Shown here piece after piece: positions 1 through 64,000 of a stretch of DNA of 64,000 bases. The stretch is from the NCBI RefSeq assembly GCF_040802235.1, contig NC_133165.1:44467629-44531628 (forward strand), in the 5' to 3' direction. Source of the stretch: Manis javanica. Its lineage: Eukaryota > Chordata > Mammalia > Pholidota > Manidae. Positions within the stretch are counted from its first letter, which is position 1. Each line of letters opens with the position of its first letter. The notes below the pieces were generated by a model. That model worked only from the letters and a program-made list of their open reading frames with translations. It was not told the origin of the DNA and ran no database searches. Both the position numbers and the translations under genes were made by a program.

Positions 1-530
1 ACTGCTTTTTTTTTTTATTAAGAGAAAGAAATATTATCAGAAAAGAGTACTTCCATAGCTGATTATTTGACACCCTTTAAGTGATCAACATTAAGGATAT
101 TTAAAGCATGCGTTGTTCTTTGATTTACCAATAGTTTTATCCTATAAAGGAGTAATCCCCCTTTTCTTTCTTTCTTTCTTTTTTTTTTAATCTTTAATCT
201 ACACTTACATGAAGAATACTATGTTTACTATGCTCTCCCCTATATCAGGTCCACCCTTAAAACCACATTACAGTTACTGTCCATCAGCTTAGCAAAATGT
301 TGTAGAATCACTACTTGTCCTCTCTGTGTTGTACAGCCCACCCTCCCCTTTCTCCCTCCCCCCCCATGCATGCTAATCTTCATACCCCCATTCTTCTTCC
401 CCCCACTTATCCCTCCCTGCCCACCCATCCTCCCCAGTTCCTTTCCTTTTGGTACCTGTTAGTCCATTTTTGGGTTCTGTAATTCCACTGCTGTTTTGTT
501 CCTGCAGTTTTTCCTTTGTTCTTATACTCC

Positions 531-3500
531 TCAGATGAGTGAAATCATTTGGTATTTCTCTTTCTCAACTTGGCTTATTTCACTGAGCCTAATACTCTCC
601 AGCTCCATCCATGTTGCTGCAAATGGTTGGATTTTTCCACTTCTTATGGCTGAGTAGTATTCCATTGTGTATATGTACCACATCTTCTTTATCCATTCAT
701 CTACAGATGGACATTTAGGTTGCTTCCAATTCTTGGCTATTGTAAATAGTGCTGTGATAAACATAGGGGTGCATCTGTCTTTCTCAAACTTGATTGCTGC
801 GTTTTTAGGGTAAATTCCTAGGAGTGGAATTCCTGGGTCAAATGGTAGGTCTGTTTTGAGCATTTTGATGAACCTCCATACTACTTTCCACAATGGTTGA
901 ACTAATTTACATTCCCACCAGCAGTGTAGGAGGGTTCCCCTTTCTCCACAGCCTCGCCAACATTTGTTGTTGTTTGTCTTTTGGATGGCAGCTATCCTTA
1001 CTGGTGTGAGGTGATACCTCATTGTAGTTTTAATTGGCATTTCTCTGATAATTAGCGATGTGGAGCATCTTTTCATGTGTCTGTTGGCCATCTGTATTTC
1101 TTTTTTGGAGAACTGTCTGTTCAGTTCCTCTGCCCATTTTTTAATTGGGTTATTTGTTTTTTGTTTGTTGAGGCATGTGAGCTCTTTCTATATTCTGGAT
1201 GTCAAGCCTTTATCGGATCTGTCATTTTCAAATATATTCTCCCATACTGCAGGGTTCCTTTTTGTTCTATTGATGGTGTCTTTCACTGTACAGAAGCTTT
1301 TCAGCTTAATGTAGTTCCACTTGCTCATTTTTGCTGTTGTTTTTCTTGCCCGGGGAGATATGTTCAAGAAGAGGTCACTCATGTTTATGTCTAAGAGGTT
1401 TTGCCTATGTTTTTTTCCAAGAGTTTAATGGTTTCATGACTTACATTCAAGTCTTTGATCCATTTCGAATTTACTTTTGTGTATGAGGTTAGACAGTGAT
1501 CCAGTTTCATTCTCTTACATGTAGCTGTCCAGTTTTGCCAGCACCATCTGTTGAAGAGACTGTCATTTTGCCATTGTATGTCCATGGCTCCTTTATCACA
1601 TATTAATTGACCATATATGTTTGGGTTAATTTCTGGAGTCTCTAATCTGTTCCACTGGTCTGTGGCTCTGTTCTTGTGCCAGTACCAAATTGTCTTGATT
1701 ACTATGGCTTTGTAGTAGAGCTTGAAGTTGGGGAGTGAGATCCCCCCTACTTTATTCTTCTTTTTCAGGATTGCTTTGGCTATTCAGGTTCTTTGGTGTT
1801 TCCTTATGAATTTTTGTATTATTTGTTCCAGTTCATTGAAGAATGTTGCTGGTAATTTGAGAGGGATTGCATCAAATCTGTATATTGCTTTGGGCAGGAT
1901 GGCCATTTTGATGATATTAATTCTTCCTAGCCATGAGCATGGGATGAGTTTCCATTTGTAAGTGTCTCCTTTAATTTCTCTTAAGAGTGACTTGTAGTTT
2001 TCAGAGTATAAGTCTTTTACTTCTTTGGTTAGGTTTATTCCTAGGTATTTTATTCTTTTTGATGCAATGGTGAATGGAATTGTTTTCCTGATTTCTCTTT
2101 CTATTGATTCATTGTTAGTGTATAGGAAAGCTACAGATTTCTGTGTGTTAATTTTGTATCCTGCAACTTTGCTGTATTCTGATATCAGTTCTAGTAGTTT
2201 TGGAGTGGATATTTAGGGTTTTTTATGTACAGTATCATATCATATGCAAATAGTGACAGTTTAACTTCTTCTTTACCTATCTGAATTCCTTGTATTTCTT
2301 TGTTTTGTCTGATTGCCATGGCTAGGACCTCCAGTACTATGTTAAATAACAGTGGGGAGAGTGGGCATCCCTGTCTAGTTCCTGATCTCAGAGGAAATGC
2401 TTTCAGCTTCTCGCTGCTCAGTATAATGCTAGCTGTGGGTTTAACAAATATGGCCTTTATTATGTTGAGGTACTTGCCCTTTATTCCCATTTTGCTGAGA
2501 GTTTTTATCATGAATGGATGTTGAATTTTGTCAAATGCTTTTTCAGCATGTATGGAGATGATCATGTGGTTTTTGTCTTTCTTTTTGTTGATGTGGTGGA
2601 TGATGTTGATGGATTTTCGAATGTTGTACCATCCTTGCATCCCTGGGATGAATCCCACTTGGTCATGGTGTATGATCCTTTTGATATACTGTTGAATTCT
2701 GTTTGCTAAATTTTATTGAGTATTTTTGCATCTACATTCATCAGGGATATTGGTCTGTAATTTTCTTTTTTGGTGGGGTCTTTGCCTGGTTTTGGTATTA
2801 GGGTGATGTTGGCTTCATAGAATGAGTTTGGGAGTATTCCCTCTTCTTCTATTTTTTGGAACACTTTAAGATGAATGGGTATTATGTCTTCTCTGTGTGT
2901 CTGATAAAATTCCGAGGTAAATCCGTCCGGCCCCAGGGTTTTGTTCTTGGGTAGTTTTTTGATTACCATTTCAATTTCTTTGCTCGTAACTGGTTTGTTT
3001 AACTTTTGTGTTTCTTCCTTGGTCAGTCTTGGGAGGTTGTATTTTTCTAGGAAGTTGTCCATTTCTTGTAGGTTTTCCAGCTTGTTTGGCATATAGGTTT
3101 TCATAGTAGTCTTTAATAATTCTTTCTATTTCTGTGGAGCCTGTCATGATTTTTCCATTCTCATTTCTGATTATGTTGATTTGTGTTGATTCTCTTTTTC
3201 TCTTAATAATTTTGGTTAGAGGCTTATCTATTTTGTTTATTTTCTCAAAGAACCAGCTCTTGGTTTTGTTGATTTTTGCTATTGTTTTATTCTTCTCAAT
3301 TTTATTTCTTCTCTGATCTTTATTATGTCCCTCCTTCTGCTGACTTTAGGCCTCATTTGTTCTTCTTTTTCCAGTTTCGATTATTGCGATGTTAGACTAT
3401 TCATTTGGGATTGTTCTTCCTTCTTCAAGTGTGCCTGGATTGCTATATACTTTCCTCTTAAGAGTGCTTTCACTGCGTCCCACAGAAGTTGGGGCTTTTT

Positions 3501-4367
3501 GTTGTTGTTGTCATTTGTTTCTATATATTCCTTGATCTCTATTTTAATTTGTTCATTGATCCATTGATTATTTAGTAGCATGTTGTTAAGCCTCCATGTG
3601 TTTGTGAGCCTTTTTGTTTTCTTTGTAGAATTTATTTCTACTTTTATACCTTGGTGGTCTGAAAAATTGGTTGATAGAATTTCAATATTTTGGAATTTAG
3701 TGAGGCTCTTTTTGTGAGCTAGTATGTGATCTATTCTGGAGAATGTTCCATGTTCACTTGAGAAGAATGTATATCCTGTTGCTTTTGGATGTAGAGTTCT
3801 ATAGATGTCTATTAGGTCCATCTGTTCTAGTGTGTTTTTCAGTGCCTGTGTGTCCTTACTTATTTTCTGCCCAGTGGATCTATCCTTTGGGGTGAGTGGT
3901 GTGTTGAAGTATCCTAAAATGAATGCATTGCAGTTTATTTCCCTCGTTAGTTCCGTTCGTATTTGTTTCACATATGCTGGTGCTCCTGTATTGGGTGCAT
4001 ATATATTTAGAATGGTTTTATCCTCTTGTTGGACTGAGCCCTTTATCATTATGTAGTATCCTTCTTTATCTCTTGTTACTTTCTTTGTTTTGAAGTCTAT
4101 TTTGTCTGATATTAGTACTACAACCCCTGCTTTCTTCTCACTGTTGTTTGCCTGAAATATGTTTTTCCATCCCTTGACTTTTAGTCTGTGCATGTCTTTG
4201 CACTTGAGGTGAGTTTCTTGTAAGCAGCATATAGATGGGTCTTGCTTTTTCATCCATTCTATTTCTCTGTGTCTTTTGATTGGTGCATTAAGTCCATTTA
4301 CATTTAGGGTGACTATTGAGAGATATGTACTTATTGGCATTGCAGGCTTTAGATTCGTGGTTACCAA
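531..4367 (-). pseudogene. L1-A ORF2p, frameshifted
   Basis: This is a degraded LINE-1 endonuclease/reverse-transcriptase frame. The N-terminal piece (3381-4367) keeps the endonuclease pattern with [11 protein letters not shown] and the CLQETH glutamate. The middle pieces (2706-3104, 2191-2658) hold the RT palm; the catalytic box there reads FAYDM rather than FADDM, so one catalytic Asp is lost. The last piece (531-1091) carries the CX3CX7HX4C cysteine motif. Several frame breaks separate the pieces, so no functional protein is expected. Confidence 0.9.
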
Positions 4368-4645
4368 AGGTTCAAGGTTAGCTTCTTTACTATCTTACTG
4401 CCAACTTGGCTCGCTTATTGAGCTGTTATATACACTGTCTGGAGATTCTTTTCTTCTCTCCCTTCTTATTCCTCCTCCTCTATTCTTCATATGCTGTGTG
4501 TTTTGTTCTGTGCTCTTTTTAGGAGTGCTGCCATCTAGAGCAGTCCCTGTAGGATGCCCTGTAGAGGTGGTTTGTGGGAAGCAAATTCCCTCAGCTTTTG
4601 CTTGTCTGGGAATTGTTTAATCTAGCCATCATATTTAAATGATAG

Positions 4646-5392
4646 TCATGCTGGATACAGTATCCTTGGTTCAAGGACCTTCTGTTTCATTGCATTAAAT
4701 ATATCATGCCATTCTCTTCTGGCCTGTAGGGTTTCTGTCGAGAAGTATGATGTTAGCCTGATGGGTTTTCCTTTATAGGTGACCTTTTTCTCTCTAGCTG
4801 CCTTTAAAACTCTTTCCTTGTCCTTGATCCTTGCCATTTTAATTATTATGTGTCTTGGTGTTGTCCTCCTTGGATCCTTTCTGTTGGGGGTTCTGTGTAA
4901 TTCCATGGTTTGTTCGATTATTTCCTCCCCCAGTTTGGGGAAGTTTTCAGCAATTATTTCTTCAAAGAGACTTTCTATCCCTTTTCCTCTTTCTTCATCT
5001 TCTGGTATCCCTATGATACAAATATTATTCCTTTTGGATTCGTCACATAGTTCTCTTAGTGTTGTTTCATTCCTGGAGGTCCTCTTATCTCTCTCTATGT
5101 CAGCTTCTATACGTTCCTGTTCTCTGGCTTCTATTCCTTCAATGGCCTCTTGCATCTTATCCATTGTGCTTATAAATCCTTCCAGGCATTGTTTCACTTC
5201 TGTGATCTCCTTCCTGACATCTGTGATCTCCCTCCAGACTTCATCCCATTGCTCTTGCATTTTTCTCTGCATCTCTGTCAGCATGTTCATGATTTTTATT
5301 TTGAATTCTTTTTCAGGAGGACTGGTTAGGTCTGTCTCCCTCTCAGGTGTTGTCTCTGTGATCTTTGTCTGCCTGTAGTTTTGCCTTTTCAT
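4646..5392 (-). pseudogene. L1-A ORF1p, C-terminally truncated
   Basis: This is the 248-codon reading frame for the L1 RNA-binding chaperone ORF1p. It begins MKRQNYRQTKITET, has a coiled-coil segment and then the RRM-like region. It stops at the residues EPRILYPA, where the intact L1-D protein continues for about 35 more residues of the C-terminal domain. The coiled coil has a single EMQRKMQEQWD unit, whereas L1-D has three in tandem. The protein would normally form trimers on L1 RNA in the cytoplasm. Loss of the C-terminal domain should disable RNA binding. Confidence 0.85.
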
Positions 5393-5737
5393 GGTGATAG
5401 AGATAGTTTGCAGAGCTGGTATGAGTGACCGCTGGAAGAGCTTCTCTTCTTTTTGGTTTGTGGCCTTCCTCTCCTGGGAGAATAGCGACCTCTAGTGGCT
5501 TATGCTTGGCAGCTGTGCACAGACAGGGCTTCTGCTACCTGCCCATTTTCTATGGAGTTTATCTCCACTGTTGCTGTGGGCGTGGCCTGGCTGGGGCTGC
5601 TCCTCCAAAATGGTGGATCCCCGTTGGAGGGGGAGCGGCCGGGAGGCTATTTATCTCAGTAAGGGGCCTCTGTGCTCCCTGTTGCCCAGCGGTCAGAGTG
5701 CCCAGAGATCCCCAGATTCCCTGCCTCTGTGGTGTAA

Positions 5738-6690
5738 GTGTCCTGTCCTGCCCCTTTAAGACTTCCAAAAAGCACTCTCCAAACTGAAACAACAACAGCA
5801 ACAATGAAAGAGGAAACACACACACACAAAAAAAAGGAAAAAACACGCGATTTTTTTGTCCTCATGCGCTGGTCCCAGGCACCCGCTCACCGGTCCTGCT
5901 GCCCTGCCTCCCTAGCACCGGGGTCTCTGTCCCTTCAAGGCTTCCAAAAAGCACCCGCCAAAAAAAAAAAAAAGGGAAAAACACGCCATATTGTTTGTCC
6001 TCAGGTGCTGGTCCCAGGCACCCGTTCACTAGTCCTGCCGCCCTGCTTCCCTAGCACTGGGGTCCCCATCCCTCCCAGGCCTCCAAAACACACTCGCCAA
6101 AAAAAAATGGAAAAACGCGTGACCCTCTCCATCCCCAGGCGCTGGTCCCAGGCACCTGCTCACTGGCCCTGCCGCCCTGCCGCCCTGTCTCCCTGGCACT
6201 GGGGTCCCTGTCCCCCTAAGGCCTCCAAAAAGCACTTGCCAAAGAGAAAAAAATGGGAGAAACACGTGATTTTCTTTGTCCTCAGGCACTGGCCCCAGGC
6301 CCCCGCCCACCAGTCCTGCCACCCTGCCTCCCTAGTATTGGGAAAAATGCACGATTTTCTTTGTCCCCAGGCGCCGGTCTCAGGCACCCGCTCACCAGTC
6401 TTGCTGCCCTGTTTCGCTGGTATTGGGGTCCCTATCCCTTTAAGGCTTCCAAAAAGCACTTGCCAAAAAGAGAAAAAAAAAGGGGAGGGAAACACGTGAT
6501 TTCCTCTGTCCTCAGGCGCCGGTCTCAGGCACCCACCCACCAGTCCTGCAGGGAAAAACACGTGATATTCTTTGTCCTCAGGCGCCAGTCCCAAGCACCT
6601 GCTCACCAGTCCTGCTGCCCTGCCTCCCTAGCACCGGGGTCCCTGTCCCTTTAAGGCTTCCTAAAAGCACTCGCCAAAAAAAACCCACTC
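5738..6690. repeat. L1-A 5' UTR tandem monomer array
   Basis: A repeated block is anchored by the string cttccaaaaagcac, near 5763, 5941, 6081 (diverged), 6222, 6447 and 6657. Spacings run from about 140 to 225 bases; the last full unit is 210. Each unit contains a GC-rich stretch (ggtcccaggcacccgctcacc), a ccttt(a/c)aaggcttcc segment and an A-rich end. On the plus strand a 253-codon frame (5738-6499) runs through the array. These units correspond to the monomers of L1-D. In other mammals, L1 5' UTR monomers act as promoter modules; that role is inferred here. Confidence 0.85.
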
Positions 6691-6938
6691 TGGTTTCTTT
6701 CCACCCGCCGGGAGCCGGGGGGTGGGGCACTCGGGTCATGCCCAGCCGGGGCTTGTATCTTACCCCCTTTGCAAGGCAATGGGTTCTTGCAGGTGTGGAT
6801 GTGGTCTGGATGTTGTCCTGTGTCCTTTGGTCTCTATTTTAAGAAGAGTTTTCTTTGTTATATTTTCATAGATCTATGTGTTTTTGAGAGGGGATTTCCA
6901 CTGCTCTACTCATGCCGCCATCCTGGCTCCGCCCCCCC

Positions 6939-7995
6939 TGTGGCCATTTCTTAATCAGGTTGTTTGCTTTTTGGGTGTTGAGGCATGTGAGTTCTTTATA
7001 TATTTTGGATGTTAACCCCTTGTTGGATATGTCATTTACAAATATGTTTTCCCATACTGTAGGATGGCTTTTTGTTCTGCTGATGGTGTCCTTTGCTGTA
7101 CAGAGGCTTTTTAGCATGATGTAGTCCATTTGTTCATTTTTTATTTTGTTTCCCTTGCCTGAGGAGATGCGTTCACAAAAAAGTTGCTCAGGTTTATATT
7201 TAAGAGATTTCTCCTATGTTTTTTTCTAAGAGTTTTATGGTTTCATGACTTACATTCAGGTTTTTTATCCATTTTGAGTTTACTTTTGTGTATGGGGATA
7301 GACAATAATTCAGTTTCATTCTCTTACATGTAGCTGTCCAGTTTTGCCAACACCAGTTGTTGAAGAGACTGTCATTTCCCCATTGTATATCCAAATATCG
7401 TATATTAATTGACCATATATGTTGGGTTAATATCTGGGCTCTCTAGTCTGTTCCACTGGTCTATAAGTCTGTTCTTGTGCCACTACCAAATTGTCTTCAT
7501 TGAGTACTGTGGCTTTGTAGTAGAGCTTGAAGTTGGGAAGTAATCCCTCCTGCTTTATTCTTCCTTCTCAGGATTGCTTTCACTATTCGGGGTCTTTTGT
7601 GGTTCCATATGAATTTTAGAACTATTTGCTCTAGTTCATTGAACAACGCTGTTGGTATTTTGATAGGGATTGCATTTAATCTGTAGATTGCTTTAAACAG
7701 GATGGCTATTTTGACAATATTAATTCTTCCTATCCATGAGCACAGGATGTGTTTCCATTTATTGGTGTCTTCTTTAATTTCTCTCATGAGTGTCTTATAG
7801 TTTTCAGGGTATAGGTCTTTTGCTTCCTTTATTAGGTTTTTTCCTAGGTATTTTATTCTTTTTGATGTAATTGTGACTGGCATTGTTCTCCTGATTTATC
7901 TTTCTGCTAGTTCATCATTAGTGTATAGGAATGCAACAGATTTCTGTGTATTAATTTTGTATCCTGCAACGTTGCTGAATTCAGATATTAGATCT
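6939..7995 (-). mobile_element. L1-C, left part (older L1, ORF2 C-terminal half)
   Basis: This is an antisense L1 ORF2 fragment from the C-terminal third back to the RT thumb, for example 7497-7883 with [16 protein letters not shown] and [13 protein letters not shown] segments. It starts abruptly at the 5' end of L1-A and stops inside ORF2 near the sequence ctgaattcagatattagatct. The same ORF2 resumes at about 13493, so the two parts form one old element that was interrupted. It is clearly more diverged from L1-D than L1-A is. Confidence 0.85.
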
Positions 7996-10900
7996 ACATA
8001 GGGGTGCATCTGTCTTTTTCAAACTGGGCTACTGCATTCTTAGGGTAAATTCCTAGGAGTGGAATTCCTGGCTCAAATGGTATTTTTATTTTGACTTTCT
8101 TGAGGAACCTCCGTACTGCTTTCCACAATGGTTGAACTAATCTACATTCTCACCAGCAGTGTAGGAGGGTTCCCCTTTCTCCATAACCTTGTCAACATTT
8201 GTTATTGTTTGTCTTTTGGATGGTGACAATCCTTACTGGTGTGAAGTGATATCTCATTGTGGTTTTAATTTGCATTTCTCTGATGACTAGCGATGTGGAG
8301 TATCTTTTCATGTGTCTGTTGGCCATCTGAATTTTTTCTTTGGATAAGTGCCTGTTCAGCTCCTCTGCCCTTTTTTTAATTGGGTTGTTGGCTTTTTGTT
8401 TGTTAAAGTGCGTGAGTTCTTTATATATTTTGGATTTCAACCCTTTATCGGATCTGTCACTAATGAATATATTCTCCCATACTGTAGGGTACTTTTTTGT
8501 TCTATTGATGGTGTCCTTTGCTGTACAGAAGCTTCTCAGCTTGATATACTCCCACTTGTTCATTTTTGCTTTTGTTTCCCTTGCCCAGGGAGATATGTTC
8601 ATGAAGAAGTCACTCATGTTTATGTCCATGAGATTTTTGCCTATGTTTTTTTCCAAGAGTGTTATGGTTTCATAACTTACATTCAAGTCTTTGATCCATT
8701 TCAAATTTATTTTTGTGTATGGGGTTAGACAGTGATCCAGTTTCATTCTCTTACATGTAGCTGTCCAGTTTTCCCAGCACCATCTGTTGAAGAGACTGTC
8801 ATTTCCCCATTGTATGTCCATGGCTCCTTTATCATATATTAATTCACCTTATATGTTTGGGTTAATGTCTAGAGTCTCTATTCTGTTCTACTGCTCTGTG
8901 GCTCTGTTCTTGTGCCAGTGCCAAATTGTCTTGATTACTGTGGCTTTGTAGCAGAGCTTGAAGTTGGGGAGTGAGATTCCCGCCCCCCCCCACCCCGCTT
9001 ATTCTTCCTTTTCAGCATTGCTTTGTCTGTTCGGGGTCTTTGGTGTTTCCATGTGAATTTTTGAAGCATGTTGTTGGTAATTTGATAGGGATTGCATCAA
9101 ATCTGTATATTGCTTTGGGCAAGATGGCATTTTGATTATATTAATTCTTCCCAGCCAAGAGCATGCGATGAGTTTCCATTTATTACTGTCCTCTTTAATT
9201 TCTCTTAAGAGTGTCTTATAGTTTTCATAGTATAGGTCTTTCACTTCCTTAGTTAGGTTTATGCCTAGGTATTTTATTCTTTTTGATGCAATTGTGAATG
9301 GAATTGTTTTCCTGATTTCTCTTTCTATTAGTTCATTGTTAGTGTATAGGAAAGTCACAGATTTCTGTGTGTTAATTTTGTATCCTGCAATTTTGCTGTA
9401 TTCCGATATCAGTTCTAGTAGTTTTGGAGTGGAGTCTTTAGGGTTTTTTATGTACAATATCATGTCATCTGCAAATAGTGACATTTTAACTTCTTCTTTA
9501 CCAATGTGGATTTCTTGTATTTCTTTGTTTTGTCTAATTGCCATGGCTAGGACCTCCAGTACTATGTTAAATAACAGTGGGAGAGTGGGTATCCCTGTCT
9601 TGTACCCAATCTTAGAGAAAAAGCTTTCAGCTTCTCGCTGTTCAATATGATGTTGGCTTTGGGTTTATCATATATGGTCTTTATTATGTTGAGGTACTTG
9701 CCCTCTATACCCATTTTGTTGAGAATTTTTATCATGAATGGATGTTGAATTTTGTCGAATGCTTTTTCTGCATCTTTGGAGATGGTCATGTGGTTTTTGT
9801 CTTTCTTTTTGTTGATGTGGTGGATGATGTTGATGGATTTTCTAATGTTGTACCATCCTTGAATCCCTGGGATGAATCCCACTTGGTCATAGTGTATGAT
9901 CCTCTTGGTGTATTTTTGAATTCGGTTTGCTAATATTTTGTTGAGTATTTTTGCATCTATGTTCATCAGGAATATTGGTCTGTAGTTTTCTTTTTTGGTG
10001 GGGTCTTTGCCTGGTTTTGGTATTAGGGTGATGTTGGCTTCATCGAATGAGTTTGGGAGTATTCCCTCCTCTTTTATTTTTTGGAAAACTTTAAGGGGAA
10101 TGGGTGTTATGTCTTCTCTGTATGTCTGATAAAATTCCAAATCCATCTGGCCCAGGGGTCTTGTTCTTGGGTAGTTTTTTGATTACTGATTCCATTTTGT
10201 TGCTGGTAATTAGTCTGTTTAGATTTTCTGTTTCTTTCTGGGTCAGTTTTGGAAGGTTGTATTTTTCTAGGAAGTTGTCCATTTCTTCTAGGTTTTCCAG
10301 CTTCTTAGCATATAGATTTTCCTAGTATTCTCTAATGATTCTTTGTATTTCTGTGGGGTCCATCATGATTTTTCATTTCTCGCTTCTGATTCTGTTGATG
10401 TGTGCTGATTCTCTTTTTCTCTTAATAAGTCTGGCTAGAGGCTTATCTATTTTGTTTATTTTCTCAAGGAACCAGCTCTTGGTTTTATTGACTTTTTCTA
10501 TTCTTTTATTCTTCTCAATTTTATTTATTTCTTCTCTGATCTTTATTATGTCCCTCCTTCTGCTGACCCTAGGCCTCATTTGTTCTTCTTTTTCCAGTAT
10601 CTATAATTGTGACTTTAGACTATTCATTTGGGATTGTTCTTCCTTCTTTAAATATCCTGGATTGCTATATGCTTTCCTCTTAAGATTGCTTTTGCTGCAT
10701 CCCACAGAAGTTGGAGCTTTGTGTTGTTGCTGTCATTTGTTTCCATATACTGTTTGATCTCTATTTTAATTTGGTCATTGATCTATTGATTATGTAGGAG
10801 CATGTTGTTAAGCCTCCATGTGTTTGTGGGCCTTTTTGCTTTCTTTGTACAATTTAGTTCTAGTTTTATACCTTTGTGGTCTGAGAAGTTGGTTGGTAGA

Positions 10901-13490
10901 ACTTCAATCTTTTTAAATTTACTGAGGCTCTTTTTGTGGCCTAGTATGTGGTCTATTCTGGAACATGTTCCATGTGCACTTGAGAAGAATGTGTATGCTG
11001 TTGTTTTTGGGTGTAGAGTTCTATAGATGTCTATTAGGTCCATCTGTTCTAGTGTGTTGTTCAGTGCCTCTGTGTCCTTACTTATTTTCTGTCTGGTAGA
11101 TCTATTCTTTGAAGTGAGTGGTGTGTTGAAGTCTCCTTAAATGAATGCATTGCATTCTATTTCCCCCTTTAGTTCTGTTAGTATTTGTTTCACATATACT
11201 GGTGCTCCTGTGTTGGGTGCATATATATAATGGTTATATCCTCTTGTTGGACTGACCCCTTTATCATTATGTAATGTCCTTCTTTATCTCATTACTTTCT
11301 TTGTTTTGAAGTCTATTTTGTCTAATACTAGTACTGCAACACCTTCTTTTTTGTCCCTATTGTTTGCATAAATATCTTTTTACATCCCTTGACTTTTAGT
11401 CTGTGCATGTCTTTGGGTTTGAGGTGGGTCTCTTGTAAGCAGCATGTAGATGGGTCTTGCTTTTCTATCCATTCTGTTACTGTGTGTCTTTTGATTGGTG
11501 CATTCAGTCCATTTACATTTAGGGTGATTATTGAAAGATATGTACTTATTGTCATTGCAGGCTTTAGATTCATGGTTACCAAAGTTCAAGCTTAGCTTTT
11601 TTACTGTCTTACAGTCCAACGTACCTCTCTTATTGAGCTATTATAAACACTGTCTGGTGATTCTTTATTTCTCTCCCTCTCATTCCTCCTCCTCCATTCT
11701 TTATATGTTGGGTGTTTTATTCTGTGCTCTTTTGTGTTTCCTTGACTGCTTTTGTGGGTAGTTGATTTTATTTTTCACCTTTAGTTAGTATTTGGTTGGT
11801 CTGCTTTCTTTGCTGTTATTTTATTTTCTCTGGTGACATCTGTTTAGCCTTAGGAGTGCTCCCATCTAGAGCAGTCCCTCTAAAATACCCTGTAGAGGTG
11901 GTTTGTGGGAGGCATATTACCTCAACTTTTGCTTGTCTGGGAATTGTTTAATCCCTTCTTCATATTTAAATGATAATCATGCTGGTTACAGTATTCTTTG
12001 TTCAAGGCCCTTCTGTTTCATTGCATTGAATACATTATGCCATTCTCTTCTGCCCTGTAAGGTTTCTGTTGAGAAGTCTAATGATAGCCTGATCGGTTTT
12101 CCTTTGTAGGTGACCTTTTTCCTCTCTCTAGCTGCCTTTAAAACTCTGTCCTTATCCTTGATCTTTGCCATTTTAATTATTATATGTCTTGGTGTTGTCC
12201 TCATTGGATCCCTTCTGTTGGGACTTCTGTGGGCTTCCATGGTCTGATCGACTATTTCCTCCCCCAATTTGGGGAACCTTTCAGCAATTATTTCTTCAAA
12301 TATAGTTTCTCTCCCTTTTTTTCTCTGTCTTTTTCCTCTGGTACCCCTATAATGTGGATATTGTTCCTTTTGGGTTGGTCACACAGTTCTTTTAATATTG
12401 TTTAATTCCTGGAGATCCTTTTATCTCTCTCTGAATCAGCTTCTATGCATTTCTGTTCTCTGGTTTCTATTCCATCAATGGCCTCTGGCATCTCATCCAT
12501 TCTGCTTTTAAGTCCTTCCAGAGATTGTTTTATTTCTGTAGTCTCCCTCCCTACTTTGTCCGTTAGCTCCTATTTTTTTCTGTGCAGCTCCATCAGCATG
12601 GTGATTGAGGAAGATTGGTTAGGTCTATCTCTCCAAGCTCTTTCTCAGAGGTTGTCTACATGATTTTGGTCTGGATCAAATTCTTCTGCCTTTTCATGGC
12701 AAAGGAGGTAGTTGTAGGGAGTTGGCATTTGTGTCAGCTGGGAGAACGTCCCTTCTTGCTAGTATGTGGCCTTCCTCTCCTTGGAGAACAGCAACCCCTA
12801 GCAGCTTGTGCTGGGCAGGTGTGTGCAGACAGGATCTCTAATTCTTGCCCGGCTGCTGTGAAAGAAGTTCTGCCCTGCTGCTGTGGGCATGGCTGGCCTC
12901 AGGCTGCTGTTCCACTATGGCAGAGCTGCACCAGAGGGGGAACGGGCTGGAGGTTGTTTATCACCTTGAGGGGCCTCCGAGCTGCACTGCCGCAGTTCCC
13001 TGGGATTCCCATCTTCTGGGCTGAGTGTGCTGGGGCACTTCCATCCAGCTGTGGCGTCCCTGTCCCTTTAAGACTTTCAAAGGGCACTCACTTTTCTTTG
13101 TCCCAGAGGCGCTGGCTGCGGGGACCCTCTCACAGGTTTTACTGTCCCTTTTCCCTGGTATCCAGCACACCACATACTGTGTGTCTGTGCTCCCAGTGTG
13201 GATGGTTAGGGCTGGGTGTTTAGTAATCCTGGGCTCCCTCTCCCTGCCTGCTCCAACTCCTCTCCTCCCGCTGGGAGCTGGGGTAAGGTACGTGACCCAG
13301 GCCATGGCTTGTATCTTACCCCCTTTGTGAGGTGCTGGGTTTTCGCAGGTGTAGATGTAGTCTGGCAGTTGTCCTGTGTCTTCTGGTCTCTTTTTAGGAA
13401 TAGTTGTATTTGTTGTACTTTCAAAATTATATATGGTTTTGGGAGGAGATTTCCACTGCTCTACTCATGCTGCCATCTTGGCTCCTCCCT
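7996..13490 (-). mobile_element. L1-B, inserted in L1-C, 3' end missing
   Basis: This is a LINE-1 on the minus strand. It has a complete 5' end near 13490 (minus strand AGGAGCCAAGATGGCAGCATGAG), a 5' UTR with only about one monomer-like unit (near 13050-13100), ORF1 remnants (11986-12267) and ORF2 remnants (8192-8821, 8999-9544, 9562-10146, 10783-11043, 11328-11582). It lacks the 3' UTR and roughly the last 110 ORF2 codons, starting abruptly at 7996 in the block equivalent to about 760 of L1-A. All ORFs have stops and frameshifts. A missing 3' end cannot come from ordinary 5' truncation, so a later deletion or recombination is likely. Confidence 0.85.
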
Positions 13491-16400
13491 CCTCTTTCAG
13501 GTTTTTTATGTACAATATCATGTCACCTGCAAACAGGGAAAGTTTAACTTCTTCCTTGCCAATCTGGATACCTTTTATTTCTTTGTGTTGTCTGATTGCT
13601 GTGGCTAGGGCCTCCAGAACTATGTTGATTAAAAGTGGGGTTAGTGGCCATCCTTGTTTTGTTTCCAATCTTAAAGGAAAAGCTTTCAGCTTCTTGCTGT
13701 TAAGTAAAATGTTGGCTGTGGGTTTGTCATAAATGGCCTTTATTATGTGGAGGTACTTGCCCTCTATACCCATTTTGTTGAGAGTTTTTGTCATGAATGG
13801 ATGTTGAATTTTGCCGAATGCTTTTCAGCATCTATGGAGATGATTGTGTGGGTTTTATCCTTCTTTTTGTTGATGTGGTGGATGATGTTGATGGGTTTTT
13901 GAGTGTTGTAGCATCCTTCATTCACTGGTATAAATCCTAATTTATCATGATGGATGATCTTTTTGACATATTTTTTAATTCAGTTTCCTAATATTTTGTT
14001 GGGTATTTTTGCATCTATGGTCATGGATATTGCTCTGCAATTTCCTTTTTTTGTGGTGTCTTTGCCTGGTTTTGGTATTAGAGTGATGCTAGTCTTGTAG
14101 AATGAGTTTGGGAGTATTCCCTCCTCTTCTACGTTTTGGACGACTTTAAGGAGGATGGGTATTAGGTCTTCACTAAATGTATGATAAAATTCAGCAGTGA
14201 AACCATCTGGTCCAGGCATTTTGTTCTTAGGTAGTTTTTTTATTACCAATTCAATTTCCTTGCTGGTAATTGGTCTATTCAGATTTTCTGTTTCTTCCTG
14301 GGTCAGCCTTGGAAGGTTGTATTTTTCTAGAAAGGTGTCCATTTCTTCTAGGTTATCCAGTTTGTTAGCATATAATTTTTCATAATATTCTCTAATAATT
14401 CTTTGTATTTCTGTGGTGTCTGTAGTGATTTTTCCTTTCTCATTTCTGATTGTTTATGTGTGTAGACTCTTTTTTTCTTGATAAGGCCGGCTAGGGGGTT
14501 ATCTATTTTTGTTTATTTTCTTGAAGAACTAGCTCCTGCTTGTATTGATTCTTTCTACTGTTTTATTCTTCTCAATTTTATTTATTTTTCATTTAATCTT
14601 TATTATGTCCCTCCTTTTATTGACTTCGGGCCTCATTTGTTCTTTTTCTAGCTTTGTTAATTGTGAGTTTAGACTGTTCATATGGTATTGTTCTTCTTTC
14701 CTGAGATAGGCCTGTGTTGCAATATACTTCCCTCTTAGCATGGCCTTTGCTGTGTACCACAGGTTTTTGTGGTGTTGAATTTTTGTTGTCATTTGTCTCC
14801 ATATACTGCTTGATTTCTGTTTTTATTTGGTCATTGATCCATTGATTATTTAGGAACATGTTATTAAGCCTCCAGGTGTTTGTGGGCTTTTTCATTTTCT
14901 TTGAATAACTCATTTCTAGTTTTATATCTTTGTGGTCTGAGAAGCTGGTTAGTACAATTTCAATCTTTTTTAACTCACTGAGGATCTTTTTGTGGCCTAC
15001 TATATGGTCTATTCTTGAAAATGTTTTGTATGCCCTTGAGAAGAATGTGTATCCTGTTGCTTTTGGATGGAGTGTTCTGTAGACATCCATTGGGTCCATC
15101 TGTTCTAATACTTGTTCAGTGCCTCTGTCTCCTTGTTTATTTTCTGTCTGGTTGATCGGTCCTTTGGAGTGAGTGATGTGTTGAAGTCTCCTAAAATGAA
15201 TGCATTACATTCTATTTCCCCCTTTAATTCTGTTAGTACTGTTTCACATATGTAGGTGCTCCTGTGTTGGGTGCATAGATATTTATTATAGTCATATCCT
15301 CTTGTTGGACTGACCCCTTTATCATTATGTAATGTCCTTCTTTGTCTCTTGTTACTTTCTTTGTTTTGAAGTCTATTTTGTCTGACACAAGTACTGCAAC
15401 TCCTGCTTTTTTCTCCCTATTAGCTGCATGAAATATCTTTTTCCATCCCTTTACTTTCAGTCTGTGCATGTCTTTGTGTTTGAAGTGAGTCTCTTGTAGG
15501 CAGTGTATAGACAGGTCTTGCTTTTCTATCCATTCAGTGATAAAAATATCTTTTAATTGGTGCATTCAGACTATTTTCATTTAGGGTGATTTTCAATAGA
15601 TATGTACTTATTGCCATTGCAGGCTTTAGATTCGTGGTCACCAAATGTTCAAGGGTAATTCCCTTACTATATAGCAGTCTAATTTAACTCACTTAGTATG
15701 CTTTTACAAACACAACCTAAAGGGTCTTTTTTTTTTCATCTCCTTTGTCTTCCTCCTCCATTCTTTATATATTAGGTATCATATTCTGTAATCTTTGTCT
15801 GTCCCTTGATTGACTTTGGGGGTGGCTGATTTGATTTTGCATCTGCTTAGTAATTAATTGTTTTACTTTGCTGTCATTTTATTTCCCCTGGTGACAGCTA
15901 TTTAGCCTTAGGAACACTTCCAGCTAGAGCAATCACTCCAGAATGCACTGTAGAGGTGGTTTGTGGAAGATAAATTCTCTCAGCTTTTGCTTATCTGAAA
16001 ACTGTTTAATCCCTCTTTCAAATTCAAATGATAATCTTTCCAGGTAAAGTATTCTTGGTTCTAGGCCCTTTTGTTTCATTGCATTAAATATATCATGCCA
16101 CTCCCTTCTGGCCTGCAAGGTTTCTGTTGAGAAGTCTGATGATAGCCTGATGGATTTTCCTTTGTAAGTAATCTTTTTAAAGTCTTTCCTTATCCTTGAT
16201 CTTTGCCATTTTAATTAGTATATGTCTTGATGTTGTCTTCCTCGAGTCCCTTGTTTTGGGAGATCTGGCCTGAGAGACTATCTCCGTCCCCAGATTGGGG
16301 AAGTTTTCAGCAATTACCTCCTCAAAGACACTTTCTATCCCTTTTTCTGTCTCTTCTTCTTCTGGTACCCCCATAATCCAAATATTGTTCTGTTTGGATT

Positions 16401-17720
16401 GGTCACACAGTTCTCTCAATATTCTTTCATTCTTAGAGATCCTTTTTTCTCTGTGCCTCAGCTTCTTTGATTCCTCTTCTCTAATTTTACTCCATTTACC
16501 ATCTCCTCTACTACATCTAATCTGCTTTCAAATCCCTCCATTGTATGTTTCATTTCAGATATGGAATTTCTTAATGATTAATCACCATCCTAAATTCATC
16601 CCTGAGTTCTTGAATATTTTTCTGTACCTCCATGTGCATGTTTTAGATTTTTATTTTGAACTTTCTTTTAGGAAGACTGGTGAGTTCAGTTTCATTTGGC
16701 CCATTTTCTGGGGTTTGTGAGATTTTTGTCTAAGCTAGGTTCCTTTGACATTTCGTATTTCTGTGTTGTTCCCTCTAGTGCCCAGAAGCTCTAGTCTCTG
16801 GAACTGCTTACCCCCTGGAGTGAGATCAGGGTTCGCAGGGTAGCGGCACTGGTGCCTGGGTGGTGGAAAGGGCTGTTTCCTGCTTCCTGGCTGCAGTGCC
16901 TGTCTCCACTGTCAGACCCAGTGGGCCAAGCACACAGGTATAAGCCTCTGTGCTTTGCATCTGTAGCTGTCATAAGTGGGGCCTCCTTCTGGCTAGCCTG
17001 ATGCCAAGGCATTGACTGCCAGTTTGCAAGCTGGTGCTGGCAGGCCAGGAAGAAGGTGCAGCAGGCTGAGTGTCACTCGGAGGGCGGGTCTCAGAGCTGA
17101 GTAACCAGCCAGGGGGATGGAGCACCTGAAGCTCCTGAAAGTTCCCAACTTGCTGGGCAGAGAGCACCCAGAAAACCTTGTCCACCTATCCCTTCTCCTG
17201 CACACAGCAAGCTCCATGCATACCCTGCCCCTTCAGTAGCCCTCTTGCTGCTAGGAAGCCTCTCAGATCACCTGCCTTTACTTTGTCCCAGAGCAGCCGG
17301 ATGTGGATCCCTGTCCTCCACAAACAGCTGGAATCCCAGTCTCTCCAACTATTCCACCTGTCTTAGTTTTCCAACCCCACTAATCTCCAGAGCACCATGC
17401 AATGTAGGTTTGTGCTCCCATAGCAGATCTCCAGGGTGGGTGTTCAGTGGTCCTAGGCTTCCACCCAGTTCCTGCTCCATTTCTCTTCCTCCTACCAGTG
17501 AACTGGGGTGGGGGAAGGGCTTGGGTCCCATCTAATCAAGGCTTTGGTATGTTACCCTATTTCATGAGGTCTGCTCTGTTCTCCAGGTGTATGCAGTCTG
17601 GGGCAGCCTTCTTTCCTGTTGCTCTTTTAGGATTAGTTGTATTAACTATGTTTTCATAATGTATTTGGTTTGGGGAGGAGTTCTCTGTCTAACCTCTCAC
17701 ACTGCCATTTTGAACCGCTC
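13491..17720 (-). mobile_element. L1-C, right part (rest of ORF2, ORF1, 5' UTR)
   Basis: This continues the older L1 interrupted at 7995. It contains antisense RT (13465-13794, 13980-14342), the linker region, endonuclease (14617-15099, 15233-15565), ORF1 remnants (16177-16419, with a stretch like that of the intact ORF1p) and a 5' UTR that lacks the monomer array, ending near 17720. All frames are broken. With the left part it makes an old, nearly full-length L1. Confidence 0.85.
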
Positions 17721-19079
17721 TCTTCAAAATCTAGTTTGCATTTTTACTTTAGAGAAGTAATGTGATTCTGACTTTGCTTAATTGTTTAACATGGAGTTTT
17801 GGTAGGAGTCTTTTTCTGGAGGCCCTCACCCTACTCTATCTAAGCCCACAGTCTGTCATACCCGGACTTACAGTGGGGCAAGCATCTTCACTGCCTTTTT
17901 CAGTTTTGCACCCTCCGTTCTCTTCTGAAGTCTAGTTATTCCATTGGCTTGCTCATCTCCCAGCTGTTCCCTCAAGCACCACTTGCTGCTCCACACCACT
18001 CTTGGCCTTAGAATTTGGGCCTCCTACAACTATTCCCAAGGCCTCTACTAGATTCTGCCTTTAACCACCCCAGCATACTCACACAGGTGTAAACCCACCT
18101 GCCGTCCTGTCCAGCTTTCTCAGAACTTTTCACTTCCCCACTGTGACAAAGCCTGGATATCCCCAGCCCAGAGACACTCATTTAGGCTTAGATGGTATGG
18201 TGAGGTTACATTTTATCATGTGACATTGAGTCTCACACACACCTGGTTCAGGGCCTTGACCTCAGTTAACTAATATCCTAGAGCCATTTCTCAGAAGAAA
18301 GACACTGTAGTGAAAGAAAGTTAAGCCATAGAGGTAACTGAGGATAAACTGAAATATGCCTTTATCAAAGGTTCTCAACCTTAATAGTATACAATAGTAA
18401 TTACCCCTAGGGGCATCCCAAGCAAAAGAGTTTTTTTTTAACTCCTGAGTAATTTTAAGGTCCAGCCAGGGTTGAGCCCCACTACCCTAACCTCAGAGGA
18501 CAGGTGGGTGGGGCCTGGGATGGTCCAGGCATCTCCAGCAGGGAGCAGCCTAAACTGTTTATCCCAGGGTGCTGAACAAATTATTTTTAATATTTTCTAT
18601 GTGTCCCATGCTGTGAAAACAGACAGTTAGCACTGCTATAAGATCGTTCCCTAAGAAACAGGTCTGACAGCCCTGTGTAAGATAATTGGAAGAAAGGCAA
18701 AACAAACCAAAAAGGCCAACTAGGAAACATAAAAAATCTTGGGATAAGGAAAGGAAAGCCTGGACTAGATCAGTAATAGGGAATGTAGGAGGGGACAGCT
18801 GCAATAGTCATAGAAAGAATGACGATTACAGTGGCTAACTAGGTAGAATTTTTCACAGTCTGTGGCACTTTTAATTGTCACAAGGACTGGTTGCAATGTT
18901 GCAGCTGACTCCCAGGAGAGAGTTGCCAGAACTGCTGTGGTCTTCCTAGAACCTTCAAGACCACAAATGTGCTGGGATCTTTATTGCTGGCCAAGTCTCA
19001 GGCACTAGCAAACTGAAGTGCAGCCATTCACACTGTTAGAAGAGCTCCTGCTTTATGGACGCCAGAGGCCCTTACTTAT
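17721..19079. other. No gene; anonymous and ancient-repeat sequence
   Basis: I find no convincing exon here. Bases 17740-17850 resemble 26757-26920, and the shared stretch tctggaggccctcaccctactct is nearly exact. The segment around 18385-18490 begins ggttctcaacctt, which looks like a hAT-type DNA-transposon fossil, but this is a weak call. Confidence 0.4.
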
Positions 19080-19084
19080 ATGGG

Positions 19085-19424
19085 TGTAAGTCTGGGGAGA
19101 GGAAATCCCAGGGCAAAAGACCTCTAAAACTGAAATCAGTCAAAGGGAGAAATAAAGTTTAAAATCTGTTTATTGCTTACAATCTGCAGTCTGGGGCCTT
19201 CTCTCTCTCCTGCTCCAGCAGAAGCAAGCAAGGAACTCCCTCTAACCTCTCAGGTTCAGATAAGCCCTAGATTGCTCCACTGATATGGAGATGAACTTCT
19301 CTCCACCTCTGAGGATATGCAAATGCATTAAAGTCATACTTCTTTCCACCTCTGAATGCCTATTGATATGCAGATGTACTAAAGCCAGGTGAGATATTCT
19401 GGAAATATTACAATTTTACCCACA
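19085..19424 (-). mobile_element. Solo LTR with 5-bp target duplication
   Basis: This is a 340-bp block bounded by TG...CA and flanked on both sides by the same five bases, ATGGG (19080-19084 and 19425-19429). On the minus strand it reads TGTGGGTAAAATTG at the start, has ATTTGCATAT octamer-like sites in the U3 position, and GCAATAAACAG as a polyadenylation signal about two-thirds along. No internal retroviral sequence adjoins it, so it looks like a solo LTR left by LTR-LTR recombination. Orientation is slightly uncertain because an AATAAA also occurs on the plus strand. Confidence 0.65.
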
Positions 19425-19756
19425 ATGGGGCAGCAGCTGCACTCTTGAGGATGCTTCCTGGAGATTCAAAAGGAAAATAATAAGCTCTGTGCATGACATG
19501 AAGATTCTCATTACAGCATTGTCAATAATGGTGATATATTCCAATAATGAATAACATATAGTAAATTATACAGAAGAATTGTATGTAGCCATTAAAATAT
19601 TATGAAAATATAAATGAAAGAAAAAATGGTCATAAATAAGAAAAGAATGCACATTTATGATTTGTTCTTTCATATATATGCAACAACAATAGTAGATTGC
19701 ACTGCAGTAACAGTATACAATAGTATAACTCCTTTCAGGCTCCCAGATCAAATTCC

Positions 19757-19801
19757 AGTGTGTGTGTGTGGGGGGGGGTCTTTCCACACACACACACACC
19801 A
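19757..19801. repeat. (TG)n / (CA)n inverted dinucleotide runs
   Basis: A TG run is followed by a G run and then a CA run (gtgtgtgtgtg...acacacacacac). The two arms are complementary and could form a hairpin with a loop of about 15 bases. Confidence 0.7.
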
Positions 19802-19829
19802 AACAATTCTTGACCACCAGCAGAGTGTT

Positions 19830-20540
19830 GGAGAACTCAATTCTATTCTGATGCTGATATCGGGATTCCTGTTCACAGAGCCGAAGAATGAACTTCACAA
19901 ACACTCAAGGTAGGAGAGCAAGGTAGAGGCTTTTATTTAGGGATAAAGTGAGAGGACAGAACTCCTGGCTCATGCCAGGAGGGGACAAGAGAGTCCTTGG
20001 TTGGCTCGTTGTCTAGGGATTGTATAGTCAGTTGAGGATTTTCAGGAATGGGGGTAAAGGGCTAGGGGTGCAGATTTGTAGAATGCCCATTTTTGATGAG
20101 TAGAAGAAATTTGCTGTTCTGATTTTTCTAAGGAGAGCAGTTTCCCTCTGGGATCATATCAATTAAGATCTCCTGCTCTGCCCCCAAGGTGGGCTGGGCT
20201 GTTGCCTGTTTGCTAAAGTGTGTTAAGAATGTTACTTCTTAACTTTTTGGGATGTTTATAGCTGGGTTTGTTTACTAAATTAATCTTTTGCTCAGGGTGT
20301 GGATTACTTGATTAGGATCAGAGAAGGAAACACAGCATATAGGTATAGTTAAAAATAAGCTGGGCCTTTTAGCAGGCTAAGGTAAATTTTACAGTGTCAT
20401 GATCTAACTGATACAGTAAAGTCATGGGTTATGCTGAGATACTTTTCTTTATCTGCAGATCACTCAACATTCCAGGCCAAGTTGCTTCTGGCCTTTTGAA
20501 CTTTAACTGATTTCATTGAAGAATGTCTGTATTCCTAGTC
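19830..20540 (-). mobile_element. Candidate LTR on the minus strand
   Basis: Read on the minus strand, this block has a CTATAAACATC TATA-like site, then CCTAAATAAAAGCCTC as a polyadenylation signal. A sequence rich in CTTCGGCTCTGTGAACAG follows and resembles an R-U5 region. I cannot fix its ends or find a target duplication. The next provirus is inserted at its edge. Confidence 0.45.
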
Positions 20541-20546
20541 TGGTAT

Positions 20547-20983
20547 TGATAGGGAAAATTTACAAGGACAGCAACCTAGCAGGAGGCTCCACTCTGTCTC
20601 ACACCCCTCCCTCCCCACATAAACAACACTACAAAGACAGTAATTTATGAGGTGGCTCCCCTCTGCCTCGTCCCACTTCTCGACCCAAACAAAAAGAGAA
20701 CACTCCCTTGGTTTCCCCGTGCTGCTGAGCATCCGGTCGCTCCCTAAACTCCCTCCCCCTTGCCTGCTCACTTGCTGTGTACATAGGAATGTTACAGATA
20801 AGGAAGCAGAAAGGTATAAATTGCTCCCTTTTCCTTTGTTTGGGGCTCAGACTTTTTGGGAGATTACTCCCCTCTGAGCCCGCCGGTGTGAAATAAAGCC
20901 TCAACACTCCAAGACCTCTGAGTGCCGCTTGGTTTCTTTCATCAGTGATCCAGCCTAGGCTTTTTTCAGTATTTTCCGTAACA
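20547..20983 (+). mobile_element. 5' LTR of class-I (gamma-type) provirus
   Basis: This 437-bp LTR begins TGATAGGGAAAATTTAC and ends CCGTAACA. It has a TATAAA box at 20815-20820 and AATAAA at 20892-20897. It matches the 3' LTR at 26301-26751 with roughly 30 visible differences, so about 93 percent identity by eye. The provirus is flanked by GTAT at 20543-20546 and 26752-26755; a 4-bp duplication is typical of gammaretrovirus-like integrases. Confidence 0.92.
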
Positions 20984-20985
20984 TT

Positions 20986-21003
20986 TGGATCCCTGAACGG
21001 GAA
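20986..21003 (+). promoter_or_regulatory. Primer-binding site, tRNA-Glu-like
   Basis: Two bases after the 5' LTR comes TGGATCCCTGAACGGGAA. It differs at two of 18 positions from the complement of the tRNA-Glu 3' end. This would place the element with ERV-E-like class-I viruses. Confidence 0.65.
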
Positions 21004-21331
21004 ACCCAACCGCACTGGCCCTTTGTTGCCACCGGTTCGGGGCAACGGCGGGGCAGTGATGGAACAGGAGATATCAACGGAGAAGGTGCACCGTGCCTGA
21101 ACTTTTGGCAGTCTCCCACCCAGTCACCATGGGCCAGCCCCGCTCCACTGTTCCTGCAGGACTCAAGGAGACTTGGCATGTGAGGACCTGGTTCTGATAC
21201 TGAATCTGGTAAGGCCCCGGGGCCCCTGACCCAGCCAGTCACAGCCATTGTGGTGAAAGGGAAGCCTGATCACCTCCCGGGAGACTTATTAGAAGTCCCC
21301 AGGGAGGGAATGTTTAAACTCTGGTCTGCCT

Positions 21332-21333
<2 letters not shown>

Positions 21334-21384
<51 letters not shown>

Positions 21385-21389
21385 TGAGT
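21334..21389. repeat. (TG)n microsatellite in the ERV leader
   Basis: A run of more than 20 TG units lies between the primer-binding site and gag of the provirus and ends in tgagtgagtg. Confidence 0.9.
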
Positions 21390-21671
21390 GTGCAGGGCAG
21401 CTGAAGTCATTCAGTCTGCACTGAATCTGTGATTCCATGACCTGTACTATGGAATCTGCATGGGCCCTCATCCACTTTCGCCGTCAACCATCAGGGCATA
21501 TGGGTGATTCAGCTTCGGCTGACCTGGCCAGGAACTTATACAGGTGCACCTTAGCCAAGGCTGGCCAAAGTCTCCGCGAGGAGTGCAAACGGACGGGCAT
21601 CTGACTGGTCTCCTCTCTAGAGGAGGCACCCCTCCCTTGTCTGTTGTCGCAGCACCGTCCACAGATACATC

Positions 21672-22905
21672 ATGGGGTCAGGGCATAGTAAACCCACAGT
21701 TCTCGACACTATGATCAAAAATTTCAGAAAGAGATTTTCAGAAAACTACAGAATAAAATTAACTCCTGGCAGGTTGAAAACCCTGTGTGAATCTGCATTG
21801 TCAATCTTTAGTGTAGGGTGGCCTCCAGAAGGAACCCTAGATGTCCCAACTATCCGCTGAGCCTGGCGGGTCATCCCTAGAGATCCAGGTCATCCTAATC
21901 AGTTCCCATACTTTAACTCCCGGTCAGAAACTGCCCAGCCTCTTCCCCCTTGGGTGCGATTCGCTTGCAACATGCAGGAACAGAGTAGGGTCTTAGTTGC
22001 CTCAACAAAGAAGCCTGCAAAAAAACAACAGAAGCCTGAGCCTCCACACATTTTTACTGGTGACCCAGAGGAAGAGCTACTATTGCCCCTGCCTTATGCA
22101 CCTCCAAGGCTGTCAGCACCCAGTCCCTGGTCCCTGATACCCCACCACCATCAGTCTCACTGCCAACTCCAGAACCAGTGAACCCACTTCCCCCTGGACC
22201 AGCAGTCTGACTGCACCCTCAGCTGGGAGCAGATGCCCTTCACATGCCAGCACAAGAGATGCAGGGCCTGAAAGCAGTACCCAGTTCACAATAGAAGAGA
22301 AGAGGCAGCTGGGGTCCTTAGTCAGGGTGCATAGGCTGAAATTGCTGTCCCCGAGGAGCACCCCAAGAGGGACTTCACCACCCCTGAGGGACAGCACAAG
22401 ATCCACCGATATCAGGATGCCCTCCTCCAGGAGATCAAAGCTGGGTCCAAAAGGCCTATGAACATGACTAAAGTTTTTTTCAGTCATTCAACAACCAGAA
22501 GAGTCTCCTGGAGACTATCATGAGAGACTGTGTGAAACTTATCGCATCTACACCCCTTTCAACTCTGAGTTACCAGGGAGCCAGCAGATAGTAAACACCA
22601 CATTCGTAGCCCAAGCTGCCCCAGACATCAGATCAAAGCTCCAAAAGCTTGAGTGCTTCACTCACATGACTGAAATTGCCAAAAAAAAATATCTAAACAG
22701 AGAAGTTCAGGCCAATAGAGAGGCAAAAAGAAAAATAAAGAAAAAGGCAAGTCTCCTGGTAGCTGCCCTGAAAGAGATGGATGGGCAGAAGGCAGAGAGA
22801 AACCAGCCGCCCAGAGGGGAGTAGCCCAGGACCCCCCTAGCCAGAGACCAGTGTGCTTACTGTAAAAAAAAGGGAGGGGGAAGGCATCAGAAAGATGAAT
22901 GTCCC
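21672..22905 (+). pseudogene. ERV gag remnant (matrix to nucleocapsid)
   Basis: The frame starts ATGGGG, encoding Met-Gly and so a potential myristoylation site, and stays open for 62 codons as a matrix-like segment. The proline-rich and capsid-like regions follow in shifted frames. At 22852-22905 a nucleocapsid zinc knuckle is visible with Cys-X2-Cys-X7-His-X4-Cys spacing; the usual retroviral spacing is X2-X4-X4, so three residues are extra. The gene has many stops and frameshifts and is not functional. Confidence 0.8.
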
Positions 22906-23230
22906 AAACGAGGCAAAGCCCCAAAGCCCAGTTGCTACCGGGAAGAGCCCCATGAGGAAAGGCTCATTAGCCTGGCAGGAGCAGACTCAGACTGACAAGG
23001 ACTTGCACTCAGCCCCCATGAGCCCACAGTCAGAATGAAAGTGAAAGGCCAAAACATGACTTTTATATTTAACACAGGGGCATAACACTCTGTGGTCTCC
23101 CTCCCTGTAGCCCTCTTCAGTGAAAAAGACTGCAACTATTCTCAGTGAAAGAGTATCTCGCCGTGACGCTCCTTACCCAGGACGACTCAGGAGACACGAG
23201 CCCACGCAAGAGATTTTTTTATCTGAAAGA

Positions 23231-23395
23231 GAATGTAGGACAGAGAGACAGAGAGCGAGCGAGCAGTGGGACAGAGAGACAGAGAGAGCAGAGAGAGCAG
23301 CAGGACAGAGAGACAGAGAGACAGAAAGAGCAGAGAGAGCAGCGGGACAGAGAGACAGGGAGAGAGAAGAGAGAGAGAGCAAGCAGCAGCATGTG
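23231..23395. repeat. GA-rich imperfect minisatellite inside ERV protease-RT region
   Basis: The sequence is built almost only of gacagagaga and gagcagagagagcag modules, repeated imperfectly several times. It lies just after a protease-like stretch containing an active-site-type NTGA (23070-23090) and breaks the pro-pol frame. No retroviral gene normally contains this, so it is a later expansion or insertion. Confidence 0.75.
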
Positions 23396-23689
23396 CAGAG
23401 AGTTGTGCCTTTTACTGTGGTAAATCCCCTTGGCCTGTGCCTTGGGATGTTTAGAGATAAGGTGAGGCAGGCCCAGGCATGATTCTCACCGGCTTATGTG
23501 CTTGAGACCATGGAGTAAATAGAGGATAAATTACTATATTCTTACACTTGGAGCCACAAAGACAGCGGAGGTATCCCCTCTCACAAGAGGCAAGAGCAGG
23601 CATCCAGGAATGCCTGATCAGACTCAGATAGGCAACCATTCTAATCGAGTGTCAGTTGCCCTGGAACCCCCTGCTTCTGCCAGTCAAAA

Positions 23690-24170
23690 GGCCAGGAAGA
23701 AGGCACCGACCGGCCTGTTCAAGACCTGTGAGCCATTAATAGAGTGACTATTTCTTTACACCCAGTGGTCCCAAACCTGCACACCGTCCTCACTGGATCC
23801 CAGAGTCTGCCAAATAGTTCACTCGCACAGACATAAAGATGCCTTTCTCTGTCTCTGGCTGGCCCCCCAAAGCCAGCTCTTATTTGCGTTTGAATGGACT
23901 GAACTGGATACAGGGTGGCAGATGCATTTAACATGGATGCAGCTTCCACAAGAGTTCAAGAACTCACCCACCCTCTTTAGACAGGCATTGGCTGCAGACC
24001 TTGCCAGCTTTCTGAGAGATGCCACATGCTGCACCCTCCTGCGGTATGTAGATGACCTCCTCCTTGCCAGTGACACCCAGGAAAATTGTGCAAAAGGCAC
24101 AAAGGCCCTCCTGCAACTCCTGTCAGGCTCAGGATACCGAGCCTCATAAAAAAAGAGCACAAATCTGCAA
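23690..24170 (+). pseudogene. ERV reverse-transcriptase remnant
   Basis: Pieces of an RT fingers/palm domain are visible in more than one frame. The longest clean part (23922-24149) contains the catalytic YVDD box at 24045-24056 after a LPQEFKNSPTLF-like segment. Frameshifts separate it from the N-terminal part. RNase H-like sequence continues weakly to about 24860. Confidence 0.85.
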
Positions 24171-24869
24171 CAGCAAGTCCAGCACTCAGGCTTCCTCCTC
24201 ACCCAGGAAGAAAGGGCACCAAGGCCAGAGAAGAAAAAGGTCATTAACTCCTTGCCCCAGCCCAGGACAAGGGGGGGCATGCGAAAATTCCTAGGGGCTG
24301 CCAGGTTCTACAAAAATCTGGATTTCCAGATTCTCAGCAATGGCAAAGCCCCTCAGCAATGGCAAGGCCCCTCTGCAACCTCCTAGGGGACCAGACTGAA
24401 AGCCCCTGTCTGGAAAAAAGAGACAAGAGCCACCTTCCTGGAAATAAAAACTGCTTCAGAACAGGCATCAGCCCTAGGTCTGCCAGATATAAAAAGGCCC
24501 TTCAATCTCTTCACTACATAATAAAGGTAGCAATTCTGCAATGCAAAGAACATCAAAAAGAAAACAACCCTATAGCACAGAGAAATGGAATGGCAGATGA
24601 AGCTACCAAAGCAGCAGCCAGTAAGGAGGCATGGAGAGCTCCTTCCCTCATTGTGGCCCTAACACCCTGGTAGAGGCCCCTCCACCCAGGTACACTGAAA
24701 AGGAGAAAGACTGGAGCCACTTTAACTGACAATGGACGGTGAATGTTGCCAGACAGACGTATCTTTGTCCCAACTGCAACCGGGAGGCAACTAGTCAACA
24801 AATACCACCAGCTCACCCACCTGGGAAAAACTGCACTGGAGGCCCTCCTCAAAAACAATACTACATCAG

Positions 24870-25176
24870 CCAGTTGCCAGCACTATGCTGAGCAGTGAGT
24901 AGACAGTGTGTAACTTGTGCCAGAAATAATACTCAGTCTGCACCACGACTCCCACCTGGTGTCCAAAGAATGGGAGTTGCCCCATTTGAAGACCTTGAGA
25001 TAGACTTCACGGATGTCCAGCCAAGCAGGGGACTCAGATACCTCCTAGTAATAGTGTGTACGTACTCTGACTGGGTCAAAGCCTTCCCAACCAGAACAGA
25101 ACGGAGCCGAGAAGTAGCCAAAGTCCTCCTGAGAGAAACTGTGCCCTGGTTTGGCCTACCATCCACAATCCAGTGA
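24870..25176 (+). pseudogene. ERV integrase core remnant
   Basis: A 93-codon frame has a CVTCARNN zinc-binding end, a DLEIDFTDVQ segment that matches the first catalytic Asp of the DDE core, and YLLVIVCTYSDWVKAFPT with the second Asp. It ends in a stop before the catalytic Glu region. It is not functional. Confidence 0.8.
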
Positions 25177-25629
25177 CAGTGAGTCTGCCTTTGTAGCAGA
25201 TGCAGTGCAAATGTTAACTAAATCCCTCAATATTACCTAGAAACTTCACACTGTATACAGGTCACAGAGTTGAGGGAAAGTAGAGTGAATGAACCACACC
25301 CTCAAAAGAACCCCAGTACATTCATTCCAGGCTAGGGACTCAGTCTGAGTTAAAGATTGGAAAGAAGACCCCCTCAAACCTCAGAAGACTGGCCCCACAT
25401 TATTGTTCTAACTACTCCTACTGCCCTCAAGGTTGCACGCATCACTCCAAGAGTCCGTCATTCCTGAGTAAAAAGAATCTGTCATCCTGACAAGGAAGCA
25501 CATAGGCAGGAGGCCCAGCCAGACCTCCAGATCCTCTCAGCCTCCACATCCGACGATTGCCCTCTGACTAATAGACACCTGCACGCCGTAGATCCTGGCT
25601 CCCGTCAGAGTAGTGTCTTTTATTCTGGG

Positions 25630-26280
25630 CACTGGACTCTATGCTGTTACACCCCTGGACTGGACTATTCCTCAAAAAAGTTGCCCTTTCTATTGTCTAT
25701 TGGGTAATTGTTAAGTTGTTTTACTGTGCTTACCTGTCTCTCCTAGTTGGACCCAAGTCTCAGCCTGCATTTCCAAAGTACCTCTCTGTAATGTTTAATT
25801 GTACAAAAGTTATAAAGTGCACAGTGGGCTAAAGGAAGCTCCCTCCTTTCCCCCCATGAGATTTCCTAGGCAGAACAAGCTGCTCCTTTACTGATCCCTG
25901 CTCTAGTCAGGCTCAGTAGAGCTGGATCAGCTGCAGTAGACACAGCAGCTCTAATAAAGAGACTTAGGGCTCGCTGCCCTAACAGAGGAAGCTGGTCAAG
26001 ATTTAGAGCAGCTTGACACCACCATGATTCAGCTGCAATATCAGATTAATTCCCTGGCTAGAGTGGAGTTGCAAAATTGTAGAAGACTGGACCTCCTGTC
26101 CATGTCACAGGGAAGCTTATGTATCGCCCTTAAAGAAACTATTATTGGAACCCTGTATATTTAACTGGCTCATTAACTTTATCGAGGAGTGCATTTCCTC
26201 CATACAGCTCAAGTATATGCGGAGCCACTATGACCCTGTCATAAGCCAAGGAGATGATGCCCCCTAAATGAAGTGTTTGA
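25630..26280 (+). pseudogene. ERV env 3' remnant
   Basis: This is a heavily decayed stretch between the integrase remnant and the 3' LTR, with several stops and frame changes. Around 25930-26150 it resembles the transmembrane-subunit ectodomain of class-I envelopes. The surface subunit is essentially gone. No functional protein is possible. Confidence 0.5.
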
Positions 26281-26289
26281 AGGGGCATC

Positions 26290-26300
26290 AGAGGGGGGAA
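26290..26300 (+). promoter_or_regulatory. Polypurine tract of the provirus
   Basis: AGAGGGGGGAA lies immediately before the TG start of the 3' LTR, the correct position for plus-strand priming. Confidence 0.85.
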
Positions 26301-26751
26301 TGAGAGGGAAAATTTACAAGGACAGCAACCTATCAGGAGGCTCCACTCTGTCTCGCACCCCTCCCTCCTCAACATCAACAACACTACAAGGACAGTAATT
26401 TATGAGATAGTTCCCCTCTGCCTCGTCCCACTTCTCAACCCAAACAAAAGAAACACTCCCTTGGTTTCCCCGTGCTGCCTGCCGAGCACCAGGTCCCAAG
26501 GTTTGCTCCCTAAACTCCCTCCCCCTTGCCTGCTCGCTTGCTGTGCACGTAGGAATGTTACAGATAAGGAAGCAGAAAGGTATAAATTGCTCCCTTTTCC
26601 TTTGTTCAGGGCTCCGACTTTTTGGGAGATTACTCCCCTCTGAGCCTGCCAGTGTGAAATAAAGCCTCAACACTCCAAGACCTCTGAGTGCCGCTTGGTT
26701 TTTTCCTTCGGTGATCCAGTCCAGTCCTTTTTTTCAGCATTTTCCGTAACA
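26301..26751 (+). mobile_element. 3' LTR of class-I provirus
   Basis: This 451-bp LTR begins TGAGAGGGAAAATTTAC and ends CCGTAACA, followed by the GTAT target duplication. It has TATAAA at 26581-26586 and AATAAA at 26658-26663. It differs from the 5' LTR by substitutions and a small length change near 26490. Confidence 0.92.
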
Positions 26752-27064
26752 GTATCTTTACCCTAGAGAATTAGTGTGACCCTGACTTTGCATAATGCTT
26801 AGCACAGAGTTTCAATAGGGACTTCTTTGCACATTGTTACATTGTTCTCTCTGTAATTATATTGCATTGCCTTTTTTTCTCTGGAGGCCCTCACCCTACT
26901 CTGCCTAAACTCACCATCCCTGTCTCAATGCTATCTGCCTGGAAATAGCACCAGAATCCCCAGGTTCAGGGCTACATCCTACAGGACTGCCCTCTAACCC
27001 TCACTCTAGATGCCAGTCACAAGCCCCAAGCAGTTAACCTGTGCTTCTGACCTACTAGCTACAA

Positions 27065-27465
27065 ATGGAGGTTCCCATAACCTCCCCCTTGGGTTTGATT
27101 AATTTGCACAAAACTCAGGAAAACATTTAAGTTTATAAACCAGATGAAGAGAGACATAGGGCAAGGTCCCAAATAAAGGAGCCTCTATCCTCATGGAGCT
27201 TGGGGCCTGGCTCCACAGCACATGGAGGTGTTTTGGTTCCCCAAGCTTAGAAGCTGTCTGAGTGAGAAGCAGGATCTAAGAGAGCAGAGAGTTATAAGCT
27301 CTTCTCAGGGCTTCATTGCATTGTCATGATTGACTAAATCATTGGTCATTGACTGATTCAGCCTCCAGCCCCCTTTTTTTGGGTGGGGCCCAAAAGTCTC
27401 TCATTAATATGACAAAATGACCAAATATGTATTTGTTATGACTCATGTTGCACACATCTTCCTTT
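27065..27465. mobile_element. MLT1-like (ERVL-MaLR) LTR fragment
   Basis: Segments such as ggttcccataacctcccccttgg, gattaatttgc...aaaactcaggaaaac, catgattgactaaatcattgg and tcagcctccagcccc occur in the order expected for an MLT1-type LTR. It is ancient and diverged. Confidence 0.65.
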
Positions 27466-27567
27466 TGGAAAGCAGAAATCTGTTCCTTGGAGTAGCTTCT
27501 TCTTGTTCAGCATCTAAACTATGATCATAAAGTAGTTATAATATTTAGGCATTTTGGCAAAGCCTAT

Positions 27568-27585
27568 AAAAACATACAAACATGA
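27568..27585 (+). repeat. Target-site duplication, left copy (L1-D)
   Basis: AAAAACATACAAACATGA lies immediately before the L1-D 5' end. The identical 18 bases occur at 37900-37917 after the distal poly(A). The preceding bases (gcctat/AAAAA) fit the L1 endonuclease preference TTTT/A on the opposite strand. Confidence 0.93.
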
Positions 27586-27858
27586 GAGGCGGGAGCCAAG
27601 ATGGCGGCATGAGTAGAGCAGTGGAAATCTCCTCCCAAAAACACATAGAGCTATGAAAATATAACAAAGAAAAATCTTCCTAAAATAGAGACCACAGGAC
27701 ACAGGACAACATCCAGACCACATCCACACCTGCAAGAACCCAGCGCCTTGTGAAGGGGGTAAGATACAAGCCCCAGCCCGGCGGGACCCGAGCGCCCCTC
27801 CCCCCGGCTCCCGGCGGGTGGAGAGAAACCGGAGCAGTTTTTGTTTTTTTTTTTTTGG

Positions 27859-28640
27859 CGAGCGCTTTTTGGAAGCCTTAGAGGGACGGGCCCCCATTGC
27901 TGGGGAGGCAGGGTGGCGGGACCGGTGAGGAGGTGCCTGGGAACGGCGCCGGAGGACAAAGAATATCCCGCGTTTCTCCCTGCGAGACCTGGGGGCGGGT
28001 GCCTGAGACCGGTGCCTGAGGACGGAGGAGGTCGCGCATTTTTCCCCTTTTTTTTTTTTTCTCTTTTTGGCGAGTGCTTTTTGGAAGCCTTGAAGGGACG
28101 GGGACCCCAGTGCTAGGGAGGCACGGTGGCGGGACTGGTGAGCGGGTGGCTGGGACCGGCGCCTGAGGACAAAGAATATCCCCCGTTTTTCCCTGCGGGA
28201 CCGGTGGGCGGGTGCCTGAGACCGGCACTTGAGGACAGAGGAAATCGCGCGTTTTTCCCCTTTTTTTTTTCTCTTTTCTGCGAGTGCTTTTTGGAAGCCT
28301 AAAAGGGACAGGGACCCCGGTGCTAGGGAGGCAGGGCGGCGGGACTGGTGAGCGGGTGCCTGGGACCGGCACCTGAGGACAAAGAATATCCCGCATTTTT
28401 CCCTGTGGGACCGGTGGGTGGGTGCCTGAGACCGGCACCTGAGGACGGAAGAAATCGCGCGTTTTTCCCCTTTTTTTTCTCTCTTTTTGCCGAGTGCTTT
28501 TTGGAAGCCTTGAAGGGACAGGGACCCCAGTGCTAGGGAGGCAGGGCGGCGGGACTGGTGAGCGGGTGCGTGGGACCAGTGCCTGAGGACCAAGAATATT
28601 GAGCGTTCCTTCCCTGCGGGACCGGTGGGTGGGTGCTTTT
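27859..28640. repeat. L1-D 210-bp tandem monomers
   Basis: The string cgag(t/c)gctttttggaagcc recurs at 27859, 28071, 28281 and 28491, spaced 212, 210 and 210 bases apart. A truncated unit follows at about 28630, and a diverged one at about 28815. Each unit carries a T-run, a GGGACGGGGACCCC-like GC block, two copies of GGGTGCCTG(G/A)GACCGGC and CpG-rich segments. Because 210 is divisible by three, reading frames persist across units. Confidence 0.92.
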
Positions 28641-28855
28641 TGGAAGCCTTGAAAGGACAGGGACCCTGGTGCTAGGGAGACAGGGCAGCAGGACCAGTGC
28701 GCGGGTGCCTGGGACCGGCACCTGAGGGAAAAAAAAAAAAAAATCGCGTGTTTTTTCTTTTTTTTTTTCCTTTCTGTTCCCTCTCTCATTGTTGCTGTTG
28801 TTGTTTTGGTTTGGAGAGTGCTTTTTGGAAATCTTAAAGGGGCAGGACAGGTCAC
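27878..28855 (-). other. Long antisense ORF in the L1-D monomer array (325 codons)
   Basis: The open frame on the minus strand starts MTCPAPLRFPKS and repeats a unit of about 70 residues once per monomer, with motifs like CPQ(V/A)PVSGTRPPVPQGK and PSRLPKSTRQKE. It is rich in Pro, Arg and Lys. A second antisense frame (27514-28593, 359 codons) overlaps it in another phase. Human L1 has an antisense ORF0 in its 5' UTR, but there is no sequence similarity I can claim. It may be only a by-product of a stop-poor, GC-rich repeat whose length is a multiple of three. Confidence 0.3.
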
Positions 28856-29196
28856 TTAGACCAGAAGCAGGGAATCTGGGGATCTCTGGGCACTCTAACC
28901 CCCTGGGCAGCAGGGAGCACAGAGGCCCCTTACGGAGATAAATAGTCTCCTGGCTGCTCCCCCTCCAACGGGGCTCCACCATTTTGGAGGAACAGCCCCA
29001 GCCAGGCCAAGCCCACAGCAACAGTGGAGATAAACCCCAAAGCAACTGGGCAGGAAGCAGAAGCCCTGTCTGCGCACAGCTGCCCAGCACAAGCCACTAG
29101 AGGTCGCTATTCTCCCAGGAAAAGGCTACAAACCAACAAGAAGGGAAGCTCTTCCAGCGGTCACTTGTACCAGCTCTGCAGACTATCTCTATCACC

Positions 29197-30120
29197 ATGA
29201 AAAGGCAAAACTACAGGCAGACAAAGATCACAGAGACAACACCTGAGAAGGAGACAAACCTAACTAGTCCTCCTGAAAAAGAATTCAAAATAAAAATCAT
29301 GAACATGCTGACAGAGATGCAGAAAAAAATGCAAGAGCAATGGGATGAGATGCAGAGAAAAATGCAAGAGCAGTGGGATGAGATGCAGAGAAAAATGCAA
29401 GAGCAGTGGGATGAAGTCCGGAAGGAGATCACAGATGTCAGGAAAGAGATCACAGAAGTGAAACAATCCCTGGAAGGATTTATAAGCAGAATGGATAAGA
29501 TGCAAGAGGCCATTGAAGGAATAGAAGCCAGAGAACAGGAACGTATAGAAGCTGACATAGAGAGAGATAAAAGGATCTCCAGGAATGAAACAACACTAAG
29601 AGAAATATGTGACGAATACAAAAGGAAAAACATTCGTATTATAGGGATACCAGAAGAGGAAGAAAGAGGAAAAGGGATAGAAAGTGTCTTTGAAGAAATA
29701 ATTGCTGAAAACTTCCCCAAACTGGGGGAGGAAATAATCGAACAGACCATGGAATTATACAGAACCCCCAACAGAAAGGATCCAAGGAGGACAACACCAA
29801 GACACATAATAATTAAAATGGCAAGGATCAAGGACAAGGAAAGAGTTTTAAAGGCAGCTAGAGAGAAAAAGGTCACCTATAAAGGAAAACCAATCAGGCT
29901 AACATCAGACTTCTCAACAGAAACCCTACAGGCCAGAAGAGAATGGCATGATATACTTAATGCAATGAAACAGAAGGGCCTTGAACCAAGGATACTGTAT
30001 CCAGCACGACTATCATTTAAATATGATGGTGGGATCAAACAATTCCCAGACAAGCAAAAGCTGAGGGAATTTGCTTCCCACAAACCACCTCTACAGGGCA
30101 TCCTACAGGGACTGCTCTAG
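29197..30120 (+). CDS. L1-D ORF1p, intact RNA-binding chaperone (307 aa)
   Basis: This protein coats L1 RNA as a trimer in cytoplasmic ribonucleoprotein particles and acts as a nucleic-acid chaperone during target-primed reverse transcription. It starts MKRQNYRQTKITETTPEKE. Residues about 30-130 form a Glu/Lys/Gln-rich coiled coil, and residues 40-72 are three tandem 11-residue units (EMQ-K/R-KMQEQWD). The RRM-like domain follows at about 140-240 (IIGIPEEEE and HIIIKMARIKDKERVLKAAREK). The C-terminal domain occupies about 240-307, with ARREWHDILNAMKQKGLEPR and FPDKQKLREF. The ATG is in the position expected for the family, and the frame is free of stops. ORF2 begins 168 bases downstream. Confidence 0.95.
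   Translation: MKRQNYRQTKITETTPEKETNLTSPPEKEFKIKIMNMLTEMQKKMQEQWDEMQRKMQEQWDEMQRKMQEQWDEVRKEITDVRKEITEVKQSLEGFISRMDKMQEAIEGIEAREQERIEADIERDKRISRNETTLREICDEYKRKNIRIIGIPEEEERGKGIESVFEEIIAENFPKLGEEIIEQTMELYRTPNRKDPRRTTPRHIIIKMARIKDKERVLKAAREKKVTYKGKPIRLTSDFSTETLQARREWHDILNAMKQKGLEPRILYPARLSFKYDGGIKQFPDKQKLREFASHKPPLQGILQGLL
29314..29412 (+). repeat. Three tandem 33-bp (11-residue) units in ORF1
   Basis: The units are 29314-29346, 29347-29379 and 29380-29412, and each encodes EMQ-K/R-KMQEQWD. They are nearly identical at the DNA level. L1-A has one unit at the same place, so the array grew by two units, or contracted in L1-A. Eleven residues is a hendecad, a natural coiled-coil period. Confidence 0.9.
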
Positions 30121-30288
30121 ATGGGAGCACCCCTAAAAAGAGCACAGAACAAAACACACAACATATGAAGAATGGAGGAGGAGGAATAAGAAGGGAGAGA
30201 AGAAAAGACTCTCCAGACAGTGTATATAACAGCTCAATAAGCGAGCTAAGTTAGGCAGTAAGATACTAAAGAAGCTAACCTTGAACCT

Positions 30289-33200
30289 TTGGTAACCACG
30301 AATCTAAAGCCTGCAATGGCAATAAGTACATATCTTTCAATAGTCACCCTAAATGTAAATGGACTTAATGCACCAATCAAAAGACTTAGAGTAATAGAAT
30401 GGATAAAAAAGCAAGACCCATCTATATGCTGCTTACAAGAAACTCACCTTAAACCCAAAGATAAGCATAGACTAAAAGTCAAGGGATGGAAAAACATATT
30501 TCAGGCAAACAACAGTGAGAAGAAAGCAGGGGTTGCAGTACTAATATCAGACAAAATAGACTTCAAAACAAAGAAAGTAACAAGAGATAAAGAAGGCCAC
30601 TACATAATGATAAAGGGCTTAGTCCAACAAGAGGATATAACCATTCTAAATATATATGCACCCAATACAGGAGCACCAGCATATGTGAAGCAAATACTAA
30701 CAGAACTAAAGAGGGAAATAGACTGCAATGCATTCATTGTAGGAGACTTCAACACACCACTCACCCCAAAGGATAGATCCACCGGGCAGAAAATAAGTAA
30801 AGACACACAGGCACTGAACAACACACTAGAACAGATGGACCTAATAGACATCTATAGAACTTTACATCCAAAAGCAACAGGATATACATTCTTCTCAAGT
30901 GCACATGGAACATTCTCCAGAATAGACCACATACTAGCTCACAAAAAGAGCCTCAGTAAATTCCACAATATTGAAATTCTACCAACCAATTTTTCAGACC
31001 ACAAAGGTATGAAAGTAGAAATAAATTCTACAAAGAAAACAAAAAGGCTCACAAACACATGGAGGCTTAACAACATGCTACTAAATAATCAATGGATCAA
31101 TGAACAAATCAAAATAGAGATCAAGGAATATATAGAAACAAATGACAACAACAACACTAAGCCCCAACTTCTGTGGGATGCAGCGAAAGCAGTCTTAAGA
31201 GGAAAGTATATAGCAATCCAGGCACACTTGAAGAAGGAAGAACAATCCCAAATGAATAGTCTAACATCACAATTATTAAAACTGGAAAAAGAAGAACAAA
31301 TGAGGCCTAAAGTCAGCAGAAGGAGGGACATAATAAAGATCAGAGAAGAAATAAACAAAATTGAGAAGAATAAAACAATAGCAAAAATCAACAAAACCAA
31401 GAGCTGGTTCTTTGAGAAAATAAACAAAATAGATAAGCCTCTAGCCCAACTTATTAAGAGAAAAAGAGAGTCAACACAAATCAACATAATCAGAAATGAG
31501 AATGGAAAAATCACGACAGACTCCACAGAAATACAAAGAATTATTAAAGACTACTATGAAAACCTATATGCCAACAAGCTGGAAAACCTAGAAGAAATGG
31601 ACAACTTCCTAGAAAAATACAACCTCCCAAGACTGACCAAGGAAGAAACACAAAAGTTAAACAAACCAATTACAAGCAAAGAAATTGAAACAGTAATCAA
31701 AAAACTACCCAAGAACAAAACCCCGGGGCCGGACGGATTTACCTCGGAATTTTATCAGACACACAGAGAAGACATAATACCCATTCTCCTTAAAGTGTTC
31801 CACAAAATAGAAGAAGAGGGAATACTCCCAAACTCATTCTATGAAGCCAACATCACCCTAATACCAAAACCAGGCAAAGACCCCACCAAAAAAGAAAATT
31901 ACAGACCAATATCCCTGATGAACGTAGATGCAAAAATACTCAATAAAATATTAGCAAACAGAATTCAACAGTATATCAAAAGGATCATACACCATGACCA
32001 AGTGGGGTTCATCCCAGGGATGCAAGGATGGTACAACATTCGAAAATCCATCAACATCATCCACCACATCAACAAAAAGAAAGACAAAAACCACATGATC
32101 ATCTCCATAGATGCTGAAAAAGCATTTGACAAAATTCAACATCCATTCATGATGAAAACTCTCAGCAAAATGGGAATAGAGGGCAAGTACCTCAACATAA
32201 TAAAGGCCATATATGATAAACCCACAGCCAGCATTATACTGAACAGCGAGAAGCTGAAAGCATTTCCACTGAGATCGGGAACCAGACAGGGATGCCCACT
32301 CTCCCCACTGTTATTTAACATAGTACTGGAGGTCCTAGCCACGGCAATCAGACAAAACAAAGAAATACAAGGAATCCAGATTGGTAAAGAAGAAGTTAAA
32401 CTGTCACTATTTGCAGATGATATGATACTGTACATAAAAAACCCTAAAGACTCCACTCCAAAACTACTAGAACTGATATCGGAATACAGCAAAGTTGCAG
32501 GATACAAAATCAACACACAGAAATCTGTAGCTTTCCTATACACTAACAACGAATCAATAGAAAGAGAAATCAGGAAAACAATTCCATTCACCATTGCATC
32601 AAAAAGAATAAAATACCTAGGAATAAACCTAACCAAGGAAGTGAAAGACTTATACTCTGAAAACTACAAGTCACTCTTAAGAGAAATTAAAGGGGACACT
32701 AATAAATGGAAACTCATCCCATGCTCATGGCTAGGAAGAATTAATATCGTCAAAATGGCCATCCTGCCGAAAGCAATATACAAATTTGATGCAATCCCTC
32801 TCAAATTACCAGCAACATTCTTCAATGAATTGGAACAAATAATTCAAAAATTCATATGGAAACACCAAAGACCCCGAATAGCCAAAGCAATCCTGAAAAA
32901 GAAGAATAAAGTAGGGGGGATCTCACTCCCCAACTTCAAGCTCTACTACAAAGCCATAGTAATCAAGACAATTTGGTACTGGCACAAGAACAGAGCCACA
33001 GACCAGTGGAACAGATTAGAGACCCCAGAAATTAACCCAAACATATATGGTCAATTAATATTTGATAAAGGAGCCATGGACATACAATGGCAAAATGACA
33101 GTCTCTTCAACAGATGGTGCTGGCAAAACTGGACAGCTACATGTAGGAGAATGAAACTGGACCATTGTCTAACCCCATATACAAAGGTAAACTCAAAATG

Positions 33201-34131
33201 GATCAAAGACCTGAATGTAAGTCACGAAACCATTAAACTCTTGGAAAAAAACATAGGCAAAAACCTCTTAGACATAAACATGAGTGATCTCTTCTTGAAC
33301 ATATCTCCCCGGGCAAGGAAAACAACAGCAAAAATGAGCAAGTGGGACTACATTAAGCTGAAAAGCTTCTGTACAGCGAAAGACACCATCAATAGAACAA
33401 AAAGGAACCCTACAGTATGGGAGAATATATTTGAAAATGACAGATCTGATAAAGGCTTGACGTCCAGAATATATAAAGAGCTCACACGCCTCAACAAACA
33501 AAAAACAAATAACCCAATTAAAAAATGGGCAGAGGAACTGAACAGACAGTTCTCCAAAAAAGAAATACAGATGGCCAAGAGACACATGAAAAGATGCTCC
33601 ACATCGCTAATTATCAGAGAAATGCAAATTAAAACTACAATGAGGTATCACCTCACACCAGTAAGGATAGCTGCCATCCAAAAGACAAACAACAACAAAT
33701 GTTGGCGAGGCTGTGGAGAAAGGGGAACCCTCCTACACTGCTGGTGGGAATGTAAATTAGTTCAACCATTGTGGAAAGCAGTATGGAGGTGCATCAAAAT
33801 GCTCAAAACAGACCTACCATTTGACCCAGGAATTCCACTCCTAGGAATTTACCCTAAGAACGCAGCAATCAAGTTTGAGAAAGACAGATGCACTCCTATG
33901 TTTATTGCAGCACTATTTACAATAGCCAAGAATTGGAAGCAACCTAAATGTCCATCTGTAGATGAATGGATAAAGAAGATGTGGTACATATACACAATGG
34001 AATACTACTCAGCCATAAGAAGTGGAAAAATCCAACCATTTGCAGCAACATGGATGGAGCTGGAGAGTATTATGCTCAGTGAAATAAGCCAAGCGGAGAA
34101 AGAGAAATACCAAATGATTTCACTCATCTGA
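30289..34131 (+). CDS. L1-D ORF2p, intact endonuclease/reverse transcriptase (1280 aa)
   Basis: This enzyme nicks genomic DNA at TTTT/A sites and reverse-transcribes L1 RNA from the nick. The N-terminal AP-like endonuclease shows Asn22 (TLNVN), Glu51 (CLQETH), the VGDFNTPL and RIDHILAHK segments, and the C-terminal SDHKG His near residue 238. The RT domain spans about 490-780, with [30 protein letters not shown] and the catalytic FADDM box (Asp710/Asp711 at 32416-32421). The C-terminal zinc-like motif CX3CX7HX4C is at residues 1138-1155. Length matches other mammalian ORF2 proteins (about 1275 aa). Met10 (30316) is an alternative start. No stop or frameshift is present. Confidence 0.96.
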
Positions 34132-34664
34132 GGAGTATAGGAACAAAGGAAAAACTGAAGGAACAAAACAGCAGCAGAATTACAGAACCCAAAAATGGAC
34201 TAACAGGTACCAAAGGGAAAGGAACTGGGGAGGATGGGTGGGCAGGGAGGGATAAGGGGGGGGAAGAAGAACGGGGGTATTAAGATTAGCATGCATGGGG
34301 GGGAGGGAGAAAGGGGAGGGTGGGCTGCACAACACAGAGAGGACAAGTAGTGACTCTACAACATTTTGCTAAGCTGATGGACAGTAACCGTAATGTGGTT
34401 GTTAGGGGGGACCTGATATAGGGGAGAGCATAGTAAACATAGTATTCTTCAGGTAAGTGTAGATTAAAAATTTAAAAAAAAAAAGAAAGAAAGAAAGAAA
34501 AGGGGGATTACTCCTTAACAGGATAAAACTATTGGTAAATCAAAGATCAACGCATGCTTTAAATATCCTTAATGTTGATCACTTAAAGGGTGTCAGATGA
34601 TCAGCTATGGAGGTACTCTTTTCTGATAATATTCCTTTCTCTTAATTAAAAAAAAAAAAAAAAA
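34132..34664 (+). other. L1-D 3' UTR with G-rich tract and first A-tract
   Basis: It has a purine/G-rich stretch (about 34228-34330) with several runs of four or more Gs, the class of G-quadruplex-prone tract found in mammalian L1 3' UTRs. An (AAAG)n run lies near 34483-34503, and A17 ends the segment at 34648-34664. It is nearly identical to the reverse complement of bases 6-450. Confidence 0.85.
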
Positions 34665-36304
34665 GCAGTTACTGTGTGCTGACCTCCAATGAGTTCTGCA
34701 CAGTGGTATAGAGGGCATGTCAAAGTGTGGGCAAAGGGTCTGTTTGTTTCTACGCAGAAGATCAAGGCCTAGCTTGGATACCCAGAAAATGAACTAAGAT
34801 ACGATATGAGGAGGAGCTTCCGGCATCAGCACTCTCTGGAGGACTCGTGCCGGGGGATGATCATCAAAAAGCCTCCACAGGGATCCGGACGATGCTGCGG
34901 TTGTGGCTGCATCCAGCCCACCGTCTCCTGGACTTGCCATAAGAAGGAGGAGGGAGATGTCTAGGCTGGCATGTGCATACAGTGAGACAACGAATTTGAC
35001 TGGATGTGTACTGTTGGAACTCAACCAGGAGTTGGGAGGGGTGCAAGTTGTAGCACCCCAAAATCTCATGACTATAGACTATCTATGGTTAAAAGAACAT
35101 ATGGGATGTGAACAGATCCCAGAAATGGGCTGCTTTAATTTGTCTGATGGTTCAAGTACAGTTGGAAAATATCCATCATATCATAGATAAATTTTCACAA
35201 ATGCCTAGGGTGCCTAAATGGTTTTCTTGGCTTCACTGGAGATGGCTGGTAATTATAGATTTGCTTTGTTTATGTCACCGTATTCCTATTATGTTAATAT
35301 GTGTGTGCAAATTAGTTAGTAGTTTAAAACCTATACATACTTAAGGTACTATACAAGAAGATATGTCAAAGAAATAATCAATCCTCCCAAGTTTCCTTCA
35401 TATGCTACATCTATAGCTTTTCTTCTTCCTTCCTAATTACAAACCTTAAATAGAATTCGTGCCTCATATCGAATTTACCGAGTATCATAATTCCTCCAGG
35501 TGGTAAAGATACCTCGAGACAAGTGCTGGGCATAGAAGCCACAGGGCATAAATCTGCAAAGAAGTAAAAAGCTAACCTTTGCAAACAATATGGCTTCTCT
35601 CTCACTTACCAACTTTACATTTCCCTGTATGGCCCCGGAAGATGACTGGTTAGCCAGAGACGGGTAAGATTCCTCAAGGGAGGAACAACCTAAGACAGGC
35701 ACAGTCGCAGGGGGGCCATCAGGTGAGAATTTGGGGATCAACAGAGGTGAGGCTCAGAACCTCACCCCCCCTGCTTTGAGAGAAATCTTCTGCATCCGTG
35801 GATGTCTTGCTGCCCTTGTCTAGCCTGGATTAATACTTAGTCCATAGGCACACACCTGATCATCTGATCATCTACATTTGCCTTCTTACAGCGCTAAACT
35901 ATGTTTTCTACCTTTATCTTGCATCTACCTACCACTTCAGCATTTTATTAAAAATAAAAATAATAATAATAATAGGAGAAATGTGGGATCAACATATAAA
36001 TCAAGTACAAAAATCAAATGAATATTCATATTTGACCTGATGGTTTATAGGTCATATTGCATGATCAAAACCGAAAGTTTCTGTGATGAATGCCCTTGTA
36101 CTGTTCACCATGTAAGAATTTATTCACTCTGTAAGAATTCGTTCACCATGTAAGAACTTGTTCGTTATGCTTCAGAAGATTGGAGACTGACGAGAATTAG
36201 GCTTGAGATGGATTAATGATTGTACATTGAGCATTGACCCCCCTATACTGAATTTTATTGTTGTTAACAACCATTTGATCAATAAATATGAGAGATGCCC
36301 TCTC
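34665..36304 (+). mobile_element. Retroviral 3' end attached to L1-D (env fragment, PPT, U3-R, polyA)
   Basis: Bases 34903-35343 contain a decayed envelope transmembrane-subunit fragment in two frames, ending in a hydrophobic segment with WFSWLHWRW just before it. A polypurine tract AGGAGAAA (35974-35981) lies directly before a TG start (35982). A U3-R-like region follows with AATAAA at 36281-36286, and an A-run starts 18 bases later. U5 is absent. That is the structure of a polyadenylated retroviral mRNA copied as cDNA, not an integrated provirus. The env resembles betaretrovirus-like envelopes, but this is uncertain. No functional protein is present. Confidence 0.7.
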
Positions 36305-36354
36305 AAAAAAAAAAAAAAAAATAACCAAACAAAAAAAAAAAAAAAAAAAAACAG
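36305..36354 (+). repeat. Internal A-rich tract
   Basis: Two A-runs are separated by ataaccaaac. It is interpreted as the former poly(A) tail of the retroviral cDNA segment. Confidence 0.8.
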
Positions 36355-37877
36355 GAAAGGAAAAAAAAGAAGAGGCAGGAAAGGATTGGGAGTGGGCAGG
36401 GTTTTATCACCCCAGTAATGTAGCCTATTCCATTTTTCACTAAGTCTCTCTGCATATGAGAGGAAAATGAGTCTCCCGAGGTTATGCCAAGACAGCAGTG
36501 ACCTGGCCAGAACAGCAAAAAAGGCTCTCGAGAAACCCACAGCCTTCAATGAAATCTCTCACAATGAAATTCTCTGTAAGTGAATTATTCCCTTGAAGTC
36601 AGGCCCTCACCTGGCCAGAGCTGCTTAGGACGTGGGACAGCAGTTCATCCACACTTCCCTACCCCAACTCCTGGGATAAAATGAGAATTCTTGTATTTTA
36701 AACACCAGGCTGTTAACAAAGAGGCTTATTTATTTAGAGACACTGGGCAGATAAGGAGCCAGCACAAAACAGATGAGAGCCCATTGTTAAATTTCCAGAA
36801 ATTTTATGAGCCAGTTGTGAAACAGTCATTATTAAACATTTAATTATATAAGCTTATGATTAAATACATTATGTAAAAAGCAAAAGGTAATAAAAAGTCC
36901 AAACTCATCACTTCATAATTATTTAACTATATTTCACAACTCTCTATACCCTTGAGGTTATTTGCATCTATAGTATCTACATGGTAGAAATACTATCACG
37001 GTATCCTAATACTGTGCATTTAACTTTTCCTGTTCCTTCTTACATAAATTTAGCACATTATTATACTTTTAATAAGCCTTTTGAATGTAATAGCTTCCAA
37101 TATAGAATTCCTCAGATTACATAAAATGACCTGTTTTTATCATTTCTAATTCTGCCTTACACAATATTAGGCAACAGGGGAAAAAAAGAGCCCAAACTGC
37201 ACTCACACTATTACAATATAGAAATGCCTAATGGGTATGAACAAGGTTTAAAAAGGAAACATAACAATCAAAACAGTTAATGTTCAAGTCATAAACTGTG
37301 AGTTTTTAAATCAGCATGTTTGCCATGTAAAGCAAGTCCAGCCTCCAGGCATTATTGAAGATCTATAGGTAAAGTGGCATGTAAACATTGTAAGTTATAG
37401 TCATTTTGTAATTTTGATTTTGTTACAATAGGTTTTCTTAGGAAAAAAAAATCATGTGCCCACATAAGAAATATACCTTGGGGGTGGAAAAATCTCACTG
37501 GCATATTTTGCTATATTGCATTTTGAAGAGACGTTGAATAAAAAAAAGAAATCATGATGTAGAAAAAAACGTTGCATACTGGGAACTGACTACCAACTAA
37601 TTCAATGATATTGTCTAAGTCACCTAGTTTCCTTCTGTCTCCTCTGCAGTAAAATGAAAAGATCTATGCCGTCCAGTAGAGTAGCCACGAGTCATACTGA
37701 GCTGTTGAAATGTGGCTACTACAAATAGACATGCGTTATGAGTGTAAAATCCTCACCAGTATAAATATATACTTTTTACAAAACACAGAATGTAATACAG
37801 CTATCTCATTAGTAACTTTTATGTTGATTACATATTGAAATACTATCTTTAGTATACTGGGTTAAACAAAATTTGTT
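36355..37877 (+). other. Distal part of the L1-D insert, likely 3'-transduced genomic sequence
   Basis: No coding capacity is visible. It is AT-rich and non-repetitive for most of its length. At about 37665-37870 it resembles an old DNA-transposon fossil (gtccagtagagtagccac... and ttgattacatattgaaat). It lies inside the 18-bp duplications, so it entered with the insertion or became nested in it. It ends at an A-rich tail without a clear AATAAA just upstream. Confidence 0.6.
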
Positions 37878-37899
37878 TAAAAAAAAAAAAACAAAAAAA

Positions 37900-37917
37900 A
37901 AAAACATACAAACATGA
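37900..37917 (+). repeat. Target-site duplication, right copy (L1-D)
   Basis: AAAAACATACAAACATGA is identical to 27568-27585 and directly follows the A-rich tail at 37878-37899. Confidence 0.93.
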
Positions 37918-38004
37918 AAAAAAATTTTAGAGGGGGTAGAATTATTGAGGAAAAGGGGTTTCTTTTTCAAAATTGTACTAATGAGAAGTATTGTAGCATA
38001 GAAA

Positions 38005-38265
38005 TTAGAAGGAAGCTCTCTCAAGCCAGACTGTTTGGGTGCGCTGGTTCTGCCATTTCTGATGACCTATGGCTGCCATAGGGATGAACTTTGGCAAAGA
38101 CCTTTTAGTGCCTCAGTTTCTTCATCTGTAAAGTGGGGTAATAATCCTTATTCTAGAGAGTTGTTATGAGGTTTAATCAATATGTGGAAACTCTTAGCAA
38201 TATTACCAACAGTTCCCGGCACATAGTAAGTACTCTCTAAGTGCTAGCTGTTTAAACTGTTCTTT
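38005..38265 (+). mobile_element. MIR SINE
   Basis: It contains the ancient mammalian MIR core, with gtttgggtgcgctggttctgcc, cctcagtttcttcatctg and ggcacatagtaagtactctc in order. Confidence 0.85.
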
Positions 38266-38349
38266 TTATTCATTTACAATTTAATAAAATCTTTTAAAAA
38301 TAACTGCCTAATCATCATTGATACTCTTGTGCACCTTCTACATCTCAGA

Positions 38350-39130
38350 AAAAGCTTAGCATATTTGTGCAGTTTTATTGAAGTTAGATAATAAAGTTTA
38401 CCCATTTTAAGTGTACAGTCTTAAGATTTTTGATAAATGTATACACTAGTATAATCGCTATCAAAACCAAGATATAGAATTTCCATCACCACTCAAAATT
38501 CTTTCATGCCCCTTTGCAGTTGGCTGCTCCCTACCTCACCCAGCCCCAGACAACCACTGATCTGCTTTCTGTCCCTGTCAATTAGTTCTGCCTGTTGTAG
38601 AATTTCATACAAATTCAGTCATACAATATGTACTCTTTTATGTCTGGCTTCTCTGGTCTAACATAATTTTGAGATTCTTCAGTTTGTTGCATGTAACAAT
38701 AGTTGTTCCTTATTCTTGCTGAGTAGCATGCCATTATATAGGTATCCCACAATATTTTTTTATCCCTTTACCCATTGACGGACACTGGATTGTTTCCAGC
38801 TTCTGCCTATTATGAATAAAGTTGCTATGCAGATTTGTAAAAAACTCTTTGCATGGACATGTTTTCATTTTTCTTGGGTAAATACCTAAATACAGAATTG
38901 TTGGGTCCTTTGGTGAGTGTACATGTAATTTACTGTTGACAAATTGTCAAACTGTTTTCCAAAGTGGCTGGACCATTTTGCATTTCACCACCAATGCATC
39001 CTTGGCAATACTTGATGTCAGTCTGTTTAATTTTAGCCATTCAAGTGGAAATGTAGTGGTACTCATCATGGTTTTAAATTGCATTTCCCTGGTAACTGAT
39101 GAGAGGACATCACTTTTAAATGGTAGCCCA
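38350..39130 (-). mobile_element. Ancient L1M fragment
   Basis: This is the antisense of an old L1 3' UTR and ORF2 C-terminus. It shows typical antisense phrases such as tattgaagttagataataaag, ccttattcttgctgagtagcatgcc and aattgttgggtcctttggtgag. It is strongly diverged from the young L1s here. Confidence 0.85.
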
Positions 39131-39599
39131 TTCCTGGGGAACAGAAGAGAGACATGGGCCAAAAGAAGTTCTACCATTTCAAGCTTAAATATCCAAGAGA
39201 ATGAAAACTACTGTCACTGACAAAGAAGAGTGAAATTGGGAGTCAGTGATTATTTGGCATAGGGATTTATTTTTGAAGTTATGGCAGGCATTAAGGGGGA
39301 AATCTGCATGAGTTACAGGTTTGGAGCTCATGTGAGAGGTCAGAGTCAGGTATCAGTAGAGCTGTGAGGTGAAGCATAAGCAGAGAGAGCCTAGAGAGTG
39401 AGCTGAGGGCCAACAATTGAGTATTGGGGTTCAGAGGAAGGGCCAGTATTAAGAGAACATCAAGGGGTAGTCCCAAGAATAATGTCATCTACTTCTGGAC
39501 TCAAAGAGTCTCAAGAAATACCTTCAGAACACATTTTCCATAATCTTAAATTAGTAAAATCTGAGGACTGGGAGGTGGGTACAATTCCTAGGCTGTGAG

Positions 39600-41690
39600 C
39601 TCATTGACCACAGGACATCTGTGCTTGGTGAGGGATCCTACAGCTGCACTGACTGTGGCAAGAGCTTCTGGCATAGTTACCCTCTGCCATTCATCTTTGA
39701 AGTCATGCTGGTGAGAAGCCCTACTCCTGTCCTGACTACAGAAAATGTTTCAGCCAGAGTTCCAATCTACTTCAGCACCATGAGGTTCACCAGGGAGATA
39801 AGCTCTGTAAGTGTGGGGACCTGTGGGAAAGGTTTGCTCAGAGGGCATCCCTCAAATAACTCAGAAAGGTCCATACTTGCCACAGTCCTTACATAGGAAA
39901 AGTGGATCTATTTGCCCATTGTGCACATGCAATGCTCACAGGTGCATGCTTGCATGCCTGTTGGCGGTGAGCCACAGCTGTCTTTATTGCTAAAGCACAG
40001 GGAGCTCCACCCAGTGCTTTCTCCTGGGGTTGTGCAGAGGCAGAGAGGCCCGGAGGCAGAGCTGAGAACAGAGGGGTAGCGAATCACCAGAAGCAGATGT
40101 GATTCTAGTACTCAACCTGCCATCACAAGAATAAAGCTTGGTATAAACCCTTTTACCCCCAACATTCCATTATTGTTATTCATTTCGGTCTCAGCAAATC
40201 CAGAGTGAATTTGGCTGGGGTTGAAATCCCCCTCAGGCTAGACACCCTATCATTGTCCCCAGTGTGGCACAACCTTCTGTGCAAGCTCCAGCCTCATTAA
40301 GCACCAGCAAATCCACTCTGAGGAGAAGCCATATATCTGTGGGGAGTGTGGCAAGGGCTTTACAGTCAGGTCTCTGCTGAGGGCTCACCAAGGAGTACAT
40401 AATGGGCTGAACTCCTACATCTATCCCAGCACAACGAGGCTTTGGGGGATTAGTGGAAGCGGATACAACACCCGAGAATTCACACAGGTGAGTGAGCATC
40501 CCTTCTGCTGCTCCAATTGTGGTGACAGCTTTGGTCAGAAGACTGCCCTCATCCAGCATGTTTACCTGCAGGCAACAGAGGAGAAGCCTTTTATGTGTGG
40601 GGAGTGTGGGGAGAGTTTCAGCCTCTGAATCAAGCTCAACCACCATATGGCTTGGCACAGGCTCTGAGTTCCATTTCACAGCTCTGGCCAAGCTAGCCCT
40701 CCATTCACTTCAGCCCAGTAGAAGCCCCAGATCCTTCTTCCTTTTCCATCTCCTCCTGTTCATATCACCACTCCAACATGCTTTCCCTTATTCTGCCCAT
40801 CCACTACTCTGATTGATTCTGCTTCCCACCTCCTAAGTCCTCAGCTTCTGATCACACTCATCTTTCTCCAGATTCCTCACCCCATCCTCTCACCTCTTAT
40901 GCACCCATTTTTCTCCCTGTACTATTATTCATCAACACTCCCTCATTTCTCCTCTGCACCCCCTCTCCCCAGGACTCCCTTTGCCTCAAGGACTCCTGCA
41001 GAGGCCAGATTCCAAGTTCACCCTTCATGGTGAACAAGAAGCAGCCATGACTACAAGGGTACCTGTTCTGAGTGTGAGAAGAATTTCCCAGCCAGTGGTA
41101 AGTTTCTCCAGCACCAGCGCACACATACAGGTGAGCAGCTTTATATCTGCTCTGAGTGTGAGAAGCGCTTCACCCAGAGCTCCTCCCTGATCCAGCATAA
41201 AAAGATCCAGTAAGTGGAAAAGCCACATCTGTGTGCAGAGTGTGGTCAGGGCTTCAGTCAGTGTGTCCACTTGATCAACCACCAGTGGGTACACTCAAGG
41301 GAATGGCCATTAGCTCACCATGAGTGCTAGGAGTGTTTCTGGGAGGCCTGGCAGTTGTCCAGGCACCAGCAGACCACCCACCTGGCAACTCAGGAGGTAG
41401 GGAGTGATGAGGCCCAGAAACCATATTAGTGTGGGCCTTGTGGAAAATGGTTTAGGCAGCAGGCTGCTCTGAGTCAGCACAAGAGGACTCATAATGCAGA
41501 CCAGCTCTACAAATGTGGCCAGCATGGGCATGGCTTTGGAAAGAGCACCAGATTCCTTTGCCATCATCAGACATTCACTGGAGAGAAGCCCTACCAGTAT
41601 CTCCAGTGTGGGAAAGCTTTTAGCCAGAGGTCTAACCTTGCCAGACACCAACGAAACAATGTGATGCAGCCCAACTGTGCCCTGTAGTAG
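39600..41690 (+). pseudogene. C2H2 zinc-finger gene remnant
   Basis: Many degraded fingers with Cys-X2-Cys and His-X3-His spacing and TGEKP-type linkers are visible in all three frames. Examples are tactcctgc-type CTDCGKSFW near 39640, CGECGKGF near 40340, CSNCGDSFG near 40510, [12 protein letters not shown] near 41150 and CGKAFSQRSNLARHQR near 41610. Stops and frameshifts occur between almost every pair, so no long protein survives. The position next to COX6A2 matches the human ZNF843 neighbourhood, but orthology cannot be decided from the sequence alone. It probably once encoded a DNA-binding repressor. Confidence 0.8.
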
Positions 41691-41699
41691 CCTTGCGGG

Positions 41700-42085
41700 A
41701 AGACCTGGGGATCAGTGACACATTTCTTCCCCTCTACCTGTACTATCTTATGAAGAAGGCAGAGGGTTTTGCTTTTGTTTTATTTTGTTTTTTGCTGAAT
41801 CCCACTCCTCTCTCATTTCTATCAAACCTCACAGCTTACAGGATTTAAGGAAGTAGTAGGCAGAGGTATGTTACTGAACTATGGATATTCTTGATATAAG
41901 GATAATATTAAGTGATATCTTAGTATCAGTGATTAATAAATTATTTCTCTTATTCTTTTTAAAAATTATTTGGTGTTTTTCACAGCAGTATGTTATTAGA
42001 GTGGGGAAAAAAAACTTGAGTTACACTATGAAAATTCAAACTGCACAGAAGTCTTCAGCAGCACCACCCATCCAGTTTCCAAGCT
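41700..42085. other. No feature recognised
   Basis: AT-rich sequence downstream of the zinc-finger remnant. I see no exon or clear repeat. Confidence 0.4.
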
Positions 42086-42089
42086 TGCT

Positions 42090-42740
42090 GCCCCAGTCCT
42101 TGATCCCTTTTCCTCCCACAGCACTGCACCTCCAACTCAAGTCCCATCAGGCACCACATACTATTCTACTTCAGAAGGTTTTCTCAACTCTGTCTTCTCC
42201 TTTCTGTTGCCAGTGATACTGCCTTAAGTGCAAATCCTTGCCGTTATTTGCCTGGATTATTGCAAAAGACTCCTACTAATCAGTGTGTCCATCTTCCAAT
42301 GTCTGCACTCAGTTCATCACCCATACACTTCACCAGGTACATTCAGCCCTTTCTCCCCACTGCCAGCCTGGCCTACAGCATTGAGCACAGCACAGCCTAC
42401 ATGGCTTCTCAGTTTGGCTTTGCCCTACATCTTAGCTTACTGACCATGGCCTCTCATACTTTTGTGCCTTGCACTTGTTTTATTTCCCTCAATTGCCCAG
42501 AATGCCCTACTTTTCTGTCACCTAAACTTGTCCTACTTACCATTGGAGCCCCAATGCCATTGAAAACTTTCCCAAACTCATTATCACACTTGGTGTGAAA
42601 ACTGCTGCAGTGGAATTGTGAACCTTCATGAATGTTTGGTCACATGTCTCTCTCTTCCAGCAGGTTGAGCTCATGAAAGCAGAAACTGGCACAGTGCCTG
42701 ACCCACAGCAGGCACTCAGTAAATATTAATTGAAACAGGG
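42090..42740 (+). mobile_element. L2 LINE 3' fragment
   Basis: The block ends with gagctcatgaaagcagaaactggcacagtgcctgacccacagcaggcactcagtaaatatt, the usual L2 3' terminal pattern. The preceding CT-rich region also fits L2 ORF2 relics. Confidence 0.7.
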
Positions 42741-42744
42741 AACC

Positions 42745-45545
42745 AATTCCAGTTGCTCAAGTTTTTTATCTAAGACTGGGGTTTCTTTTATCCTTGTTGT
42801 CCTCCCAAGACACAATATGGAGATACACTTGGAAAGTTAACCAAAGTGACTGCACCCAGTCTATGGCCTCCTGGTCCCTTTGCCTGCCATTCAATGGTTT
42901 CATGGTTATTTCTATAGTGATACCAGAGAAGAGTGCCTGGAAACAATGGTGTTTGCTTGGGTTCAGGGCATTGCATCCGCACATTTGTAATAATGAGGTT
43001 ACCACAAATTGCAAATACTTTGCATTTGATGATGGTCTCATCAAATTTTCAGCAGCATCAATTACAGTAAAGAAAGGTCTTCAAGTGTATCTTCAATAAT
43101 CAGCATTTATGGTCATAAAATACCTGATATTAATAAGTCACCATTTTAGGGCCTCTTTACATACCAACTGGCCTAGAGAGCACAGCATATAGGATGTGAC
43201 ATGAAGGTCTCATGTGGGAGCAGCAACTTCTGGCCCATGATATAACTGCAGTCTGGGCTTGAGTTATATCAGTCATAAGGCTAACTGAACACGAGTGTGC
43301 CTGGCTAAGCTAAAACCCTCATGTCCCCAGCATTAGATAGATTTCAGAGAAATCAGGTCAGAGGTCTAGATTTAGTTTGATGTATAACATTACACTGTTA
43401 CGAAATGTAAGAAAATATAAGTACAAAGTCTCAATCATTAAACCTAGCCAGACTACATCTCAATGTATAATTTATGTGACTACATTTTAACCAATATTAG
43501 ACCCCATCAGGCACTCATTAAGTTGAATTCATTAAAGCCACACATACTTCAGAATGTTTATTAAGAACATTTATATCTATCTTCTACAAAAGAAGGAAAA
43601 AGTTTTCAGTGAAACATGTATCATAGTATAGGGGAACAGAAATCAGAAATTCACTGCTAGAAGTTTGAAGATACACTGTAGTTTCACAGAAAACATTTAG
43701 CAATTAGTGAAGACTTACAACACCATCTTTTTGTTATTTCACACAACTGAAAAGTGTCTTAAGGGTACAGATCTTTCTCAATTCTGGCACATCTTGATCC
43801 ATGGGTTCAAAAAATATTAATGAGGCTAGCTCACTCCCCATCTTTCAAGTTTGCTCCAAAGAATGGCTCCAATATTGGCTTCAGTCTAAGGCTCCAGCCT
43901 GAGGCTCCTGCAACTCCAAGTCCAGTTGAACTATTGTGTCTTAATAGTTCAAGAAAAAAGTCCCAAAACTGAGACTCATAGACATTTATCCAAGCCAAAT
44001 TAATCACTATAGCTGAGAGAACAGAATAATCTGATGGGCTATGTCGGGATCATGTGGACCCCCTTGGAGCTGGAGTCAACACCACCTGAACTGTTAACTG
44101 AAAAATGGTTGGGGGTGGGTGTTTCACAAAGAAAACGCAGATTGTTATCAGAAGAAGAAGGTATGGGTATGTTGGGCAGACCACAAAACAATAGATGTCC
44201 ACTATGATAAGCTTCTAGCCCTTTCCAAGGGCAGAGGGGTCAAAAAGCCCCTTTTCAGATGCTACCATCCTATGGTCATTAGCCTATTTTACTCCAACTT
44301 CCTTTACCGTTCACCTTAGCAAACTCATGTTCTGCATCATCATTGTATCATCTTTTGGGGGCAACCCCAATTTCAAACTTCTGTCCTACGCACCCCCATA
44401 AACACATTTATAGTAATGGATCACATGTTGGATTGATCTTTGCTTTGGAAAATATGGTCATGGTGTGTAACATACCAGGAAAGAGGAATAAGAGAAATTG
44501 ACACAGAGTTGTCCAGCACAGCCTTCACCACCAACAGCTGAGGAATGTCTGAAAAGTGGCTGGGATGCTGCCCCCTGGGGTTTACTTAACAGCTGATAAG
44601 TTTGTTCTTCCCTTTGCCTAAGGAACAGAAAAACCTAACCCTCTACAAACTGGAAGGTTTGGTGGCAGTGCACTTAATTGATTGTGTGAGAGAGAACTTG
44701 TGCAGTAGTGTGTATATGAAGACAGCAGGAACTGGCTCTCCACTTCCTGTGCACATAGGCAGCAAAGACAAAACGGTGATCAGCCTAGAAAAGTGCCAGC
44801 TACCTAGATAGAAGTCTGGATAGAAGTGCACCACACAAGAGCAACAGCAACAGAGGGTGGTGGCAGCCTCAGGGCACTCAACTACCAGAAAGAAGAGCTC
44901 TTCTCTTCATGGGAGCTTCCAAACTGAGACAAAGGGATGGAAATCCCCAGGCAATTGTTTGGCAATGACCAGCAAAATCTGAGTGGAGAGAGGAGAGCTG
45001 GAATCTTTTCAAGTAGAAACAGCCTCTTTGTTTTTTCCAAGAGTCATTTCCAAGTGAGTAGGGAGGGGCTTGTGTGGAGAGAAATGCCAAGTAACTTTAA
45101 CTGGAATAAGGCCCCCTTGTCTTAGCAGCAATTTCAAAGTCCAACTGGGAAAAAACAACTGTAGGAAAAATTCCCTTATAACTCAGTGAGGGCTCAGGAA
45201 TAAATTGGCAACATTACATAACATTTGTTCATCAGCTTCAGAAAAATTTCAGAAAATTCAGTAGAAAAAAAAGCTTCAGAAATTTCAGTAGAAGCTAGTA
45301 TTCAGTTTAGAACCAAGAGAAGGAAGAGTTATGGAGCCTCTTCTTGAAAAGTACCTTTTCCATTTTTCTTTTATATATTCAGATGAGGTACATAAAGTTA
45401 ATTTTCCTTTTATATATTAAATTCATATAGATTAGGTACATCACCCCTTGGTCAAAGCTGAAGACATCCTGTTGGATTATAGTTCTGAAAAGGCTAATCA
45501 TAGGGCTAGTCAATTAATATGGTTCAAGCAATCATTAAATATATA
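42745..45545. other. Intergenic, no gene recognised
   Basis: I find no splice-consistent exon or long conserved frame. The short open frames here (up to about 100 codons) have no recognisable domain. Some old repeats are likely but cannot be named. Confidence 0.4.
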
Positions 45546-45549
45546 TTTT

Positions 45550-45645
45550 TAGAAGACCTGCTTCACTCCAGGTTCTGTGCTAGTGCTGAGGACAGAATGG
45601 TGAACAAGGCAGACCTCACCTCTGTCTTGTCTGCAGCTTTCTAAC
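45550..45645 (-). mobile_element. L2 LINE 3' fragment
   Basis: The antisense L2 end reads aggttctgtgctagtgctgaggacagaatggtgaacaaggcagacctc. Confidence 0.65.
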
Positions 45646-46214
45646 CACCTGCTTTGATACAGAGTTTACACAGGCCTGCATAGGCTTCTTCTTGGTCCTC
45701 CAAGTAGACAGATATTTCAGACCTGAATTTTAGCAGTAACACTTGTCAAGTTTGTGGCCACCGGGCATCTTTTGAATACTCTTCCTATATTTGGAAATTT
45801 TCTCCAAAATACAATTCCTGCCTCCTTAAGGCAGAAGCCAGAATTCAATTTCCCAGCCTTTCAATAAGCTAGAACACAGGCAATGACCTAGATCATTTGG
45901 AGCCCATGATTCTCTGATTCAGAAGACAACAACTCAAGGATGCAAGTGTCAAAAAGAATCCATTTTCAGGAGGGGGTGAGAGTGGAACAATCTGGCTTTC
46001 CAGGGCAGCAGCAATGAAGTTTTCAGTATCCAGTGTCCAGCAGTGTGAACTGTGGTGGTGTCTCACTCCACCTGGCCCACAGAATGTTTTATTTCTGGCT
46101 GTGCAGATAGATCATAGGCCTCCTTGGCTGTACCAGTGCTACTGTGAGCTACCTAAAGTTTTCAATTGCTTACCTTTTTAAAACTAGTTAGGGTGAATTC
46201 TGGTTTTTGCACAA

Positions 46215-46350
46215 AGCTGTGGCTAATAAATATACTGAGCTACTGTTACATGCCAGACTCTAAGCTGGCATATTCCTATGTTACTTTACTTAAACTTCAT
46301 AAACATCATAAAAGGTACAAATTATTCCACATTTTATAGAAAAAAACACC
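46215..46350 (-). mobile_element. MIR-like SINE fragment
   Basis: It has tactgagctactgttacatgccagactctaagctggcata, then ttacttaaacttcataaacatcataaaagg. It is an antisense MIR relic, diverged. Confidence 0.55.
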
Positions 46351-46495
46351 TGACATTCAAGAGGACACTTAATTAAAGGCCTGTTGTGTGCCAGCCACTG
46401 GTAACAGAGTATTGAACAAGAGTTCCTGAGACTATAAAAAGACTGGCATATTATATTTTAAATGTCCTCTTACCAAAATGAGAGGCACAGTACAG

Positions 46496-46501
46496 CAGCT
46501 G
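46496..46501 (+). promoter_or_regulatory. E-box CAGCTG upstream of COX6A2
   Basis: The palindromic CAGCTG is a binding site type for MyoD-family proteins. It lies 172 bases before the COX6A2 ATG and close to a MEF2-type site, as expected for a striated-muscle gene. Function is inferred. Confidence 0.5.
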
Positions 46502-46538
46502 TCTGGAGAGAAGGACCTCATGACAGGCAGGCTTCATT

Positions 46539-46548
46539 TTAAATATAG
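46539..46548 (+). promoter_or_regulatory. MEF2-type site upstream of COX6A2
   Basis: TTAAATATAG fits the MEF2 consensus YTAWWWWTAR exactly and lies 125 bases before the ATG. Muscle expression of the mammalian COX6A heart/muscle isoform is known to depend on MEF2 and E-box elements. Confidence 0.6.
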
Positions 46549-46672
46549 AAAACCCCTAAAAATAACCACCCATGTTACAGACTCAACAGGTCATTGGCCC
46601 AAGAAGAGGGGAGGGGCCTCAGTGAAGGAGAGGGAAAGGACAGTGCTATTGTTCCTAGCTTTTCTCATCGCA

Positions 46673-47227
46673 ATGGCTCTGCCCCTGAGGTCCTTCAGTC
46701 GGGGCTTGGCGAGCGCAGCCAAGGGAGACCACGGAGGGGCGGGAGGTGAGTGGGGCTGGGGCTTGACCCTGGGCTTCCTGATCTTTAACACCCGTACCCC
46801 CTCCGGCCTCTGGGGCCTTCCAGGGTCCTGGTAACAACCCCTACCGGCTAACCCTCCCCCACAGAGGCCCTCCCCGCCTCTATCTCACCCGGCCTTTCCC
46901 TGCTGCAGCCCGCACCTGGCGCCTCCTGACCTTCGTGCTGGCGCTCCCGAGCGTGGTCCTCTGCACCCTCAACTCCTGGCTCCACGCGGGCCACCACAAG
47001 CGCCCCGAGTTCATCCCCTACCACCACCTCCGCATCCGCACCAAGGTACACCAGCCCGAGGCCTTGGCACTGGGGCGGATGGGCGGGCAAGGGGTGCAGG
47101 GGGCTCGGGCTGCGCAGACAACTCGCTCTCCTTCTCTCCGCAGCCCTACTCCTGGGGAGACGGCAACCACACTCTTTTCCACAATCCCCGCGTTAACCCT
47201 CTGCCCACGGGCTATGAACAGCATTGA
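46673..47227 (+). CDS. COX6A2: Cytochrome c oxidase subunit 6A2 (heart/muscle isoform), mitochondrial
   Basis: This is a nuclear-encoded accessory subunit of respiratory complex IV in the inner mitochondrial membrane of heart and skeletal muscle. The three coding exons are 46673-46745, 46909-47045 and 47144-47227, all with GT-AG introns and consistent phases, giving 97 residues. The N-terminus [18 protein letters not shown] is a basic, Ser/Ala-rich mitochondrial presequence. A single membrane span follows ([20 protein letters not shown]), then the intermembrane-space tail with [29 protein letters not shown] and [10 protein letters not shown]. Its length equals the usual 97 aa, and it looks intact. 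The gene is convergent with ITGAD, whose stop lies about 1.2 kb downstream. Confidence 0.97.
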
Positions 47228-47254
47228 GGCCCGGGCGGACGCCCCCCCAGGCGC

Positions 47255-47260
47255 AATAAA
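47255..47260 (+). terminator. COX6A2: COX6A2 polyadenylation signal
   Basis: AATAAA is 27 bases after the stop codon. It is followed by ggtgtgg, a GT-rich downstream element, giving a very short 3' UTR as in other mammals. Confidence 0.85.
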
Positions 47261-47454
47261 GGTGTGGAAGCTGCGTGTGGCCGGCTCTGGGCACCCGCGC
47301 CGCGCAGGGCGGGGCGCGGTGGAGCGGTGCTCCGGGGTAGAGGCGCACAGTGCGGGTGGCGCCCCACGCGCTCTGGCCAAGGCCGGGGTTGGGGAGCTGT
47401 TGAGGGGACAACGTCCTTGAGGAAGGAACAGGCAGGAGATCCCTGCATCTCTCT

Positions 47455-47665
47455 AACCTATTAATAATAAGAGTTCTAGCTGTAAGGGGCTTTCACATCC
47501 ACTGAATGCTCCCAATAATTCTGGGAGCAAGATACAATTTTAGATCTTCTGTCCCTAAAGAGGAATTTGAGATTCTGAGAGATTGAATGACTTAAATTCA
47601 GACAGCTCATCAGGAGTCCTGTGGGAACTCGGGTTGCAGACCTTTCACCTGACACATTGATGGCA
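47455..47665 (-). mobile_element. MIR-like SINE, diverged
   Basis: It contains gaatgctcccaataattctgggagcaagatac, aattcagacagctcatcagg and gggaactcgggttgcagac, in the order of an antisense MIR. Confidence 0.55.
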
Positions 47666-48415
47666 TCTGTAAATTCTGGCTATTAGGAACAATCCAAGCT
47701 TCAAACATAGAATCTACAGCCCTATGTGTGAGGCTTCATGACCTAATTCTGGATTTGGAATATTTCTGTCATTCTCTGTGAACACCTTTAATGGGTGTTC
47801 TATACTAGTTTGAGAAATCAGATGCTCTTTTCTGGAAGCCTGGCTCTCCTAGCTTCTAAAGGGACCCCATCCAAAGTAGACATTGGTTCAAACAAGCTCT
47901 GGACATTTCATTCACCTCCTAGGACAGTCGGCCCACTTGCCTTACCAAGCAATAGTAATTGCTTGAAGCCTATGCTGAAACCTATGAACAACACATACAT
48001 AGAGAGCTTCCTTTGGCTCTCTCTGATATGATAGCACCATTAAGAAAAGATTGTATCAGGCCCCAGTCACCTGAGAAAGTGAGAGGATATTTTCTATGCC
48101 CACAAGTAGGTTCCCCCAACTCTTCCTAAAATACCACTCAGCCCTCTTTCACACAAAGAAAATATGTTATAAACATTCTCATTTAATGTGACAGTTCTTA
48201 TACATATGAAAATTCATGCCAGCATCAGTATAAAAATCTTTCAACCACTTGGGAAGGTAGCTTAACACCTGGTAAGTTGATCAAGCCAGTCCAGATCTAT
48301 GCAGAAGTTATTCCCACAGAAGTACATTTGAGTGCTAAGGCAAGACCAGCCCATGGGGTAGAGATGAACAGAAAGATGGATATTAGGATAAAGGCAAATT
48401 TGGGGTCCCACAGCT

Positions 48416-48496
48416 TTAATCCTCCCCACTGAATGTGGCAGTGTCTTCAGGCTTGTTATCCATAATCTCTTTGTACTGATGTTTGAAGAAGCCAAG
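48416..48496 (-). CDS. ITGAD: ITGAD last coding exon: altered cytoplasmic tail
   Basis: It encodes [18 protein letters not shown], then TATFSGED and a TAA stop. The membrane-proximal motif, GFFKR in integrin alpha chains, here reads GFFKH (codon CAT). After the TAA the same frame continues with ten codons (SCGTPNLPLS) and a second TAA at 48383-48385; these match the end of the human alpha-D tail as I know it. The acceptor is CACAG at 48497-48501. Confidence 0.9.
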   Translation of the reverse strand, partial: LGFFKHQYKEIMDNKPEDTATFSGED

Positions 48497-51400
48497 CTGT
48501 GAGGGGAAATAAATCAGAAAAGCTGGATAAGAGATCAGGGAAGAAAGCTGAGGAAAGGAAAAAGCTGAGAGAGAAGAGAGGAGAACTCAGCTGACTTGTA
48601 TTTGTGTGCCAGAACATTTATGTGAACAACAGCTATCATGTACTGAGTATGTACTATGTGCCAAACACAGTAGTTATACACAAAGCTATAGCAGAAAAGT
48701 ACAGATGCTATAGTCAGGCAGGCCTCTGCACATACCCTGGCCTCATTTCTGTCTCTCTTCAGCCACTTTATGATATAGGCATTATAATCATTTCAGAAAA
48801 GAGGAAACAGGCTCAGAGAGGTTGAGCAACCTGCCTGAAATTAAATAGTAAGACAGAGCCAAAATTGGTACACAGGCCTGCCTGACTTTGTTGTCCGAGT
48901 TCTTCCCACAGTTCACCCGTCTGTGGGAGGGCTTGGTTGGATATCAGTGGTGTCAAGAGTGGGATGAAAACACTCACCTTGTACAGTATAGCTGTGATGA
49001 GAGCCAGTAACAGCAGTCCTCCCACAGAGCTGCCCGCAACGAGGGCGGTAGGATCATAGACCTCATACTCTTCTAGCATCATCTCCATCTGATTTGGGGA
49101 TCAGAGAGTATCAGGTGTCTGGCTGTCCCAGACTCTTCACAGGTTCCCCAACCTTTAACTCCCCAGGCCCTGATCCAAGGGGTGAGATACAGAAGCATTC
49201 ACGGGCTTAGTTGCAACCTTACTGCCCAGGGACCTATATTCTTCCTCCAGACTGTAAACCTCCCACCCAACATCACAGATTTAGTATCAGGAACTCTCTG
49301 ACCAGCCTGGCCACTGCCCACTGCACAGTCACTACCTGGGCTCTCAAAAATACTTCTTGTCCTGGAAGCTGGGAATACACGGATCTGTTGAATGTGATTT
49401 CAGCCACACTCACGACCAATACCTTCTTCTGCAACATCTGCAAAAGAGAAGGGAAGAGCTGGGGAACCAGCTCTGGGGAAGGCTCAGAGTTTGAGAAGTA
49501 TCCTGTCCTAGGATGGGCATAGACACAGTAGTATCACCTGAACCTGGGAGAGGGACTGTGCTCTTGGGCCATACCTGGCTGACCCAGCCAAAGCTGAGGT
49601 TGCCCTTCAGGATGAAGTCAAGTTCCCCCTGGATGCTGAAGAAGGGGATGTCACAGCGGAACCTCAGGCAGTCAGCAATGGAGCAGTCCTAAGGGATAGA
49701 AAGGAATGAAGTTGAGGAAAGTCTCAACTTAGGGAAGAATCACAAATGAAAATAAAGTCTGTCAGATTTGGGGTGGGGAACAGATGTACAGGCATATATA
49801 TAGCTCTGCAAGCCATCTCCCTATATCCCCTAATGTGCAGCTGGTTCTGCAGTGGGAGTCCAGAGTCTTTCTCACCAGGATGAGATTCCTTGGAATCTGG
49901 GTCAGGAAGTCAGAATACTGGGGAGGTTCCCTCTCTGACACACAGGGAAGACTCTAGTGAGAGAGAAAAAAAACCACAAAATGATCAAAATTTTACTGGC
50001 AGGAGAGTGTGAGGCACAGTGGGATCAGACCCCAGAGAACAAGGAAAGGCAGGCAGGCACCTGTGAAGGGGCCACCACAGCTACATCCCACACAGCCACA
50101 CCATTCAGCAGGATGGGAACCCAGAAATCAATGCTGATAGCCAGCTCTCGTTGACTCAGGTTATTCACCTGCAGAAAATTGAGACCAAACATTACTGTGA
50201 TCCCTGGAGTACCCCAATTCTACTGTTTCCTGGCTCCAGCCCTCAGCTCATCTCATTTTTCCCCACCAGCTTCCAACATCAGCATCGTCATGGGGGGTCG
50301 GACGTGGGTGGATACTCCCTGGCCTCGTACATGGTATCGGTGCTCAGCTGCTTTCCTGCTCTTCTCACCGGAAGATGAAAAGTTAAAGTACTTGGTGGAT
50401 TCTTCCTGCCTGGAAAAAGAGGGCTTGTTGGTAAAACAACAACCCTGGCACTGTCCCCAGTTGTGCCCCCCGCCTACTGAAGAAGGGTTTGTTGGGCCCA
50501 GCAGATGACCCAAGGAAATAATGATGGTCCTCACATGCCTCTGCAGCCTCAGCTTCAGCTCCTCTCATGTCCTTTACACTGGTCACCCAGAAATGTGAGC
50601 TTATTCCTGATACCACAGTTCTTTCATATCCCCATTACTTTGCTCAAGCTCTTTCTTCTGCTTGGACTGTCCTTATCCACTCCCTTTTTGGAAATTTTCA
50701 CTTTAAGACCCAACTTAATATCACCTCTTAAAACGTTCAAACATGTTCCCACTGGGAAAAGGCACTGCTTTCTCTAGTAGCTGCATGCTTGGCCTAAACC
50801 AATGCTTACAGAGGCTGCTGCCAGAACAAAGGAGCCTAAGGGGACTCGAGGGAACAATGGCTGGAGCACATAGTAAAGAAAATAGATGTTGCTATCCTGG
50901 GGCAGTTAAGTAATGTGTGGAAAGCTAGTGCATGAACATAAGCCCATAGAGTGGACATAAATGTTCTAGGCTGTACGTGGCGTCCCATCTATCCATCTAT
51001 TCATGGGCTCCTTCAGTAAATATTTACCATGTCCTAGGCTGTGTGCTTGGCCCTGGAGATACAATAGTTAACAAGCCATAATCTCTCCCTTCCTAGAGTT
51101 TAACAGCTAATCTCGAAGTCAGGCGGACAAGCAGAGAGGGCTTGCACATTTCACCAGCGACTCATACACAGAAGCCAAGCCAGCCAGCCATATGGGAACT
51201 CTGTGGGCCCCACAGATATTACTGTCAACTTGATGAGTAAGAACATAGGCTCTGAAACCAGACCACCTGGGTTCACATCTCTTCCTACCCAAGTACCTTA
51301 AGGTAAATTACTTAACCTCTCTGGAGCCCTGTAGTTTTTCCTCTTCCAAATAGGGATGCTAAAATATCGTGCTTATAATAGAGTTGTGATGAGGTTTGTA

Positions 51401-54400
51401 GTAGTGCCATAAGTATTAGAATTCATCTTTATCCCTTAGTATATTGGCCTTCCTCTCTGCTCCTCCCACCCCCAACCCTTTCTCTCTCATCATTCCGTTT
51501 TCTTCCAATTCTAAACCTCTTTTCAAATTTGAGAAAACCTTTCAGTTTCCCCAATCCTTGGGGAGGTATGTAGTAAATTGCTGTGGGCACAAGCCCTGGA
51601 GCCAGACCATCGGGGCTTGATTCCTGGTTCTGCCACTTCCCAGCTGAATGACAGGAGCAAGATATTTAAATCTATTTTGGTAAAAAGGGGGATAGCAATA
51701 ACTATATAATACACTTATTAGAAGGATTAAATGAATTTAAATACATGTAAAGTACTTAAAACAATGCCTGGCACATCATAAGTATATACAACTATATGCT
51801 CTTATCATAAGTTTCAGTGTTTTCCCATGTATAGAAGGGGAGATTCACACATGGAGTCTGGAAGGGCAGTGACACTGCGTCACCTGCCTCTGTAATTCCC
51901 CTAAAAGTCCATGTCAGCAGTGGGAGCACCAGCAGTGAACTCCACCCCATGCACTACCGTGGGCTTCCTGCCAACTCTCAAAGTCCCTGGAAGTTAGCCA
52001 GGTATTTGGGGCTCCTTGCCCCACTTCAGCCTGGCCTACCCCAGCTCCTCCGCCCACCTTCAAAACCCAGAGCAACAGCTCTATGTGCCTCTCCTGTGGC
52101 CTGCCTCGGCCTTGGGCTCTTAGAGACTTTCCAACAGCTTCTCACATCTCTGCTCTCCTCTGAGTTTTGTGAAAGTCTGACCTTTTCTTTCCTCTATGAG
52201 GTGACAAACCATATCCTGTTGGGCCCAAGCTCCTCACCTCAGAGCACTCAGAAAAGCCTTTATCTTAATCTAGTTAATTTTGCTTTTGCACAGTGGTATT
52301 CAGCACAAAGGATGGGATTGGGTTTATGTTAAATGTAGCCTACATCTTGAAGACAGGAGTGAGTGCACAGTGGTCATGAGGTATATGTGTCCCACCAGCA
52401 GCCTAATTCATCAGAGAAGAAGCAAGAATTATGGTACATGATGTGGTATAAATATATCACTGGTCACAAGTATTCCCATTTGAGGAATCAGGGGAAGTGA
52501 ATTAGATACCCATCCTCAAAAGAGCAGGCTGCGCTGCAGGGAGAGGTACTAGTTTTGGAGGAAGGTCAGAGGTCCAAGGATAGAGTCAAGGTTTAAGTAC
52601 CTGCTAATCACCATGTAGACAGCATATTTCACTGGGATCTCCAGCTGGAAGGTAGTTTTGCTGGTTGCAGGCTTATTATTCTCACTGGAGAAAGAAAGGG
52701 GAGCCCATCGGGGAAGGAATCCAGGAGAGGAGTCTCTGGCTGGGGCATGACATGGGAGAGGCAGGGATACACCATACCTAGCCTAGGCTCACCTGCTTGC
52801 ATTCGCCCTCAAAAGCAATTTGTCTCCCAGGGTGGCCTTGTAGGATACATCAAATGTGACTATGAAGGTGCCCTGAAGGAAGAAGAAAGAAGAAATGGGG
52901 ATAGGGAAGGTCCAAGGGAAACGAGGGAAGGAAATGAGTCAGGATGAGGGAGAAGAGTAATGAGGGTCTGGGGGAGAACTGACCTTAGCACCCTCTTGGA
53001 AGATGGGGTGGTTGACGCTACAGCTGCTGCTCCTCAGGCCCTCATTCCCAGTGGGCACTGCCTCACATGCCAGGAGCAATGGGGGCTGATGAGGTTGCTT
53101 TCAGAGGAGAAGAATGAATTTTAAAAAGCTACCCACATGCATATATGGGATCCATATATAACAGTGGTGGCATTGCAAACTAAAGGGGAGAAAGGACAGA
53201 CTTTTCAATAAATGGTCCTGGGAGAATTGGCCCATATTAAAAAAAAAACAAACCCTAAAAACCACTGGATCCCTACCTCACTCTGTACTTCAAAATAAAT
53301 TCCAACTGGATTTAAGACAAGTGTGAAAGGTAAAATTACAAAGCTTGCTGAAGATAATATAAGCAAATATCTCCATAACCTTGGAGTAGAGAAGTTTTTC
53401 TTAAGATCTGCACACAAAAACTCTAAATACAAAGGAAAAGATCGATAAAAATCAACCACAATCAAATTAAGACACTATGTTTATTAAATGATACTACAAA
53501 GAGCCTGAAAACAGAAGGACTGGAAAAGATAATAGAACACATATAACTGGAAAAGGAATAACCAGAATATGTAAAGGACTCTTACAACTTAGTAAAAAAA
53601 AGATGGACAACTCAATGGAAAAGACTTGGACAGGCATTCCTAAAAGAAGAAATCCAAATGACCATGAAATATATAAAAAGTTCCTCAACCTCATTACAGA
53701 AATGAAAATTAAAACTGCAAGGAGATATCATTACTTGCCCACCAGATAGACAAAAAGTTTAAAGTTAGACAATGCCAAATGTTGGAGTGGATGGAAATCC
53801 ACAGAAACTCTAATACAGTGCTGTTGGAAGTGTAAATAGGTGAAAATGGTGTGGCTGTACTTATTATAACTGAAGATACACATAGCCAATGACCCAGCAA
53901 TTCCACATGTGGAATTCCAAATATTATGATAGGGGTACCAGGATGCATGCTCAAGAATGTCATGGCCATGATCAGGAAACAACTCAAATGACCTTGATTG
54001 TAGAATGGGTAAAGAAATTGTGGTATAGTCTATATAGTAATGAAAATGTACAGCCACAAGCAATAACATTTGTGAATTTCATGAATATAATAATATTGGA
54101 GAAAAGAAGATAGACACAAAAGAATATATGTTGTAATTCACATAAAGTTCAAGTATTAGCAAAACTGAACATTATTATCTAGGGATGTACTCATGGGTAG
54201 TGAAACTATAAAGAAATACAAGAAACTGATCACAAAGTCAGAATAGTAGTTACCCTTGGGCAGAAGGAAAGGGCTTCTAGGAGTACTTGCAGTGCTTTAT
54301 TTCTTGACCTGAATGTTAATTGCATAGACATTTGTTTAATATTATTCATTACACTATACATATGATTTATGCACTTTTCTGTTTGTGTGTTTATATTTCA

Positions 54401-57400
54401 CCATAGAAGAATTAAAAGGAACCTATGGCATGGAGAAGTCCCTGCGACTAGAGCCCAAGGGAGATGTTTACCTGGGTTCCTAACACTCGTTGATAGGACA
54501 GCCCTGCTGGGTAGTAGAAGTTGATCACGGTTCCATAGGAATCCTCACCCTCATTCGACACAGTAACTGTCATGTTGAGCTCCAGCGAGCTCCCCACCAC
54601 CAGGGTCTGCAGGCTGAAGGAGGAAGGACAAGACTGGGAGAGAGACTCCATTGGAAATTGGTTGGAATTAGCTCAGGGCAGGGATAGGACTGTGGGAATT
54701 CATGAGCCATAGCTCATGCTAACATTCTGGTCAAAATCACTTCTAGGATAGAAAGTGAGCCAAAGGGAAACACAAGCACTTCTCATCCTATGAGGATGGA
54801 AGACGCAAAAGCTTTAGTGTCTGGATATGAAAGGAAATAGAGCTCACCCTGATAAGCTGAGGTTGATACGCAGGTCCCCTTCACAGAGGTGATCTTGCCC
54901 ACAGTTCTTCTCAAAGGGGAACTGCAGCAAAAAAGTACATTCTCTTCCCATCCATGTCATAATCCTTCTCCCACCCCTTCATTAGGGGTACTCATCAGCA
55001 CTGAGAGTTACCGAGCACCCACCCTGCACCCAGTGCCATGTCTGACACTGGCCAGGAGTTGGGGGGTTGGGGATGCGTTAGAATATAAATGAAAAATTAG
55101 GCAAAGTCCTTGGCTTCAAGGAACATAGAGTTTAGTTGAGGAGTAAAATCCAACTCACTGGAACAACTCTTCAACAAACATTATTAAACGTAAATAACAG
55201 GAAAGGTTCTGGGTTGGGTAGGGGTTAGGAAAGTAGAAACTAAAGTGGATTAGACATGGTTCTTGCACTCAAGGAACCTGCAATTCTGAGAGAGACAAAG
55301 AGGTGGATACAGATTGCTATAGTCATGTGATAATGTCATGGTATCACCACAACATATTAGGAAGCCAGAGAAGAATTGACAGATTCTGCATGTGGTTTTC
55401 AAAAGAGAGGAAGATAAGACTGGGGCTTTGGGGAACTAGAGGAGATCTTTGAGGTGGAAAGAAGGAAACAAGAAATACATGGACAAAGGCTCAGAGGCAG
55501 GAATGAGAAAAACTGAGAGGGATCTGCAGAATGAGAACCAGAGATTTTATGTTGGGGTAAAGTGGATAACCAGCTGGTGTATGTGTAGGGATCCAACTAG
55601 GCAGGGTCTTGCTAAGTGGGCAGAGGCATTATGGACTTGGTGTGGCTGGTGGACAAATTGGGAACCACTGTAGGTTCTTAAGGACATGGAGACACAGTGA
55701 AAGTCAGCACATTATTGGGACTTCATTGAAAAACTCACAGAAGCAGTGAAGAGGTCCTGTGAGCCCACAGCCAGCACAGGGTGGAGGTTCTGGGATGAGA
55801 GGATGGGTTCTCCCACCAGGGAGAAGTTGAGGCGCAGTGTGATGGGGTTCACTATATCCTCCACACAGCCCTGACGGGAAGTAGGCTGTCAAGAATCCAC
55901 TACTTTCCACTGCTGGACTTCTGTTACACTGCTGTTCCCTCCTGCCTAGACAGTACCCCACCCCAGCTGTGGAGCCAGGTTCTCTGGCCCCAACTTTCCT
56001 CTCTCTAGCCCCAGTCTCCCCATTCCTTCCCCTCTCACTCAGCAGGGGGAAAAGACGCCAGAGGCTAGCCTTGGGCTCCTCATCCCTCTCCCCTGCCCAC
56101 AACCGAAGTCCTCACGGGTAAAAGCAGTTTCACAGTTTCACAGTGAACTCCCAGCCCCAGGGTTTTTCTTCGAGTCAAAGTCCAGTTCTTGGTCTCATCA
56201 AAAATGGCACGAGAAATCAGACGGCCTGGGTCCAATGCCAGATCATATGTGACAGAGCTTTGGACATCACCTGAAATGAAACGGGAAGTTTTTAGGTGTA
56301 AAATCAAAGAAAACATAGAATGTTCTGCTTTCACTTTTTCATGTGATAAATATGTGCTGAGCACTTTCTATGGGCCATGAACTATATCAGGTGCTGGGGA
56401 TACATGTGAAGAAGAAGACAGAGAAATATGAAGCCTGGCTACGTGAAGCTTGCATTTTGGAAAGGAGACAAGCACATAGGACATATCGGAGTGTGTGATC
56501 AGTGCAAGGGCCGGATCCTCAGTGGTACTGAGGAGGATTTGCTAACTCGGACCCAGGGCTTACAGATGCCTTCCTGGATGTGCCTTGTCTGAGCTTTGAC
56601 CTGGAGGATGATCAGAAGTTGGGTGAAGAGGGGTGGAGAAAGTCCAGGTATAGGAACAGCAACTAAGATCATATGAAAGAGGGAGGCTGGCTTGTTTGTA
56701 AAATGTGTACTGAGTGAGGGGAGAGGGATGAGGAGAGGCTAGAGTGGCAGGGAGAGGCAAATTAGTGAGGGCATTGTAGGGAAGGACTTCGGTCTTAATA
56801 AATGCAAGAAGGGGGCAGTTTAAGGGGGTTAAGCAGGGAAGTAAAGAGACCAGATTTGTATTTGGGGACAAATCCGTTTAGTTCCTCTATGGAAAATGGT
56901 GAGAGGCCACAAGAACAGATGTGGGAACTACTCAGTGAGTAGGTAGGAAAGACAAGCAGTGGCCTGCAGAAAGGCAGTGGCTGGGGCTGCTGCAGAGAAG
57001 TGTGCAGACCCCAAGTATATCCTGGAGAGAGAACTTACAGGCCTGCATGTGGGAAGACAGGGAGAGAAGAGAACCAGGTTTCTGACACTGACAGCTGAGT
57101 GGACATGGAGGTGACATTTGGATTCCTGGTCTCATTCTCTCCTAAGGATAGGGCTAGGGGCTTCTGGGGGGTGAGGGACTGGGTCTACTGGGAGATTCAC
57201 CTAACTGATCCAGTGAGCTTTTATGGATAGCGAGACAGACTGTGGCCTCCCCAGCTTCCAGAGTGGCAGGCACCTCTTCCCAGCACTGGTACACAACCTT
57301 TGCCACCTCTGAGGGTGTGAATCTCATGGCCACCTCCATGTTCAGCACTGGCAGGCTCCTAGGGGTGATATAGGGACTGAGGACAGTACTCTGGCCTCGG

Positions 57401-60400
57401 AGAAGAGAACAGGAAATGGGCAGCTTGGTGAATCAGACATAATAGGCAAAGGTTAGGGATAGGGAGTTGTGACCTGATCAGGAGCACATGTCCCCGGGCC
57501 CCCACAGCCAGGTCCACCAGTCCATCGTCGGTGAGGTCCTGACCCCCGCTCAGTGACTGCCCGAAATACTGGAGGCTGGGGGAGAGCTGGGAGCCTGTAA
57601 TCCACTGCCCAGAGAGAAAAATGAGAAATGGAAGTCAAGGGAAGGCGATTGGAAATGTTTGAGAAGAAAGCTTTGGAAAGGAGACTGCAGCAAAAGTGGA
57701 TCTGCATGGAGAAATTGAAAAGGAGAGTGGAGGGGGTAGAAATGGAAAGCAAGCAAGTGAGGACCTCAGGGACCCCAGACAAGGAGAGGGGAGCTCTTTT
57801 GGTCCAACTCTTCATAAGGTTGTAGGTTAACAACAAAAAAAAGCATGACAATAGGGATATAATAGATTCACTTACTCCTCTATTATGTTCATTCACAAAT
57901 ATTTGATGGAATGCTTAATGCTCCCATTGAGTTATCTTTACAAGAAGCCTGTGGAGTTTATCATTTCATGTCTCATAGAAGGAAATAAGACTCACTAAAT
58001 TAGTCACTTGCCTAAGGCCACACAGCTAACAAGGCTGACCAGGCATTTTACCTGGGACCTGCAATTTCTTACCCACTAGGCTGCCCACAACAAATGGAAG
58101 TCTGTTTGGAGCCAAAGGAGAAAAGAGAGGTCATTCGCACTTAGTTAGGCCTGGTGAAATTCAGGGAAATAAACTGTTAAAAGAAGGAGAATGGCTACTG
58201 CAAAGGCCAGTGATGAGAGACAGCTTCAGGAAAATCTAAGACATGGGAAAGAAGATGGAGCTGTAAGACAGGTGCCTCACCTGGCTGTGGGAGGGGCCAA
58301 TGCCCAATTCTGTGGTTCCATGAAATATGTAGACAGCACCCCTGTTCTCCTGCTCTCCCGGGGCTCCGATGGCCACGTCCGTCAGCTTGTCCCCATTCAC
58401 ATCCCCCACCACTGTCAGGGCTGCCCCAAAGCGGCCCCAGGGCTGGCCCTGCACCCCATGGAGAACAGCCTCACACTGCCACCTAGCCCTCTGCAGAACA
58501 AAACCAGTGTCAGGCCCTAACCTGGCCAACCCCCACCCCACACCCAACCCCCACCCAATACCCAGTCCAGGCCCCATCAGCCACTCACCCCCTGGGGCAA
58601 GGGGCACACAGACACCTCACCCCCTTGGGTCGGCTGGTAGTAATGAGGAGCCCCGATGAGGACCAGGTCAGAGCTGCCATCTCCATCCACGTCCACAGAG
58701 CAGAGGGAGGCCCCGAAGTAGGAGCCAACCTGAAGGCAGAGCCTGAAGCCATCCTGCCTGCCCCTTCTGAGCCAGGGCCTGCCTCTCTCCACCACTCAGA
58801 CCTCTCCACATGGGCCCCAAACCCCTCTCTTCTCCGTATCCACCCCGGGAGCCCCTGCCACCCTCACGTTCCACACTGGCTTCCTCCACACCCAACCTGG
58901 GTCCCTGTGACTTCAGCCTTCGGCCTCCATTGCCCGGACACCTGGGTAAAGATGACAACCTTCCCGGTGTGCTGGTGGCGGGGGGCGCCCAGGACCAGGC
59001 TCTGCACACCTTTCCAAAGGACCAGCTCGGTGGAGTAACCTGAGGGGGCCGGGCCTCAGCACAAAGGCTCCCCTCCCAGTCCCAGGGTCCCTGCCCTTCC
59101 CAGGCAGCCCACCTCCCACCTGTCCTCCTAACCGCAGTCTTTTCTCACCCAGATAAGAGTCCCTCATGTCCACATTTTCCTGAGACATGTTGATGAAGGT
59201 AGGCCTCATATTTGGGGGGTACAAGAAGGCACCTCCAGACCAGCTAAAGCTCCCCACAGCCCCCAGAACTGGTCCATCCTAGGGGGAAAGGATTCCAGGG
59301 CTCAGCAGACTGGGGCAAGAAGACAGGCTATTCCACAGCAACGCAACCAACTCCACTCACCATTTGGAATTCCACTTTCCTTCTTCCCCAGCCCTCACCA
59401 GTAGCCTGTGTCCCTGCCTCCTAACATCTCTCAGTCCAGCTCCTCCTTGTCACTGTCCTGGTCAGCCCTATCATCTCTCACCCAGCCCTTTCTGCCTCCT
59501 GTCTTGCTCTCCTCTGTCCATCTTCTACTGCCCCAGAGCTAGGTTTTCTCAAACTTAAATGTGCAGCCACCTCTCTGCTGGCAAACCAAGATAACTCTCT
59601 GTCACTAAGCCCAAGGATGGCATCTAGGATCCTTCCCAATCAAACCTGTGGCATTACTCTGTCCCAAGCCCATCAAGTCTTTGGCCTGGACACCCTTCTC
59701 TCTTCTTTTTGGGACTCAATTCCTTTTTCTAGAAGACTCAGCCTCAAAGTTACCTTCCCTGTGATAGGAGCTTCTTTCTCTTCATATTTTGTTTATTGCC
59801 TTTTTAAACTTTTGATTATAGATCATTTAGAACATATATAAAAGTCAAAAGAAATCTATAAAGAGCCCCTAAGTACCCATGGCCCAGCTTTATTGGTCAA
59901 TTCATGACCAAACTTATTTCATTTCCACATCCCCCTGACTCATGGCCAAAATTACTTTGAAGCAAATCCCTCTGGATAATTTGAACACACATCAACTTTT
60001 AGACAAGTCATGCCATATTGTCATTTCTTTGGTCTGAATAGTCTGGCCTTTCCCATTTCTCTGGCTGTCTCCTTTCATGCTGCCTCTAGCTCACTCTAAC
60101 TCCAGTTATGCTGGCCCTTCTGTCCCTCTAGTGCAGTAAATTTGTTTCTGCCCCAGATCTTTGGGCTTGCTTTTTCCTCTACCTGAAGCAATCTCTCCAC
60201 AGATTTTTTTCAGAGCTGGCCCTTTCTCATCATTCGGCCTCAGTTGTCACTCCTCAGGCCTCCCCTGACCACCTCTTTCCCTATCCCAATGCTTAGAACA
60301 ATTTTAAAGTATTTGTTTATTGTTTGGCATCTCCCACTAGATATGCACTCCCTGAGGGCAGGAACCTTGGCTGTCCTGTTCTCTGCTATGCTCCCGGTAC

Positions 60401-63400
60401 CTGCATACACTTTTATAGGCCTCTTCCACTAGATGGTGAGCTTGAGGACAGGGTCTGCCTTCTTGTTTACATCTAGGCTCCAGCTTCCAGCCCAGGGCTG
60501 GCCCAAAGGTTGGTACCTGAGACCTGTTTTTCAAGTACATACTCTACCCACCATTGTAAATACAGAACTGAAGCCTTCTTGTGACATCTCATGCTGGAAG
60601 GAGCTACTTATCCTCCACTGGGTTCCTGTGAGGTAAAAAAGTCATTTAAGTTGTGGAGGCCATGAGACCATGAGAACTCAGAACAGAAGCGGGAGCATGT
60701 GGTCTGGGGCTCGGGTTCTGGGAAACAGTTTTGGGTGAGTTATGAATAGGGATGAACCCTCAGGACTCTGGGGGACAACCCTTTCAATTCCAAGCTCACT
60801 CTCCTTTACCCTCGACTGCAAAGATCTTCTCTTGCAGCAGCTTCTGGATGCTACTGAGGGCTGCAAAGTTGTCCACCTTGAACACGTGCTCCTTTGAGGG
60901 TGTTGAGCCTATGGTGCTCAACTCTTGCCTGGCAGTGAGTTCCTGAAAAGCAGCTCCCACCTGCAGCAGAGAGGCAGCTGAGGAGAAGAGCCTACCAGCC
61001 TTTTTGCCTGGGTGAGGTGCAAGTGAGTCTGAAGGAACCATGAAGAAGAGGACACACCCCAATGGCATAGCGGATGACACCGGCGCTCTCTGCCTGGGGG
61101 ATGACATCACTGTATTCCAGGGGGTCTTTGTATTTCTGCCCATCTGTGATGACAATGAGGATCTTCTTGGCACTTTTTCGGGCCCCACTCTTACTATGAA
61201 ATAATTCTTTCCTGTCAGGGATGAAAGGGAGGTGGCTCTACTGAGGTGCGATTGATTCTGGAAAGAAATCATTTGCAACATGAAGCTCATCTGGAGAGAC
61301 TGGGGAGTCCTGGTACTCTCAGACTCTGTCAGTCATGATAAGAAATCAATTCAACCCTTTTTGAAAGGCATACTGACAATAATTAGTAAAATCAATAATA
61401 AAGGTTCCCATATTCCTTGTTCCTAAAATTCCATCTACTAAAGAACCTCATTCCCAGGAGGCAGTATGATTCAGAGTAGGAGCCTGGGAATCAGACACAC
61501 TTGGGCAAGTTACTTTATCTCTCTCAGCCTGTACTTCTCTCCTTGCAAAATGAGGAAAATTGTACTATAGCTGGTCTCCAAAGATGGCCCCCAATGCCAC
61601 TTGTCTCCCTTCCCACATTGCACCTGGCCTGTGACTTGCTTTAATCAGTAGCATGAAGTGGAATTGACACATGCCAGTTAGGGGCTTACAAAGCCTTGGT
61701 AGCTTTTGCACTCCTGGGAGCCCTGAGCCATCATGAGAGAAGTTTATATAGCCAGAGGCATCTATAGCTACTGTAGCTTTGCAGAGAGAGGCCCAACCAT
61801 CCCAGCTCAGCCCAGCCTCCTGGCCAATCCTGCCAAGGCAGCAGCCATGTGAATGAAGCTTTCACATTCCAGCCTTAGATGCCACCTGACCACAGCCACA
61901 TGAGACCCACAGCTGAGCCCCAGTATCATGAAAAATAATAATAAAAGAGTTGTTTAAGCTCTAAATTTGAGGATGGTTTTTAGGCAACAATACATAACTA
62001 AGACAAATAGTGTCAGGTTATTCTGGGGATCAGATGGGATCAAGCTTTTACAACTGAATAGCCTATAGGTAGCTGTTACAAATGATAAAATGTAATTATA
62101 TGTTCCTATAGTTCTACAAATTCAGAGTAAGACACATGTGCCAAATACAATACTGAAAACAACCTGAATTTCCAACATTAGGGAAGGAGTTTAGCCAATC
62201 ATGATCCAGCCTCTTGGTGGAAAATTACACAGCCATTTCAGAAGAAAACAGTAAAAGGTGTTGAGAAACATGGAACAGGTTTGTGTAACAGTGGGAAAAA
62301 AGGCAGGATGAAAATAGTTTCTGCCCTGATTGTGACAATATGAAATACATCTGAATATAGAGAATCATGGAAATGACACTGTGCTTTGTGGGTGTGATTT
62401 GTTTATTCATTTGTACTTATCCTTTATGGTTGCTTGAATATTGTGAGGTGGCTGGCTAGTGGGACTGTAGGCAATACTTAATTTTTTCAAAATTTCTTTA
62501 ATGTTATTGCCATTCTGTCTTTTTCATAATTAAACTTCTAAAAAAAGAAAGAAAAAAAAAACCCAGTCAGTGTCAGGGAGGGGCTGAGTCTAGCTCTGAG
62601 ATGGGTTTGGCTCTGGGGAGCAGGGTGGCTCTTCCAGGCAATGGGGAGCAAGGATGATGCCAAGAGCCACACCAATGCCCACCACTGGGAGGAGCTCCAG
62701 GGGCTAGGAAGGGGCGCGAGTCCTATGTGGCTCCCAACTTAAGGAGCAAAGGCTCTCTCCTCCTGGTTGTCCAGTCCTAAGGGGTCAGTGTTCAAGACAG
62801 AAAAACCATCTAGAAGTAAAGAGAGTTCTTTTGGTGGGAGCTTCCCTTGTTCAGCATTTCTCCAGTGCCACCCCCAGAGAGGCACCCAGGGGTGTGCAGG
62901 AAGTCAAGGACCCAGGCCAGTTCTTTCCCCTGAGAACCACCTTTTCTGTTCTGGCCCCACCACCTAAGCCATTTTCTTCATGGACTACCTAGCACCCAAT
63001 TCTGGACAGCACATAATAAGTGCCCGGTTAACACAGAGGGCTCAACTGTAGAGGAATAGGATGGAGGAAGGTGAGTGGGGAGAAAGGCACAAAGAAGACC
63101 GTTGGCAACAATTCCTGAGTCCCTGCCAGGAAGGTGGAGAGGGGCTGCACTGTTCTCTGGATAAAATACCAACCATATACCCAGCACTTCTTGTGCAGAA
63201 ACACCTCACACATGTTATCTCATTTATCCTTGCAACCAACTTGTGAGATTATCTTCATTTAACAGTTTTATGAAGACTTAGAAAGACTCAATAACTCTCA
63301 GCTTTGCCCAGGTAGCACGCAGGGGGTCAGGATAGGAACCCAGATGTGTCTGTACCCAAGCCCGTGCCGCTGGCTACACCAGGTGGTCTCAGAGTCCAGC

Positions 63401-63748
63401 CAATCAGAAGCCAGGCAAAGAGCACAGCAGTCCACTCTAGTATCCAGGAGAAGACTCCAGGGAGGACTCTGCCTGCAGCGCTTCCTTTCCCTTTGGAGCC
63501 TCTTTCCCCAGAGCCTCCCTCAGCTTCAGAGCAGGGCTATGCAGATCCCGCACAAGGATGTCGTGTGGCAGCTACCCACAGGAAGCAGGAGGGGGAGCTT
63601 ACACCACTGTCAGGATGCCCGTGGCTGTGAAAGTCAGGCCCCTATGTTGGACAATCTGATCCGCCAGGCTCTGAGGGTTCGAGCTGCTCTGGAACTGTGT
63701 GAAGGTGAAGTGAGTCTCCAGGAGGTTTGAGAACTGCATCAGCGAGAA
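48416..63748 (-). CDS. ITGAD: Integrin alpha-D (CD11d), 3' 24 coding exons; 5' end outside window
   Basis: This is the alpha subunit of a leukocyte beta-2 integrin that binds ICAM-3, VCAM-1 and matrix ligands at the cell surface. Exons in transcript order: 63748-63603, 61211-61058, 60960-60810, 60625-60552, 59278-59149, 59039-58897, 58729-58589, 58490-58281, 57604-57474, 57358-57201, 56270-56116, 55870-55739, 54921-54848, 54613-54472, 53097-52984, 52872-52793, 52684-52601, 50409-50331, 50168-50061, 49953-49876, 49688-49575, 49437-49336, 49088-48978, 48496-48416. All junctions keep phase, and the sum is 2892 bases: 963 codons plus stop. The first three hold the I-domain end (LTFTATG and VITDGQ, both MIDAS loops). 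FG-GAP propeller repeats follow ([27 protein letters not shown]), then the leg domains, one membrane span ([15 protein letters not shown]) and a short tail. ITGAD was chosen over ITGAM/ITGAX by the tail [10 protein letters not shown] and by linkage to COX6A2. The tail is altered (see findings). Confidence 0.93.
48600..48900 (-). mobile_element. MIR SINE
   Basis: Antisense MIR with catgtactgagtatgtactatgtgcc, gaggaaacaggctcagagaggttgagcaac and ggcctgcctgact. It lies in the last ITGAD intron. Confidence 0.8.
50570..50775 (+). mobile_element. L2 LINE fragment in ITGAD intron
   Basis: It contains ttgctcaagctctttcttctgcttgg and ctttaagacccaacttaatatcacctc, typical of L2 3' regions. It is antisense to ITGAD. 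Confidence 0.6.
50985..51125 (-). mobile_element. L2 LINE 3' end in ITGAD intron
   Basis: It contains ttcagtaaatatttaccatgtcctaggctgtgtgcttggccctggagatacaatagttaacaag, the antisense L2 terminus. Confidence 0.7.
51225..51420 (+). mobile_element. MIR SINE in ITGAD intron
   Basis: It contains aaccagaccacctgggttcacatc and ttacttaacctctctggagcc in order. Confidence 0.75.
51555..51790 (+). mobile_element. MIR SINE in ITGAD intron
   Basis: It contains ccctggagccagacc, ggttctgccacttcccagctg and caatgcctggcacatcataag in order. Confidence 0.8.
53110..54415 (+). mobile_element. Old L1 3' fragment in ITGAD intron, antisense to the gene
   Basis: It carries L1 ORF2 C-terminal sequence on the plus strand, with phrases such as tggtcctgggagaattggcc, ccctacctcactctgtacttc and gacccagcaattccacatg, then an L1 3' UTR ending near 54415. 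It is decayed, with stops in every frame. Its 5' edge is only about 12 bases from the splice acceptor side of an ITGAD exon (53097). Confidence 0.85.
56340..56880 (-). mobile_element. Diverged L2/MIR-type relic in ITGAD intron
   Basis: It begins gataaatatgtgctgagcactttctatgggcc...caggtgctggggatacatg, and later has ttaagggggttaagcagggaag and accagatttgtatttgg. The family is uncertain. Confidence 0.45.
59430..59790 (+). mobile_element. L2-like LINE fragment in ITGAD intron
   Basis: CT-rich sequence with aaggatggcatctaggatcc and ctcagcctcaaagttaccttccctgtgatagg resembles L2. The ends are uncertain. Confidence 0.45.
60170..60420 (+). mobile_element. L2 LINE 3' fragment in ITGAD intron
   Basis: It contains gtcactcctcaggcctcccctgacc, tgcactccctgagggcaggaacc and tctgctatgctcccggtacc, the L2 3' end order. 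Confidence 0.65.
61565..61995 (+). mobile_element. LTR-like relic, family uncertain
   Basis: It begins with ctggtctccaaagatggcccccaa and ends with agttgtttaagctctaaatttgaggatggtttttaggcaacaatacataactaagaca, a terminus shared by several mammalian ERVL-type LTRs. It has aataataaaa as a possible polyadenylation signal. Confidence 0.5.
62040..62560 (+). mobile_element. Old L1 3' UTR fragment with A-rich tail
   Basis: It has an L1-3'-UTR-like order with aacaacctgaatttccaacat, ggtggaaaattacacagcc and ctttaatgttattgcc, ending in aaaaaaagaaagaaaaaaaaa. It lies in the ITGAD intron within the I-domain part of the gene. Confidence 0.6.
62561..63602. other. ITGAD intron, no further feature recognised
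   Basis: Single-copy intronic sequence. A MIR-like stretch lies around 63170-63330 (acctcacacatgttatctcatttatccttgcaaccaac, antisense order), but it is faint. The open frame at 63344-63730 is a shadow of the ITGAD exon on the opposite strand. Confidence 0.4.
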
Positions 63749-64000
63749 CTGCAAAAGCCAAGAGGAAGAGTCTGGAACTCAGGTGTTGTTTTCAATAAAC
63801 TTTTTACTTTGGAATAATGTTGGATTTACAAACCATTTCCATGTGCTTTTGAGGCACTACAAACAATATATTGAAACCCAGAAAATAAAATTTGGCCCAA
63901 AAATAAAAATGAAAATCAAAACCAAATAATGCTTCTTCTATAGTTTACCAAGAATAACTTTGTCCACTGTAATATTTATTAACCTTAGATAATTTTAAAT

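Follow-up and report, generated by a model that had tools for sequence, protein, structure and literature searches.

The window analysed here, a stretch of 64,000 nucleotides of the Malayan pangolin (Manis javanica) genome (C10:44467629-44531628; 2.56 Gb in total, 2,559,957,944 bases), harbours two copies of one L1 family, L1-D on the plus strand and the older L1-A on the minus strand. Their features are given below in window coordinates, together with the observations on which each assignment is based.

27588..34467, plus strand: body of L1-D, comprising a 5'UTR with ~210-nt repeats, ORF1, ORF2 and the 3'UTR (homology to L1-A and other copies)
29197..30120, plus strand: L1-D ORF1, open, 307 aa (Pfam Transposase_22, E=1.8e-25)
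30289..34131, plus strand: L1-D ORF2, open, 1280 aa from a TTG or 1271 codons from the first ATG (Pfam RVT_1, E=7.9e-47; Exo_endo_phos, E=4.3e-24)
34468..34499, plus strand: first A-rich tract, at which the ancestral L1 3'UTR ends (the older L1-B is homologous up to this point)
34500..34647, plus strand: unit X, a short added 3' segment ending with ATTAAA at the A-run, AATAAA in L1-A (X present in 30/30 exact junction loci)
34648..34664, plus strand: second A-tract, the L1/retroviral junction (sequence; junction pattern counts)
34665..36304, plus strand: tail, a retroviral 3' end with env fragment, purine tract, U3 and R (sequence; alignment to L1-A and 30 loci)
34861..35340, plus strand: remnant of the env transmembrane subunit (TM), frame broken in L1-D (match to ASLV TM)
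35974..35981, plus strand: putative polypurine tract directly before the TG at 35982 (sequence)
35982..36304, plus strand: U3-R-like region without U5 (sequence; counts of the R-end 28-mer)
36281..36286, plus strand: AATAAA poly(A) signal, 18 nt ahead of the A-run (sequence)
36305..36321, plus strand: terminal A-run of the L1-D insertion (sequence)
1..6930, minus strand: L1-A, older copy of the same family, with its tail left of the window at L001:9634-7992 (alignment)

The order of the elements is thus L1 3'UTR, A-rich tract, X, A-tract, env-TM remnant with U3 and R, and A-tail, with two internal A-tracts in L1-D, one before and one after X. L1-B, which is older, stops at the first A-rich tract and has neither X nor the tail. 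A preliminary description of this DNA had read positions 34665-36304 as an env fragment, a purine tract with adjacent TG, a U3-R region, AATAAA and an A-run, without U5, following directly upon the L1-D A-tract; all of these parts are present in the sequence, and the tail does begin at 34665, immediately behind the A-tract at 34648-34664. Unit X and the A-rich tract ahead of it had been overlooked in that description.

Both L1-D reading frames are open and carry the domains expected of LINE-1 (an RBD and a dsRBD-like domain in ORF1, endonuclease and reverse transcriptase in ORF2). Among 13 other near-full-length copies, both ORFs are likewise open in five (L036, L041, L044, L045 and L047); with open frames in several copies, the family of L1 plus tail may therefore be active at present. 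The 5'UTR of L1-D contains four repeats of ~210 nt (window 27838-28680) and the corresponding array of L1-A (5826-6688) is spaced differently, showing that the 5'UTR repeat units are variable within this L1 lineage.

The retroviral assignment of the tail was examined by homology. The segment at window 34861-35187 matches the transmembrane subunit of ASLV (4jpr) with E=5.5e-6, and the L1-A copy matches it with E=6.2e-8; a Pfam search with two env-side pieces of L1-A returned no family. These matches suggest that the tail probably originated from an alpha-like class II provirus.

L1-A touches the left edge of the window, where five bases beyond its A-tail had been taken as the possible start of the same segment. 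Extension to the left of base 1 demonstrates that this match was not due to chance: on the minus strand, the 1.64-kb retroviral end recurs behind the A-tract of L1-A and is closed by an A-run of its own, and the tails of L1-A and L1-D are 95.2% identical over 1652 columns. The segment is accordingly common to both copies. L1-A with its tail lies within an older L1 and has a 14-nt duplication (one mismatch) at its borders.

Recurrence, insertion and inheritance of the L1-tail unit

The junction pattern AAAAAAGCAGTTACTGTGTGCTGACC was searched throughout the genome with at most two mismatches and yielded 5441 forward and 5534 reverse matches (10,975 in all), whereas the reversed control pattern gave none on either strand. 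The tail start by itself has 11,185 matches, an X 29-mer 13,220 (at most two mismatches), an L1 3'UTR 31-mer 9,093 and an R-end 28-mer 27,656 (at most two mismatches); all of these counts are to be read as orders of magnitude, since the patterns differ in length and in their tolerance for age, and the excess of R ends over the other marks is of the kind produced by 5' truncation of L1 insertions. Within the first 12.4 Mb of contig C1, where exact matches only were listed, the exact tail mark is in place for 39 of 45 exact X marks and downstream of 38 of 43 exact L1 3'UTR marks; in this listing, 6/45 and 5/43, respectively, are without an exact tail mark. The junction is therefore far from unique, with ~11,000 recurrences, and separate target sites are found among 20 loci inspected (one pair being duplicated).

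Tail starts preceded by a base other than A are rare, with 11 matches in the genome (at most one mismatch). In seven of these, the L1+X junction is the usual one apart from a few additional bases; the remaining four begin in other sequence, an outcome expected of truncation at this point or close to it.

Individual copies were fetched from the exact junction matches. The first 30 listed, all on C1 (L003-L032, a sample that leans young), comprise X and the tail in every case and L1 3' sequence in 29, with tails 91.7-99.6% identical to that of the window. Insertions were delimited in 20 fetched loci (L033-L052); the complete set, L003-L052, consists of exact-junction copies from the start of one contig and is likewise young-leaning, and L003/L008 (= L033/L037) count as a single duplicated locus. 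At L033 (C1:0.93 Mb) and L037 (C1:2.22 Mb), a segmental duplication ~1.3 Mb apart contains the same L1-tail insertion. An internal deletion of ~400 nt, located just before and into U3, was observed in the tail of L013.

Perfect duplications of 13-17 nt (as scored) surround L1 and tail together in 13 of the 20 loci L033-L052 (19 independent), and L052 adds an imperfect one. In 378 cross-locus control pairs, a score of at least 10 was reached only 7 times, the best being 14, as compared to scores of at least 13 in 13/20 real loci. For L041, L050 and L051, the 3' end was set after a second retroviral piece once the duplication match there had been seen. No target duplication was found for L034, L042, L043 and L047 within the 20-locus set, nor was a clean one found around the L1-D insertion. 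The hallmark of L1 insertion, an A-tail together with a target duplication beginning with A's, lies behind the retroviral end in 13/20 loci. The elements hence display what characterizes an L1 3' transduction lineage, namely non-L1 sequence behind an A-tract, a second A-tail, one duplication around the whole and several copies.

To what extent the tail shares the history of the L1 in front of it was evaluated by comparing pairwise distances for 28 of 32 loci (L011, L013, L017 and L020 were dropped, being too short or broken). Distances in L1 and in the tail are correlated with r=0.91 and a slope of 0.95, and 0/5000 permutations reach this r. Upon removal of L008 and L005 (the duplicate and the most diverged copy), r is 0.80, and upon removal of the oldest-looking copies (L003, L005, L008, L014 and L1-A) it is 0.75, again with 0/5000 permutations in either case. 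The agreement leans on diverged copies, yet does not depend on them, and the tail is co-inherited with L1.

Taken together, the ~11,000 junctions, the co-inherited tail and the duplications enclosing L1 plus tail in 13/20 loci bear out the proposal that an L1 subfamily carries the retroviral end as a heritable 3' extension and not as the result of a one-off event.

Polyadenylation signals and doubled retroviral ends

The preliminary description had further proposed that the tail supplies a strong polyadenylation signal. In line with the role as a supplier, genomic A-tails begin 16-18 nt past the terminal AATAAA in 18/19 tails (counted without L051, where the first tail stops early); as judged from the sequence, this signal is probably a strong one. 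We also scored the signal at the X end by script (window 34640-34653 and the same place in the 30 loci), which gave AATAAA in 4/31 copies, ATTAAA in 21/31 and neither in 6/31, one of the latter, L031, having ATTAAA at the X end with an interrupted A-run. AATAAA is thus found at the X end in 4/31 copies versus 18/19 at the terminal position. The copies with AATAAA at the X end are L003, L005, L008 and L014 (L003 and L008 being one locus), and also L1-A; by distance they rank among the most diverged, and L006, about equally diverged, has ATTAAA. This distribution, which comprises few independent old copies, suggests that the internal signal may have weakened after the retroviral poly(A) site took over.

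In 4 of 19 independent loci (L041, L050, L051 and L033 = L037), a second retroviral piece lies inside the insertion. A perfect duplication is found behind this second piece in L041, L050 and L051, and the one in L033 (= L037), read by eye, differs by a single T. The second pieces have varied start points behind A-runs and are 85-97% identical to the young tail. Tandem R ends occur at four loci (one of them L033) among 100 exact R ends listed on C1, and at C1:2241795-2242564 (minus strand) the retroviral end is tripled, with three R ends in a row at a spacing of 370-372 nt. The likeliest explanation for the doubled ends is renewed read-through into older downstream copies.

Origin of the extended 3' end

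The two internal A-tracts are read as the traces of two successive 3' captures. Very probably, we are dealing with an autonomous L1 subfamily whose 3' end was extended by the acquisition of X and then of a 1.64-kb retroviral transcript end. Beyond the structure, copy number, single-unit insertion, co-inheritance and open L1 frames observed here, the most likely origin is serial 3' transduction, its last step being read-through into an alpha-like class II provirus. According to this model, an L1 would initially have gained X at its 3' end, and a copy of L1+X would have come to lie upstream of the retroviral end in sense orientation, most likely inserted in the env gene of the class II (alpha-like) provirus. 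Transcription would then have run past the weak L1 signal and into the 3' LTR, where the R end provided the poly(A) site, and retrotransposition of this read-through RNA, containing the end of env, the polypurine tract, U3 and R, would have generated the founder. From then on, the retroviral site would have served as the normal 3' end of the family RNA, with reverse transcription starting from the poly(A) added there.

Sequences that might represent the source were sought at both ends of the tail. R ends followed by a base other than A number 61 in the genome (at most one mismatch), as compared to 27,656 R ends in total (at most two mismatches). Twelve of these 61 were read: in 11, an A-run or A-rich stretch begins within a few bases, and the twelfth is truncated; a recognisable U5 was found behind R in none of the 12. 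Similarly, no provirus carrying this junction was present among the 11 non-A-preceded tail starts and the 12 R ends read. The tail itself does not have the organization of a provirus or solo LTR, that is, U3, R and U5 within a 4-6-bp duplication. Two candidates were discarded: L073, an R end without A's considered as a possible LTR, proved to be truncated, and neither an A-tail nor a duplication was seen there; L033/L037, where an ERV end 77% alike lies upstream, represent a single duplicated locus whose tail is doubled and whose upstream region differs. At 5000-6300 in the reversed orientation of locus L033, this ERV end resembles part of the tail and is joined to different upstream sequence and to a different region that is possibly LTR-like; it may be related to the source retrovirus. 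No Pfam family was matched by five ORF pieces of L033, and one gave a chance-level PDB match (E=0.31).

Several other explanations have to be weighed. The resemblance of the segment to the 3' part of a provirus might invite the view that separate proviral LTR fragments each happen to sit behind an L1, an explanation we consider next to impossible in light of an identical breakpoint in ~11,000 copies, the enclosure of L1 and tail by common duplications in 13/20 loci and the A-runs or A-rich runs into which 11 of the 12 non-A R ends read continue, the single exception having neither A-tail nor duplication. Equally negligible is the probability that L1-A and L1-D share the segment by segmental duplication or assembly artefact: such a duplication does exist for L033 and L037, but L1-A and L1-D lie in opposite orientations in differing target sequences, the flanks differ in 18 of the other 20 fetched loci, and variant junctions as well as variant R ends are spread over many contigs. 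The mode of capture is less sharply constrained. Instead of read-through, the founding event may have been a switch of template: reverse transcriptase, having begun at the poly(A) of a retroviral mRNA, would have halted at GCAGTTACTG and continued on the poly(A) tail of an L1+X RNA. A junction leading exactly from poly(A) into retroviral sequence is predicted equally by such a template jump and by read-through, and the different starting places of the second pieces behind A-runs would fit a jump; however, 3' transduction is the commoner route for L1, and the second pieces of L041 and L050 show 85-87% identity to the young tail, resembling transduced old genomic copies rather than active RNAs. 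A jump thus appears the less likely of the two, and read-through probably accounts for the junction. In either case, the tail goes back to one founding transduction (or template jump) that was heritable afterwards.

A related question is whether the tail conferred any benefit. It may have been a passive hitchhiker, copied along without advantage and without a function gained beyond that of the last poly(A) site. The tail has diverged as fast as the L1 3' end, the slope of 0.95 therefore revealing no extra constraint on the tail, and the env frame is broken in L1-D; on the other hand, the family is large and includes open-frame copies, and a weakened internal signal is found in most copies read, the terminal AATAAA being retained. 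We regard a purely passive role as possible but doubtful. Tentatively, and with slightly less than even confidence, we propose instead a major, possibly still active pangolin L1 lineage in which the native 3' end would have been replaced adaptively by a retroviral one: the retroviral poly(A) site would have taken over, the internal signals would have decayed, U3-R units would still be added by repeated read-through, and retroviral U3 would be planted with each insertion, making L1 a vector of LTR-derived regulatory sequence.

Relation to other chimeric retroelements

SVA, an element of hominoid primates, is the textbook case of env and LTR sequence serving as the mobile 3' end of a non-autonomous element. 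In excerpts of the literature, its SINE-R part is traced to HERV-K10, a class II ERV, of which it comprises the env 3' end and the 3' LTR ahead of an A-tail (PMC12593883), and SVA is described as spread by L1 proteins (PMC7353768). The pangolin tail is composed alike, of an env 3' end, LTR sequence up to the poly(A) site and an A-tail, which makes SVA SINE-R the nearest analogue. In contrast to the non-autonomous SVA, it is attached to an L1 with its own ORF1 and ORF2, derives from another ERV and resides in another mammal. In place of the non-coding 5' part of SVA (hexamers, Alu-like part, VNTR), the element has an L1 whose ORF1 and ORF2 are open; it is therefore not an SVA, and the relation is one of analogy only.

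L1 3' transductions are additions with internal A-tracts that insert as a single unit with a target duplication, and the known ones are usually single events or small lineages. The human 3' transduction lineages named in the excerpted text of PMC12593883 share with the pangolin element the internal A-tracts and insertion as one unit with a target duplication, but the pangolin addition marks ~11,000 copies and consists of a retroviral end that brings along a poly(A) site. Human chimeras of L1 with other RNAs are described as 5'-side fusions in excerpts of Law and Burns 2026 (PMC13174262); these have in common with our case the fusion with another RNA class at retrotransposition, whereas the pangolin fusion is on the 3' side and founded a subfamily. 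A chimeric L1/MaLR insert in mouse Axin1, joining partial L1 ORF2 to an LTR, is synthetic and was placed by CRISPR, unlike the natural L1 subfamily of the pangolin; in the excerpted text, its authors name template switching or transduction as ways in which such joins arise in nature (PMC6500023).

Among pangolin retroviruses, ERV-Alpha of the Chinese pangolin is reported with n=1 to 13 proviruses, 19 solo LTRs and paired LTRs (PMC12584738, in excerpt). Compared by description only, it resembles the inferred source as an alpha-like class II ERV in a pangolin, the env part of the tail matching an alpharetroviral TM, and on this description it is a plausible source. The same excerpts mention an ERV-Gamma.b9 provirus with an L1 between env and the 3' LTR, and describe no L1 family with a retroviral tail. 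A two-copy pangolin gammaretrovirus is the subject of PMC4643047, and the excerpts of this paper, PMC8288997 and PMC9604959 contain no L1 capture or retroviral-tailed L1 family. Likewise, titles and abstract starts among the matches listed in the open-licence literature included no report of such a family. For the Malayan pangolin genome, 0.96% SINE content, 19 chromosome-scale molecules and ~2.56 Gb are given in PMC11825179 (in excerpt); eight SINE-head probes had no match in 168,853 bases.

In the pangolin, the retroviral 3' end was acquired by an L1 that is itself autonomous and has since expanded to ~11,000 junction copies. The family constitutes a natural experiment on what an L1 3' end must supply, on possible selection for a better poly(A) site and on the ways in which LTR sequence can be dispersed by L1. 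Such tails may be counted as LTRs in repeat annotation.
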